Positions 1-52,246 of a stretch of DNA of 52,246 nucleotides are shown in pieces. Each line of letters begins with the position of its first letter. Positions within the stretch are counted from its first letter, which is position 1. Under the pieces are notes generated by a model, which was given only the letters and a program-made list of their open reading frames with translations, was not told the DNA's origin and did no database searches. The stretch comes from Porticoccaceae bacterium (GTDB taxonomy: Bacteria > Pseudomonadota > Gammaproteobacteria > Pseudomonadales > Porticoccaceae). The position numbers and the translations under genes are program-made. Where the stretch lies: contig JABJEX010000088.1 in NCBI GenBank assembly GCA_018663035.1, forward strand, positions 1 to 52,246. The letters run 5' to 3'.

Positions 1-356
1 GGTATGGTTCTTTCCTCGATATTGAATCTATCTGGCTCTGACAACAGTGCGCCGTCGGCAACTGGGAACGGGCTGTCGAGCGAGAGCTTGTCGGGGTCTA
101 CCAGCTGGCGCCAATTTTTAGGAAACTCAAGCTGGTAATCTGTTGGTGCGGTCTCCGACCCTCTGTCGCCCCGTTGGGTGAAAATAATTACTTCTACCTG
201 ATACCAGTTGTCTGGTGGAGTAATCTGCAATTCGCCGTTTGCTGGCTCGCTGCTGAGAAGGGGGCTCGACAGGCAACTCAGAGCGAAATAAAGAGCTTTT
301 GTTACTCTGTATTTTGCTCTTTTTTGAGCGGCTATGTTGGCACCAAAATGGTTCAT
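1..356 (-). CDS. csiV: CsiV-family exported protein, partial (C-terminus beyond left edge)
   Basis: An open frame runs on the minus strand from ATG at 356 off the left edge, giving the first 118 codons. An SD-like AAGGGAAC lies just upstream. The N-terminus has a basic stretch (QKRAKYR) and a hydrophobic segment (ALYFALSCLSSPLLSS) that look like a signal peptide. The mature part then opens with WYQVEVIIFTQRG, the hallmark start of the CsiV family. Members of this family are periplasmic proteins; in Vibrio cholerae CsiV supports a peptidoglycan-modifying D-amino-acid pathway. The gene starts 24 bp after the mfd stop on the same strand, an arrangement known from Pseudomonas and Shewanella relatives. 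Family assignment rests on the N-terminal motif and the mfd neighbour only, because most of the protein is outside the window. Confidence 0.75.
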   Translation of the reverse strand, partial: MNHFGANIAAQKRAKYRVTKALYFALSCLSSPLLSSEPANGELQITPPDNWYQVEVIIFTQRGDRGSETAPTDYQLEFPKNWRQLVDPDKLSLDSPFPVADGALLSEPDRFNIEERTI

Positions 357-380
357 TTTGTTCCCTTGTTATCGGCTGGC

Positions 381-3300
381 TCAGGCCGCTGGCATTAACT
401 TCTGCAAAATCTTATGAACCTGACCAAAGCGTTGTTCCGCCGTATCCATCTCGATAGTGAAACTCAGTTGGTCATTGTTTTGCAAGCGGAATATGGCCGG
501 TTCCTTTTGTACCATCTGAATTATAGTGATGGGCTCAACCGAGGTGTTTTTAGTAAATTGTAGACGACCGCCATTGGGTCCCGCTTCGATTTTTTTCAGA
601 CCTAGCTGCTCGCCCATTTGGCGTAGCTCGGCGATTTCGAACAGTGCTTTAACTGGGTCTGGCAAAAGCCCAAAGCGATCAATCATTTCTACCTGCAACT
701 CGTGCAGGTCCTGCTTATTTTGACAGTTTGATAGGCGTTTGTAGAGGGTTAGTCGCATATTGACGTCTGGCAGATACTCGTCTGGTATAAGGGCGGGTAA
801 ATGCAGATTTACTTCCACTCCCTGATCCAGCGCGGCTTCCAGATCTGGTTGCCGGCCATTGCGAATAGCATTAACGGCACGCTCTAGCATTTCCAGATAG
901 AGTGTAAAGCCAATTGCCTGAATATGGCCGCTCTGCTCCTCGCCAAGCAGTTCTCCGGCGCCGCGAATTTCTAAGTCATTGGTGGCCAGGGTAAAGCCTG
1001 AACCTAGATGATCGGCAGCAGAGATGGCCTCGAGCCTCTTGGTAGCGTCGGCGCTAAGCTTTTTATCTGCTGGGGTCATGAGGTAGGCATAGGCCTGATG
1101 ATGTGAACGACCCACTCGGCCGCGCAGCTGATGGAGCTGAGCCAAGCCAAGTTTATCTGCACGATCGATCAAAATAGTATTTGCGCTGGGCACGTCAATA
1201 CCGGTTTCAATAATGGTCGTGCATACCAACACATTAAAATGCTGATGATAAAAATCTGACATCACCTTCTCTAATTCGCGTTCGCGCATCTGCCCATGGG
1301 CTATTTGAATGCGCGCCTCTGGAACCAACTCTGCCAGTTCGTCGGCGACACGCCGTATGCTCTTTACATCGTTGTGTAAGAAGTACACCTGCCCACCGCG
1401 CAATACCTCTCGCAGAATCGCCTCTCGAGTCACCCGAGACTCTGTCTTGCGCACAAAGGTCTTGACCGATAGACGCCGGGCGGGCGGTGTGGCAATAATC
1501 GATAGATCGCGAATACTGTGCATGGACATATTCAGCGTTCTGGGTATTGGGGTGGCTGTCATGGTGAGAATATCCACAGAGCTGCGCAGCGATTTGATCT
1601 TTTCTTTTTGGCGCACTCCAAACCGATGTTCTTCATCGATGATCATGAGCCCCAGCTGGCTGAAATCAATTTGTGCATGCAGTAATTTATGGGTGCTGAT
1701 AAGAATGTCGACCTTGCCCGAGGCCGTGTCTGCTATTACCTGATCCTGCTCTTTTGTGGTACGAAAACGAGAGAGCTCCTCTACGCGCACTGGCCAGTTG
1801 GCGAAGCGATCGCGGAAATTTTCGAGATGCTGGTGGGCTAGCAGAGTGGTGGGAACCAATACCACCACCTGTTTGCCACTGGACACTGCGGTAAAGGCAG
1901 CTCGCATAGCAACTTCTGTCTTGCCAAAACCCACATCGCCGCAGACTAGCCGGTCCATAGGTTGCGGGCTCAGTAGATCCCGACGCACGGCATCAATAGC
2001 CTCCTGCTGGTCGGGAGTTTCTTCAAAAGCGAAGTCACTGCAGAATTTGCGGTAGTCTTGCTGATTTTCCTCGCATGCAAACCCCTGTCTAGCAGCGCGG
2101 CGCGAATAGATATCTAACAGCTCTACTGCAGTGTCACGTACCTGCTTGGCGGCCTTTTCCCTGGCTTTGTCCCATTTATCTGTGCCCAGCCTATTGAGGG
2201 GTGCCGCCATTTGGTCACCACCGCCAAAACGGCTAATAAGATGCAGGGAAGAGACTGGCACATAGAGTTTGGCGTCATCTGCATAGCTGAGCATTAAAAA
2301 TTCTTGGGCGGACTTATCAACATCGAGCATAACAAGCCCCTGGTAGCGTCCTACTCCATGTTCTATATGCACTACTGGGGCGCCCACCTGCAACTCTGCT
2401 AGGCTCTTGAATATATAGTCCGGTGACTCCGATGCTTTCGATCGTCGACGGCGCTGCATCACCTGCTGTCCGAACAGCTCGCCTTCGGTAATTAAACATA
2501 GATGCTGCTCTGGGCAATAGACGCCCTGGTCTATGGGGTAGGTGGTGATACCGAATCTAGCATCAGATTCGACAAACTCCTGCCAGTGGTTAATCTCAGA
2601 GGGTCTGATATCTATGCCGCGCAGTAGATCTGAGAGCACCTCGCGACGCCCTGGGGACTCTGCACAAAAAAGTAAGCGAGTTTGGGGGCCACAGTGATCG
2701 ACAAATTCCTGCAGCTTGGCCATTGGGTTCACCAGTTTGGCATTTACAGCTACGTCCGGTACAGAGTGTAAACTAAGATTGATTCGCCCTGATTTTTCGT
2801 CAACTAGATCTCTGCCAATAATGGTTCTGGGCAGCTGACCGATCCTTTGGAAGAGTGCATCTACGGGCAAAAATAATTCGTTAGGTGGCAGAATAGGGCG
2901 CTCTGGATCAACTGCATACTCTTCGTAGCGGCGGCTTACATCTACCCAAAACTGCTCTGCTGCAGGCTCTATGCCACTGTGGGTAAATAGCTGAATATTT
3001 TTTGGTAGATAGTCAAACAGGCTGGCCGTTTGATCAAAAAACAGCGGCAGGTAATATTCGATGCCTTGGGGTGCTATGCCATCTTTGATATCTCTGTAGA
3101 CTGGGCATTTTGTTGGGTCATGGTCAAAGTGATCGTGCCAGTTGTTTAGAAAACGATTGATCGATTCTTTGCCTAGGGGAAATTCTCGAGCCGGTAGCAA
3201 TTGAAACTGACTGACATTTTCGGTCGTGCGCTGAGATTCTGCATCGAACAGACGCAGCGATTCAATCTCGTCGTCTAGCAGATCAATGCGCAACGGACTC

Positions 3301-3836
3301 TTCTCACCCATGGGGAAAATGTCGATCAGAGACCCCCGAAATGCAAACTCTCCATGCTCGAAGACCTGATCTACCCGATTGTAACCGGCTCGACTCAATT
3401 GGTCCTGCAGTTGATCTCTGTCTAGACTCTCGCCAATCACATAGTTAAAAGTGCGCGACGCAACAAAGTCTGTGGGCGCGATACGGTGCAAAAGGGTTGG
3501 CAGGGGTACCACCAAAATGCCCTGCTTGGCACTGGGTAGGCTTGCGAGGGTTTGAAGCCTTGCAGATACAATATCCTGATGGGGAGAAAAAATGTCATAG
3601 GCCAGAGTTTCCCAGTCGGGAAAGCTATATAGCGGCAGGTTTTGTTCGGCGGTAAAAAACTCTAGGGCACGAGTCTGCGCGGCAGCCTCTCTTGCGGTTT
3701 CGGTTACCAACATGGTCAGCCCCTGGTGCCGGAGTGCTGACTCAGCGACGGCTAGTGCTCGACCTGCGGCGCGCAACTCACCCCAATGCTGTTTGTCGCC
3801 GGGCTCTGAGGCAGGCAGTTGGCTGATAATACTCAT
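381..3836 (-). CDS. mfd: Mfd transcription-repair coupling factor
   Basis: 1151 aa, close to the 1148 aa of E. coli Mfd. Mfd is a cytosolic ATP-dependent translocase that removes RNA polymerase stalled at DNA lesions and recruits UvrA. Visible parts, in order, are the UvrB-like N-terminal region (SFPDWETLAYD, EHGEFAFRGSLIDIFP), the RNA-polymerase interaction domain (VGAPVVHIEHGVGRYQGL), and the RecG-like helicase motor. The motor has Walker A GDVGFGKTE with its Lys at about residue 639, a DEEH box (IDEEHRFG), TMTATPIPRTL and TTIIETGIDVPSAN. A TRCF domain ends the protein. The frame stays open 48 codons further up to 3980, but that stretch is intergenic in character and lacks homology; ATG 3836 begins MSIISQLPAS, matching the usual Mfd start. 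The gene is divergent from gap and followed by csiV. Confidence 0.97.
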   Translation of the reverse strand: MSIISQLPASEPGDKQHWGELRAAGRALAVAESALRHQGLTMLVTETAREAAAQTRALEFFTAEQNLPLYSFPDWETLAYDIFSPHQDIVSARLQTLASLPSAKQGILVVPLPTLLHRIAPTDFVASRTFNYVIGESLDRDQLQDQLSRAGYNRVDQVFEHGEFAFRGSLIDIFPMGEKSPLRIDLLDDEIESLRLFDAESQRTTENVSQFQLLPAREFPLGKESINRFLNNWHDHFDHDPTKCPVYRDIKDGIAPQGIEYYLPLFFDQTASLFDYLPKNIQLFTHSGIEPAAEQFWVDVSRRYEEYAVDPERPILPPNELFLPVDALFQRIGQLPRTIIGRDLVDEKSGRINLSLHSVPDVAVNAKLVNPMAKLQEFVDHCGPQTRLLFCAESPGRREVLSDLLRGIDIRPSEINHWQEFVESDARFGITTYPIDQGVYCPEQHLCLITEGELFGQQVMQRRRRSKASESPDYIFKSLAELQVGAPVVHIEHGVGRYQGLVMLDVDKSAQEFLMLSYADDAKLYVPVSSLHLISRFGGGDQMAAPLNRLGTDKWDKAREKAAKQVRDTAVELLDIYSRRAARQGFACEENQQDYRKFCSDFAFEETPDQQEAIDAVRRDLLSPQPMDRLVCGDVGFGKTEVAMRAAFTAVSSGKQVVVLVPTTLLAHQHLENFRDRFANWPVRVEELSRFRTTKEQDQVIADTASGKVDILISTHKLLHAQIDFSQLGLMIIDEEHRFGVRQKEKIKSLRSSVDILTMTATPIPRTLNMSMHSIRDLSIIATPPARRLSVKTFVRKTESRVTREAILREVLRGGQVYFLHNDVKSIRRVADELAELVPEARIQIAHGQMRERELEKVMSDFYHQHFNVLVCTTIIETGIDVPSANTILIDRADKLGLAQLHQLRGRVGRSHHQAYAYLMTPADKKLSADATKRLEAISAADHLGSGFTLATNDLEIRGAGELLGEEQSGHIQAIGFTLYLEMLERAVNAIRNGRQPDLEAALDQGVEVNLHLPALIPDEYLPDVNMRLTLYKRLSNCQNKQDLHELQVEMIDRFGLLPDPVKALFEIAELRQMGEQLGLKKIEAGPNGGRLQFTKNTSVEPITIIQMVQKEPAIFRLQNNDQLSFTIEMDTAEQRFGQVHKILQKLMPAA

Positions 3837-3911
3837 AGATACTAGATTATTCCGTTGTGTTCGGCGGCAAGGATGTTGGTGCAAAGATTTTGCAACGTCT
3901 ATTCTACTTAT

Positions 3912-3995
3912 GTAGGGGTATTGATTGAAGATATATTGTTTATCATAGTGCGAAAACAATAAGCCATTGTTTACTAACAACCCCTACCAGATAAT
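3912..3995. promoter_or_regulatory. mfd/gap divergent control region: repeats and candidate gap promoter
   Basis: The 195 bp between the divergent mfd and gap genes holds an 8-bp perfect inverted repeat, GTAGGGGT (3912-3919) and ACCCCTAC (3980-3987). Between these lie two direct copies of ATTGTTTA (3935-3942 and 3966-3973) and one near-inverted copy (AAAACAAT, 3953-3960). On the plus strand TTGTTT (3967-3972), 17 bp, then GATAAT (3990-3995) makes a plausible sigma70 promoter for gap. The repeats overlap the -35 box, so they may be regulator sites. This is inference from the sequence pattern alone. Confidence 0.4.
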
Positions 3996-4031
3996 GTTAA
4001 TACTTAAAGCGACTCAAAAAGGACCTGTGGA

Positions 4032-5492
4032 ATGACTCAAGATAAAAGACCATTACCGGACGATTTTTTCAAGGATTGGAAGCAGCGTGAGGCCCTTGCG
4101 GAAGGTATGATCCCGCAAATTGGCAAGCTCTATCGGGAGCGCAATGTATCTTGCTATATGTATGGCAACAACATGGTCAACAAATCAGTTATTGACCTAA
4201 TGAAATCCCATCGATTTGTGCGCCAGGTAGAAAAGAACGAGCTCTCAGAATTTGAATCTGCTCCGGTTATTGATGCGCTGACCAAGCTGCAATTGGGACC
4301 GGCTCACCTAGATATAGGTAAGCTAGTGGTAAAGTTCCAGTCAGTTGGCAATGGACGCTCACTGGAAGAGTTCCTAAACGAAGAGCTTGCGGACATCATA
4401 GGGTCGGACACCAAGCCCCTGCCACAGCCACAGGATGTCGTGCTCTATGGGTTTGGCCGCATTGGCCGTCTGGTGGCGCGCATTTTGATCGACAAGGCTG
4501 GGGGAGGCGATGTGCTGCGTCTGCGCGCCATTGTTATTCGCAAGGGCAAAACTGACAATGACCTTGAAAAGCGTGCTGCGCTATTGCGTCGCGACTCTGT
4601 GCATGGTTCCTTTAAAGGTACTATCCGCGTGCTCGCTGAAGAGAACACTCTGGTTATTAACGGTAATCCCATCAAGATTATCTATGCCAACTCGCCTGAA
4701 GAAATCGACTATAACGATTATGGCATCAGCAATGCCTTGATTGTCGATAACACTGGTGTTTGGAAAGACACTGACGGACTTAGCGGCCATCTTCGTCCCG
4801 GCGCCGCGAAGGTGCTGCTAACGGCGCCTGCAGGTGACGATATCCCAAACATTGTCTACGGCATCAATCACCATGAAATCACCCCAGACCGAACAATAAT
4901 TTCGGCGGCATCCTGCACCACTAATGCTATTGTGCCTGTTCTTAAGTGTCTACTTGATGAGTACGGGATTAACAATGGTCATGTAGAAACTGTACATGCC
5001 TTTACCAATGACCAAAATCTAATCGACAACTACCATAAAGGTGACCGTCGTGGTCGCAGTGCGCCTCTAAACATGGTGCTGACTTCGACTGGTGCGGCCA
5101 AGGCTGTGGCCAAGGCGATTCCAGAGCTGAAAGGCAAGTTGACCGGCAATGCGATTAGGGTGCCTACACCCAATGTCTCTATGGCGATACTTAACCTTCA
5201 GCTGGGTCGTGATACCAGTGTCGAGGAGCTCAATGAATTTTTGCGTCAGAAAGCGTTGCACAGTAGCTTGCAGCAGCAGATTGGTTACACGGTGTCTACC
5301 GAAGCTGTGTCAACTGATTTTGTAGGTTCTCGTCAGGCTTGCGTATTGGATTCTCAGGCAACCATCGTCGATGGCAATAGCTGTGTTCTTTACTGCTGGT
5401 ATGACAATGAGTTTGGCTATAGCTGTCAGGTTGTTCGCTGCCTCGAAAAGTTTGCCGGCGTTGTCTGGCCGAGTTATCCTCGAGAGGGTTAA
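4032..5492 (+). CDS. gap: Glyceraldehyde-3-phosphate dehydrogenase, long form with N-terminal extension
   Basis: 486 aa, about 150 residues longer than a classical GAPDH. It should oxidise or reduce between glyceraldehyde-3-phosphate and 1,3-bisphosphoglycerate in central carbon metabolism. A helical N-terminal extension of roughly 130 residues (KDWKQREALAEGMIPQIG onward) precedes the Rossmann motif YGFGRIGRLVARIL. The catalytic motif SCTTN is present with Cys295, followed by the usual C-terminal half ending CWYDNEFGYSCQV. After the Rossmann fold the sequence reads VIRKGK, where NAD-dependent enzymes usually carry an acidic residue, so NADP use is possible (inference). The same long form sits beside mfd in Pseudomonas (PA3001, from memory). 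AAGGA 9 nt before the ATG supports the start. GloB follows after 40 bp. Confidence 0.9.
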   Translation: MTQDKRPLPDDFFKDWKQREALAEGMIPQIGKLYRERNVSCYMYGNNMVNKSVIDLMKSHRFVRQVEKNELSEFESAPVIDALTKLQLGPAHLDIGKLVVKFQSVGNGRSLEEFLNEELADIIGSDTKPLPQPQDVVLYGFGRIGRLVARILIDKAGGGDVLRLRAIVIRKGKTDNDLEKRAALLRRDSVHGSFKGTIRVLAEENTLVINGNPIKIIYANSPEEIDYNDYGISNALIVDNTGVWKDTDGLSGHLRPGAAKVLLTAPAGDDIPNIVYGINHHEITPDRTIISAASCTTNAIVPVLKCLLDEYGINNGHVETVHAFTNDQNLIDNYHKGDRRGRSAPLNMVLTSTGAAKAVAKAIPELKGKLTGNAIRVPTPNVSMAILNLQLGRDTSVEELNEFLRQKALHSSLQQQIGYTVSTEAVSTDFVGSRQACVLDSQATIVDGNSCVLYCWYDNEFGYSCQVVRCLEKFAGVVWPSYPREG

Positions 5493-5532
5493 TCAACGGT
5501 TGCACAGGGCCTATGCCCGAGGAGGCTAGGCC

Positions 5533-6324
5533 ATGTTAGTTGAACAGATCTGGACAGATAACCCGCTGCGGAATTTTCACTATTTGGTTGCCTGTCCAGA
5601 GACTCTAGAGGCTCTGGCCATAGATCCCTATGACCATCAGCTGGTGCTGGAGCGCGCCGAGGCGCTTGGCTGGAAGATCACTCAAATTGTCAATACACAT
5701 GAGCATTTTGACCATATAGATGGCAATCAGGCAATGGTCGCCGCCACAGGTGCCGAGGTTCTCGCTCATGCTAATGCCAGAGACAAAATTGATGGGATGG
5801 GCCGCGGGCTGCAAGCCGGGTCGAGAATTCAGGTTGGGAGTTTGGTCTCTCTTGAGGTATTGGATACGCCTGGCCATACCATGAGCCATATCTGCCTGCT
5901 GGCTAATCTTGAGGTGCCGGCACTGTTTAGCGGCGATACGCTGTTTAATGCGGGTGTAGGGCACTGCCATGCTGGCGGTGACCCCGAAGTGCTCTACCAG
6001 ACCGTAGCCCAGCAGCTCTCCGATCTAAGTGACGATGTTTTGCTCTACCCGGGGCACGACTATATTGTCAATAATCTGCGCTTTACTCTGGGCCGTGAAC
6101 CGGGCAATCAGGTGGCGCAAAATCTACTGCTAGCAGTAGAATCCCAAGACCCCAATAAAGCGATGATCACGGATTTGGCCTTAGAAAAGCAAATCAACTG
6201 TTTTATGCGTCTGCAGAGCCCTGAGGTAATCGAAGGGCTGCGAGAAAAGTTTGCTGATCTGCCCGCCCAGCCAAGCCCCAAGCAGGTGTTTTTGGCGCTG
6301 CGGACATTGCGCAATAGCTGGTAG
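5533..6324 (+). CDS. gloB: Hydroxyacylglutathione hydrolase (glyoxalase II)
   Basis: 263 aa, metallo-beta-lactamase fold. It hydrolyses S-D-lactoylglutathione to D-lactate and glutathione, the second step of glutathione-dependent methylglyoxal detoxification in the cytosol. The di-metal signature THEHFDH lies at residues 55-61. Further metal and family motifs are DTPGHT, SGDTLFNAGVGHCHAG and PGHDY, and the C-terminal region has the glyoxalase II substrate-binding helices. The length is typical (E. coli GloB 251 aa). A strong GAGGAGG sequence precedes the ATG. It is probably cotranscribed with gap, whose product handles triose phosphates, the source of methylglyoxal. Confidence 0.93.
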   Translation: MLVEQIWTDNPLRNFHYLVACPETLEALAIDPYDHQLVLERAEALGWKITQIVNTHEHFDHIDGNQAMVAATGAEVLAHANARDKIDGMGRGLQAGSRIQVGSLVSLEVLDTPGHTMSHICLLANLEVPALFSGDTLFNAGVGHCHAGGDPEVLYQTVAQQLSDLSDDVLLYPGHDYIVNNLRFTLGREPGNQVAQNLLLAVESQDPNKAMITDLALEKQINCFMRLQSPEVIEGLREKFADLPAQPSPKQVFLALRTLRNSW

Positions 6325-6633
6325 CTGAGCCCCTATTATCGGCAGGCAAAAACTGTGTGCCAATCAGTTGCTTTAAATCCTGTTACGCCATTGCTGCCAG
6401 CAGTCAAAAAAAGTTATTCAGTTTCGGCTTTCAGTGTCTTATTCACTGGAATCATAGGCGTTTGCCCTTTATAATCCCGCGCATCCAAAAAGCGGTCATC
6501 GCAGCCAACAATTGGCCAGTTTTCATAAGACCGGAAAAAACTTATTGCAATGTTTTTGAGGCCTGAGACGGCGTCAAATTTGGCTGAAAAATCAGTCAGC
6601 ATCAGAATTTAAATTAGAGTAGTGGGAATTCCT
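6325..6633 (+). promoter_or_regulatory. Leader region of the nqr operon with a consensus -10 box
   Basis: This 309-bp stretch between gloB and nqrA has no convincing coding region. It contains a perfect -10 hexamer TATAAT at 6470-6475. No good -35 box sits 16-18 bp upstream, so the promoter call is tentative and might need an activator. A weak inverted repeat (AGTTTT ... AAAACT, about 6520-6543) lies in the presumed leader. No clear intrinsic terminator for gloB is visible. Confidence 0.35.
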
Positions 6634-7974
6634 ATGATCAAAGTTCGTCGCGGACTTGACCTGCCTATTTCCGGCGTGCCGGAGCAGGTTATTCACGATG
6701 GCCCCAAAATCAGTCAGGTGGCGGTAATTGGTTCAGATTACCCGGGCATGAAGCCCACCATGGCTGTGCGAGAAGGTGATCGCGTCAAGATGGGTCAGGT
6801 ACTGTTCACCGACAAGAAAAATGAAGGTGTCAAATTCACGGCTCCTGCTGCGGGTACCGTGGTTGCGGTTCACCGCGGCGAACGCCGTGTGTTTCAGTCC
6901 TTGGTGATCGATGTGGATGGTGAGGAAGCAGAGACGTTTACTGCCTATAACGCCGACCAGCTTCAGAGCATCGATCGCGCGGACGTGGTTGAGAACTTGG
7001 TGAATTCAGGTCAGTGGGTTGGCCTTCGAACTAGACCCTACGCCAAGGTTCCAGCGATTGACTCCAAGCCCTCATCGATTTTTGTTACCGCCATGGATAC
7101 CAATCCACTAGCTGCTGATCCCGCGATCATTATCGCCCAGCGCAGCGAAGATTTTATCAATGGCTTAAAGGTACTCAGCCGTCTCACCGATGGCCCTGTG
7201 CATCTCTGTGTGGCGCCAAACTCTGCAGTGGTCGGTGCTGAAGTCGACAATGTTGTCGAGCACAGCTTCAGTGGGCCGCATCCAGTTGGTCTCGCTGGTA
7301 CTCATATCCACTTTATTGATCCAGTCAGTGTCAATAAAACGGTGTGGACTATTGGCTATCAAGACGTTATCGGTTTTGGCAAGCTGTTTACCACGGGCAC
7401 AATCGACACCAGTCGCGTGGTGTCTCTGGCCGGTCCGCAGGTCATCAAGCCGAGACTGCTGACCACCCGACTGGGTGCAAATATTAATCAGCTCGTGATT
7501 GGCGAGTTAGCCAATGACGAAAATCGTCTGATCTCTGGCTCTGTTCTGGCAGGTCGCAAGGCTGCCAATGCGTTTGCTTTCTTGGGTCGTTATCACAGCC
7601 AGGTGTCTGTTATTCGAGAAGGTCGTGAGCGCGAATTTTTGCATTACCTGCGCGCTGGGGTAAACAAACACTCTGCGCTGCCTATCTTTTTCTCTTCAAT
7701 CAAAAATAGATTGTTCGATATGACCTCCAGCACTAACGGCAGCGAGCGAGCCATGGTTCCTGTAGGTGGCTACGAAGATGTTACTGCTCTCGATATTCTG
7801 CCAGTGCAGCTGTTGCGTTCACTGATCGTTGGTGACACCGAGATGGCTCAGAAACTGGGTTGTTTGGAGCTCGACGAGGAAGATGTTGGTCTCTATACCT
7901 ACGTCTGTGTAGGTAAGCACGAGTATGGTGCCATTCTTCGAGAAAACTTAACCAGAATTGAGAAGGAGGGTTAG
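6634..7974 (+). CDS. nqrA: Na+-translocating NADH:quinone oxidoreductase subunit A
   Basis: 446 aa. NqrA is the peripheral cytoplasmic subunit of the six-subunit Na+-NQR and contributes to quinone binding. The N-terminus [18 protein letters not shown] is the standard NqrA start. An in-frame GTG at 6622 would add four residues, but ATG 6634 matches the family and has GGGAA upstream. Family stretches such as [16 protein letters not shown] (biotinyl/lipoyl-like fold) and the C-terminal [18 protein letters not shown] are present. It is the first gene of nqrABCDEF-apbE-nqrM; nqrB begins 4 bp after its stop, so translation is likely coupled. Confidence 0.96.
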
Positions 7975-7978
7975 GGCC

Positions 7979-9172
7979 ATGTTGCGTAATTTTCTAGATA
8001 AAATCGAGCCTAACTTTCACAAGGGTGGCAAATGGGAGAGCTGGTACGCGCTTTTCGAAGCTGTAGATACAGCGCTCTATAAGCCGTCAGATATCACCAA
8101 AAACAGCTCCCATGTGCGCGACGGTATCGACCTCAAGCGTGTCATGATCACTGTTTGGCTGGCAACTTTCCCGACGATGTTTTTCGGCATGTGGAACATT
8201 GGCTTTCAGGCTAATACCATCATGGCGGATATGGGAATGGTGTCTCAAGAAGGGCTTCGCGGCGTCTTTATTGGCCTGCTAGCTGGCTACGACGCCAATA
8301 GCATCTGGGACAATATGGTTCATGGTGCGGCCTATTTTCTGCCGATCTACCTGACTACCTTTATTGTTGGTGGATTCTGGGAAGTGCTGTTTGCCTCTGT
8401 TCGTGGTCACGAGGTTAATGAAGGCTTCTTTGTAACCTCAATTCTGTTTGCGCTCTGTTGTCCACCCGATCTTCCTCTGTGGATGGTTGCTGTGGGTATC
8501 AGCTTCGGTATTGTGATCGGTAAAGAGGTATTTGGCGGAACAGGTAAAAACTTCCTTAACCCAGCGTTGACTGGTAGAGCTTTCCTTTATTTCGCTTATC
8601 CTGCCTATATGTCTGGCGATGCGGTCTGGTCCGCGGTAGATGGCTACACTGGTGCCACTATGCTGTCAGTGGCTGCCGCCGACGGTATGGACGCGCTTCA
8701 GCAGACTGCTTCTTGGACTCAGTCCTTTATAGGAACCATTCAGGGTTCTATAGGTGAGACCTCAACTCTGGCGATTCTCATGGGAGCGGTGCTTCTATTG
8801 GTTATGCGTATTGCCTCTTGGCGAATTATCTCCGGTGTCCTGGTGGGGTCAGCACTGCTGTCTATGTTGTTTAACAGCATAGAATCAAGCAACCCCATGT
8901 TTGCACTGCCGTTCTATTGGCACTGGGTTATCGGTGGCTTTGCCTTCGGTGCGGTGTTTATGGCCACAGATCCCGTGTCTGCTGCTATGACCAATACGGG
9001 CAAGTTCTGGTACGGCGTGTTAATTGGTGTCATGGTGATTTTGATCCGTGTGGTTAACCCGGCTTTCCCTGAAGGCATGATGCTAGCAATTTTGTTCGCC
9101 AATCTATTTGCGCCACTGTTCGATCACTGGGTTGTGCAGGGCAATATCAAAAGGAGACTGGCCCGTGGCTAA
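7979..9172 (+). CDS. nqrB: Na+-NQR subunit B (FMN-bearing membrane subunit)
   Basis: 397 aa, polytopic inner-membrane protein that forms much of the sodium channel of Na+-NQR. It carries one covalent FMN on a threonine and also binds riboflavin in characterised homologues. The flavinylation motif DGYTGAT is visible with acceptor Thr227. The N-terminus [19 protein letters not shown] is the family start; ATG 7979 has an excellent AGGAGG 10 nt upstream, so the in-frame extension back to 7958, inside nqrA, is rejected. Several long hydrophobic helices are apparent (for example [18 protein letters not shown] and [18 protein letters not shown]). It overlaps the start of nqrC by 8 bp. Confidence 0.96.
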
Positions 9173-9932
9173 TGACTCTATTTCTAAAACCTTTGGGGTA
9201 GCTCTAACGCTCTGCTTTATCTGTGCCGTCGTGGTGTCCACGGCTGCCGTTATGCTGCGTCCTACCCAAGAAGTAAATAAACTTCTTGATTTAAAAAGCA
9301 ATATTTTGGCCTCTGCAGGCTTGCTGCAAGAGGGTATCTCTATTGAAACTCAGTTTGAGCAGATCAGCACTCGGGTGGTAGACCTGGAAACAGGTCGCTT
9401 TACCGACGCGGTTGATGTCAGTAGTTATGACCAGCGCAAGGCCTCTAAAGATCCGGCTCTGTCAGTGGCCTTAGACCCCAAGAGGGACCCAGCCAAGATC
9501 AAGCGTCGCGAGAACTACGCTACCGTATATATGGTAGAGGGTGAGCAGGGCATTGAGAAAATTATACTGCCAATTAGAGGCTATGGTCTGTGGTCTACCC
9601 TGTATGGGTTCCTAGCTCTCGAAGCTGACCTGCAAACTGTGGCCGGCATCGGTTTCTACGAGCATACTGAGACTCCAGGATTGGGCGGTGAGATCGACAA
9701 TAAACGCTGGAAAGCCAGCTGGAAAGGCAAGCAGGCATACAGTCAGGGTGAGTTGGCGATTACTGTACTCAAGGGTAGGGCAGATCTTAGTCGTCCCGGT
9801 GCAGAATCTCAGATTGATGGTTTGGCTGGCGCCACGTTAACCACCAGAGGCGTAGATAACCTAGTGCGTTACTGGTTGGGCGATCAGGGCTTTAGACCTC
9901 TAATTAATCATTTAAAAGCAGGGGAGGCCTAA
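9165..9932 (+). CDS. nqrC: Na+-NQR subunit C (second covalent FMN), GTG start
   Basis: 255 aa. NqrC has one N-terminal membrane helix ([22 protein letters not shown]) and a periplasmic FMN-binding domain that passes electrons between the other flavins. The flavinylation motif DGLAGAT is near the C-terminus with acceptor Thr224, the same D-G-x-x-G-A-T pattern as in NqrB. The start is a GTG at 9165 ([10 protein letters not shown]) with AAGGAGA 8 nt upstream. The frame is open further upstream inside nqrB, but that stretch has no family similarity. The 8-bp overlap with nqrB suggests translational coupling. Confidence 0.95.
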
Positions 9933-9935
9933 TCC

Positions 9936-10598
9936 ATGTCAAAGGTTAAAGATACTTTATTAGAGCCGGTTGTTGCCAATAACCCTATTGCGCTACAAAT
10001 CCTAGGAATCTGTTCGGCGCTGGCCGTGACCTCAAGTATGAAGGTTGCCTTTGTTATGTGCTTAGCACTGACGATCGTATGTGCCTTTTCTAACCTGTTT
10101 GTTTCTATTATCCGCAATCATATTCCCAACAGCATTCGCATTATCGTCCAGATGACTATTATTGCGTCTCTGGTAATTATGGTGGATCAGGTCCTCAAAG
10201 CAGTTGCTTACGATATCAGCAAACAGCTGTCGGTCTTCGTGGGTTTGATTATCACTAACTGTATTGTGATGGGTCGCGCTGAAGCCTTTGCCATGAAAAA
10301 CCCTCCAATGCCTAGTTTTTACGACGGCATAGGTAACGGTTTGGGCTACAGCATGGTGTTGATGGTGGTGGCTTTCTTCCGCGAGTTGTTCGGTGCAGGC
10401 ACCCTCTGGGGCTATGAAGTACTGGCGTTGACTACTGATGGTGGCTGGTATGTCGCCAACGGTATGATGTTAATGCCTCCGAGCGCTTTCTTTCTGATTG
10501 GCCTGTTAATCTGGGTGATTCGCATAAGGGACAAAAAGCAGGTGGAACAGCCCGACTTTAAAATTACTGCCAATAGTCGTCCGAGCGAGGTGGCCTAA
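9936..10598 (+). CDS. nqrD: Na+-NQR subunit D
   Basis: 220 aa, hydrophobic inner-membrane subunit with about six helices. NqrD and NqrE are related to RnfE/RnfA and in solved structures hold an iron centre between them in the membrane. Family stretches seen are [22 protein letters not shown] near the N-terminus and [26 protein letters not shown] in the middle. It starts 3 bp after nqrC, and its last base is the first base of the nqrE ATG (TAATG), so the two are tightly coupled. Confidence 0.96.
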
Positions 10599-11206
10599 TG
10601 GAACATTATCTGAGTTTATTAGTACGCTCGATTTTCATCGACAACATCGCCCTGAGCATGTTTTTGGGGATGTGTACCTTTTTGGCTCTGTCGAAAAAAA
10701 TTGATGCTGCCATAGGTCTGGGTATCGCTGTTATTGTGGTACAGACCATTACAGTGCCAGTTAATAATCTGCTGCTTACCTATCTTTTGGCCGATGGTGC
10801 GCTTGCCTGGGCTGGTCTACCTGATGTTGATCTGAGCTTTTTGATGTATCTGTGCTTTATCGGCGTGATTGCAGCCATGGTTCAGATATTGGAGATGGTG
10901 CTGGATAAATACGTGCCGGCTCTCTACAACGCGCTGGGTGTATTTCTCCCGTTGATTACAGTGAACTGTGCCATATTGGGTGGTTCATTGCTGATGGCAG
11001 AACGTGGCTTTGATTTGGCTGAATCAGTGGTTTACGGCCTGGGGTCTGGTACCTCCTGGGCACTGGCGATCGCGGTGTTGGCTGGTATCCGCGAAAAATT
11101 AAAATATAGTGATGTTCCAGAAGGCCTTCAGGGGCTGGGCATCGTATTTATTACCGTAGGGTTGATCTCGCTGGGCTTTATGTCCTTTGGCGGCATCGAT
11201 ATCTAA
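10598..11206 (+). CDS. nqrE: Na+-NQR subunit E
   Basis: 202 aa, hydrophobic inner-membrane partner of NqrD. It opens [19 protein letters not shown] and contains the conserved NCAILGG segment (residues about 128-134), where family members carry a conserved Cys close to the membrane iron site. Length and order are exactly as in other nqr operons. Its ATG overlaps the nqrD stop by one base. A 56-bp gap with GGAGAAG follows before nqrF, the largest gap between the structural genes. Confidence 0.96.
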
Positions 11207-11262
11207 CTGTGTGCCTAGCGCTCGCAACTGAGAGACCTGTAATAACGGAGAAGTAACAGAGT

Positions 11263-12486
11263 ATGAATACTGAAATTATTCTTGGTGTAGGTATGTTTAC
11301 CGCCGTGATTCTAGCGCTGGTGGCCTTTATTTTGGCTGCACGCAGTAAGCTGGTTTCCTCAGGCAACGTGAATATTGTTATCAACGGTGAGAAAACCATC
11401 ACTGTGCCAGCTGGAGACAAGTTATTGCAGACTCTCTCTAATGCTGGACTGTTTCTGCCGTCAGCCTGTGGTGGCGGTGGTAGCTGCGCACAGTGTAAAT
11501 GTGTGATCACCGAAGGCGGCGGCGCTATGCTGCCCACCGAAGAGAGCCACTTTAACCGCCGAGAAGCGGCAGAGGGCTGGAGACTTTCCTGTCAGACTCC
11601 TGTTAAACAGGATATGAAGGTCGAGGTGCCAGAAGAAGTTTTTGGTGTTAAGCGTTGGGAATGTACTGTTGAGTCCAACCCCAATGTGGCGACTTTCATT
11701 AAAGAGCTGACCCTCAAGTTGCCAGAGGGTGAAGATGTAGATTTTCGCGCTGGCGGTTATGTTCAGCTGGAGTGCCCTCCGCATCATATCAAATACTCTG
11801 ACTTTGATATTGAAGAAGAGTACCGCGGTGACTGGGAGCGATTCGGCTTCTTCAAACATGAATCTATTGTTAAAGAAACTGTAGTCCGCGCATACTCTAT
11901 GGCTAACTACCCCGAAGAGAAGGGGATAGTGAAATTTAATATCCGTATTGCGACTCCGCCTCCGGGATCCACGGGGATTGTACCGGGACAGATGTCGTCC
12001 TACGTATTTAGTCTTAAGCCGGGCGATAAGATCTCAGTCTATGGCCCCTTCGGCGAGTTCTTTGCCAAGGATACTGAGGCTGAGATGGTCTTTATTGGCG
12101 GTGGTGCAGGTATGGCACCGATGCGCTCACATATCTTCGACCAACTCAAGCGTCTCAAGTCTGATCGCAAGATCAGCTTCTGGTACGGTGCTCGCTCGTT
12201 GCGTGAATGCTTCTATGACGATGAATACGATATGCTGGCCGCCGAAAATGATAACTTTGACTGGCACCTGGCACTGTCTGATCCTCAGCCGGAAGATAAC
12301 TGGGATGGTCTGACTGGCTTTATCCATAATGTGTTATACGAGCAGTATCTCAAGGATCACGAGGCTCCAGAGGACTGTGAGTTCTATATGTGTGGGCCAC
12401 CTATGATGAACGCAGCAGTGGTAAAGATGTTGGTAGATCTGGGTGTCGAGCAGGAAAACATCTTCCTCGATGACTTTGGTGGATAA
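11263..12486 (+). CDS. nqrF: Na+-NQR subunit F (NADH dehydrogenase, 2Fe-2S and FAD)
   Basis: 407 aa. NqrF is the electron entry point: it oxidises NADH with FAD and passes electrons to a [2Fe-2S] cluster. In order there is one N-terminal membrane helix ([21 protein letters not shown]), a plant-type ferredoxin domain with cluster ligands Cys69, Cys75, Cys78 and Cys110, then a ferredoxin-reductase domain. The latter has the FAD motif RAYSMANYP and the NADH-binding motifs [12 protein letters not shown] and [12 protein letters not shown]. The C-terminus LDDFGG is typical. It overlaps the start of apbE by 17 bp, and a terminator-like hairpin follows the stop within apbE (see separate entry). Confidence 0.97.
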
Positions 12487-13537
12487 GTCATTGTGGGGTT
12501 CAAAAATAACGGGGCTTCCTAACAGAGCCTCGTTTTTTCTTTCTGCGCTGACGGTTTTCTGTCTGCTTGGGCTGGCTGGTTGCGACTCAAGACCTGAGGT
12601 CATCAATATCAGTGGCACTAAGATGGGCACTAGTTACCATATTACGGTCGTGGCTGATCAACCGGCGCCGGCTGATCTGGCAGCACGTATTGATGCAGCT
12701 CTGGACCTAGTTGACCTGTCAATGTCTACCTACAAACCAAGCTCAGAATTAAGCCAATTCAATCAGCTGCCTGTGAGTCAGCAACAAGCTATTAGCGCAG
12801 AGTTCTCCCAGGTTCTAGACATCAGCCGAGATGTTTGGGCACAGTCGTCAGGTGCTTTTGATCCCACAGTGGGTCCTTTGATCGACCTGTGGGGCTTTGG
12901 ACCTGTGCCTGCTAAGGATACGCTACCAAGTGATCAGGCAATTGCACTGGCACTCCAAGGCGTAGGGTTCGAGCATGTGCAGCAATCGGCACAAACGATT
13001 AGCAAGCGTCACCCAGTGCGCCTTGATTTATCTGCGGTGGCTAAAGGCTATGCTGTTGATCTCGTGGCTGACCTACTTGAGATGTTAGCGCTACCAGACT
13101 ATCTGGTAGAAGTGGGTGGCGAGATACGTCTCGGTGGCTCTAATCCAGAGGGCGAGGCTTGGCGTGTTGCGGTGGAGATGCCCAGTTTAATGCCCCAGAT
13201 TCAGACCGTGATTGCCGCAAGAGACACTGCAGTAGCCACATCGGGCGATTATCGCAATTACTTTGAGAAAGACGGCAAACGCTACTCCCACACCTTAGAT
13301 CCGCGCACTGGCCGGCCCATAACCCATAGTCTGGCTTCTGTCACCGTATTGGCTGAGACCTGCGCCTACGCAGATGCTTGGGCAACGGCGCTGATGGTGT
13401 TAGGCGAGGAGCAGGGCATGGCCCTAGCCGAGACGTTGCAATTGCCAGTGTATATGCTGTTAAAAGACGCTGATGGTTTTAAGGCGATCAGTAGCACCGC
13501 TTTTGCGCCTTTTTTAACGAGACAACAAGAGATATAA
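12470..13537 (+). CDS. apbE: ApbE FMN transferase (flavinylates NqrB and NqrC), lipoprotein
   Basis: 355 aa from ATG 12470. ApbE uses FAD to attach FMN to Thr of D-G-x-x-G-A-T motifs on the periplasmic side, which are the motifs seen in NqrB and NqrC here. The N-terminus has a signal segment ending in the lipobox LAGC, so it is a predicted lipoprotein. Family motifs include [53 protein letters not shown] and [12 protein letters not shown]. The start is not fully certain: ATG 12470, TTG 12476, GTG 12479 and TTG 12491 are all in frame, but every option lies upstream of the hairpin at 12508-12538. The position right after nqrF is standard. Confidence 0.94.
12508..12538 (+). terminator. Terminator-like hairpin just after nqrF, inside apbE
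   Basis: CGGGGCT (12510-12516) can pair with AGCCTCG (12526-12532), with one G-T wobble. Two flanking A-T pairs extend the stem, the loop is 9 nt, and six T follow directly (12533-12538). This has the form of a Rho-independent terminator 22 bp after the nqrF stop, yet it lies within the signal-peptide codons of apbE. It may partly terminate nqrA-F transcripts and lower expression of apbE, nqrM and sthA. Confidence 0.55.
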
Positions 13538-13541
13538 ATCC

Positions 13542-13784
13542 ATGGCCGAGATTTTACTGGCGATAGTAATGTTTGGGGTACTGATTGCTGCTATGGCGAT
13601 CGGCGTACTTATGGGTGGTAAACCTATCTCTGGTTCCTGTGGCGGTGTTGGAGCTGCCCTAGGTGAGGACAATTACAACTGTGATATATGTGGCGGTGAC
13701 CCGAATAAATGTGACGAGCAAACAGATCCTGATGCTTCATCCATAGCCTACAATGCCGCAGATTCGAATAAGGGTTCTAAATAA
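13542..13784 (+). CDS. nqrM: NqrM, Na+-NQR maturation factor
   Basis: 80 aa, formerly DUF539. NqrM is a small membrane-anchored protein required to assemble the iron centre of the Na+-NQR in the inner membrane. It has one N-terminal helix ([21 protein letters not shown]) followed by a compact Cys-rich domain with the pattern SGSCGGVG, then [11 protein letters not shown], giving four Cys residues. It starts 4 bp after apbE and ends 2 bp before sthA, so it is part of the nqr transcription unit. Confidence 0.93.
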
Positions 13785-13786
13785 GT

Positions 13787-15214
13787 ATGTCTGATTTTTC
13801 CTATGACCTAGTGGTAATTGGAAGTGGTCCTGCGGGAGAGGGCGCTGCCATGAGCGCAGTCAAATTGGGCTGGAAAGTTGCTGTAGTCGATGAAAGAGCT
13901 ATGGCTGGCGGTGGCTGCACCCATCTTGGCACTATTCCCTCTAAGGCTCTGCGTCACTCTGTGCGTCGTATGATGCAATACAACACAATGCCGATGTTCC
14001 GCGCAGTGGGAGACCCCAAGTGGTTCTCTTTTCCTGAGGTTATGAAAGCCGCAGATGATGTAATTACCAAACAGGTTCAGGGTCGCACCAAAGGTTATGC
14101 TCGCTACCGCGTGCAGATGCATATAGGCCGTGCAAAATTTACCAGTCCCCATGAGATTTCAGTTACCGATAAAGATGGCAAAGTCATCAGCGTCAGGGGG
14201 GAGCACTTTCTTATTGCCACCGGATCTAGTCCCTACAGACCGGATGATATTGATTTTAGCCACCCGGCGATTTTTGACAGTGACAGCATTCTTAAGCTGG
14301 ATAGCACACCACGTAACATCATTATTTATGGCGCAGGTGTTATTGGCTGTGAGTACGCTTCGATCTTCTCTGGCCTAGATACTCGAGTTGATCTGATTAA
14401 TACCAGAGAGTGGTTGATGAGCTTTCTGGATGATGAAATCTCTGATGCGCTCAGCTACCACCTGAGAGATCTCAATGTGATGGTGCGCCACAACGAAGAG
14501 TATGAGCGTGTGACCACCAGTGAACATGGCGTGACGCTTGAACTAAAGTCTGGCAAGCGTATCCATGGTGAAGCACTGTTGTGGAGCAATGGCCGTTCAG
14601 GCAATACCAAGAATCTCGGTCTAGAAAATGTTGGACTACAGGCTGATGAGCGGGGCCAGATTGCCGTCAACAAAGATTATCAAACAGCGGTCAAGCACAT
14701 CTATGCAGCGGGCGATGTGATAGGTTGGCCGGCGCTAGCGGGCGCTGCTTATGATCAGGGTCGTTTTGCTGCCGCCCATATGTGCGAAACTGAAGATCAG
14801 TATCGAGTTGATGATGTGGCTACCGGAATCTGGACTATTCCTGAGATTAGCTATGTGGGTAAAAACGAAGCAGAGCTGACAGAGAAAAAGATTCCCTACG
14901 AGATTGGTCGTGCCTATTTCAAAGATACGGCTCGTGCTCATATCTCTGGTGAAGAAGTGGGAATGCTAAAGATTCTGTTTCACCAAGATACCTTAGAGAT
15001 TCTCGGGATTCATTGCTTTGGTGCTGAGGCGGCAGAGATTATCCACATTGGCCAGGCGATTATGAATCAGAAAGGTGAGGCTAACAGTATTAAGTACTTC
15101 CTGCGCACCACATTTAACTATCCCACCATGGCCGAGGCCTACCGAATAGCCTCAATGAACGGTCTAAATCGAGTTAGCCGCGAACATCGCGTCTTTGGGG
15201 ACAAGCAAAAGTAA
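13787..15214 (+). CDS. sthA: Soluble pyridine nucleotide transhydrogenase
   Basis: 475 aa, cytosolic FAD flavoprotein that transfers hydride between NADPH and NAD+, typically draining excess NADPH. The N-terminal FAD motif is [18 protein letters not shown] and the central NAD(P) motif [17 protein letters not shown]; a C-terminal dimerisation domain follows. It resembles lipoamide dehydrogenase, but the redox-active disulfide is missing: the region reads [12 protein letters not shown], with only one Cys and Thr in place of the second. That is the known hallmark of SthA. The position 2 bp after nqrM ties it to the NADH-oxidising Nqr operon; the same order is known in Pseudomonas. Confidence 0.95.
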
Positions 15215-15218
15215 AACC

Positions 15219-15575
15219 TTATTGTTGGCTAGTGTCAGTCTGTGGTTTTACCACTGCGTGAAGCAGTAGGTTTTTTTCAAAGTACAGAACAAAATCGGCG
15301 TAAACCCATCGAGAAATGGGTGGGTCGCCGATTACTGCATATTTTTCCTGCGGCTCACCCATGGTTTTCAATACCTGCCTCTTGGTTTCTCCGCGCTGCG
15401 GCAACCTAAGATCTGAATCTAGGGTCTGGGTGCCCAGCGGCAATGTCAGGGTTTCGATTTGAGTGACTGCTGTGTTTTGTGTGTTGGGCTTTTCGCTGGG
15501 CTCTGGCAACTGCGCTTGGGCCAACAGCCCATTGCTACAGCTGATACCAATGACAGCTAAAATCAATTGTTTCAT
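15219..15575 (-). CDS. Small exported protein of unknown function
   Basis: 118 aa from ATG 15575, chosen because AGGA sits about 9 nt upstream; a second in-frame ATG at 15584 is too close to that AGGA. The N-terminus MKQLILAVIGISCSNGLLAQA is a clear signal peptide with an AxA cleavage site, so the product is probably periplasmic. The mature part has a Pro/Gln-rich linker, then a conserved-looking block RGETKRQVLKTMGEPQEKY followed by ISRWVYADFVLYFEKN. This layout is reminiscent of BamE/SmpA-like small domains, where MGEP-type turns recur, but I cannot assign a family with certainty. It lies tail to tail with sthA and is divergent from lolC. A similar small gene lies near sth in Pseudomonas (from memory). 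Confidence 0.7.
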   Translation of the reverse strand: MKQLILAVIGISCSNGLLAQAQLPEPSEKPNTQNTAVTQIETLTLPLGTQTLDSDLRLPQRGETKRQVLKTMGEPQEKYAVIGDPPISRWVYADFVLYFEKNLLLHAVVKPQTDTSQQ

Positions 15576-15708
15576 GCTAAACATCCTGTCTGGCGATTGA
15601 TTGGTGAGCTAATTGTAGGTGATAGTCAGAGGCAAAACCTCTATTGATTGGCATTACTGATATCGACTGCATGTTGTTTGTGGCTGGGCTTTCGGGTTTA
15701 ATCCCTGC

Positions 15709-16956
15709 ATGCTTAAAAACCTCCCACTCTTTATCGGCTTGCGTTACACCCGCAGTAAACGCAGGGAAGGATTTGTGTCCTTTATTTCTGGTTTCTCACT
15801 ACTAGCCATGGCCTTAGGGGTGATGGCATTGATTGTTGTGCTGTCAGTAATGAATGGGTTTGATCGCGAGATCAAGAGTCGATTACTTAAGGTGGTTCCC
15901 CATGTGACGGCCACAGCTGCAGAGGGCTTCTCCAGCGCGCAGATAACCGAGCTTGAGCAGCGTCTAGTGGGGAATCAATCATTAGTGCAGTCGGTGACGC
16001 CTATGGTGCAGAGTTTTGTAATGCTGTCTTATCAGTCGCAGCAGGCTGGCGTGATGATGCAGGGGCTCGACCAGCAATGGCCGATTGCTCGATTGCTTGA
16101 ACACAATATGCTCGCTGGCCACATCGAGCAGCTCCAACCAGGCGAGTTCGGTATTGTGCTAGGCAGTCAGGTTGCGCGCCGACTGGGTGCGTTTGTTGGT
16201 GACAGATTGCAGCTCACCATGCCCATGGTCAGTATTACGCCGGCGGGCGTTTTTCCCAGAATGAAAACCATGACCCTGATCGGCATATTTCAGGTCGGGG
16301 CTCAGGTTGATAGTTCGGTCAGTTTTGTACATCAGCAGGATGCTCGCCGGTTACTGCAACTTGGCGATCGCTATCCCGGGCTTCAGATACAGCTATACGA
16401 CGCCTACCAAGCCGATAGCTGGCGCCAGAATCATCAGCCGCAGCTACCTCAGGCCAACTGGCGCTCATGGACAGATGCCATGGGCACATTGTTTCAGGCC
16501 ATGGCAATGGAAAAACTCGTGGTTGGCCTGTTGCTGTCGGTGATAATTGCTGTGGCTGCCTTTAACATAATTGCCAGTCTGGTGCTGATGGTGTCCGATA
16601 AGCGCAGAGATATCGCTGTGATCCGGACTCTGGGTGCATCCTCGCAGTTGGTGATGCAGGTGTTTATGGTGCAAGGTATGGCCGTGGCCAGTGTTGGTAT
16701 CGTTGTAGGTACTATACTAGGTTGCTTGCTGGGGTTTTTTATAGGGGATATTGTGGGTTTTATCGAGGCTTTCTCGGGCCTGTATCTGTTTGATCCCTCT
16801 GTGTACCTGATCAGTGCGCTGCCATCAGAGGTGCGTCTCGCCGATGTGGCTATGGTGGTAGGCAGTGCTTCTTTAATGAGTTTTTTAGCTACCCTTTATC
16901 CTGCTTGGCGAGCAGGCCAGGTGTTACCCGCGGAGGCGCTGCGCTATGACCAATAA
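15709..16956 (+). CDS. lolC: LolC, lipoprotein-releasing ABC transporter permease
   Basis: 415 aa, inner-membrane permease of the LolCDE complex, which extracts outer-membrane lipoproteins from the inner membrane and hands them to LolA. It begins LPLFIGLRYTRSKRREGFVSFIS, followed by a first membrane helix, a large periplasmic domain (residues about 45-265) and three C-terminal helices of the FtsX fold (VGLLLSVIIAVAAFNIIASL, KRRDIAVIRTLGAS). LolC and LolE are both present here, unlike the LolF type. Its end overlaps the lolD start by 11 bp. The ribosome-binding site is weak. Confidence 0.95.
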   Translation: MLKNLPLFIGLRYTRSKRREGFVSFISGFSLLAMALGVMALIVVLSVMNGFDREIKSRLLKVVPHVTATAAEGFSSAQITELEQRLVGNQSLVQSVTPMVQSFVMLSYQSQQAGVMMQGLDQQWPIARLLEHNMLAGHIEQLQPGEFGIVLGSQVARRLGAFVGDRLQLTMPMVSITPAGVFPRMKTMTLIGIFQVGAQVDSSVSFVHQQDARRLLQLGDRYPGLQIQLYDAYQADSWRQNHQPQLPQANWRSWTDAMGTLFQAMAMEKLVVGLLLSVIIAVAAFNIIASLVLMVSDKRRDIAVIRTLGASSQLVMQVFMVQGMAVASVGIVVGTILGCLLGFFIGDIVGFIEAFSGLYLFDPSVYLISALPSEVRLADVAMVVGSASLMSFLATLYPAWRAGQVLPAEALRYDQ

Positions 16957-17662
16957 GAATTCTGTACTGCTGGCCAACGACCTGTGTCGAAGCTACCAGC
17001 AGGCTGGTGCAGACCTAGAGGTACTCCGAGGAATCAATCTCGAGATAGCCAAAGGGGAAAAGCTCGCGATTGTTGGTGTTTCGGGCTCTGGTAAGACTAC
17101 GCTGCTCAACGTCTTGGGCGGTTTAGATAATGCTGATTCAGGAGCCGTTAGCCTCTGCGGTAAACCCTGGGATTCTCTGGATGCAACTGCCCGGGCAGCT
17201 TGGCGCAATCAGCACGTTGGGTTTGTCTATCAGTTTCATCATCTTTTGGCAGAGTTTTCGGCTCTGGAAAATGTTGCATTGCCACTTCTTATTGCCGGCC
17301 ACTCTGTGGCAGAGTCACGAGGTCGAGCAGCTGAACTACTGAGCAGGGTCGGTTTGGCAGAGCGGCTCAACCACCAGCCGGCAGAGCTTTCCGGCGGAGA
17401 GCGTCAGCGAGTCGCCGTTGCCCGGGCTCTGGTTACAGAACCCTCAGTTGTTTTAATGGACGAGCCAACAGGTAATCTTGATCCACATACGGCGGCAGCG
17501 CTGCTAGAGCTGCTTATGGAGCTCAATGATAGTTTGCAAATTTCCTTTGTGGTGGTAACCCATGACCCCAAAATTGCTGCCCTGATGGATCGCACTCTAA
17601 CTCTGGTAGACGGCTGCCTCCAGCCGGTGAACAGCGACCTTGCGGAGTCACAGATTGTATAG
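16946..17662 (+). CDS. lolD: LolD, lipoprotein-releasing ABC transporter ATPase
   Basis: 238 aa, the ATPase that powers LolCDE. Walker A is GVSGSGKTT, the ABC signature LSGGERQRVAVARAL, Walker B VVLMDEPTGNLD, and the switch His lies in VVTHD. It contains the Q-loop stretch FVYQFHHLL typical of LolD. It sits between lolC and lolE with overlaps on both sides (11 bp with lolC and about 8 bp with lolE), so the three proteins are likely made by coupled translation. Confidence 0.96.
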   Translation: MTNKNSVLLANDLCRSYQQAGADLEVLRGINLEIAKGEKLAIVGVSGSGKTTLLNVLGGLDNADSGAVSLCGKPWDSLDATARAAWRNQHVGFVYQFHHLLAEFSALENVALPLLIAGHSVAESRGRAAELLSRVGLAERLNHQPAELSGGERQRVAVARALVTEPSVVLMDEPTGNLDPHTAAALLELLMELNDSLQISFVVVTHDPKIAALMDRTLTLVDGCLQPVNSDLAESQIV

Positions 17663-18878
17663 GTCAGTGCCATTATTTGTTGGTCTGCGTTACTTTACCG
17701 CTGGTGGTCGAGGCAATCTTTTACTGTCGTTTATTTCGTTACTGGCTATAGCAGGGCTGGCACTGGGAGTTGCACTGCTGGTCATAGTGCTGTCAGTGAT
17801 GAATGGTTTTGATCGAGAGTTGCGTGAGAGGATTCTAGCCGTAGTGCCCCCCATTCAGCTGATTCACAGTAGCGGAATACCAGACTGGAAGGCTCAGCAG
17901 CAACAAATTGCTGGGTTGGAGCATGTTACCGAAGTCACACCGTTTAATCAGGTAGAGGGCCTGATTTACAGCAGCAACCAGTCCAAACCTATTCAGTTAC
18001 TGGGTCTTGCTCCAGAGGCGATGCCTCAGGGCCTGCAACTAACATTAGATCAGCAGGGTTTGGTGCTGCCCGGCGCCAACCAGTTGTTGCTTCCACAGCC
18101 CTTGGCCGAAGAGCTTAATCTGGTCGCTGGCCAGCGTGCCAGTCTCATTATTCCCGGGGTCCAGGGCGCCAAAACTGCGATCTATCCCTTTATCGTTGAG
18201 GGTGTTTTTTCAACCCGTACCGAATTAGATCAAAGACTCGGTCTAGCCTCATTGCAGCAGGTTGCTCAGATAGCGGGACAGCCGGGATTAGTACAGGGGT
18301 TTAGGGTGCAGATCGACGATCAATTTGCAGCCCGAAAAATTGGCTTCCAACTGGTTGAGCAGCTGCCCTTTGGTTATGGTTTCCGCGACTGGTTTCAGAC
18401 CCATGGAAACCTATATCAGGCGATCCAGCTATCTCGCAATATGGTCGGGTTACTGATCTTTCTTATTGTTGCCATCGCCGCCTTTAATGTGGTTTCAATG
18501 TTGATGATGTCGGTGATTAACAAGCGAAAAGATATCGCAATCCTCCAGACTCTTGGGCTGTCGCGGGCAGATTTGGTGCGTCTATTTTTAACTCAGGGCG
18601 CCATGATAGGTCTATTTGGCATCAGTATCGGCATTGCGGTTGGCGTGGCGGGTTGTTTCTGGGTTGCAGACTTGGTGACTTGGTTTGAGTCCCTAATGGG
18701 AATGCGCTTTCTTAACAGTGCTATCTACCCAATTGATTTTGTACCTGTAGATTTGCGGTGGCCCGATGTATTGTCAGTGGCGTTGGTGGCTATTGTTTTG
18801 ACAGTGCTGGCAACCATTTACCCCGCGTTGCGTGCCAGTCGTATCGTTCCTGCCCAGGAACTGCGCTTCGAAGGCTAG
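17655..18878 (+). CDS. lolE: LolE, lipoprotein-releasing ABC transporter permease (TTG start likely)
   Basis: About 407 aa, second FtsX-fold permease of LolCDE and paralogous to LolC. The opening VPLFVGLRYFTAGGRGNLLLSFISLL and the motif VMNGFDRELRERIL parallel LolC. No ATG is available at the 5' end. TTG 17655 has GGAG 7 nt upstream (17644-17647) and is favoured. TTG 17640 and GTG 17667 are alternatives. The C-terminal helices include MVGLLIFLIVAIAAFNVVSML and NKRKDIAILQTLGLS. Its stop overlaps by 4 bp with the stop of the convergent DUF2062 gene. Confidence 0.92.
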   Translation: MYRSVPLFVGLRYFTAGGRGNLLLSFISLLAIAGLALGVALLVIVLSVMNGFDRELRERILAVVPPIQLIHSSGIPDWKAQQQQIAGLEHVTEVTPFNQVEGLIYSSNQSKPIQLLGLAPEAMPQGLQLTLDQQGLVLPGANQLLLPQPLAEELNLVAGQRASLIIPGVQGAKTAIYPFIVEGVFSTRTELDQRLGLASLQQVAQIAGQPGLVQGFRVQIDDQFAARKIGFQLVEQLPFGYGFRDWFQTHGNLYQAIQLSRNMVGLLIFLIVAIAAFNVVSMLMMSVINKRKDIAILQTLGLSRADLVRLFLTQGAMIGLFGISIGIAVGVAGCFWVADLVTWFESLMGMRFLNSAIYPIDFVPVDLRWPDVLSVALVAIVLTVLATIYPALRASRIVPAQELRFEG

Positions 18879-19408
18879 ATGCCTTGCTTCCTCTTGAGTC
18901 GCAAGTCTTTGCGGGCTTCCCAATTTTTGATGACTTTCCAGCGCCAGAGGTAGCGAATTGAAAAATACCCTATGGTGGCGAAAACGATTCCGCACAGCAG
19001 GCTGCCAGCTACCAGGGGCAGTAGGACTCCCGCGCCAAGATTACTAAACCATTCCCAGCTCAGGGACATGGTAAATTCCGTTGGCGCCGTGCCCAGCAAA
19101 TAGCTACCCAGCCTGTGGGTCAGATAGAACATTGGTGGGATGGTTACAGGGTTGCTGATCCATATAACGATCAATCCAATCGGCAGGTTTGCGCCCAACC
19201 AAAAACACATAAATGCAGCGATTATTGTCTGTGCCGGCAATGGAATAAACGCACAAAAAATACCGACAAACACGGCCAGAGACACAGAGTGCCGATTGAG
19301 ATGAAACAGATTGGGATCATGGGATAAACGATTAACCCAGCGCAGCGAAGAGCGATTGAGCAGCTTGCTGATATCAGGTAGAAACCGATGAATAATTTTG
19401 CGTGGCAT
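18875..19408 (-). CDS. DUF2062 membrane protein
   Basis: 177 aa. DUF2062 proteins are small inner-membrane proteins of unknown function common in Proteobacteria, often next to lol or comEC-type genes. Visible features are a basic N-terminus (MPRKIIHRFLPD), the family block HLNRHSVSLAVFVGIFCAFIPLP, a hydrophobic hairpin (IIAAFMCFWLGANLPIGLIVIWISNPVT), and a last helix (LLPLVAGSLLCGIVFATIGYFSIRYLWRWK). The conserved NPVT motif is present. It converges on lolE with a 4-bp overlap of stop codons, so it is transcribed separately. Confidence 0.85.
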   Translation of the reverse strand: MPRKIIHRFLPDISKLLNRSSLRWVNRLSHDPNLFHLNRHSVSLAVFVGIFCAFIPLPAQTIIAAFMCFWLGANLPIGLIVIWISNPVTIPPMFYLTHRLGSYLLGTAPTEFTMSLSWEWFSNLGAGVLLPLVAGSLLCGIVFATIGYFSIRYLWRWKVIKNWEARKDLRLKRKQGI

Positions 19409-19556
19409 GCAGGCCCGTTTATCCGTTTTGATGGCGGCGCTATTATGCCCGCATTAATATTAGGTAACTAGTTAAAATACGCGTTAAAACCAGACATAGT
19501 TTACCCAGCCAGTTACAATAAACACTGCAGAATTTAACTCAGTTGGACAGGCTCCC

Positions 19557-20504
19557 GTGAAACAGACAAATGAACCAGCTCTGGCTATTTGCCAGCTCAG
19601 CAAGACCTACGAGGACGGTTTTCAGGCCCTCAAAGGCATAGATCTCAATGTTAGCCCCGGTGACTTCTTTGCGCTGCTGGGCCCTAATGGTGCCGGCAAG
19701 TCCACCACCATTGGAATTATCTGTTCCCTGGTGCGAAAAACCAGCGGCTCAGTCAAAGTATTTGGTCAGGACATCGACAAAGACTTTAGTGCTGCTAAAC
19801 AGTTTGTTGGAGTGGTGCCTCAGGAATTTAACTTTAACCAATTTGAAAAGCCGATTGATATTCTGATTAATCAGGCGGGTTACTACGGGATTCCCCATCG
19901 CGTCGCTGCACAGCGAGCTGAAAAATACCTTAAGCAACTCGCGCTTTGGGATAAACGAGATATACCCTCGAGAACACTGTCTGGAGGTATGAAACGCAGA
20001 TTAATGATTGCCCGAGCTTTGATCCACGAACCTAAGCTGCTGGTCTTGGATGAACCCACTGCAGGGGTGGATATAGAATTGCGCCGCTCGATGTGGGAGT
20101 TTTTACAAGAGATTAACCGTCAGGGCACAACCATTATTTTAACCACCCATTATCTCGAGGAGGCCGAGAGCCTGTGCCGCAATGTCGCCATCATTGATCA
20201 TGGCACTATTGTTCAAAACACCAGTATCCGTGAACTGCTAAAGCAGCTAAATAAAGAGACCTTTATTCTGGATACAAGGGAAGCTTTGGATAGCTGTCCA
20301 CAGGTGCAAGGTTACCCCCTGAGGCAGACCGACAGCCAGACTCTAGAAGTCGAAATTGAGAAATCCCAGTCAGTCAACGAACTGTTTGCTGGCCTGAGCG
20401 AGCAGCGTATTCATGTGGTCAGTATGCGCAATAAGACCAACCGCCTCGAAGAGTTATTTTTCGATCTGGTGGAGAAAAATTTGCAGGAGAAAAAACATGG
20501 ATAA
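19557..20504 (+). CDS. yadG: ABC transporter ATP-binding protein, YadG-like
   Basis: 315 aa from GTG 19557. It is the cytosolic ATPase of an ABC-2 type exporter. Walker A is GPNGAGKSTT, the signature LSGGMKRRLMIARALIHEP, Walker B LLVLDEPTAGVD, and the H-loop ILTTHYLEEAE. A C-terminal domain of about 90 residues follows, as in E. coli YadG (308 aa). It overlaps the permease start by 8 bp. The substrate is unknown for this family; a drug or polysaccharide export role has been suggested for relatives only by homology. The 148 bp upstream separate it from the divergent DUF2062 gene. Confidence 0.88.
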   Translation: MKQTNEPALAICQLSKTYEDGFQALKGIDLNVSPGDFFALLGPNGAGKSTTIGIICSLVRKTSGSVKVFGQDIDKDFSAAKQFVGVVPQEFNFNQFEKPIDILINQAGYYGIPHRVAAQRAEKYLKQLALWDKRDIPSRTLSGGMKRRLMIARALIHEPKLLVLDEPTAGVDIELRRSMWEFLQEINRQGTTIILTTHYLEEAESLCRNVAIIDHGTIVQNTSIRELLKQLNKETFILDTREALDSCPQVQGYPLRQTDSQTLEVEIEKSQSVNELFAGLSEQRIHVVSMRNKTNRLEELFFDLVEKNLQEKKHG

Positions 20505-21270
20505 CAGTCAGAAGTGGATCGCTTTCAGTACCATAGTGCGCCGTGAGATTCATCGCTTTTTGCGTATCTGGCCGCAGACTCTGGTGCCACCTATTATCAC
20601 TATCGTGTTGTATTTTGTGATCTTCGGTAAGCTCATAGGCTCGCGCATAGGCGAGATGTCTCAGTTGCCCTACATTCAGTTTGTTGCCCCTGGATTGATT
20701 ATGATGTCGGTCATAACCAACTCCTATTCCAATGTGGTCTCATCGTTTTATGGCTCTAAATTCCAGCGCAATATTGAAGAATTGCTGGTGTCGCCGACAC
20801 CCAATTGGATAATTCTGCTTGGTTATGTTGTCGGCGGCATGAGTCGTGGTCTTGGAGTGGGAGCCATGGTCACTGTGCTGTCGCTGTATTTTGCCGACTT
20901 TAGTCTGCACAGTTTGCCAATTACTATCGGCATAGTGCTGATGACGTCATTAATGTTCAGTCTAGCTGGACTGATCAACGCTATTTTTGCTGGCAGCTTC
21001 GATGATATTTCGATTATCCCAACCTTTGTACTGACGCCCTTAATCTATCTAGGAGGGGTGTTTTACTCCATCGACCTGCTCGGAGATTTCTGGGGGTCCG
21101 TGTCGCTTATCAATCCGATTCTTTACATGGTCAATGCCTTTCGCTTTGGCATGGTCGGTATAACTGATATCAACGTGGCCTACTCCTTTGCCATGGTGGC
21201 GCTATTTTCAGTGGTGCTGTTTGCAGTGGCTTTAAGGCTGTTGGAGAAGGGCTCGAGGTTGCGTAGCTAA
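20497..21270 (+). CDS. yadH: ABC-2 type permease, YadH-like
   Basis: 257 aa from ATG 20497, with AGGAG 9 nt upstream. A longer in-frame reading back to 20413 lies within the ATPase gene and is rejected. It is an ABC-2 membrane protein with about six helices. Recognisable blocks are RREIHRFLRIWPQTLVPPII, FVAPGLIMMSVITNSYSNV, and the ABC-2 signature region TPLIYLGGVFYSIDLL. The length matches YadH (256 aa). It pairs with the preceding ATPase by translational overlap, and its stop shares one base with the queF start. Confidence 0.88.
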   Translation: MDNSQKWIAFSTIVRREIHRFLRIWPQTLVPPIITIVLYFVIFGKLIGSRIGEMSQLPYIQFVAPGLIMMSVITNSYSNVVSSFYGSKFQRNIEELLVSPTPNWIILLGYVVGGMSRGLGVGAMVTVLSLYFADFSLHSLPITIGIVLMTSLMFSLAGLINAIFAGSFDDISIIPTFVLTPLIYLGGVFYSIDLLGDFWGSVSLINPILYMVNAFRFGMVGITDINVAYSFAMVALFSVVLFAVALRLLEKGSRLRS

Positions 21271-22091
21271 TGGCGAATTACTCAGATACAGGCTTAGGGA
21301 AGCAAACCCAGTACAAAGACCAGTACGACGCGAGCCTGCTGTACCCCATACCCCGCAGCAAAGCTAGACATCAAGACAACGAAGTGGAGCTGCCATTTCA
21401 GGGCGTAGATATATGGACGGCTTTTGAGATCTCTTGGTTAAACAGTCATGGGCTACCTCAGATCGCCATCGGGGAGTTTTTTATTCCTTGCACCAGTGAG
21501 GCTATCGTTGAATCGAAGTCCGTTAAGCTTTATTTGAACTCGTTTAACCAGACTCCGCTTGACTCTATGGAGGCCGTGTCAGCGTTGATTGCGGCAGATC
21601 TGTCCGCTGCCACGGGCTCTATAGTTGACGTAGTGCTCTATCAGCCGGGTGAATACAACGGCTTTAAGCCAGTGTCAGAACCCGATGGTATCTGCTTAGA
21701 TAACCGGCCTGTGGCAATTAGTAGCTACCAGCCAGACAGCAGCCTGCTGTTTGCTGACCCTCAGAATAGGGTCTCAGAAACTCTGTATTCGCATCTGCTT
21801 AGAACCAACTGTCCAGTGACTGACCAGCCGGATTGGGCCTCGGTTTATATTAGCTATGAGGGGCCCGCTATCGATCCTGATGGGCTACTTAAATACATAG
21901 TGTCATTTCGCCAACATCAGGACTTTCACGAGCAGTGCGTAGAGAAGATCTACAGGGATGTACTGGCGTTTTGCCAGCCTACTGCCCTGACCGTATATGC
22001 TCGCTATATGCGTCGTGGTGGGGTGGATATCAACCCATTTCGCAGTAGTCATATCAGTCTACCCCCAGCTTTTCGTCAAGAGCGCCAATAG
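21270..22091 (+). CDS. queF: QueF, NADPH-dependent 7-cyano-7-deazaguanine reductase
   Basis: 273 aa, the long bimodular (E. coli YqcD-like) type. It reduces the nitrile preQ0 to the amine preQ1 with NADPH in the queuosine pathway of tRNA modification. The QueF signature ESKSVKLYLNSFNQT is in the first half. The active-site Cys is Cys181 in TNCPVTDQPDWASVYI, and the C-terminal half carries DFHEQCVEKIYRDV. The ATG overlaps the stop of the ABC permease (TAATG), so queF depends on the exporter operon for translation here, although no functional link between the two is known. Confidence 0.95.
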   Translation: MANYSDTGLGKQTQYKDQYDASLLYPIPRSKARHQDNEVELPFQGVDIWTAFEISWLNSHGLPQIAIGEFFIPCTSEAIVESKSVKLYLNSFNQTPLDSMEAVSALIAADLSAATGSIVDVVLYQPGEYNGFKPVSEPDGICLDNRPVAISSYQPDSSLLFADPQNRVSETLYSHLLRTNCPVTDQPDWASVYISYEGPAIDPDGLLKYIVSFRQHQDFHEQCVEKIYRDVLAFCQPTALTVYARYMRRGGVDINPFRSSHISLPPAFRQERQ

Positions 22092-22106
22092 GCTTGCTGT
22101 TGCCAA

Positions 22107-22961
22107 TTAGGCAAGGCTGGTGCGCAGAAATTCTGCCAACAGCACTGCCGCCTCGCTACGCTTTTTGCTACGGGAGAAGATTAGGCTAATACCCACCTTA
22201 CCCAGATCAGGAAAGCGTGCCGAGGGGCTGAGAATACGCAGATTCTCTGGCACCGTGCTCTTAGCCAGAACAGTGACCCCGAGCCCCTCCTGAATCGCAT
22301 GTTTGATACCACTCAGATCTGGAATCGTGTAGACAATTTGCCAGGGCTGTTTAATTGAATCGAGCAAGGTGGTGGCACGTTGGCGGTAAATACATCCCTG
22401 GGCCGCAACTATTAAAGGGACTACTGGCGCTCTGTGGCTATTGTGTTCGGCGCTGGCAACCCATACCAGACTGTCGGTCTTTACTAAATCCGACCAGGTT
22501 TTAGAGGGGTTGTCTTCCAAAGCCAGTATAAGATCATGCTGCTCCCGTCCTGCTTTGGACAGTAGGTTTTTACTTAGCTCACAGTTAACTTCGAGGGTGA
22601 TGTTAGGGTAGGCCTTGGCAAAGCGGCTGACGATTTTAGGAAGCAGTATGGTGGCAAACTCACTGGGAATACCTAAACGAATTTTTCCGGATACCGCGCT
22701 TTTGGACAGCTCGCTTATTGCCAGATCATTCAGAGTTAGAATTTGGTTGGCATAGCTGTAGAGAGAACGCCCAGCTTCACTGAGCTCAAGACCTTTGCCG
22801 GTGCGTGCAAATAATGATTCGGCGACCAGCTCCTCAAGTCGTTGTATCTGCAAACTCACCGCAGGCTGAGACCTGCCGAGTATTTCACCAGCCTTGGTAA
22901 AACTCTCCAGTTGAGCAACAGAGACAAAGGCTCGCAACAGCTCCATGGGGAGATTTTTCAT
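22107..22961 (-). CDS. LysR-type transcriptional regulator
   Basis: 284 aa. An N-terminal winged HTH covers residues about 1-65 (LLRAFVSVAQLESFTKAGEILGRSQPAVSLQIQRLEELV). A periplasmic-binding-like effector domain follows (GKIRLGIPSEFATILLPKIV onward). AGGTGA precedes the ATG. It is divergent from gcvT, and a 19-bp palindrome of LysR type sits between them, so it may regulate gcvT-gcvP. It is not close in sequence to E. coli GcvA as far as I can tell from its N-terminus, and its inducer is unknown. Confidence 0.9.
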   Translation of the reverse strand: MKNLPMELLRAFVSVAQLESFTKAGEILGRSQPAVSLQIQRLEELVAESLFARTGKGLELSEAGRSLYSYANQILTLNDLAISELSKSAVSGKIRLGIPSEFATILLPKIVSRFAKAYPNITLEVNCELSKNLLSKAGREQHDLILALEDNPSKTWSDLVKTDSLVWVASAEHNSHRAPVVPLIVAAQGCIYRQRATTLLDSIKQPWQIVYTIPDLSGIKHAIQEGLGVTVLAKSTVPENLRILSPSARFPDLGKVGISLIFSRSKKRSEAAVLLAEFLRTSLA

Positions 22962-22972
22962 GGTTCACCTGA

Positions 22973-22991
22973 GTATTTATATTTTAAATAC
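22973..22991. promoter_or_regulatory. Candidate LysR-type operator between lysR and gcvT
   Basis: GTATTTA (22973-22979), 5 bp, TAAATAC (22985-22991): a perfect 7-bp-arm palindrome containing T-N11-A. Its centre (22982) is about 64 bp upstream of the start point expected from the gcvT promoter, which is where LysR recognition sites usually lie. It is also 12 bp from the lysR start codon, which would allow autoregulation. Confidence 0.55.
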
Positions 22992-23010
22992 CAGCATTAT
23001 ATCTATTAAT

Positions 23011-23039
23011 TTAACAAATTGTAATCAAGGCTCTATTAT
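23011..23039 (+). promoter_or_regulatory. gcvT-gcvP promoter
   Basis: TTAACA (23011-23016), exactly 17 bp, TATTAT (23034-23039) is a good sigma70-type promoter. The start point would be near 23046, leaving a 5' leader of only about 25 nt before the gcvT ATG. That leaves no room for a glycine riboswitch. Confidence 0.6.
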
Positions 23040-23070
23040 TCTGCTTTCATAGCCCAAAAAAGATTTAGCT

Positions 23071-24192
23071 ATGCCCGAAGATACAGCGCTCAAGCACACT
23101 AGTTTCTATGATTATCACCTGGCAGCAGGCGGCAAGATGGTGCCGTTTGCCGGCTACTCCATGGCAGTACAATACAGCGACGGCATAATGCAGGAGCATC
23201 TCCACTGCAGAGACAACGTCGGTCTTTTTGACGTCTCTCATATGGGACAGGTGGTGGTGCGAGGCGAGGGTGCCGCAGCCGCTCTTGAACGTCTTATGCC
23301 GGTAGATCTTGAGGCCCTTGTACTCCATCAACAGACCTATGCGACCTTTACCACAGAGTCTGGGGGAATATCCGACGACCTGATAGTGACGCGCTGGGCT
23401 GATGATGAGTTCTTTTTTGTGGTTAACGCAGCCTGTAAAGAGCAGGATATTGCGCATCTTCAGCAGCATCTACCCGCCCTAGAGATTGATTATCTTGCCG
23501 ATCGCCAGCTTCTTGCACTGCAGGGACGGCGGGCGTCTGAGGTGATGGCGGAGTTAGCGCCAGAAGCAAACAAACTCCGATTTATGAATGGCGGTCCTTT
23601 TAGTATTGATGGTATCGACTGTTACGTTACACGTTCTGGATACACTGGCGAGGACGGGTTTGAAATTTCCATGGCCGCCGCTGATGCAAAATCACTCGCA
23701 GATCGGCTACTGGCTTTTGAAACAGTCCGCTGGGTAGGTCTGGGTGCTCGCGACTCTCTCCGTCTTGAGGCCGGTCTGTGCCTGTACGGCCACGATCTCG
23801 ACCTCGATACATCACCAGTAGAAGCCAGTATCAGCTGGAGTATCAGCAAATCTCGTCGCAGCGGTGGCGCCAAAGAAGGCGGCTTCCTAGGTGCTGAAAA
23901 AATACTTAGCCAGTTGATTCAGGGCGCTGATAAAAAACGAGTTGGCTTTCTGATCGAGGGCCGCGCCCCGGTACGTGAGGGGGCAGAGATTATCGATGCC
24001 AGTGGCGCGGTGGTAGGCCGGATAACCAGTGGTGGTTTTGGCCCTACTTTGGGAGCACCTATCGCCATGGGCTATGTACCCTCAGATTTGGCGAGCCCCG
24101 GTACTAAGCTCAACGCTCTGGTTCGCGGTAAACCAAGGCCCATTAAAGTCACCAAAATGCCCTTAGTGGAGCAGCGCTACTATCGCGGATAG
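23071..24192 (+). CDS. gcvT: Aminomethyltransferase, glycine cleavage T-protein
   Basis: 373 aa, cytosolic folate-dependent enzyme. It takes the aminomethyl group from the lipoyl arm of GcvH and makes 5,10-methylene-tetrahydrofolate plus ammonia. Family blocks are HTSFYDYHLAAGGKMVPFAGYSM, CRDNVGLFDVSHMGQV, VTRSGYTGEDGFEIS and the C-terminal TSGGFGPTLGAPIAMGYV. The GcvT-specific length and start argue against DMSP demethylase or sarcosine-oxidase paralogues. The gene heads a two-gene unit with gcvP; no gcvH is present between or beside them in this window. Confidence 0.95.
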   Translation: MPEDTALKHTSFYDYHLAAGGKMVPFAGYSMAVQYSDGIMQEHLHCRDNVGLFDVSHMGQVVVRGEGAAAALERLMPVDLEALVLHQQTYATFTTESGGISDDLIVTRWADDEFFFVVNAACKEQDIAHLQQHLPALEIDYLADRQLLALQGRRASEVMAELAPEANKLRFMNGGPFSIDGIDCYVTRSGYTGEDGFEISMAAADAKSLADRLLAFETVRWVGLGARDSLRLEAGLCLYGHDLDLDTSPVEASISWSISKSRRSGGAKEGGFLGAEKILSQLIQGADKKRVGFLIEGRAPVREGAEIIDASGAVVGRITSGGFGPTLGAPIAMGYVPSDLASPGTKLNALVRGKPRPIKVTKMPLVEQRYYRG

Positions 24193-24228
24193 TGACGCAG
24201 ATAACGTTAAACCTAATTGGAGCCATTA

Positions 24229-27102
24229 ATGTTGCAAAAAAAACGCACCTTTGCCGATTTACAAAATGCTAGTGAATTTATTGCTCGCCATATCGGCCCC
24301 TGCGCAGATGATCAGCAGGCAATGCTCGATACGCTGGGCTGCAATAGCTTAGAGGAGCTCACACAGCAGGTAGTGCCAGCAGCCATAGCTATGCAGGAGG
24401 ACCTGAGTATTGTCGATGGCTGTACTGAGGCGCAGGCGTTAGCTGAATTGGCGGACATTGCCAGCCGCAACAAAGTTTTTAAAACATTTATTGGTCAGGG
24501 TTACTACGGCACCATTACCCCTAATGTTATTCAGCGTAATATTCTTGAGAACCCAGCCTGGTATACCGCCTACACCCCCTACCAGCCAGAAATATCTCAG
24601 GGTCGCCTCGAAGCCCTAATCAATTTTCAGACCATGATTACCGATTTAACGGGTATGGAGATGTCCAACGGCTCTATGTTGGACGAGGGTACCGCGGCAG
24701 CTGAAGCCATGGCCCTCTGTCAGCGTATGTCAAAGTCTAAGTCACCGCGCTTTTGGGTCGACCAAGACTGCCTACCGCAGACCATTGAAATTATTAAAAC
24801 CCGCGCTGAACCCATGGGTATTGAGGTTGAGATCGGCAATCCAGACCGTTTTGAAGGCGAGGCCTTCGGCGCCTTGCTCCAGTACCCCGGAGCCAGTGGA
24901 GAGGTGCGCAACCATCGTGATGTCATTGCTAAGATTCAGGCGCAGAATGGCCTAGTCGTGATGGCCGCTGATATCCTCAGTCTGGTGCTACTTGAGTCCC
25001 CAGGCTCTCTGGGTGCCGACGTCGCCATAGGAACCACGCAACGTTTTGGTGTGCCACTGGGCTATGGAGGGCCTCATGCTGGCTATATGGCCACCCGTGA
25101 GGCCTATAAGCGCAGCCTGCCCGGTCGCCTAGTGGGCCTGTCTCAGGACGCCAACGGGGAGCCGGCTTATCGCTTGGCGCTACAGACCAGAGAACAGCAT
25201 ATTCGTCGTGAGAAAGCGACGTCTAATATCTGCACTGCGCAGGTTCTTTTGGCGGTGATTGCCAGTATGTATGCGGTCTATCATGGCCCCAAAGGTCTGC
25301 AACGTATTGCCGAGCGCGTACATCTTCTGACCTCTGTATTGGCAGCAGGCTTGCGCTTAAATGGTATAGAACCCATCAATACTAGCTGGTTCGATACCCT
25401 GACAATTAACAGTGGAGAGCGCACCTCAGCGGTTCTAGCTGCGGCACAGGCCAAACAATTTAATCTGCGTCAGTTAGATGCGCAGACTATTGGTATTTCA
25501 CTGGATGAAACCACTGGCCCTGAGGACATAACTGCACTCTGGGAGATTCTGATTGCCGACAGCAGTGCTCTACAGAACCTCGACTTTGCTGTGCTAGCCG
25601 AAGATACTGCAGATGCATTGCCTAGTGATCTTATTCGTATTCAAGGCTTTTTGAGCCACCCAACCTTTAATAGCTACCATTCAGAAACCGAAATGCTGCG
25701 GTACATCCGCAAACTGTCTGACAAGGACATAGCGTTGGATCGCGCCATGATTCCGCTGGGCTCCTGCACCATGAAGCTCAATGCGACCGCAGAAATGCTG
25801 CCCATTACTTGGCCCGAGTTTTCCAATATGCACCCCTTTGCTCCAGCAGATCAATCGGCGGGCTATCGTGCGATGATTGACGATCTCGAAGCAATGCTCT
25901 GCGCCGCCACGGGCTACGATGCCATGTCCCTGCAGCCAAATGCCGGCTCTCAGGGCGAGTATGCCGGCCTTTTGGCCATTCGTGGTTATCACGAGAGTCG
26001 CGGTGACACCCAGCGCGATATTTGCCTGATTCCCAGTTCAGCCCATGGTACAAATCCTGCGTCGGCTCAGATGTGTGGTATGAAAGTGGTGGTGGTCAAA
26101 TGCGATGATCAGGGCAATGTTGATGTTGATGATCTAACCGCTAAGGCGGCCGCTCACGCCGAAAATCTCGCAGCGATTATGGTTACCTACCCATCGACCC
26201 ATGGCGTTTTTGAGGAGCGTATTACCGATATCTGTCAGATCGTCCACAGGTATGGTGGGCAGGTTTACATTGATGGCGCCAACCTCAATGCCATGGTGGG
26301 TGTCTGTCAGCCGGGCAAGTTTGGAGGCGATGTCTCCCATCTCAACCTGCATAAAACTTTCTGCATCCCCCACGGCGGTGGTGGCCCAGGTGTTGGCCCC
26401 ATCGGCGTGGGTGCGCATCTGGCACCATTTCTCCCTAAGGAATCCGACACAGGTAGTCGGCAGGGCGCTCAGGTATCTGCCGCGCCTTTTGGTAGCGCCA
26501 GCATTCTGCCTATTACCTGGATGTATATTCGCATGATGGGTCGCGTAGGTCTCAAGCAAGCCACAGAGGTTGCCATACTCAATGCAAACTATATGGCCAA
26601 ACGTCTACAAGACCATTATCAGGTTCTCTACACCGGTGCCAACGGCCGTGTCGCCCACGAATGTATTCTGGATGTGCGCCCGATTAAAGATCAGATTGGC
26701 ATCAGTGTGGATGATATTGCCAAACGATTGATCGACTATGGCTTTCATGCTCCCACCATGTCATTCCCCGTGGCTGGCACATTGATGATTGAGCCGACAG
26801 AGAGTGAGTCAAAGGCTGAGTTAGATCGTTTCTGCGATGCCATGATTGCTATCAAACAAGAGATTGATCAGGTGGCAACCGGTGAGTTTTTATTAGAGGA
26901 CAACCCACTGGTGCATGCGCCCCATACGGCTGCTGTTGTCTCAGGAGATAGCTGGGACAGAGGCTATAGCCGAAGTCAGGCTGCCTACCCGCTGGAGTCA
27001 TTGCGCCAGACCAAATACTGGCCCCCGGTCGGGCGTTTGGATAATGTCTTTGGTGATCGCAATCTAGTGTGTTCATGCCCATCAATTGCTGATTACCAGT
27101 AA
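24229..27102 (+). CDS. gcvP: Glycine dehydrogenase (decarboxylating), P-protein
   Basis: 957 aa, single-chain GcvP. It decarboxylates glycine with pyridoxal phosphate and transfers the aminomethyl group to lipoylated GcvH. The start ATG 24229 has GGAG 7 nt upstream and begins [24 protein letters not shown]. The PLP-binding Lys is Lys709 in [17 protein letters not shown]. The N-terminal half ([37 protein letters not shown]) and C-terminal half ([30 protein letters not shown]) are both complete. It ends 2 bp before the convergent cyclase gene. Confidence 0.96.
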
Positions 27103-27104
27103 CC

Positions 27105-28373
27105 CTATTCAGCTAGAGCTCCGCTTTTTTGGGCAGTACAACTGGTTTTTTGTTTTAAGTGCTTATGGAGGTCTACCACTCGGTAGACCTCTACAGGCTT
27201 AGCAAAGCCCTTAATGGCAATATCGCCTTTGCTCAGGCAGTGCACAGTATCTTTAACTAGGTCAAAGGTAGCGCTGGATATCAGTATCTCATTGCTTTGT
27301 GCTGCGGACTCAAGACGACTAGCAAGGTTTACTGCTCGGCCTAAGAGGGTGCAATCGAGCCTGTTTTCGGTGCCAAAGTTACCCACCTTACAGGCGCCAC
27401 TGTTAATCCCCATCCGCAGAGATGGCGGATTGGTGATGCCTTCAGCTTGCCAGCGTTTTTGCAAGTCCTCCATCGCCCGTTTCATGGCGAGTGCCATAGA
27501 GACACAGGTGATGGCATCGGCTCTAACCCCACGACTCTCTGGATCTCCAAAAAATACCATAATGGAGTCACCAATTACCTTGTCAATGGTACCGCCAAAC
27601 CTAAAGGCTATCTCAGACATCTCAGTAAGATAAGTGTTTAGCAGGGAGGTTAACTGTTCCGGATCCAGCTCCTCTGCCAGACTGGTAAACCCGGCCATAT
27701 CAGAAAAAAATATGCTAAGAGCCTTTTCCTGTGTTTCAGCGCGGACATCTTTGCCAGTCAGAATCGCTTTGCGCAGTGCTGGCGAAAGATATTTGGACAT
27801 GCGAAATGTTCTCAGTGTCAGCCATTCATTTTGACGCAGCACTGCCTCATATTGCTCCGCCAGCAGGGTCTGGGTATGGCGCGCCATATTTGCTTGGATT
27901 AAGCAATATCCAGCAACCACCAGTAGTATTAGTAGTTGCGAACTCTGCCCAGGAACTACTGCCGCAGGTGACAGCCAAAAAGTCACCATCAATCCTAAAA
28001 ACATTCCGCATAGGTTTAGCGGAGCGGTGGCCTTTAGTGAACTAATAATTGTCATCAAAAATGCCAGCCCCAGAGCCACTGTTAGCACTGGGTCAAACCC
28101 CACCAAGGCGATCAAAGCACCGGTGAGTACGGCATCTCCAAATTCCATGCTCACAGCCAGCCTCTGTTGCCAGCGCACTGCGATAGCAGAGCCAGAGGCA
28201 AGATAGCTACCTAGTTGATAAAGAAATAGAGCGAGCAATAGCACCAGCAGTCCGGGGTGATAACCAGCCACCCGCCAGGCGCCCAATAAAATAATCGCAC
28301 CACAGATGCAGACTGTTAGCCTGTAAAGCTCCTGAGATTTAGGCGAGGGGTAAACCATCTCTTTCCATGTCAT
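27105..28373 (-). CDS. Membrane-bound class III adenylate/guanylate cyclase
   Basis: 422 aa. The N-terminal 165 residues hold about five or six membrane helices (for example VCICGAIILLGAWRV and LLVLLLALFLYQLGSYLA). A linker with the motif RMSKYLSPALRKAIL follows, then a class III cyclase domain (residues about 218-400). The two metal-binding Asp are Asp225 (FSDMAGF) and Asp269 (VIGDSIMVFFGD); LGRAVNLASRLE is also typical. It should make cAMP, or possibly cGMP, in response to a membrane or cytosolic signal that is not identifiable. ATG 28373 is used; an in-frame ATG at 28358 with GGAAAGAG upstream is equally plausible. It converges on gcvP. Confidence 0.9.
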   Translation of the reverse strand: MTWKEMVYPSPKSQELYRLTVCICGAIILLGAWRVAGYHPGLLVLLLALFLYQLGSYLASGSAIAVRWQQRLAVSMEFGDAVLTGALIALVGFDPVLTVALGLAFLMTIISSLKATAPLNLCGMFLGLMVTFWLSPAAVVPGQSSQLLILLVVAGYCLIQANMARHTQTLLAEQYEAVLRQNEWLTLRTFRMSKYLSPALRKAILTGKDVRAETQEKALSIFFSDMAGFTSLAEELDPEQLTSLLNTYLTEMSEIAFRFGGTIDKVIGDSIMVFFGDPESRGVRADAITCVSMALAMKRAMEDLQKRWQAEGITNPPSLRMGINSGACKVGNFGTENRLDCTLLGRAVNLASRLESAAQSNEILISSATFDLVKDTVHCLSKGDIAIKGFAKPVEVYRVVDLHKHLKQKTSCTAQKSGALAE

Positions 28374-28738
28374 AGGATTAAGTCTAGCACCGGCATTCTA
28401 ATGGCGCCGAGTTCTCAATTCATGGCCAGTTCTAGATTGCTTTTGAGAGTGCAGACGTGTAAAGTTGCGCGCGTCAAAAAGGCCTGAAAGCAGCGAAATA
28501 TTTGGGTCCAAGAGCATGACCTGTTACCGACCATACAGAGCATTTAACGCATTTAAAAAGGTCAGAAATCGGTGATAGTTTACGGTGAGGTGTCCGAGTG
28601 GCTGACAAAATGCGAAGGCATTTTGGACGCACAAAGGGCGATCTCGCAGAGACAAGAGGCAAGCTCTAGCTTGTCTCGAAGCAACGAGCACGCCGTGCTC
28701 CTGACTAGCTAATAGAACAGAAAACGGTGACAGTTTAC
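28374..28738. other. 365-bp gene-free stretch with hairpins and a partial tRNA-Ser copy
   Basis: No credible coding region is seen. The right half contains the first copy of a 43-bp repeat that includes the first 22 nt of the downstream tRNA-Ser, then a series of short palindromes: AAAATGC-GAAG-GCATTTT (28607-28624), GCGATCTCGC (about 28639-28648), GAGACAAG with CTTGTCTC (28650-28678), and GAGCAC-GCC-GTGCTC (28686-28700). The left half shows nothing clear. The tRNA promoter could not be located with confidence. Confidence 0.6.
28563..28605 (+). repeat. Partial duplicate of the tRNA-Ser 5' end plus flank (copy 1)
   Basis: These 43 bp match 28718-28760 with two mismatches (t/a at 28569 and t/c at 28577). 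The match covers 21 bp upstream of tRNA-Ser and the first 22 nt of the tRNA (acceptor 5' strand and D-arm start). After 28605 similarity stops, so this copy cannot fold as a tRNA. The unit spacing is 155 bp. Confidence 0.85.
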
Positions 28739-28760
28739 GGTGAGGTGTCCGAGTGGCTGA
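28718..28760 (+). repeat. Second copy of the 43-bp repeat, running into tRNA-Ser
   Basis: This copy comprises the immediate 5' flank and first 22 nt of the intact tRNA-Ser. It is the partner of 28563-28605. Confidence 0.85.
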
Positions 28761-28829
28761 AGGAGCACGCCTGGAAAGTGTGTAAGCGTTAATAGCGTTT
28801 CGAGGGTTCGAATCCCTCTCTCACCGCCA
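28739..28829 (+). tRNA. tRNA-Ser, anticodon GGA
   Basis: 91 nt including an encoded CCA. The acceptor strand GGTGAGG pairs with TCTCACC (last pair G-T), followed by discriminator G and CCA. The anticodon stem-loop has GGA (arm CACGC-CTGGAAA-GTGTG), reading UCC/UCU. A long variable arm (AGCGTTAATAGCGTTT region) is as expected for a class II tRNA, and the T-arm contains GGTTCGAATCC. An intrinsic terminator follows 5 bp downstream. Confidence 0.95.
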
Positions 28830-28834
28830 TATTC

Positions 28835-28858
28835 AAGCCCCCCAACAGGGGGCTTTTT
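28835..28858 (+). terminator. Intrinsic terminator after tRNA-Ser
   Basis: AAGCCCCC (28835-28842), loop CAACA, GGGGGCTT (28848-28855), then further T. It is a perfect 8-bp GC-rich stem with a T-run, placed 5 bp after the tRNA 3' end. Confidence 0.85.
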
Positions 28859-29083
28859 CAGTTTTATGTAAACCCCCCGATCATTTTGTATCAACCCAGA
28901 GCAACTTAACACTCATTCTTATATGCTGGTTTCTTTCAGCCTAGGCTAGGGTTATATTAGCGGTTGGCTGATGAACTTATAGCCCAGTAAACATCGTTTT
29001 ATAGAGAATAGACTAGGCTGCTATTCGTTGTAATGCGCTGGCAGACTAACCGTCGCATAAAAAATAAAAACTAGGAATTTCAT

Positions 29084-30055
29084 ATGTTGCGTGCAAATAC
29101 TCTAATTATCGTTCTCTGTTCTTTTCTTGTTGTATTTCAAGCTCAGGCCGCCGAAAAATCTGATGCACAGGCGCAAAAAGGGCCGATTTTAATCACCGGG
29201 GCAACCACAGGTATAGGGCGCAATTTAGCTGAGGCACTGGCTAAAAAAGGCCATCTTGTCTATGCGGGAGCCAGAACCGATGGGGAAATGGCCGAGCTTA
29301 ATGCTATTAAAAATATGATTGCCGTGCGGCTTGATGTGACTAAACAGGATCAGGTTGACCAAGCCGTTGCCTTTGTTAAAGAACAGGGTCTAGGCCTTTA
29401 TGCCTTGGTCAACAATGCAGGCATTGGCGGTGGTGGGCCGGTTTTGGTAACCCCGTTAGAGCAACAGACCGAGGTGTATAAGGTTAATGTTGAGGGTGTG
29501 TACAGGGTGACAAAAGCCTTCGCGCCATTGGTTGTTGAGTCCAAGGGGCGTATCGCTACCACTGGTTCCGTTGCCGGTATTATTACCAATAGTGGCTACA
29601 GTGCTTACAGTGGCAGCAAGCACTGGGTTGAGGCTTTTACTGACGGATTGGTCGATGAGCTGTCATCCACAGGTGTTTGGGTCAGCGTGATCGAACCAGG
29701 CGCTTATCAGTCCTATATTCGTCGTAGTTCTGTCCTGCGCGATTTTGCTAGAGTCGAAGCCGCGGGTGGTGAGATCACAGATGCAATGCAGCAACAGTAT
29801 CAGCAGGCTGCAGCTTATGAGCTGTCATTAAAGGAACCTCACGAAGTGACTAGCGCTTATATGCATGCGTTATTCGACGCCAATCCTCTGCGTCGCTACA
29901 TGGTGACGCCCGATCAACAGACACAGGCGCGTACCATAGGCACCAAGGTTCAACAGCTGGTTGAGTTAAATCAATGGGGCCCGCACAGCTATAGTCGCGA
30001 TCAACTCGTGGATATGTTGGATAAGGCTTTAGCAACGCAAAGGGCATCAGAATAA
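29084..30055 (+). CDS. Short-chain dehydrogenase/reductase with signal peptide
   Basis: 323 aa. The N-terminus MLRANTLIIVLCSFLVVFQAQA is a convincing signal peptide with cleavage after AQA. A classical SDR domain follows: cofactor motif TGATTGIG (residues 38-45), NNAG (110-113), and catalytic Ser162, Tyr175 and Lys179. NAD(P)H-dependent SDRs are normally cytosolic, so an exported one is odd. Either the segment is an inner-membrane anchor with the domain in the cytosol, or the enzyme keeps its cofactor tightly bound. The overall layout resembles 17-beta-hydroxysteroid/retinol-type SDRs; the substrate is unknown. AGGAA 8 nt before the ATG supports the start. The cupin gene follows after 78 bp and may be cotranscribed. 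Confidence 0.85.
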   Translation: MLRANTLIIVLCSFLVVFQAQAAEKSDAQAQKGPILITGATTGIGRNLAEALAKKGHLVYAGARTDGEMAELNAIKNMIAVRLDVTKQDQVDQAVAFVKEQGLGLYALVNNAGIGGGGPVLVTPLEQQTEVYKVNVEGVYRVTKAFAPLVVESKGRIATTGSVAGIITNSGYSAYSGSKHWVEAFTDGLVDELSSTGVWVSVIEPGAYQSYIRRSSVLRDFARVEAAGGEITDAMQQQYQQAAAYELSLKEPHEVTSAYMHALFDANPLRRYMVTPDQQTQARTIGTKVQQLVELNQWGPHSYSRDQLVDMLDKALATQRASE

Positions 30056-30133
30056 TCAGCGACCGATAACTATGGTTATCAGGCTAGAGGCACAGTCGTT
30101 GGACTCAAATAAGACAATAATAGGAGCTTAAAA

Positions 30134-30457
30134 ATGATATCAAATAGCACCTTTACCGATGAAGCCGAAGCTTACGAGCAGATTAAAGCAGCAGGTTACT
30201 ATCCGTTTACGGCAGACTATCCAGCGGTCAACAATGACTTCCATTGGCACGATTTTGATTCGTTGACTTATATTACGGCCGGTGAGTTGACGGTGACTGA
30301 ACGCGACTCTGGCGAAACCAAGACCTTTGGCCCTGGCACCAAATTAGTGGGAGTCGCTGGAGTCGTGCACCGCGAGCGGAGTGCCGGCTATAGCGCAATT
30401 TTTGGTCTGGCGGTGGATCCTAAGACCTTATCAAAGCCAGTAGAGAAGCCAGTTTAG
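30134..30457 (+). CDS. Small cupin-domain protein
   Basis: 107 aa, a single cupin beta-barrel. The motif region HWHDFDSLTYITAGELTVTERDSG carries metal-ligand-type His residues and the conserved G of cupin motif 1. FGPGTKLVGVAGVVHRERS carries the motif 2 His. No partner domain is present, so it may be a small dioxygenase, isomerase or ligand-binding protein; the role is not identifiable. GGAG precedes the ATG. It lies 78 bp after the exported SDR on the same strand and converges on the TPR/oxygenase gene. Confidence 0.8.
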   Translation: MISNSTFTDEAEAYEQIKAAGYYPFTADYPAVNNDFHWHDFDSLTYITAGELTVTERDSGETKTFGPGTKLVGVAGVVHRERSAGYSAIFGLAVDPKTLSKPVEKPV

Positions 30458-30510
30458 CTAAAAAAAGGCGAGTACTTAATTTCCAGCGTGCAAGCCAGGC
30501 TAAAGGCCTA

Positions 30511-32316
30511 TTACACAAACTGATTGGGGCAGCCAACATCAAAGGCCACAACCAGACGACTCCCAACACCCTGATAGGGTCTCGTCGCATGCCAAAAATA
30601 ACTCGGAAATAGAACCAACTCGCCAGCTATGGGTTTCACCCTGTAATCTGGTGCCAGTAGATCTTTGGTGATAAATGGAGGCTGGCCAAACAGCAGATAG
30701 CCCGCATCAGATTGATCGCTGACAACCGTTGGCACCTCAATATAGCAGGCACTGCTATACCAACCTTTGGAATGAATGTGCGATTTATGGAAGCCGCCTT
30801 CAAATGTTCTTATCGACCAGCTTGTATTAAAGTAGGGCTCGTCCACATAGCCGCGGCGAACCGGATGGCTATCGCTGAGTCTGTCTGTGCCCAGACGTTT
30901 TAGAAAGGGCATAGACGCGTCCTGAAGCTTCTGTTTGAGCTGCTGAACAATGGGCTGTTGGCACTGCGCAAATAAATTGCCCGGCGTTTGCGTGCCACCG
31001 GTCACCGACTGCTGAGTTGGCGCACTGGTTGTGGTGTGCAGTGCATGCATCTGTTTGGCTAGATCCATTCTAAATTCAGAGAATTGCTGTGCCAATACAA
31101 ATTGTGACTGGAGATTGGTCTCAAGAAGCAGATTATTATAATCAACCAACTCATGATAACGAGGATCTCCAAGGCACCTTAGCGCGGTAGCCCAAAGTGC
31201 CATAAAGTACTGATCTTTTGGCTGGCTGTCACAAAGTGCTTTTGCACAGTCATAGCTGGTCCCATAGTCCCCTAGGGCAAAATGCGCGATGCAGTTTTGC
31301 ACCTGGTGCTGGGATTTATATTGCGAGCCCTTAATCAGAGAAACGCTTTCCTCAAAGTGCTGATTAGCCTCTAGCAGCTTTAGTTTGGCAGCCTCCCAAG
31401 AGAGATCCCGGCTAAAGTGCATCTCATAACTACCCAGTAGCTGCTCAGCGTCCTCGATTTTGGAGCTGGACATCAGACGCTCAAAATACTCACTGAATAG
31501 TCTGGGGGATGCCTGCTTGAGCCAGGCCTCGTGAATGTATTGATTGGGTTTGCTCATGCCGGTTTCTGTGGCCCAGTCTGTGGCTACACCAATAAGGCTT
31601 TGGTCACCTGGATGTTTTGCCAACCCCGCATCAATAAGTGCTTTGGTATCTGAGTGGTCGCCAGAGTAAATACTGTTCAGTAGTAGGGTTTCTGTGGCCA
31701 CAGTTAAGTCAGGTTGAATCGCCAATGTTTTTTCGAGTGCATCGCGGGCAGCCTGATTGTTACCCCTGTGGGTTTCCAGTCGGCCCAGTCGATAATGGCT
31801 TAGATAATTATTGGGTTCTAGGCTGCAAGCCCTAGTTAATAGATTGTGCGCCTGATCAAAATCTTCCAGAGCGGCAAGGCAGCGTGCTAACAGTACTAAA
31901 GATTTTACATAGTCCGGCCGCAGGGCAAGTGCGTCGCGGAGCACAGTCTCCGCCTGCCGTGGCTCAGCGCTTTGATACAGACATAGCGCCAGGTTGTATT
32001 TAAGTTCAGGCAGCTTCGGAGCCAATTGCACTGCCCGTTGATAGTCTGCTAGCGCGGCCGGCAAATCATTCTTGGCCTTATTAATATCGCCGGACAAAGA
32101 CAGCGTCATAGCCGTTGTTTTAACCAGAGCAACCAGCTGCTTTAGCGCCTGTTCGGCTCTGTCGGGACGATTGGTTTGCAGGTAGCTAATAATGCTGGCG
32201 TGAATTTGTTGTGGCTCTTTGAGTTTCTTCTGCACCTTTTCAAACAGATCAGCGGCCTGCTGTAAGTTCCCGCGCTTGTAAGCATCTAAGGCCTGGTTAA
32301 TCTTTTTTATTGACAT
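30511..32316 (-). CDS. TPR-repeat protein with C-terminal 2-oxoglutarate/Fe(II) oxygenase-like domain
   Basis: 601 aa. About the first 400 residues are helical TPR-type repeats (for example AADLFEKVQKKLKEPQQIHA and AALADYQRAVQLAPKLPELKYNLAL). The last 130 resemble the 2OG-Fe(II) oxygenase family PF13759. A first His cluster HIH (513-515) lies in FHKSHIHSKGWYSSACYIEVP, a second His (576) in FPSYFWHATRPY, and the 2OG-binding Arg (587) in GSRLVVAFDV. The combination suggests a protein hydroxylase whose TPRs hold the target, but neither target nor reaction is known. It is transcribed alone, tail to tail with the cupin gene. The start is the first ATG with a weak AAGATT upstream. Confidence 0.8.
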   Translation of the reverse strand: MSIKKINQALDAYKRGNLQQAADLFEKVQKKLKEPQQIHASIISYLQTNRPDRAEQALKQLVALVKTTAMTLSLSGDINKAKNDLPAALADYQRAVQLAPKLPELKYNLALCLYQSAEPRQAETVLRDALALRPDYVKSLVLLARCLAALEDFDQAHNLLTRACSLEPNNYLSHYRLGRLETHRGNNQAARDALEKTLAIQPDLTVATETLLLNSIYSGDHSDTKALIDAGLAKHPGDQSLIGVATDWATETGMSKPNQYIHEAWLKQASPRLFSEYFERLMSSSKIEDAEQLLGSYEMHFSRDLSWEAAKLKLLEANQHFEESVSLIKGSQYKSQHQVQNCIAHFALGDYGTSYDCAKALCDSQPKDQYFMALWATALRCLGDPRYHELVDYNNLLLETNLQSQFVLAQQFSEFRMDLAKQMHALHTTTSAPTQQSVTGGTQTPGNLFAQCQQPIVQQLKQKLQDASMPFLKRLGTDRLSDSHPVRRGYVDEPYFNTSWSIRTFEGGFHKSHIHSKGWYSSACYIEVPTVVSDQSDAGYLLFGQPPFITKDLLAPDYRVKPIAGELVLFPSYFWHATRPYQGVGSRLVVAFDVGCPNQFV

Positions 32317-32599
32317 AATCTTAGGGTTAAATTTGAAAATAGTAATGGTCTGACATCGACTATAGAGCTATTGCCCCAATCTGTCTAAGCATAAAAGAAT
32401 CCAACTATCACCACAGCCAGAGCAGAGATATTGTCTGGATACTGCGGCATGGGCTAAGTGGTGAGAGCTGACTAATGATCTGATGGTGCAATTAGAGACG
32501 TACGCAATCTAAAGCAAACAGTAATCCGCTGCCAAAACGCAGGCTTGGTCAGGGCGGGTCACAACCTCGTTATCTAATAAGCTAACCCCAGGAATTGTT

Positions 32600-34120
32600 A
32601 TGAGACCCTTAGTCTGGCTGATTCTTTTAGTACTCACTGCTTGCGGGGGCGGAACCTCTCCAGCATCGACTTCGCTTTCTCAGACCCCCAGTCCGGTTGA
32701 AGAGCAGGCCTCAGGATCAGAAAATAACAGCCTCAGTCAAACTATCGATGGGCAGTTAGTAGAGCGCAGCTATAGTATACGATACCCAGAAGATATGCAG
32801 GCAGACAGCTACCCTGTGGTGATGTTTTTTCATGGCGCCGGCGGAACTGGTGAGGACTGGTTGGCGACAGATTCCGAGGTGCTTAGCTTGATTGATGCCG
32901 GAGAATTTATTGGCATATTTCCTGATGGCTATGAGCAGCGATGGAACGTTAGCGATGAGACCTTGGCTGATGATGTCGAATTTGTCCGTTTGATTATCAA
33001 CAGTCTTGACGGCAATGGGCTGTTTAATTTGGATAGAGTCTATGGAGTAGGGGTGTCCAATGGCGCAGGGCTGGTCAATAAAATAGCCAAGCAGACAACC
33101 CTATTTGCAGGTATAGCGCCACTAATTAGTCAGCAGACGCAGGCCATAGGTGACATTGTGCCATCGCAGGCAGTCTCGGTGTTTCAGGTCAATGGTAGTG
33201 CTGACGAACTAGTGCCCGTTAATGGTGGCAGTGGCGTGGCTAACAGTCAGTTTATGTCTGCTCAGAACAGCGCTGAAAATTGGGCAAGTAGCTTTAACTG
33301 CGATTTGAGCCCCTTTAACAGATCACTAACATGGGGCGGCAGCGCGGTTCAGGAAACGACCTATACTGGCTGTCTAAACAACAAAAAAGTACGCTTTTTT
33401 ATTGTCGAGGGAGCGGGACACAGCACAGCCTTTGGTGAGGACGTCAGTCTGTATAGTCTTATCTGGGCATTTTTTACTGCTACAGATCGGGAGGTCGCAC
33501 TAGACTTTAAGCTGCTTGCTCTGGGTGATAGCTATACCATCGGCGAGCGTGTCTGCAGCAGCTGTCGCTTTCCAGAGCAATTAAAAGATAGTCTAAAGTT
33601 TGCCTACTCAGATCAGGATACATTTGAACTTCAGATTATCGCTCGCACCGGCTGGACCACTAGTAATCTCAAAAGCGCTATTCAGGCGGCGGAACTGACT
33701 CCAGATTTTGATCTAGTGACCCTGCTGATTGGGGTAAACAACCAGGTGCAAAGCAAACCCTTTAGTCTCTATGAAGTTGAGTTCGCAGAGTTAGTCGATT
33801 CGGCGATTGCACTGGTGGGTGGTGACGCTTCAAAACTTATAGTGGTATCTATTCCCGACTATGCTTACACACCCTTTGGACAGAATTTTAATCAGCAGCT
33901 AATTAGTGATGAGCTTGATTTATACAATGATTATGCAGAGCAATACTGTGCCGAGAACGAGCTCTCATATGTCTATATTACTGATATCACCCGGCAGGGC
34001 TTAGACAACCCGGAGTTGGTTGCCATTGACGGATTACATCCCTCAGAGCTCGCCTACACCAGGTTTGTCGAGCGGATTCTACCTCTGGCACTGGAGAAGC
34101 TTCAGTCGGTCAGTCAATAA
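32600..34120 (+). CDS. Lipoprotein with two hydrolase domains: PHB-depolymerase/LpqC-like esterase and SGNH hydrolase
   Basis: 506 aa. The signal peptide ends in lipobox LTAC (Cys15), followed by a Ser/Gly-rich linker. Domain 1 (residues about 48-295) is an alpha/beta-hydrolase like LpqC or PHB depolymerase: VVMFFHGAGGTGEDW, nucleophile Ser153 in GVSNGAG, likely Asp202, and His274 in GAGHSTA. Domain 2 (about 303-500) is an SGNH/GDSL hydrolase: LLALGDSYTIGE (Ser311), GVNNQ (Asn380) and DGLHPSE (Asp477, His480). Both catalytic sets look intact. It is likely an outer-membrane or periplasmic esterase acting on a polymer or acylated glycan, the first domain cutting the backbone ester and the second removing acyl groups (inference). 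AGGAA precedes the ATG. Confidence 0.85.
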   Translation: MRPLVWLILLVLTACGGGTSPASTSLSQTPSPVEEQASGSENNSLSQTIDGQLVERSYSIRYPEDMQADSYPVVMFFHGAGGTGEDWLATDSEVLSLIDAGEFIGIFPDGYEQRWNVSDETLADDVEFVRLIINSLDGNGLFNLDRVYGVGVSNGAGLVNKIAKQTTLFAGIAPLISQQTQAIGDIVPSQAVSVFQVNGSADELVPVNGGSGVANSQFMSAQNSAENWASSFNCDLSPFNRSLTWGGSAVQETTYTGCLNNKKVRFFIVEGAGHSTAFGEDVSLYSLIWAFFTATDREVALDFKLLALGDSYTIGERVCSSCRFPEQLKDSLKFAYSDQDTFELQIIARTGWTTSNLKSAIQAAELTPDFDLVTLLIGVNNQVQSKPFSLYEVEFAELVDSAIALVGGDASKLIVVSIPDYAYTPFGQNFNQQLISDELDLYNDYAEQYCAENELSYVYITDITRQGLDNPELVAIDGLHPSELAYTRFVERILPLALEKLQSVSQ

Positions 34121-34126
34121 TAAATC

Positions 34127-34408
34127 CTATCCCTTAGTCTGATGCTGAGCCAACAGAGGTTTCCAATAGAGAATGCCGAAGAGAATTATTAGCAGCAGAT
34201 CCTTCGCTGAAGCATGGTTGATGGCCTTGATTTTTTTGTAGTTAATAACCAGCTCGAGTATATGGACAGTAATCAGTAGCAGTCCGATATTGTTTATCCA
34301 CTCGCCCGTTGTGCCAGCTAAGGGCGCCACGAGATTGACAGCAAACGCCAGCCAAAAAAGCGACAACATAATCCAGACAGCAGTAGTAACAGCGCGTTGT
34401 ATAGTCAT
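34127..34408 (-). CDS. DUF1145 small membrane protein
   Basis: 93 aa with three membrane segments (VWIMLSLFWLAFAVNLVAP, INNIGLLLITVHILELVI, LLLIILFGILYWKPLL). The pattern HILELVINYKKIK is typical of DUF1145 (E. coli YhhL-like) proteins, whose function is unknown. It lies tail to tail with the two-hydrolase lipoprotein, 6 bp apart. Confidence 0.75.
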   Translation of the reverse strand: MTIQRAVTTAVWIMLSLFWLAFAVNLVAPLAGTTGEWINNIGLLLITVHILELVINYKKIKAINHASAKDLLLIILFGILYWKPLLAQHQTKG

Positions 34409-34567
34409 AATAAAATCTCATTCCGACAGTAGTTTTTGGTCCACAACCTTAGGCGATTGCAGGTAAACTTGCTACCCAGAGCCGAATATAAGTGCTGAGT
34501 GTTTAAGCCTGTATACTAACGTCTAGCTGATTATACGGCGACTCTTCGTTTTATAAGGTGGGGATAG

Positions 34568-35701
34568 ATGTACCAAATACTTTCTGTAGCCATCGCGATT
34601 ACGCTGGCAACTTCGTTGTTTATCTGTATAAGGTGGCGCAACCTATCCTGCACAGGCCCTACGCCGTTATCCCTAGCCGCGTTTACCGCCATCTTATTTA
34701 CATCGGGCCTAGATGTTGGGCTCATTATGTTTCCTCTAGTCGAGTTTCCTACCTATGCGACTGAGGCGGCCTACAGCTTTACCAACCCGCTGGCCATAGA
34801 GTTTGGGTTCTGGGGATTCTTGGTTTGGGCATTTTATTTTTTAACCACCTTTTATTTTTGTATTGTTGAGCCTCGGGTAAAGCTGTTCGAAATAAAGCTT
34901 ATACGCTGGATTAATAACCTTATTATCATTGCCACCTGCGCGTTTACCGCCTTTTTGTTTCTCAGCTATGCACCCAGCTATATCGAGGGTATAAGCCTGT
35001 CCCAACAGTATTTATTAGTTGGGTTTATTATTCTTATGGCAGTATTTTCCAGTACAGATATTCGCTACGTTAAATTACTAAGCCTAAGTTCCAGCGCACT
35101 TTTTATTGTACTCACAGTGGTTATGGCCGGTAGCTCCGGTGCTTCTGCTAGTGACTATCTGGGCTCTATGGCTAATCTCTCCGGTTACTTTGAGAATATT
35201 TATCGCTTTATTACACCCATCAGCGACTACCATGGTTGGTATCTTTTTTGGTGGTTTGCATGGAGCATAATGATTGGGCAGTTCGTCGCTAGGTTTGTCA
35301 GTGGGCTAAAAACCTGGCAGCTGCTACTAGCACTGCTGGTGATCCCATCTATTGCCATTGCCCTCTGGTTTACTACGCTGTACTACTATTTCGCCAATCA
35401 GATACCAGTCACTGATCTCTTGCGCTGGGCCATGGTTAGCCTCGGCGTTATCTTTGTGATTAACAGTCTCGATTCTCTGATCAGGCTGTATACAGATAAT
35501 CTCGGTCTAAATGTCGAAACTTTGGGGCGCAATCAATATATGCTGGGCAACTGGCTGCTGATTGTCAGCTTGGTACTGCTGTACCAGTTTACTCCGCTTA
35601 AAATTGAATGGGTTGGCCTGACCGTTATCGGCCTTTATCTGGCAATCTATACGCTGCTCTTTCAGCGTAGAAAGCAATTATCAGTCAGCCAATCCGGTTA
35701 A
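34568..35701 (+). CDS. Compact, divergent BCCT-family (betaine/choline/carnitine) transporter-like protein
   Basis: 377 aa, with about ten or eleven membrane helices. Blocks line up with BCCT transporters in the right order. GLDVGLIMFPLVEFP stands where BCCT members have the glycine-rich GMGIGLxFxxxEP stretch. FGFWGFLVWAFYF matches the FHWGxHxWAxY helix, YLFWWFAWSIMIGQFVARFVSG the diagnostic Trp-rich WWxxWxPFVGxFIARxSRG segment, and FVINSLDSLIRLY the FFITSADS segment. Typical BCCT proteins exceed 500 aa, so the N-terminal helices and tails are missing, and the sodium/substrate glycine motif is altered. AAGGTGGGG precedes the ATG. A BetA-like gene starts 27 bp downstream, supporting a choline-related role. 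Whether it transports or senses is open. Confidence 0.65.
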   Translation: MYQILSVAIAITLATSLFICIRWRNLSCTGPTPLSLAAFTAILFTSGLDVGLIMFPLVEFPTYATEAAYSFTNPLAIEFGFWGFLVWAFYFLTTFYFCIVEPRVKLFEIKLIRWINNLIIIATCAFTAFLFLSYAPSYIEGISLSQQYLLVGFIILMAVFSSTDIRYVKLLSLSSSALFIVLTVVMAGSSGASASDYLGSMANLSGYFENIYRFITPISDYHGWYLFWWFAWSIMIGQFVARFVSGLKTWQLLLALLVIPSIAIALWFTTLYYYFANQIPVTDLLRWAMVSLGVIFVINSLDSLIRLYTDNLGLNVETLGRNQYMLGNWLLIVSLVLLYQFTPLKIEWVGLTVIGLYLAIYTLLFQRRKQLSVSQSG

Positions 35702-35728
35702 GCCTGACATTCTAAGGTATGTTAAACC

Positions 35729-37414
35729 ATGAAAAACGCAAAAAGTTATGACTACATTGTGGTGGGGGCAGGGTCGGCAGGAACCATCGTGGCTGCCCGT
35801 CTGAGTGAAAACCCCGATTGCAAGGTGCTGCTAGTTGAGTATGGTGGCACAGATGCCAGTGTCTTTATCCGCATGCCCTCGGCCCTTGGTATACCTATGA
35901 ACAGTCGAAGGTACAACTGGGGCTTTGAGTCTATTCCAGAACCCTATTTAAATAACCGGCGTATGAATTGCCCCCGCGGAAAGGTTATGGGCGGCACATC
36001 TTCTATTAATGGCATGGTCTACGTGCGGGGTAATGCTAAGGATTTTGACGAGTGGGAATCACTGGGTGCAGAGGGATGGAACTATCAGAACTGCTTGCCC
36101 TATTTTAAGAAATTTGAAAACCACCAGCTGCGCAACAGCGAATATACGGGGTCCAAGGGGCCGGTCGCGATCAGTGGCGGCAACAATATGCGCAATCCAC
36201 TGTACCGCGCCTTTATTGATGCCGGGGTCGAGGCTGGCTACGGCGAAACTGAAGACTACAACGGATACCGTCAGGAGGGTTTTGGGCAAAAGTATATGAA
36301 TGTGGATGCTGGGGTGCGCGCCTCCACCAGTTATGCCTATTTAAAAAAAGTAAAAAAGCGGCCTAACTTGCAGATCCGCAAGCGCAGCCTTGTGCAGCGG
36401 GTGATATTTGAGGGCAAAACAGCCATAGGTATCCAGTGCACCAGAGCTGGGCGCAGCCATTATTATCGCGCCGAGCGAGAGGTTATCTTATGTGCTGGTG
36501 CCATAGGTTCACCTCATCTGCTTCAGGTCTCCGGTGTGGGCCCCAAAAAGACCTTGCAGGCAGCTGGTATAGAGCAGTTGTTAGAGCTGCCCGGCGTGGG
36601 CAAAAACCTTCAAGACCATCTCGAGTTCAACTTTCAATATACCTGCAAACAACCCATCAGCCTAAATGGCGATCTGGGCCTGATTAGCAAAGCTCTTATA
36701 GGTGCCTGCTGGCTATTTTTCAAAACCGGTCTTGGGCGCACCAATCACTTTGAATCCTGCGCTTTCATCCGTTCAAGGGCGGGGGTCAAATGGCCTGATA
36801 TCCAGTATCACTTTTTGCCCGGAGCCATCACCTATGACGGTTCTGTCGCATTTAAGGGGCACGGCTTTCAGGTACATGTTGGCCATAATAAGCCCACTAG
36901 TCGAGGCCATGTACGGGCACTCTCGGCGGATATTAACCAGCACCCAGAAATACTGTTTAACTATCTGGCCACTGAAGAGGATCGCCAGGGCTTTCGTGAT
37001 TGCGTGCGCCTAACCAGAGAAATAATGGCGCAGCCAGCGATGGATGCTTTTCGCGGTGAGGTGATTCAACCAGGCCCTGAGATTGAGACTGATGAGCAGA
37101 TCGATGCCTTTGTGCGCCGATCAGTAGACAGTGCTTATCATCCAGCTGGTACCTGCAAGATCGGCACAGATAAGATGGCCGTGGTCGATTCAGATCTGCG
37201 CGTGCATGGGCTCTACAATATTCGCGTTATAGACTCGTCCGTCTTTCCCACAGTGCCTAACGGTAATTTAAATGCGCCGACGATGATGGTCGCCGAGCGC
37301 GGTGCGGACCTAATTAAAGGCGAGGGGCTTCTGCCGGCGGCTGGTGTGGCAGTGTACGAGGACGCGCACTGGGAGATTAGACAGCGCGAGTTGCCAGCTG
37401 AGCAGCCGGGCTAA
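35729..37414 (+). CDS. betA: Choline dehydrogenase-like GMC oxidoreductase
   Basis: 561 aa, GMC family FAD enzyme and close to BetA (556 aa in E. coli). BetA oxidises choline to betaine aldehyde, feeding electrons to the respiratory chain at the membrane. The FAD motif [17 protein letters not shown] is at the N-terminus. BetA-like blocks are [69 protein letters not shown] and [10 protein letters not shown]. The catalytic His is in SAYHPAGT and the partner Asn in PNGNLNAP. It follows the BCCT-like gene by 27 bp, as a probable operon. No betaine aldehyde dehydrogenase (betB) is in the window. Other alcohols are possible substrates. Confidence 0.82.
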
Positions 37415-37708
37415 ATAGGCTATTAAATGTTCAGTACCTCAGATAAAAAGTCGCTTAACCGTTAAGGCTCCCCCCCAACAGGTTGCAAGGCTAGATTAAA
37501 TTACTCAATAGGGGCAGAATAGCGGCCTTGCGGGATAGCGGTTAGGCCGTTGGGCTCGCAAAAATACTAAAACTAGAAAAGATTCCCTAAACACAAGCTT
37601 CTAGGCAGCTTAGCCGAAAAATCATTGGGTCGATGCGCAAGAGCATGGCCGAGAAAGTCTCTGCACCTGCCTCTAGGCTTGATAGACCTACAGATTAAAA
37701 AGCTACCT
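37415..37708. other. 294-bp intergenic stretch with no clear element
   Basis: There is no coding region with a supportable start. A tight palindrome CTTAAC-C-GTTAAG lies at about 37454-37466, and a C7 run follows. No terminator with a T-run and no confident promoter were found for either neighbour. Confidence 0.4.
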
Positions 37709-39988
37709 ATGCCAAAGATTTATTACCTGTTGAGGTTAAGCCTAAGTATATTTTTCATCACAGCCCTAAACGCTGGTGCTGACATCAGCATCGATGGTGT
37801 TTTGGATGAGCCCGAATGGGTTAAAGCAGAGATCTTTACAGACTTTGTTACCGTTGAGCCACTGACGGGGGACGCAGCAAAATACGCCACCGAGGTGAGA
37901 ATGATTACCAACCAAGATGGCATCTTTGTTGGTTTTAAAAACTATCAGCCAGCCTCAGTAAAACGCATCAATCGACAGTTTGCGCGGGATTCGCAAATCG
38001 AGGCGGACCGCAACGTAGTTAGTATCGATTTTGATGGCACCGCTAAGGCTGGTTACGATTTTACTGTGGGCTCTGCTAACTCCCAGCAGGACGGTATTGT
38101 TACGCCAAGAAGCTACTCTGCTGATTGGGATGGCACCTGGTACTCGCAAACCTCATCGCAGGGTGACTACTGGTATAGCGAAATGCATATTCCCTGGACC
38201 ATAGCCGCTATGATCAGCTCTGATACTGGGCGCAAGAATATAGCGGTGTGGTTTTCTAGGGTGGTTTTCGAAGAATCTCTGCGCTTTGCTTACCCCAATG
38301 CCTTTTACTCTCGACCTACCTTTATGGAAGACTGGCAGCCGCTGACTGTGGATCAGGTGTCAGCCTCAACACTGGACTGGTTTCCCTATGCTAGCTATGC
38401 CAGCAATCTGCAAGATGCTTCGGGAGACGGCGCCGATGATCAATTTAATGCCGGTCTAGACTTTATTTGGCGCCCCAACAGTAATAGCCAGTTGACCGGT
38501 GCATTTAACCCAGATTTTGGTCAGGTAGAGAGCGATGATTTGGTGGTAAATTTCTCGGCATTTGAAACATTTGTCACCGAGAAACGCCCATTCTTTACCG
38601 AAAATCAGTCGTTATTTAGCGTTAATGTGCCCAATGGTGATCGCATGATCTACACCAGACGGATTGGTGCTGGCCCGGCGGGTAGCAGCGACGGACTGGT
38701 TGATATAGATATAGCAGCGAAGCTGAGTCATTTTGGCGAATCCACTGATATGGGCGCTTTTGCTGTTATTGAGGACAGTGCCAATGGCAGTCTGGGAGGA
38801 GATTTCTTTTCTAGCCGCCTGCAATACAAGGCCGAAGGTTTGAGTCTCGGACACAGCCTGACCTATACAGAGCGCCCCAGCTTTGATCGCGATGCCATTG
38901 TGCATGGTGTTGATATGATCTGGCAGAAAGATAGCAATACAGAGGTTCGCGGTCAGGTTATGGCATCTGATATTCAGCAGCGCGGCAATCTACTCAACAG
39001 CCAGGTCAATATTGATTCTCAGGATATTGCTGGCTGGGCCCTTTGGACCCATGCACCCAGCGACGAATGGCAGTATGCAGGCTTTATGTCCCATTATGGC
39101 GATCAGTTCGATATGAACGATATGGGCTATATGCGGCGCAATGATTTCAACGAACTCTTTACCTCTATTCAACATGACCAGCAGCAGTTTGCGGCTGATT
39201 CATCAGTTCTTTCAACGACCACCGTAGTTGAGATTGGTACTACAGAAAACGGTGCTGGCGACAGGTTGACGCTATTTACCGAATGGGATCATGCTTGGAC
39301 CTTTAAGTCGACGCGCAAACTGGCTCTTGAAGCTGGTGCTAGAGCAGCGGGCTGGGATGATCGTATCAGTCGCGGCAATGGCCTGTTAAGGCGGCCCGCG
39401 GGATATTGGCTAGAAGCCAGATATGACAGCCCACGGGGAGATGACCTGACGTTTCAATCCCGTATCAACTACGAGTACGACAGTCTCGAGAAGGGGGTTC
39501 TAAGCCTGTCGGTGAGTCCGCAGCTGTATCTGGCGGAAACGCTAACACTCAGCGGCTCTCTGCGTTTTAAAAATCTACAACACTGGATGATCTGGGATAG
39601 TGGTAATCAACAGTTAGGCGGCTACCAGGCGCAGCGCTACTCCGCTGATCTGCGGCTTGACTGGTATCCCTCAAGCCGCCAAGAGGTGCGCCTAAAATTT
39701 CAGTGGATTGGTATAGATGCCAAATTAGTGGGCGATTATCAGCTTAATAACCTGGGTGGCCTAACTGCCTCGGATATCAGCTCATCAGATTTTGGTCACA
39801 GTGATACAGCGCTTCAGGTTCGTTATCGCTATCAGCTGGCACCGCTTTCTGATGTGTTTTTGGTCTACAGTCGCGGCGGTTATTTTAATACTGATAACAG
39901 CGATCTGGCTGTGGTAGATTTACTTCAAGAGGGATGGGATAGCGTGCAGGTTGAGTCTATAGTCGCCAAGGTTCGCTACCGATTTTAG
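37709..39988 (+). CDS. DUF5916 outer-membrane protein with CBM9-like domain
   Basis: 759 aa from ATG 37709; the frame extends 28 codons upstream but without signal-peptide character. A signal peptide (MPKIYYLLRLSLSIFFITAL, cut near residue 24) leads into a CBM9-like domain (ISIDGVLDEPEWVKAE) that in other proteins binds sugars. The DUF5916 signature FNPDFGQVESDDLVVNFSAFE then TFVTEKRPFFTENQSLF follows. The C-terminal half alternates in short beta-strand-like segments and ends in VRYRF, the terminal aromatic signal of outer-membrane barrels. It probably sits in the outer membrane; its substrate and function are unknown. Some DUF5916 proteins neighbour polymer-degrading or peptidase genes. Confidence 0.83.
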   Translation: MPKIYYLLRLSLSIFFITALNAGADISIDGVLDEPEWVKAEIFTDFVTVEPLTGDAAKYATEVRMITNQDGIFVGFKNYQPASVKRINRQFARDSQIEADRNVVSIDFDGTAKAGYDFTVGSANSQQDGIVTPRSYSADWDGTWYSQTSSQGDYWYSEMHIPWTIAAMISSDTGRKNIAVWFSRVVFEESLRFAYPNAFYSRPTFMEDWQPLTVDQVSASTLDWFPYASYASNLQDASGDGADDQFNAGLDFIWRPNSNSQLTGAFNPDFGQVESDDLVVNFSAFETFVTEKRPFFTENQSLFSVNVPNGDRMIYTRRIGAGPAGSSDGLVDIDIAAKLSHFGESTDMGAFAVIEDSANGSLGGDFFSSRLQYKAEGLSLGHSLTYTERPSFDRDAIVHGVDMIWQKDSNTEVRGQVMASDIQQRGNLLNSQVNIDSQDIAGWALWTHAPSDEWQYAGFMSHYGDQFDMNDMGYMRRNDFNELFTSIQHDQQQFAADSSVLSTTTVVEIGTTENGAGDRLTLFTEWDHAWTFKSTRKLALEAGARAAGWDDRISRGNGLLRRPAGYWLEARYDSPRGDDLTFQSRINYEYDSLEKGVLSLSVSPQLYLAETLTLSGSLRFKNLQHWMIWDSGNQQLGGYQAQRYSADLRLDWYPSSRQEVRLKFQWIGIDAKLVGDYQLNNLGGLTASDISSSDFGHSDTALQVRYRYQLAPLSDVFLVYSRGGYFNTDNSDLAVVDLLQEGWDSVQVESIVAKVRYRF

Positions 39989-40021
39989 AATATCAAACCT
40001 GATTTAAGCGAGGGGGTGAGC

Positions 40022-40786
40022 ATGAAACCAGTCTGTTTAGTGTTAGGAGCTGGTGCCGGTATAGGCGGATCTGTGGGGAAACGCTTTGCTCAGGAGGGCT
40101 ATCATGCTGTGCTCTGCCGACGCAGTGATCAGGCTGGTCTCGATAAGCTAGTGACTGACATCCAATTCGATGGCGGCGATGCCACTGGGTTTCTCCTCAA
40201 TGCAGTGCAGCCAGACAGCATAGAAACTATGGTCGCAGAGGTTGAAAGTGATATAGGGCCCATAGACACAGTGGTCTTTAACCTGGGTGCTCAAATTGGC
40301 GATCGCAGTTTGGCGGATACGTCTTATAAGGCTTTTGAAATGGGCTGGCGCATGGCTACTTTGGGTCTTTTTCGCTTGGCGTCTGCGGTCTGCCCATTGA
40401 TGGTAGCGCGAGGCTCAGGGACATTGTTAGTTACTAGTGCCACTGCTGCAGTGCGAGGTAATGCCGGTCAGCACTCTCATGCTGCTGCCATGGGTGGTAG
40501 GCGTATGCTTTGCCAGTCGTTAAATGCAGAGTTTGGTCGTCAAGGACTTCATATTGCCCATATCTTAATCGATGGGGCTGTAGATGCGCCGGATACGCTC
40601 GGAAAAATGCTTGGCCCAGAGCGCTTTGCTCTGCTCCGGGAAAGTCGGGGCATGCAGCATGATGGGCTTATCTTGCCGGAAAAACTGGCCGACACCTATT
40701 GGCATCTAGCTCAGCAGCACAAATCAACCTGGACTCATGAATTGGATATTCGCGCTCACAGCGACCTGGCCTGGTGGAACCACTAA
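40022..40786 (+). CDS. Atypical SDR-fold protein without catalytic Tyr/Lys
   Basis: 254 aa from ATG 40022 (GTG 40016 would add two residues; GAGGGGGTGA upstream fits the ATG). The Rossmann motif is LGAGAGIGGSVG at residues 8-19. NNAG is replaced by FNLGAQ (86-91). The region where SDRs carry Y-x-x-x-K reads HSHAAAMGG (151-159), so both catalytic residues are absent, although the Ser position (SAT at 139-141) is kept. It may be a non-catalytic or differently catalytic SDR, a subgroup seen in marine Gammaproteobacteria. It starts 33 bp after the DUF5916 gene and converges directly on the DUF6482 gene. Confidence 0.8.
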   Translation: MKPVCLVLGAGAGIGGSVGKRFAQEGYHAVLCRRSDQAGLDKLVTDIQFDGGDATGFLLNAVQPDSIETMVAEVESDIGPIDTVVFNLGAQIGDRSLADTSYKAFEMGWRMATLGLFRLASAVCPLMVARGSGTLLVTSATAAVRGNAGQHSHAAAMGGRRMLCQSLNAEFGRQGLHIAHILIDGAVDAPDTLGKMLGPERFALLRESRGMQHDGLILPEKLADTYWHLAQQHKSTWTHELDIRAHSDLAWWNH

Positions 40787-41092
40787 TCAGGATAGCTGGT
40801 TGTCTGCTAGAGGCACTTCTAGCGCATTGGAGTGGGTTTTGTCTGGGCCACCCACCATCTCGTCATAGGGGCTGGTATGCCTTAAAACGGTCTTCTCAGC
40901 TGAGACCTTGCGCAGGGCTTTATGAAGCTCCAACAGTTTGCTGGATTTAAGGAACGCTCCCCTGTTATCAACGATGTAGTACTCGGTACCTTCGACAATG
41001 GCAGACACCATGTAGAGGCTGAGATCCACAGAATGATAGATAAGTTTTTCAACAACAAAGTACTGGGTGAGTTTAGTCAGGGGCATTTTCAT
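40787..41092 (-). CDS. DUF6482 family protein
   Basis: 101 aa from ATG 41092 (ATG 41086 is a near alternative). The frame is open up to 41230, but that upstream part would translate straight through the strong terminator at 41139-41164 and is rejected. The body reads LSLYMVSAIVEGTEYYIVDN, with LHKALRKV and a C-terminal SPYDEMVG motif. This layout matches my recollection of the small DUF6482 proteins, which include YDEMxG near the end. Function is unknown. Its stop is directly adjacent to the stop of the convergent SDR gene. Confidence 0.65.
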   Translation of the reverse strand: MKMPLTKLTQYFVVEKLIYHSVDLSLYMVSAIVEGTEYYIVDNRGAFLKSSKLLELHKALRKVSAEKTVLRHTSPYDEMVGGPDKTHSNALEVPLADNQLS

Positions 41093-41138
41093 AGTGATCT
41101 GCAGCCGGGCTCGTTGGATTAATAATGTTGCGGCTATA

Positions 41139-41164
41139 AAAAAGCCCTCCGTAGAGGGCTTTTT
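41139..41164. terminator. Bidirectional intrinsic terminator
   Basis: A perfect 11-bp stem, AAAAAGCCCTC (41139-41149), loop CGTA, GAGGGCTTTTT (41154-41164), with A/T runs on both sides so that it can work on either strand. On the minus strand it ends the MAPEG transcript, 15 bp after that gene's stop. Confidence 0.85.
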
Positions 41165-41178
41165 GGTAGCTCCTACAC

Positions 41179-41544
41179 TTATACTAGCTGCACCGCCATC
41201 AGGATCATACAGACCAACGAACCTATCCAAACCACTGATCTCAGATGGTTTACACCAGCCATATACAGAGGTACGTAAATGACTCTAAGCCCCAGCCAGT
41301 AGGTTGCCGCCTGAGAGATATCTGCGTCCTGATGCAGGGCAAGCAGCATAAGAGCTAAGGCTGCTGGTAGGCTCTCTTGCAGATTAATCTTGGCGCGTTC
41401 AACCCGTTGCTGCACCAGACTGGTGTCGATTGGCTGGTCGCGGCTGGATAGCATCCAGGTCATGTTTTTCATATTCAGGCTCATGGGTAACAGCCATATT
41501 TGCACTAGAGCCAGTGCGAGGGTCGCTATAATCAGATCTGTCAT
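41179..41544 (-). CDS. MAPEG family membrane protein
   Basis: 121 aa with four membrane helices. MAPEG proteins include microsomal glutathione transferases and related bacterial proteins. The family block RAKINLQESLPAALALMLLAL (R-A-x-x-N-x-x-E) and the later RVIYVPLYMAGVNHLRSVVWIG are clear. AAGGAAAAA precedes the ATG. It is 18 bp downstream of the beta-lactamase-like lipoprotein gene on the same strand and is followed by a strong terminator, so the two form a transcription unit. Enzymatic activity cannot be inferred. Confidence 0.85.
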   Translation of the reverse strand: MTDLIIATLALALVQIWLLPMSLNMKNMTWMLSSRDQPIDTSLVQQRVERAKINLQESLPAALALMLLALHQDADISQAATYWLGLRVIYVPLYMAGVNHLRSVVWIGSLVCMILMAVQLV

Positions 41545-41562
41545 TGGATTTTTCCTTTTTTA

Positions 41563-42951
41563 TTATGGTGTATTGATGGATTTAGTCACTTGGTAGAGTA
41601 GGGCGCCGTTATTGTAGCTGGAACCAGTATTCATGCCGGTGCCAGCAGGCAGTGTAGCTACATAGTTAGAGCCCTGTAAATTTGTCATATCGATTTTCAT
41701 TTTTCTCTCATCGCTGCGATTCAAGGCTGGATGATAAAGGCTGTTGCGCACCACCAACATATTATTTTCAAAATCAATCATAATGTATTGACCATCAAAA
41801 CCAATGGTCGAATAGATGCTGTTGGCTGCTGGAAAAAGGCTCCCATCTGACTGAATCTGCGGTGAGATGGTCCAAAATTTTAGGCCATAACTAAAGCTGC
41901 CGGCGAATTGTTCAATCAGCACGGAGTCCTGAGTAATATTGCGAATCGCTGCCACATAGGATTGGGGGACGACCTGTTCGCCATCCCAGAGGCCATTGTT
42001 TAACAATAGTTGGCCAAACTTGGCAAAGTCTCTGGGTGTAGCGTCTAGGCAGCAGTACGCCAGATAATTGCCGTCTACCTGTCCAGTGGGGTCATTGTCC
42101 TGCCACCAGTGCGCCTGCATGCCAATCTTAGAAAACAGATTGACGTCGGCGAAGGTTTCTAAATCCTGACCCGTCGCCCTAAATAGAATTTCTCCCAGTA
42201 CCATGGTGTCGCAGTTAGAGTAAACCCAGTAGCCCGCTTCATAGGTCGGCCCAAAGCGATACCAGGGTTGGCGGACGCCAGTTTCGGCCAGTGAACGACT
42301 GATGCAGGCATCTAATTGGTTGTCTGCGAACACTAGGTTGCCACCCGTTCCGCTGCTATCGTCGGAGCAACGTTCGAGTAGGCGCGTGTCGTTATTCAAG
42401 CAGACTAACTCGAGGCCAGAGCGCATATCCAGCAGATTGCGAATACTTACCTGATTGCGTTCATCGCCTCTCCACTCCTCGATAAAGTCCGAGGCGCTTT
42501 GTTCTGTTGATTCGATAAACCCCTGTTCAATAGCAATGGCCACCAGCACGCTGACAAAGGATTTGGCTGTCGACCAAGAACTTGCAAGGCTGTCTTTATC
42601 GCGACGCCCATAAAGCGAGTCAATCGACTGGCTATCAGGGGGCAGGGTATTTGCCAATGCAGCCTCTTCTGAGGCGAGAATACCGCGATAGCGCTCATAG
42701 ACTAACATACCATCCTTAATGACCAGAGCCGCCTGAGTATAGGTACCATCGGCAAATGCTTGATCAAAGGCTGCAGACAGGGCAGCCGCATCCATATTGA
42801 CAGAGTCGGGGCTGGCCTCTTGCCAGAGATATGGGTTGGGTTCTGGTGCTGTAGTAGCTGGTGCCGTGGTAATCGGTTCCGGTGCGCTACCACCACCACA
42901 GGCGACCAGAAAAAGGCTGGCTAAAATAAGAATATATCGCTGACGCTTCAT
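41563..42951 (-). CDS. Serine hydrolase lipoprotein of the beta-lactamase/NylB fold
   Basis: 462 aa. The signal peptide ends in lipobox LVAC (Cys18), followed by a Gly/Pro/Thr-rich linker. A class C beta-lactamase-like domain contains the S-x-x-K motif STAK (Ser127, Lys130) and Y-x-N at YSN (Tyr244, Asn246). The segment DSLYGRRDKDSLASSWSTAKSFVS and the later YLAYCCLDATPRDFAKFGQLLL resemble 6-aminohexanoate-dimer hydrolase and carboxylesterase relatives rather than true antibiotic-degrading enzymes. It is likely anchored in the outer membrane or periplasm. AGGAG lies 8 nt before the ATG. It forms an operon with MAPEG and is divergent from the ureohydrolase gene. Confidence 0.85.
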   Translation of the reverse strand: MKRQRYILILASLFLVACGGGSAPEPITTAPATTAPEPNPYLWQEASPDSVNMDAAALSAAFDQAFADGTYTQAALVIKDGMLVYERYRGILASEEAALANTLPPDSQSIDSLYGRRDKDSLASSWSTAKSFVSVLVAIAIEQGFIESTEQSASDFIEEWRGDERNQVSIRNLLDMRSGLELVCLNNDTRLLERCSDDSSGTGGNLVFADNQLDACISRSLAETGVRQPWYRFGPTYEAGYWVYSNCDTMVLGEILFRATGQDLETFADVNLFSKIGMQAHWWQDNDPTGQVDGNYLAYCCLDATPRDFAKFGQLLLNNGLWDGEQVVPQSYVAAIRNITQDSVLIEQFAGSFSYGLKFWTISPQIQSDGSLFPAANSIYSTIGFDGQYIMIDFENNMLVVRNSLYHPALNRSDERKMKIDMTNLQGSNYVATLPAGTGMNTGSSYNNGALLYQVTKSINTP

Positions 42952-43106
42952 TGCGCTGCTCCTATTATTTTGAAATAGCTTATCAATATTCCCCCATGGT
43001 TGCGATACCGGCCTAGCTGCCTTCGATTTATTACCCTTTTGGCGTATGATCTGACCAGAACAAATACTGGTAGACTGATTAAAACTTGCGCAATTGAGAC
43101 TGCATT

Positions 43107-44063
43107 ATGAGTGACTCCTATAACCAACCTCTTGGTGGTAACAAGATGCCGCGCTTCGCTGGACAGGCGAGCTTTTTTAGGCTGCCAATTCAGGACAATG
43201 CAGTTGGACTAGATGTAGCCTTGCTGGGGATGCCGGTGGATATAGGCACTAGCAACCGCAGTGGTTCAAGATTTGGTCCGCGACAGATCCGCGCTGAATC
43301 TGTGTTGGTACGTCCCTATGGTATGGCCACTCAAGCGGCACCCTTTGACTCTTTTCAGGTTGCTGATATCGGCGATGTGGCGGTTAACCCCTATAACTTA
43401 CTAAAGACCGTCGATGCTATCGAGGCGGCCATAGATGCAGTGCTGGCTGCAGGTGCCAAGCCTATCTCTGTGGGTGGCGACCACACCTGCACCCTGCCAG
43501 TGCTAAGGTCTCTTGCTAAGGTTCATGGCCCAGTGGCGCTAGTGCATGTGGACGCCCATGCCGACATCAATGATGAAATGTTTGGTGAAAAAATTGCCCA
43601 TGGCACAGTGTTCCGTCGTGCCATAGAAGAGGGTCTCATAGAGACTAACAAGATGTTTCAGATTGGCTTGAGGGCAACTGGCTATGCGGCCGATGATTTC
43701 GATTGGTCCAGAGAGCAGGGCGCCACAGTGATTACCGCCGAGGAATGCTGGTACAAATCGTTAGCACCATTAATGGATCAGATCCGCGACACCATAGGCC
43801 CAGATACCCCAGCGTATTTGACCTTTGATATAGATGGTTTGGATCCCTCAGTGGCGCCGGGCACTGGTACACCAGAGCCCGGGGGCTTGAGTGCTTCACA
43901 GGGGCTAGAGGTGATCCGCGGTTGCCACGGTCTCAATCTTGTGGGTTGCGATCTGATGGAGGTATCGCCCCCCTACGATACCACTGGCAATACCTCGCTT
44001 CTGGCCGCCAATCTGCTATTTGAAATGCTCTGTAGTTTGCCGGGCTGTATTCGCCGTAGCTAA
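43107..44063 (+). CDS. speB: Ureohydrolase, agmatinase/guanidinobutyrase type
   Basis: 318 aa, arginase/agmatinase superfamily. It hydrolyses a guanidino compound to urea and an amine. The binuclear manganese motifs are intact: GGDHT, VHVDAHADIND and FDIDGLDPSVAPGTGTPEPGG. The N-terminal PLGGNKMPRF and the stretch RFGPRQIRAESVLVRPYGMAT, with the end EVSPPYDTTGNTSLLAANLLFEMLC, recall Pseudomonas guanidinobutyrase GbuA and guanidinopropionase more than E. coli SpeB. The exact substrate is therefore open, and the symbol is generic. It stands alone on the plus strand and converges on the amidohydrolase gene 2 bp away. Confidence 0.85.
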   Translation: MSDSYNQPLGGNKMPRFAGQASFFRLPIQDNAVGLDVALLGMPVDIGTSNRSGSRFGPRQIRAESVLVRPYGMATQAAPFDSFQVADIGDVAVNPYNLLKTVDAIEAAIDAVLAAGAKPISVGGDHTCTLPVLRSLAKVHGPVALVHVDAHADINDEMFGEKIAHGTVFRRAIEEGLIETNKMFQIGLRATGYAADDFDWSREQGATVITAEECWYKSLAPLMDQIRDTIGPDTPAYLTFDIDGLDPSVAPGTGTPEPGGLSASQGLEVIRGCHGLNLVGCDLMEVSPPYDTTGNTSLLAANLLFEMLCSLPGCIRRS

Positions 44064-44065
44064 AC

Positions 44066-45799
44066 CTAATTTAGGGGTGCAGGCACCCCTTCAAATACCG
44101 TACCCCAGATTTTGATATCTTTAATGCGCTTGGGGGCAACTCGATAAGGGTCGGCTTCCAATATGGTGAAGTCGGCGTTTTTGCCGGCGCGAATCGACCC
44201 GATTCTATCTTCCCAGCCCATGACCCAGGCGGCATCAATAGTAATGGCGCGCAGGCCTGCCTCCAGACTTACTCGCTCGTTCTCCCCGGTCAGATTGCCA
44301 TTAATAGTCACCCGGTTAACCGCGGCAGACACTAGGGTTAGGGGCTCTAGGGGCGCCATTGGGCTGTCCGAGTGAAAGGCAAAGGGCATGCCCAATCGCT
44401 CCAATGAACCCAGTCGCACCATCTGATTGCCACGGTCTGCGCCAAGCCACTGGTCGCTGTAAATATCGCTGAGAATAAAGTGGTAGTAGGGATTGGCTGA
44501 CACCACAGCGCCCAATTCCGCCAGCTGACGGTTTTGATCTTCAGTGGTGTAAGCAAAATGTTCCAGCGCCAGTCGATGATCTGCAGTGGGTGTATTGCTT
44601 TGTAAGGATTTAAGCAGCTCAATCAACACCTCAGCACTGCCATCGCCATTGGTATGGGCATGAAGCTGATAGCCAGCATCCCAGAAAGCCTGAGCCCATT
44701 GTTGAGTGACCTTATGGGGCACCATCCATACCCCCTCGTGGCCATCTATATAGCCGGGAAACTTAAACTGGGCCAGCCCGCTGTAAATAGCGCCATCAAT
44801 CATCAGCTTAAAGCGGCGATCGAATAATACTCGGTGGCTGCTTTCGTCACGCCATTTATCCACCTGCTGCAGCGCCTGCTCTATAGTCTGCTTGCGGCCA
44901 ATAAAGTCAGTAATTATTGGCGTTAAAATCACTCGTGCCGGAGCCTGGCTGCTCTCCACGGTATGGCGAATTAGATTGATCTCGGCATCCGGGTTGCCAA
45001 ACACACCAGTGCCCATATCCAGGGCTGTGGTGACACCACCCTGATGCACCATGCGAATAAAGTTTTCCATGCCTTTGCCAAAGCGCGCGGGATCAAATAG
45101 AAAGGGCATCTTAGGTATCAGTGCATACATGCCATTTTCATAAAAGTGGCCCTTAGACCAGTTGGTTAATGGATGGCCAGCTAAATCAGCCTGGGTAACC
45201 CCCAGCAGATCTAGGGCGGCATCATTGGCAATTAATTCATGGAAAGATCTATGCCACAGCATTACCGGCTGGTCGGGAAAGAGCTCAGTTAACTCCTGAC
45301 GAAATAAGGTGCCGTGCCATAGGGGGTGATAGCCCCAGGCAATAAAGGGGATGCTCCTGTCCGTATGTTGATTGGCTAGCTGTTTAAGGCGCTCAATATA
45401 GGCCTTAGGAGTTTTGGCCCCGGGGAACTCTCCAGTGGGCAATGACCAGTCATCTGGTGCAACAAAGGCAAACTGAGTGAGCACCGCCGGCAAGCTAGGA
45501 TGCACATGGGGATCAATAAATCCAGGCATAATCACTTTGCCTTCAAAGCGCCGGTCAATGCGGCTATTGGTCTGTTTTGTCCAGCTATCCAGAGACTTGA
45601 GGCTGCCCACAGCCACAATTTTTCCATCGGCAACTGCCACTGCAGTGGCTTCTGGTAGCGCGGGCTCCATGGTGATAATCTTTTTGGCGGTGTAGATCAC
45701 CAGGCTATCAATAGACTTTGGCGCGCCTGGGGGCTCAGCGCTCCAGCCTGTGGGACTAACTAACAGACACAAAAGGGCGAGTTTTATTAGTGATCTCAT
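44066..45799 (-). CDS. Exported amidohydrolase (YtcJ-like, amidohydrolase family 3)
   Basis: 577 aa from ATG 45799 (GTG 45808 would add three residues). A signal peptide (SLIKLALLCLLVSPTGWSA) precedes an amidohydrolase_3 domain. AVAVADGKIVAVGSL and FEGKVIMPGFIDPHVHP hold the first metal-binding H-x-H; LHAHTNGDGSAE holds a further metal-site His, AFHSDSPM has the metal-site Asp, and the C-terminal beta domain ends IGSIRAGKNADFTILEADPY. Family members hydrolyse C-N bonds of varied substrates; the substrate here is unknown. Export to the periplasm and a convergent ureohydrolase hint at nitrogen-compound scavenging (inference). Confidence 0.85.
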   Translation of the reverse strand: MRSLIKLALLCLLVSPTGWSAEPPGAPKSIDSLVIYTAKKIITMEPALPEATAVAVADGKIVAVGSLKSLDSWTKQTNSRIDRRFEGKVIMPGFIDPHVHPSLPAVLTQFAFVAPDDWSLPTGEFPGAKTPKAYIERLKQLANQHTDRSIPFIAWGYHPLWHGTLFRQELTELFPDQPVMLWHRSFHELIANDAALDLLGVTQADLAGHPLTNWSKGHFYENGMYALIPKMPFLFDPARFGKGMENFIRMVHQGGVTTALDMGTGVFGNPDAEINLIRHTVESSQAPARVILTPIITDFIGRKQTIEQALQQVDKWRDESSHRVLFDRRFKLMIDGAIYSGLAQFKFPGYIDGHEGVWMVPHKVTQQWAQAFWDAGYQLHAHTNGDGSAEVLIELLKSLQSNTPTADHRLALEHFAYTTEDQNRQLAELGAVVSANPYYHFILSDIYSDQWLGADRGNQMVRLGSLERLGMPFAFHSDSPMAPLEPLTLVSAAVNRVTINGNLTGENERVSLEAGLRAITIDAAWVMGWEDRIGSIRAGKNADFTILEADPYRVAPKRIKDIKIWGTVFEGVPAPLN

Positions 45800-45939
45800 T
45801 GGGCGCACCGGATGTTGAGGTTATTATGAAGTCGCTTTCTGATAGCCAAAATAGCCTGTTTTGGCCTAGTATGGCAACCAGCAATCAACTAGCCCATAAG
45901 AAAAATCCCCAACATATTATTTAGCAGAGGAATCAGAGT

Positions 45940-47046
45940 ATGAAGACCAGAGCCGCCGTTGCATTTGGAGCAGGCAAGCCTTTAGAAATTGTCGAGGTCG
46001 ACCTCGATGGCCCAAGAGCTGGAGAAGTCTTGGTTGAGATCAAAGCTACGGGTGTCTGCCATACGGACGCGTTTACTCTATCTGGTGATGATCCTGAAGG
46101 TGCCTTTCCCGCTATTTTGGGCCATGAGGGTGCAGGTGTGGTGGTTGATGTGGGCCCTGGGGTCAAAAACCTAAAGCCTGGAGACCACGTGATTCCGCTG
46201 TATACAGCGGAATGTCGCGAATGTGATTTCTGCCTCAATCCCAAAACCAACCTCTGTCAGGCGGTTCGCGCGACTCAGGGGCAGGGCGTTATGCCCGACG
46301 GTACCAGTCGTTTTTCTTTTGAAGGCAAACCCATACTGCACTATATGGGATGCTCTACCTTTTCTAACTACACAGTGCTACCAGAGATTAGTCTGGCCAA
46401 AGTGCGCGAAGATGCGCCCTTTGACAAGATTTGCTATATCGGCTGTGGTGTAACCACCGGCATTGGTGCTGTGGCTTTCACAATGAAAGTAGAGGCTGGC
46501 TCCACAGTGGCTGTGTTTGGCCTTGGTGGTATTGGCCTGAATGTTATCCAGGGCGCCAAAATGGTTGGCGCCACGCGCATTATTGGTATCGATCTCAACC
46601 CAGCCCGTGCCGCGCTGGGCAAGCAGTTTGGCATGACTGACTTTATCAACCCCCGAGAAGTGGACAATGTTGTCGACCATATTATTCAGATGACCGGCGG
46701 CGGTGTGGATTACAGCTTTGAATGCATTGGCAATGTAGATGTTATGCGTCAGGCATTGGAATGCTGCCACAAAGGTTGGGGTGAGAGCTGCATCGTCGGC
46801 GTAGCCGGTGCGGGCAAAGAGATTGCCACCAGACCATTCCAGCTGGTGACAGGCCGCTCTTGGCGCGGTACCGCCTTTGGCGGCGCCCGCGGTCGCACCG
46901 ATGTCCCCAAGATTGTTGACTGGTATATGGATGGCAAGATCAATATCGATGACCTCATTACCCATAAGATGCCTCTAGAGGATATTAATAAAGCCTTTGA
47001 TTTAATGCATGCGGGCGAGAGTATTCGTTCAGTTGTTGAATTTTAA
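45940..47046 (+). CDS. frmA: S-(hydroxymethyl)glutathione dehydrogenase (class III alcohol dehydrogenase)
   Basis: 368 aa, cytosolic zinc enzyme that oxidises the formaldehyde-glutathione adduct to S-formylglutathione with NAD+. The catalytic zinc region has [10 protein letters not shown] and GHEGAG. The structural zinc loop is [15 protein letters not shown] with four Cys. The NAD motif is [20 protein letters not shown]. Class III features such as [25 protein letters not shown] are present. AGAGGAATCAGAGT precedes the ATG. It is followed after 13 bp by fghA, the next enzyme in the pathway. Confidence 0.95.
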
Positions 47047-47059
47047 GGGGGAGTTTTAA

Positions 47060-47914
47060 ATGGCTCATCAAGCCCCAGAGAAGATAGGCACCAACCAGAG
47101 TTTTGGTGGCCAACAGCTGCGCTATAAGCATCAGTCCGCGGTACTTAACTGCGAAATGACGTTTAGCATTTACCTGCCACCTCAGGTTGAGAAGGGTCCA
47201 GTGCCTGTGCTGTATTGGCTATCTGGCCTAACCTGCACCGACGAGAACTTCGTGCAAAAGGCCGGTTCCCAGCAGTATGCTGCGGAGCACGGTATTGCCA
47301 TACTATGCCCAGATACCAGCCCTAGAGGTGAGGGCGTGGCTGATGACCCGGATGCTGCTTATGATATGGGCCTTGGCGCCGGGTTTTATGTTGATGCCAC
47401 CCAGCAACCTTGGGCCAGCCACTACCAGATGTACAGCTACATAGTTGATGAACTCCCGGCTCTGATCAATGCTCAGTTTCCTGTGGACGCCAATAGGGTA
47501 TCTATTTCAGGGCATTCCATGGGTGGTCACGGCGCACTGAGCATAGCTTTAAAGAATCCAGGCCGGTTTAAATCTGTGTCGGCCTTCTCGCCGATCTGTT
47601 CACCGTTAAACTGCCCCTGGGGTGACAAAACTCTGGGTAACTATCTTGGTGCGGACAAAAGCACCTGGGCTCAATACGATACAGTGGCCCTGGTTGCTGA
47701 AGCCAAAGAACATTTGCCAGTGCTAGTTGATCAAGGTGAGGCCGATAACTTTCTTGACGAGCAACTTAAAACGCCGCTGTTGATAGAAGCGGCAAATCGG
47801 GCCGGCTTTCCGATGGATATTCGCATGCAACCAGAATACGATCACAGCTACTTTTTTATTGCTACGTTTATAGCAGAGCATATGGCGTTTCATGCCCGTG
47901 CTCTGGCTGCCTAA
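47060..47914 (+). CDS. fghA: S-formylglutathione hydrolase
   Basis: 284 aa, alpha/beta-hydrolase (esterase D) that splits S-formylglutathione into formate and glutathione. Family blocks are CEMTFSIYLPPQ, PVLYWLSGLTCTDENFVQKAG and CPDTSPRGEGV. The nucleophile is Ser153 in SGHSMGGHGA, Asp lies in QGEADNF and His in YDHSYFFIATF. GGGGGAG precedes the ATG. It forms the operon frmA-fghA and supplies formate to the downstream formate dehydrogenase. Confidence 0.95.
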   Translation: MAHQAPEKIGTNQSFGGQQLRYKHQSAVLNCEMTFSIYLPPQVEKGPVPVLYWLSGLTCTDENFVQKAGSQQYAAEHGIAILCPDTSPRGEGVADDPDAAYDMGLGAGFYVDATQQPWASHYQMYSYIVDELPALINAQFPVDANRVSISGHSMGGHGALSIALKNPGRFKSVSAFSPICSPLNCPWGDKTLGNYLGADKSTWAQYDTVALVAEAKEHLPVLVDQGEADNFLDEQLKTPLLIEAANRAGFPMDIRMQPEYDHSYFFIATFIAEHMAFHARALAA

Positions 47915-47925
47915 CGGCTTAGAGT

Positions 47926-47956
47926 AGCGGTCCTTATTAGATAAATAAGAGTCGCT
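47926..47956. promoter_or_regulatory. Imperfect inverted repeat between fghA and fdsG
   Basis: The arms are 13 nt each around a 5-nt centre, with CTTATT (47933-47938) and AATAAG (47944-47949) perfectly paired. AGCG/CGCT pair at the base, and there is one mismatch plus two G-T pairs. No T-run follows, so it is not a typical intrinsic terminator. It could be a regulator site for the fds operon. Confidence 0.35.
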
Positions 47957-48068
47957 TAGGGCCCGAAATCAGTGATGTTATGGTGATAGACTGCGGTCGA
48001 AACGGGGTTGGCTTTAAGCACTTATGGCTAGAGCATGGCAGTTACCTAGCAACAGGAGTCGTGTAGAC

Positions 48069-48557
48069 GTGGAAAAAAGCGCACAAAATACCGCTGATAT
48101 CAGTCATCTTGTGACTCAATTTAGGTCCGTGCCCGGTGGTCTTCTCCCGCTCTTGCATGCCATCCAGGGTGAGTTGGGTTATGTCCCAGAGTCCACAGTA
48201 CCAGCAATAGCCGCTGGGCTTAACCTGTCCCGCGCCGAAGTCCATGGCGTTATCAGCTTTTACCATGATTTTAAAACCCATCCCGTGGGCAAAACGACAG
48301 TTCAAATCTGTCGCTCAGAAGCCTGCCAATCTATGGGGTCGCGACAGTTAGAGGCTCATGCCAAAGCGACATTGGGTGTGGATTATCATCAGACAACAGA
48401 TGATGGTGCTATCACGCTGGAGCCAGTTTATTGCCTAGGTAACTGTGCCTGTTCGCCCTCAGTGCGCATCAATAACGACATTTATGCCAGAGTTGATGCT
48501 GCGCGGTTTGACCAACTAATGGCGGACCTTGGGTCAGACACTGGAGTGTCAAAATGA
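48069..48557 (+). CDS. fdsG: NAD-dependent formate dehydrogenase gamma subunit (NuoE-like)
   Basis: 162 aa from GTG 48069, with AGGAG at 48054-48058; ATG 48024 is an in-frame alternative that adds 15 residues but has no clear ribosome-binding site. It has a thioredoxin-like [2Fe-2S] fold related to NuoE, with cluster ligands in CRSEAC and CLGNC. LLPLLHAIQGELGYVPE and EVHGVISFYHDF are family blocks. It is part of the cytosolic molybdenum formate dehydrogenase complex that oxidises formate to CO2 with NAD+. It overlaps fdsB by 4 bp (ATGA). Confidence 0.93.
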   Translation: MEKSAQNTADISHLVTQFRSVPGGLLPLLHAIQGELGYVPESTVPAIAAGLNLSRAEVHGVISFYHDFKTHPVGKTTVQICRSEACQSMGSRQLEAHAKATLGVDYHQTTDDGAITLEPVYCLGNCACSPSVRINNDIYARVDAARFDQLMADLGSDTGVSK

Positions 48558-50080
48558 CGTTTTATATTCCTCAAGACACTACCGCACTAGCGTTGGGCGC
48601 CGAATCAGTCGCGCGAGCACTGCAGACGGCTGGCGTAGAACCGGTGCGCAACGGTTCCCGCGGCATGTTCTGGTTAGAGCCGCTTCTGGAGGTAGACACA
48701 GAAGAGGGCCGTATCGGCTTTGGCCCGGTGTCCAGTAAAGATATTCCAAGCATTCTAGATGCCCTAGAGACCGATGCCAGCAGCCATGATCTGTATCTGG
48801 GTCAGGTTGAGCAGATTGACTATCTGGCCAGCCAACAGCGTCTGACCTATGCTCGTGCCGGGCTGGGCGATCCAGTCTGTCTCGACAACTATCAGGCCCT
48901 TAATGGCTTTAAAGGCTTAAAAACTGCCCTGGCCATGACCGGTCAGCAGATTGTAGATCAGGTAAAAGACTCTGGTTTGCGTGGCCGCGGTGGCGCAGCC
49001 TTTCCTGCCGGTATCAAGTGGCAGACGGTTTTAAATTGCGAAGCCGAGCAAAAATACATTGTCTGCAATGCAGATGAAGGCGATTCCGGCACCTTTGCCG
49101 ACCGCTTAGTGATGGAGTCCGACCCTTACCAGCTGATCGAGGGCATGGCCATCGCTGGTCTGGCGGTGGGTGCGACTCAGGGCTACATCTATCTGCGTTC
49201 AGAGTACCCGGTGGCCCATAGGCTGCTCAATATCGCGATTGAGCGAGCGGAAGCAGCCAATTTCTTGGGTGACAATATTCAGGGTTCCGGCAAAGCCTTC
49301 CATTTGGAAGTGCGCCTAGGTGCCGGTGCCTATATCTGCGGTGAAGAGACCTCGTTGCTAGAGAGCCTTGAGGGCAAGCGCGGCATGGTTCGCGCCAAGC
49401 CACCACTGCCTGCAATCGAAGGCCTCTTTGGCAAGCCCACCGTGGTCAACAATGTACTGACCCTGGCGGCCATTTCGACTATTTTGGAGCAGGGCGCAGA
49501 GACCTATCAAAACTTTGGTATGGGCCGCTCTCGGGGTACATTAGCCATTCAGCTGGCGGGCAATATTAAACGCGGTGGCCTAATTGAGTTGGCCTTTGGT
49601 GTGACATTGCGCGAGGTAGTTGAAGGCTATGGCCAGGGCACTTTTAGCGGTCGCCCCATTCGCGCCATTCAGGTGGGCGGGCCCTTGGGAGCATTCTTGC
49701 CTGAATCCCAGTGGGATACACCTTTGGATTACGAGGCCTTTGCGGCAATAAAAGCCATGATTGGTCATGGCGGTATAGTGGTGTTTGATGACAGTGCCGA
49801 TATGGCTGCCCAGGCGCGCTTTGCCATGGAATTCTGTGTGGCAGAATCCTGTGGTAAATGCACCCCTTGCCGTATTGGCTCGGTGCGTGGTGTTGAGGTG
49901 ATCGATCGCATTGTGGCCAATGAAGACCGAGACAATAACCTAATTTTATTGCACGACCTGTGCGACACCATGGAAATGGGCTCCCTTTGCGCCATGGGCG
50001 GCATGACACCATTCCCAGTGCGCAGTGCACTTGCACATTTTTCCAGTGACTTTACCGGCGAAGGTAGGGGAGATAACTGA
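48554..50080 (+). CDS. fdsB: NAD-dependent formate dehydrogenase beta subunit (NuoF-like)
   Basis: 508 aa, the flavin subunit that reduces NAD+. An N-terminal thioredoxin-like segment (residues about 1-110) precedes the NuoF core. FMN and NAD motifs are GLRGRGGAAFPAGIKW, NADEGDSGTFADR and GAGAYICGEETSLLESLEG. The [4Fe-4S] ligands are in ESCGKCTPCRIG plus a later Cys in DLCDTMEMGSLC. The start overlaps the fdsG stop and fdsA begins right after its stop, so the three are translated together. Confidence 0.95.
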   Translation: MTFYIPQDTTALALGAESVARALQTAGVEPVRNGSRGMFWLEPLLEVDTEEGRIGFGPVSSKDIPSILDALETDASSHDLYLGQVEQIDYLASQQRLTYARAGLGDPVCLDNYQALNGFKGLKTALAMTGQQIVDQVKDSGLRGRGGAAFPAGIKWQTVLNCEAEQKYIVCNADEGDSGTFADRLVMESDPYQLIEGMAIAGLAVGATQGYIYLRSEYPVAHRLLNIAIERAEAANFLGDNIQGSGKAFHLEVRLGAGAYICGEETSLLESLEGKRGMVRAKPPLPAIEGLFGKPTVVNNVLTLAAISTILEQGAETYQNFGMGRSRGTLAIQLAGNIKRGGLIELAFGVTLREVVEGYGQGTFSGRPIRAIQVGGPLGAFLPESQWDTPLDYEAFAAIKAMIGHGGIVVFDDSADMAAQARFAMEFCVAESCGKCTPCRIGSVRGVEVIDRIVANEDRDNNLILLHDLCDTMEMGSLCAMGGMTPFPVRSALAHFSSDFTGEGRGDN

Positions 50081-50081
50081 T

Positions 50082-52246
50082 ATGTTGGAATTCTACGAAC
50101 CCCAAGCAGATTACGGCACCCCAAAAAGCACCAGTACCGAGCTGGTAACCCTCAGTATTGATGGCGTTGAAGTCACAGTGCCGGAGGGTACCTCAGTGAT
50201 GCGCGCTGCCGCTGAAAGTGGCGTCAAAATTCCACGCCTCTGTGCCACCGACCAACTAAAATCCTTTGGCTCTTGCCGAGTCTGTCTAGTCGAGATTGAA
50301 GGCCGTCGCGGTTTCCCCGCCTCCTGCACCACCACAGTGGAAGCGGGCATGGAGGTGAAAACCCAGTCCGATGAAATTGCCAAGTTGCGCCGCAATGTGA
50401 TGGAACTGTATATCTCCGATCACCCGCTCGATTGCCTGATCTGCCCCACTAATGGCGACTGCGAACTGCAGGATACCGCCGGTGAATTAGGTCTGCGCTC
50501 GGTGCGCTATGGCTTTGAAGGTGAGAACCATCTGGTAGCTGAGAAAGACGAGTCCAACCCCTATTTTACCTTTGACCCCTCCAAGTGCATTGTCTGCTCA
50601 CGCTGCGTGCGCGCCTGTGAAGAGGTGCAGGGCACCTTTGCCCTGACCATTGATGGCCGCGGCTTTGAATCCAAAGTCAGCGCCAGTCAGGCCGAAGACT
50701 TTATGGATTCCGAATGTGTCTCCTGTGGTGCCTGTGTCAATGCCTGCCCCACGGCAACACTCACTGAAAAGAGCATTATCGAAGCTGGTAAACCTGAGCA
50801 CTCTGTTACCACTACCTGTGCCTACTGTGGTGTTGGCTGTTCATTTAAAGCTGAGATGAAGGGCAATCAGGTAGTGCGCATGACACCTTACAAGGACGGC
50901 AAGGCCAACGAAGGCCATGCCTGTGTTAAGGGCCGATTTGCCTTTGGTTATGCCACTCACAAAGACCGTATTACAGTACCCATGATTCGCGATTCTATCG
51001 ACGACCCATGGAAAGAAGTGTCCTGGGAAGAGGCGGTGACCTACACAGCGCAACGCTTTAAAGCGATTCAAAGCCAATATGGTCGCACCAGCATAGGGGC
51101 TATTTCTTCGTCCAGATGCACCAACGAAGAAGTCTATCTGGTGCAAAAAATGGTTCGTGCCGGCTTTGGTAACAACAACGTTGATACCTGTGCCCGGGTC
51201 TGCCATTCGCCCACTGGTTTTGGCTTAAAAACCACCTTGGGTGAATCTGCCGGCACCCAAACCTTTGCCTCTGTGGCCGATGCTGATGTGGTTGTAGTGA
51301 TGGGGGCCAACCCCACCGAAGCCCACCCGGTATTTGGTTCGCGACTCAAGCGTCGCCTTCGTGAAGGCGCTAAATTAATTGTTATTGATCCGCGCAAAAT
51401 TGAGCTGGTTAGCTCCCCCCATATTACCGCCGACTACCATCTGCCAGTTCGCCCCGGCACCAATGTCACTGTGCTAAATGCGTTGGCCCATGTGGTGGTC
51501 AATGAGGGGCTAGAGGCCCGCGACTATATTGAAGAGCGCTGTGACGTACCTGAATTTGAAAAGTGGCTGGGCTTTATTGGCGACGAGCGCCATTCCCCAG
51601 AGAACACTGAGAGTATCACTGGCGTACCTGCTGCGGATCTGCGTGCTGCGGCGAGGCTCTATGCCACAGGCGGCAATGGCGCGATCTTCTATGGTCTGGG
51701 TGTAACAGAGCACAGCCAGGGCTCAACCGCTGTAATGGGTATTGCCAACCTGGCAATGCTGACCGGCAATATTGGTCGCGATGGCGTGGGCGTAAACCCG
51801 CTGCGGGGGCAAAACAATGTGCAGGGCTCCTGTGATATGGGTTCGTTCCCTCATGAACTGCCCGGCTATCGCCATATCTCTGATGGAGCCACCCGCGAGT
51901 TATTTGAAGGAGAGTGGGGCGTTACCCTAGATAGCGAGCCTGGTTTGCGTATTCCCAATATGTTTGATGCGGCACTGGATGGCGAGTTTAAAGGCCTCTA
52001 TTGTCAGGGCGAAGATATCGCCCAGTCCGACCCTAATACTCAGCATGTAGAGGCGGCATTGCGCGCTATGGAATGCTTGGTAGTGCAGGATATCTTCCTT
52101 AATGAAACCGCTAAATTTGCCCATGTATTTTTGCCCGGTGCCTCCTTCTTAGAAAAAGATGGCACCTTTACCAATGCGGAGCGAAGAATCTCCCGAGTGC
52201 GTAAAGCCATGCCACCATTAAGCGGTAAAGCCGACTGGGAAGGTAC
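50082..52246 (+). CDS. fdsA: NAD-dependent formate dehydrogenase alpha subunit, partial at right edge
   Basis: The first 721 codons, open to the window end. This is the catalytic molybdopterin subunit. An N-terminal [2Fe-2S] domain has Cys54, Cys65, Cys68 and Cys82, followed by a NuoG-like Cys/His segment (SDHPLDCLICPTNGDCELQ). Two [4Fe-4S] ferredoxin motifs start at Cys169 (CIVCSRC) and Cys212 (CVSCGAC). The molybdopterin domain has its own cluster at CAYCGVGC (Cys246 on). The metal ligand is Cys374 in RVCHSP, so this is a cysteine, not selenocysteine, enzyme. ATG 50082 lies 1 bp after fdsB. The remaining C-terminus and any fdsC/fdsD lie outside. Confidence 0.95.
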   Translation, partial: MLEFYEPQADYGTPKSTSTELVTLSIDGVEVTVPEGTSVMRAAAESGVKIPRLCATDQLKSFGSCRVCLVEIEGRRGFPASCTTTVEAGMEVKTQSDEIAKLRRNVMELYISDHPLDCLICPTNGDCELQDTAGELGLRSVRYGFEGENHLVAEKDESNPYFTFDPSKCIVCSRCVRACEEVQGTFALTIDGRGFESKVSASQAEDFMDSECVSCGACVNACPTATLTEKSIIEAGKPEHSVTTTCAYCGVGCSFKAEMKGNQVVRMTPYKDGKANEGHACVKGRFAFGYATHKDRITVPMIRDSIDDPWKEVSWEEAVTYTAQRFKAIQSQYGRTSIGAISSSRCTNEEVYLVQKMVRAGFGNNNVDTCARVCHSPTGFGLKTTLGESAGTQTFASVADADVVVVMGANPTEAHPVFGSRLKRRLREGAKLIVIDPRKIELVSSPHITADYHLPVRPGTNVTVLNALAHVVVNEGLEARDYIEERCDVPEFEKWLGFIGDERHSPENTESITGVPAADLRAAARLYATGGNGAIFYGLGVTEHSQGSTAVMGIANLAMLTGNIGRDGVGVNPLRGQNNVQGSCDMGSFPHELPGYRHISDGATRELFEGEWGVTLDSEPGLRIPNMFDAALDGEFKGLYCQGEDIAQSDPNTQHVEAALRAMECLVVQDIFLNETAKFAHVFLPGASFLEKDGTFTNAERRISRVRKAMPPLSGKADWEG

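Follow-up and report, generated by a model that had tools for sequence, protein, structure and literature searches.

tRNA-linked repeats (TLRs) have been on record since 1978, and there is still no consensus on what they do. Twenty-two are present in E. coli K-12; they have no known function, and an early claim that linked them to the stringent response was withdrawn (PMC8144298). TLRs of rRNA operons bind CsrA and Hfq in vitro; RrA, RrB and RrF of E. coli bind CsrA in vitro, and the other 19 TLRs are predicted non-binders (PMC8144298). RtT/TLR RNAs are expressed in E. coli (PMC8144298) and in Actinobacillus (PMC4986893), where the RtT-class RNAs Arrc20 and Arrc21 of Actinobacillus pleuropneumoniae are reported to lie upstream of tRNA-Asn and tRNA-Lys and to be seen on Northern blots (PMC4986893).

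Here we describe a repeat next to tRNA-Ser(GGA) in a 52,246-nucleotide stretch of DNA from a Porticoccaceae bacterium (the window). It shares with the E. coli TLRs (rttR, rrA, rrB, rrF) and RtT RNA (RF00391) a position beside a tRNA gene of which it holds a piece, an interrupted tRNA copy, consecutive hairpins, an adjoining inverted tRNA piece, an occurrence in tandem copies and, by position, membership of the tRNA transcription unit. This tie was not recognised in the first-pass annotation of the locus. The two differ in orientation: known TLRs copy the last 18-19 nt of the tRNA, lie downstream of it and carry the module in the T loop, whereas in the window unit the copied part is tRNA nt 1 to ~22 (to ~33), the position is upstream, between the promoter-like sequence and the tRNA, and the module sits in the D loop. 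The unit shares the location of TLRs within a tRNA or rRNA operon, but not the 3'-terminal 18-19 bp that match the 3' end of an upstream tRNA or rRNA. Arrc20 and Arrc21, compared by description alone, are also 5'-side, but their description includes no interrupted tRNA 5' copies (PMC4986893). New here is a copy of the 5' end that lies in the leader, upstream of the gene, and has its module in the D loop.

Architecture of the region upstream of tRNA-Ser(GGA)

The features of the locus are as follows.

28437-28465, + strand: promoter-like TTGCTT-N17-TAAAGT of tRNA-Ser(GGA); motif shared by 24 of 28 genus loci, always 5' of the units
28563-28605, + strand: first copy, made up of 21 leader nt and tRNA-Ser nt 1-22 (tRNA part 28584-28605); two mismatches in 43 bp against 28718-28760
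28584-28738, + strand: 155-bp unit (tRNA 5' copy, module, rest of the copy, inverted piece, leader); recurs as 155-bp tandem arrays in G046, G007 and G048
28606-28682, + strand: four-hairpin, RtT-core-like module that splits the copied tRNA at its D loop (GGCTGA^), from R1 match and fold; the last letters of its right border are uncertain by 1-2 nt
28606-28625, + strand: hairpin H1 (minimum free energy (MFE) fold; covariation)
28628-28640, + strand: hairpin H2, the weakest one in the window (MFE fold)
28642-28652, + strand: hairpin H3 (MFE fold)
28656-28677, + strand: hairpin H4 (MFE fold; covariation)
28683-28694, + strand: tRNA copy resumes 3' of the module (AACGAGCACGCC, tRNA nt 22-33; shuffle p 0.0055)
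28694-28702, + strand: inverted tRNA piece CGTGCTCCT, pairing with 28686-28691 as hairpin H5 (shuffle p 0.0025)
28739-28829, + strand: intact tRNA-Ser(GGA) (ARAGORN; Rfam tRNA 49.7 bits)
28835-28855, + strand: terminator-like hairpin 3' of tRNA-Ser(GGA)

The first-pass annotation had reported two near-identical 43-bp blocks, and we recovered these with two mismatches at 28563-28605 and 28718-28760, within a longer alignment of 28556-28605 to 28711-28760 (50 nt, 90% identical, 155 start to start). The part common to both copies is 21 nt of leader and nt 1-22 of tRNA-Ser. The palindromes that it had listed, CAAAATGC-GAAG-GCATTTTG (28606-28625) and GAGCAC-GCC-GTGCTC (28686-28700), are likewise present, as is CGTGCTCCT, the inverse of AGGAGCACG within tRNA-Ser. 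It had missed a direct 12-nt tRNA copy, AACGAGCACGCC; the p values for this copy and for the inverted piece come from simple letter shuffles, as do all shuffle tests here. The unit thus reads, in order, leader, tRNA nt 1-22, a ~77-nt four-hairpin module, the next tRNA nucleotides (AACGAGCACGCC) and an inverted piece (GTGCTCC).

We folded the 74-nt core of the module. The MFE structure consists of the four hairpins (z = -4.25), and none of 200 shuffled sequences was as stable. Eighteen genus copies, not including that of the window, were used to build a covariance model (R1). It matched the window at 28600-28683 with 54.3 bits (E 2.4e-9, such E-values being rough), and the module has the features of the R1 class: H1 to H4 in order, a GA^C start and GGAC after H1.

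The sequence TTGCTT-N17-TAAAGT would be the promoter of tRNA-Ser(GGA). It is too far from consensus for a mechanical promoter scan, which found nothing in the window. Of 28 genus loci, 24 have the motif TTGCTT-N17-TAMAGT, always 5' of every unit and between -44 and -824 relative to the tRNA. At loci that have no unit it lies 44-193 bp before the tRNA, with the exception of G034 (269 bp), which has a diverged unit remnant. We found no terminator-like site on the + strand within the unit, and one 3' of the tRNA.

Relation to known RNA families

A search of the window with Rfam RtT (RF00391) gave no match even at E <= 1, let alone at the gathering cut-off, and R1 scored weakly (8.8 bits) on the E. 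coli TLRs; the link between the two therefore runs through intermediates. One such locus is L085, where the RtT match (63.1 bits, against a cut-off of 45) coincides with an R1 match; E. coli scores 137.5 bits. The Aggregatibacter small RNA AaHKsRNA22 (RF02902) aligns over its full length to the window module, with the same hairpin order, although its scores of 35.0 bits at window positions 28596-28702 and 39.4 bits in a relative (L043:1434-1539) are both below the cut-off of 39.8. This alignment suggests that AaHKsRNA22 belongs to the same family. Rfam matches to sX4 and a plastid 3'UTR element were discarded; they are below cut-off and overlap the tRNA itself.

Tandem arrays in the same genus

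Among 50 genomes sampled from the genus, the 155-bp unit occurs in tandem before tRNA-Ser(GGA) in 4.4 copies in G046, 4.2 in G048 and three in G007. G043 has two units, seven genomes including that of the window have one, and many sister species have none. The arrays are not assembly artefacts, since G048 is a single contig. Because relatives carry the unit in tandem, the duplication is not a chance resemblance: it is real, and it represents a repeat array with a single unit, not a scar standing alone. The unit is also dispensable, since its presence is polymorphic between sister species. A complete second tRNA-Ser gene, which at first pass had been named as the finding that would reduce the copy to a degraded paralogue, was not seen in close relatives. 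Searched against its own genome, the unit occurs once, its sole relative being one related module after a tRNA-Lys gene. This second module (G000:C80:9433-9517; L060:1501-1585) has the T-loop form and follows tRNA-Lys(TTT) on another contig; tRNA-Lys(TTT) of sister species has a like repeat (L049, L058).

In G007, tRNA-Ser(GCT) is preceded by a GCT-specific, 147-bp form of the unit (L040:1193-1764), in 3.9 copies that are 100% alike. This array sits downstream of what reads as csrA. In the GCT arrays, AACGCGCGCCCC and GGGCGCGACTT replace the GGA-type AACGAGCACGCC and GTGCTCC, and therefore the flanks follow the adjoining tRNA. The match of flank to adjoining tRNA reaches shuffle p values of 0.001-0.01 in the best cases and is weaker in others. 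Some arrays (L039, L044, L045) have two to four modules inside one tRNA copy.

A module family in the Gammaproteobacteria

A strictly filtered R1 search recovered the module from 26 genomes in a class-wide sample of 274. A phylum-wide sample of 299 gave 5 genomes, three of these outside the class; strict filters in such large searches undercount. An element private to this genome is thereby ruled out. Most class copies lie downstream of a tRNA and split, in the T loop, a second copy of its 3' end (GGTTCGA^[module]^AATCC...CCA). Of 49 loci, 35 have a significant 3'-end copy (p <= 0.01), often exact over 19 nt, and 28 have an inverted tRNA piece before it; GAACC precedes GGTTCGA in 31 of 62 cases, against 1.4 expected. 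This order recurs in the RtT elements of E. coli tyrT/tyrV, which run from an inverted tRNA piece through GGTTCGA and the hairpins to AATCCTTCCCCCACCACCA.

Covariation is strong in the 18 genus copies and is also seen in 14 5'-side units and in 117 class copies. In the class set (117 distinct sequences), 93.7% of alignment cells are paired, and both sides vary at 27 of the 28 pairs. Fitting the alignment to the model biases these counts in its favour; in slid controls the paired share drops to 32-47%. The closing pair 29-85, which the model does not include, covaries too (G-C in 95, C-G in 4 and A-T in 2 of 106).

Some modules were seen elsewhere. L075:1213-1578 (G185) has tandem modules at 72-bp steps with no tRNA nearby. 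Single modules away from tRNAs occur at L071, L079, L080 and L081, two of them with TTTGCAC..ATGA replacing TTTGGAC..ATCA. A T-loop copy follows tRNA-Ser(GCT) at L108:1441-1537, in a genome labelled Alphaproteobacteria.

The 5'-side position is shared by twelve named loci outside the genus, in Woeseiaceae, Legionellales, Lysobacterales, Ectothiorhodospiraceae and other groups, at which a T-loop copy precedes the same, intact tRNA. In nine of the twelve the copy begins at tRNA nt 1 and ends at nt 57-70 (identity up to 70/70), and several repeat the leader too; the remaining three retain only a later piece, from nt 33-40. A hairpin of the inverted piece after the module is significant (p <= 0.05) in only 5 of the 12. 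Read 5' to 3', the 3' form has the true tRNA, the inverted piece and the interrupted copy, and the window genus has the interrupted copy, the inverted piece and the true tRNA; the two are therefore mirror images. In 369 class genomes, a strict pattern for the D-loop form matched the window's own genome alone, and in 112 family genomes a relaxed pattern matched this genus alone; these patterns would miss diverged forms.

Discussion

We propose, with a probability of roughly 0.7, that the feature is a 5'-side tRNA-linked repeat encoding a structured leader RNA, in arrays that change by unequal recombination. A ~77-nt module of the RtT-core kind splits a partial tRNA-Ser copy between the putative promoter and the intact gene. 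The unit stands between the two and so, by position, should be transcribed whenever the tRNA is; the module would then fold on its own. The same position predicts that RNase P, cutting at the tRNA 5' end, would free the module as a leader RNA, which may have a function of its own. Unequal recombination between the leader/tRNA-5' repeats would add and remove units, and would keep each copy identical to its own tRNA, so that the two co-evolve. Among the explanations offered at first pass, a structured leader RNA with a pseudo-tRNA front came closest, given the place of the unit, with a promoter-like sequence on its 5' side and the tRNA on its 3' side, and the compensatory changes that keep its hairpins. 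Anti-tRNA pairing by CGTGCTCCT was rejected as a function; its own arm, GAGCAC, adjoins it and makes a local hairpin. At the unit-less site of G020 the arms read GAGCAT/ATGCTC, which preserves the hairpin but makes a poorer match to the tRNA.

The conserved hairpins could also serve movement at the DNA level, which counts against the leader RNA. The module might be a small non-autonomous mobile element that is moved in trans and inserts after GA in tRNA loops (GGTTCGA^AATCC in the T loop, GGCTGA^AGG in the D loop), the tRNA copies arising by insertion or template switching. One module does occur in copies of Ser, Arg, Leu, Lys, Glu, Val, Phe, Gln, Asp, Gly and Tyr tRNAs, in two loops and on both sides of genes with the same GA^A junction, and at some sites away from tRNAs (L071, L075, L079-L081). 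However, we found no companion transposase: Y1_Tnp is absent from the window's own genome and from module-rich genomes such as G025 and G047. Nor did we see a clean empty/filled pair of tRNA copies, and within arrays tandem duplication suffices. We consider mobility unlikely. RAYT/REP-BIME mobility in particular was rejected, with Y1_Tnp in 8 of 48 genus genomes, not including that of the window, and not tracking module number. The small palindromic element copying the tRNA front that was suggested at first pass is thus half right: there is a palindromic module, of a class-wide family, and its movement would be conjecture.

A CsrA sponge, in which two GGA hairpin loops bind a CsrA dimer and tie tRNA output to CsrA activity, is very improbable at this locus. 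GGA tends to appear in the H1 and H4 loops together (53 both, 46 neither, 7 mixed among 106 class copies; Fisher 9e-22), in counts uncorrected for, and confounded by, relatedness. Such paired loops fit a dimeric GGA reader such as CsrA, and in relatives that have them the RNA probably binds CsrA-type dimers. The in vitro binding of RrA, RrB and RrF speaks for a sponge, the predicted non-binding of the other 19 E. coli TLRs against it (PMC8144298). The loops in the window, however, are GAAG (H1) and TCTA (H4), and the genus copies have no GGA there either; a structured leader that does not bind CsrA is therefore expected here. Over L061-L168, the H1 and H4 loops fall into two structural module classes, GGA-type and GNNA/CNNAG-type.

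Decay of a tandemly duplicated tRNA gene into a functionless remnant, another first-pass suggestion, accords with the partial tRNA copies and with the 5'-side copies in other families, which end at nt 57-70 and have no intact acceptor 3' strand. It does not fit relatives with two to four near-identical copies and a conserved structure, nor the same extra module at like junctions in unrelated tRNAs, its stems kept by compensatory changes, and we give it very little credence. A phage or island integration scar was rejected, since the 5' part rather than the 3' part is repeated and the 155-bp unit has no ORF of 100 aa. A phage scar is thus not the only origin of half-tRNA repeats beside tRNA genes.

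We raise, tentatively and as a doubtful generalisation, the reading that TLRs belong to a single family found across the class, built on a four-hairpin module that seeks out tRNA loops. The module would enter a tRNA copy in its T or D loop, at a GA^A junction; copies could lie 5' or 3' of the gene, with mirror-image order on the two sides. If true, TLRs would be a new kind of tRNA-associated element, extending beyond a few E. coli curiosities. The 5'-side position, between promoter and tRNA, would allow clean processing and deletion tests. The class-wide model, fixed junction, paired GGA loops and mirror order may likewise open the leader RNA, a mobile module and a CsrA partner to concrete tests.
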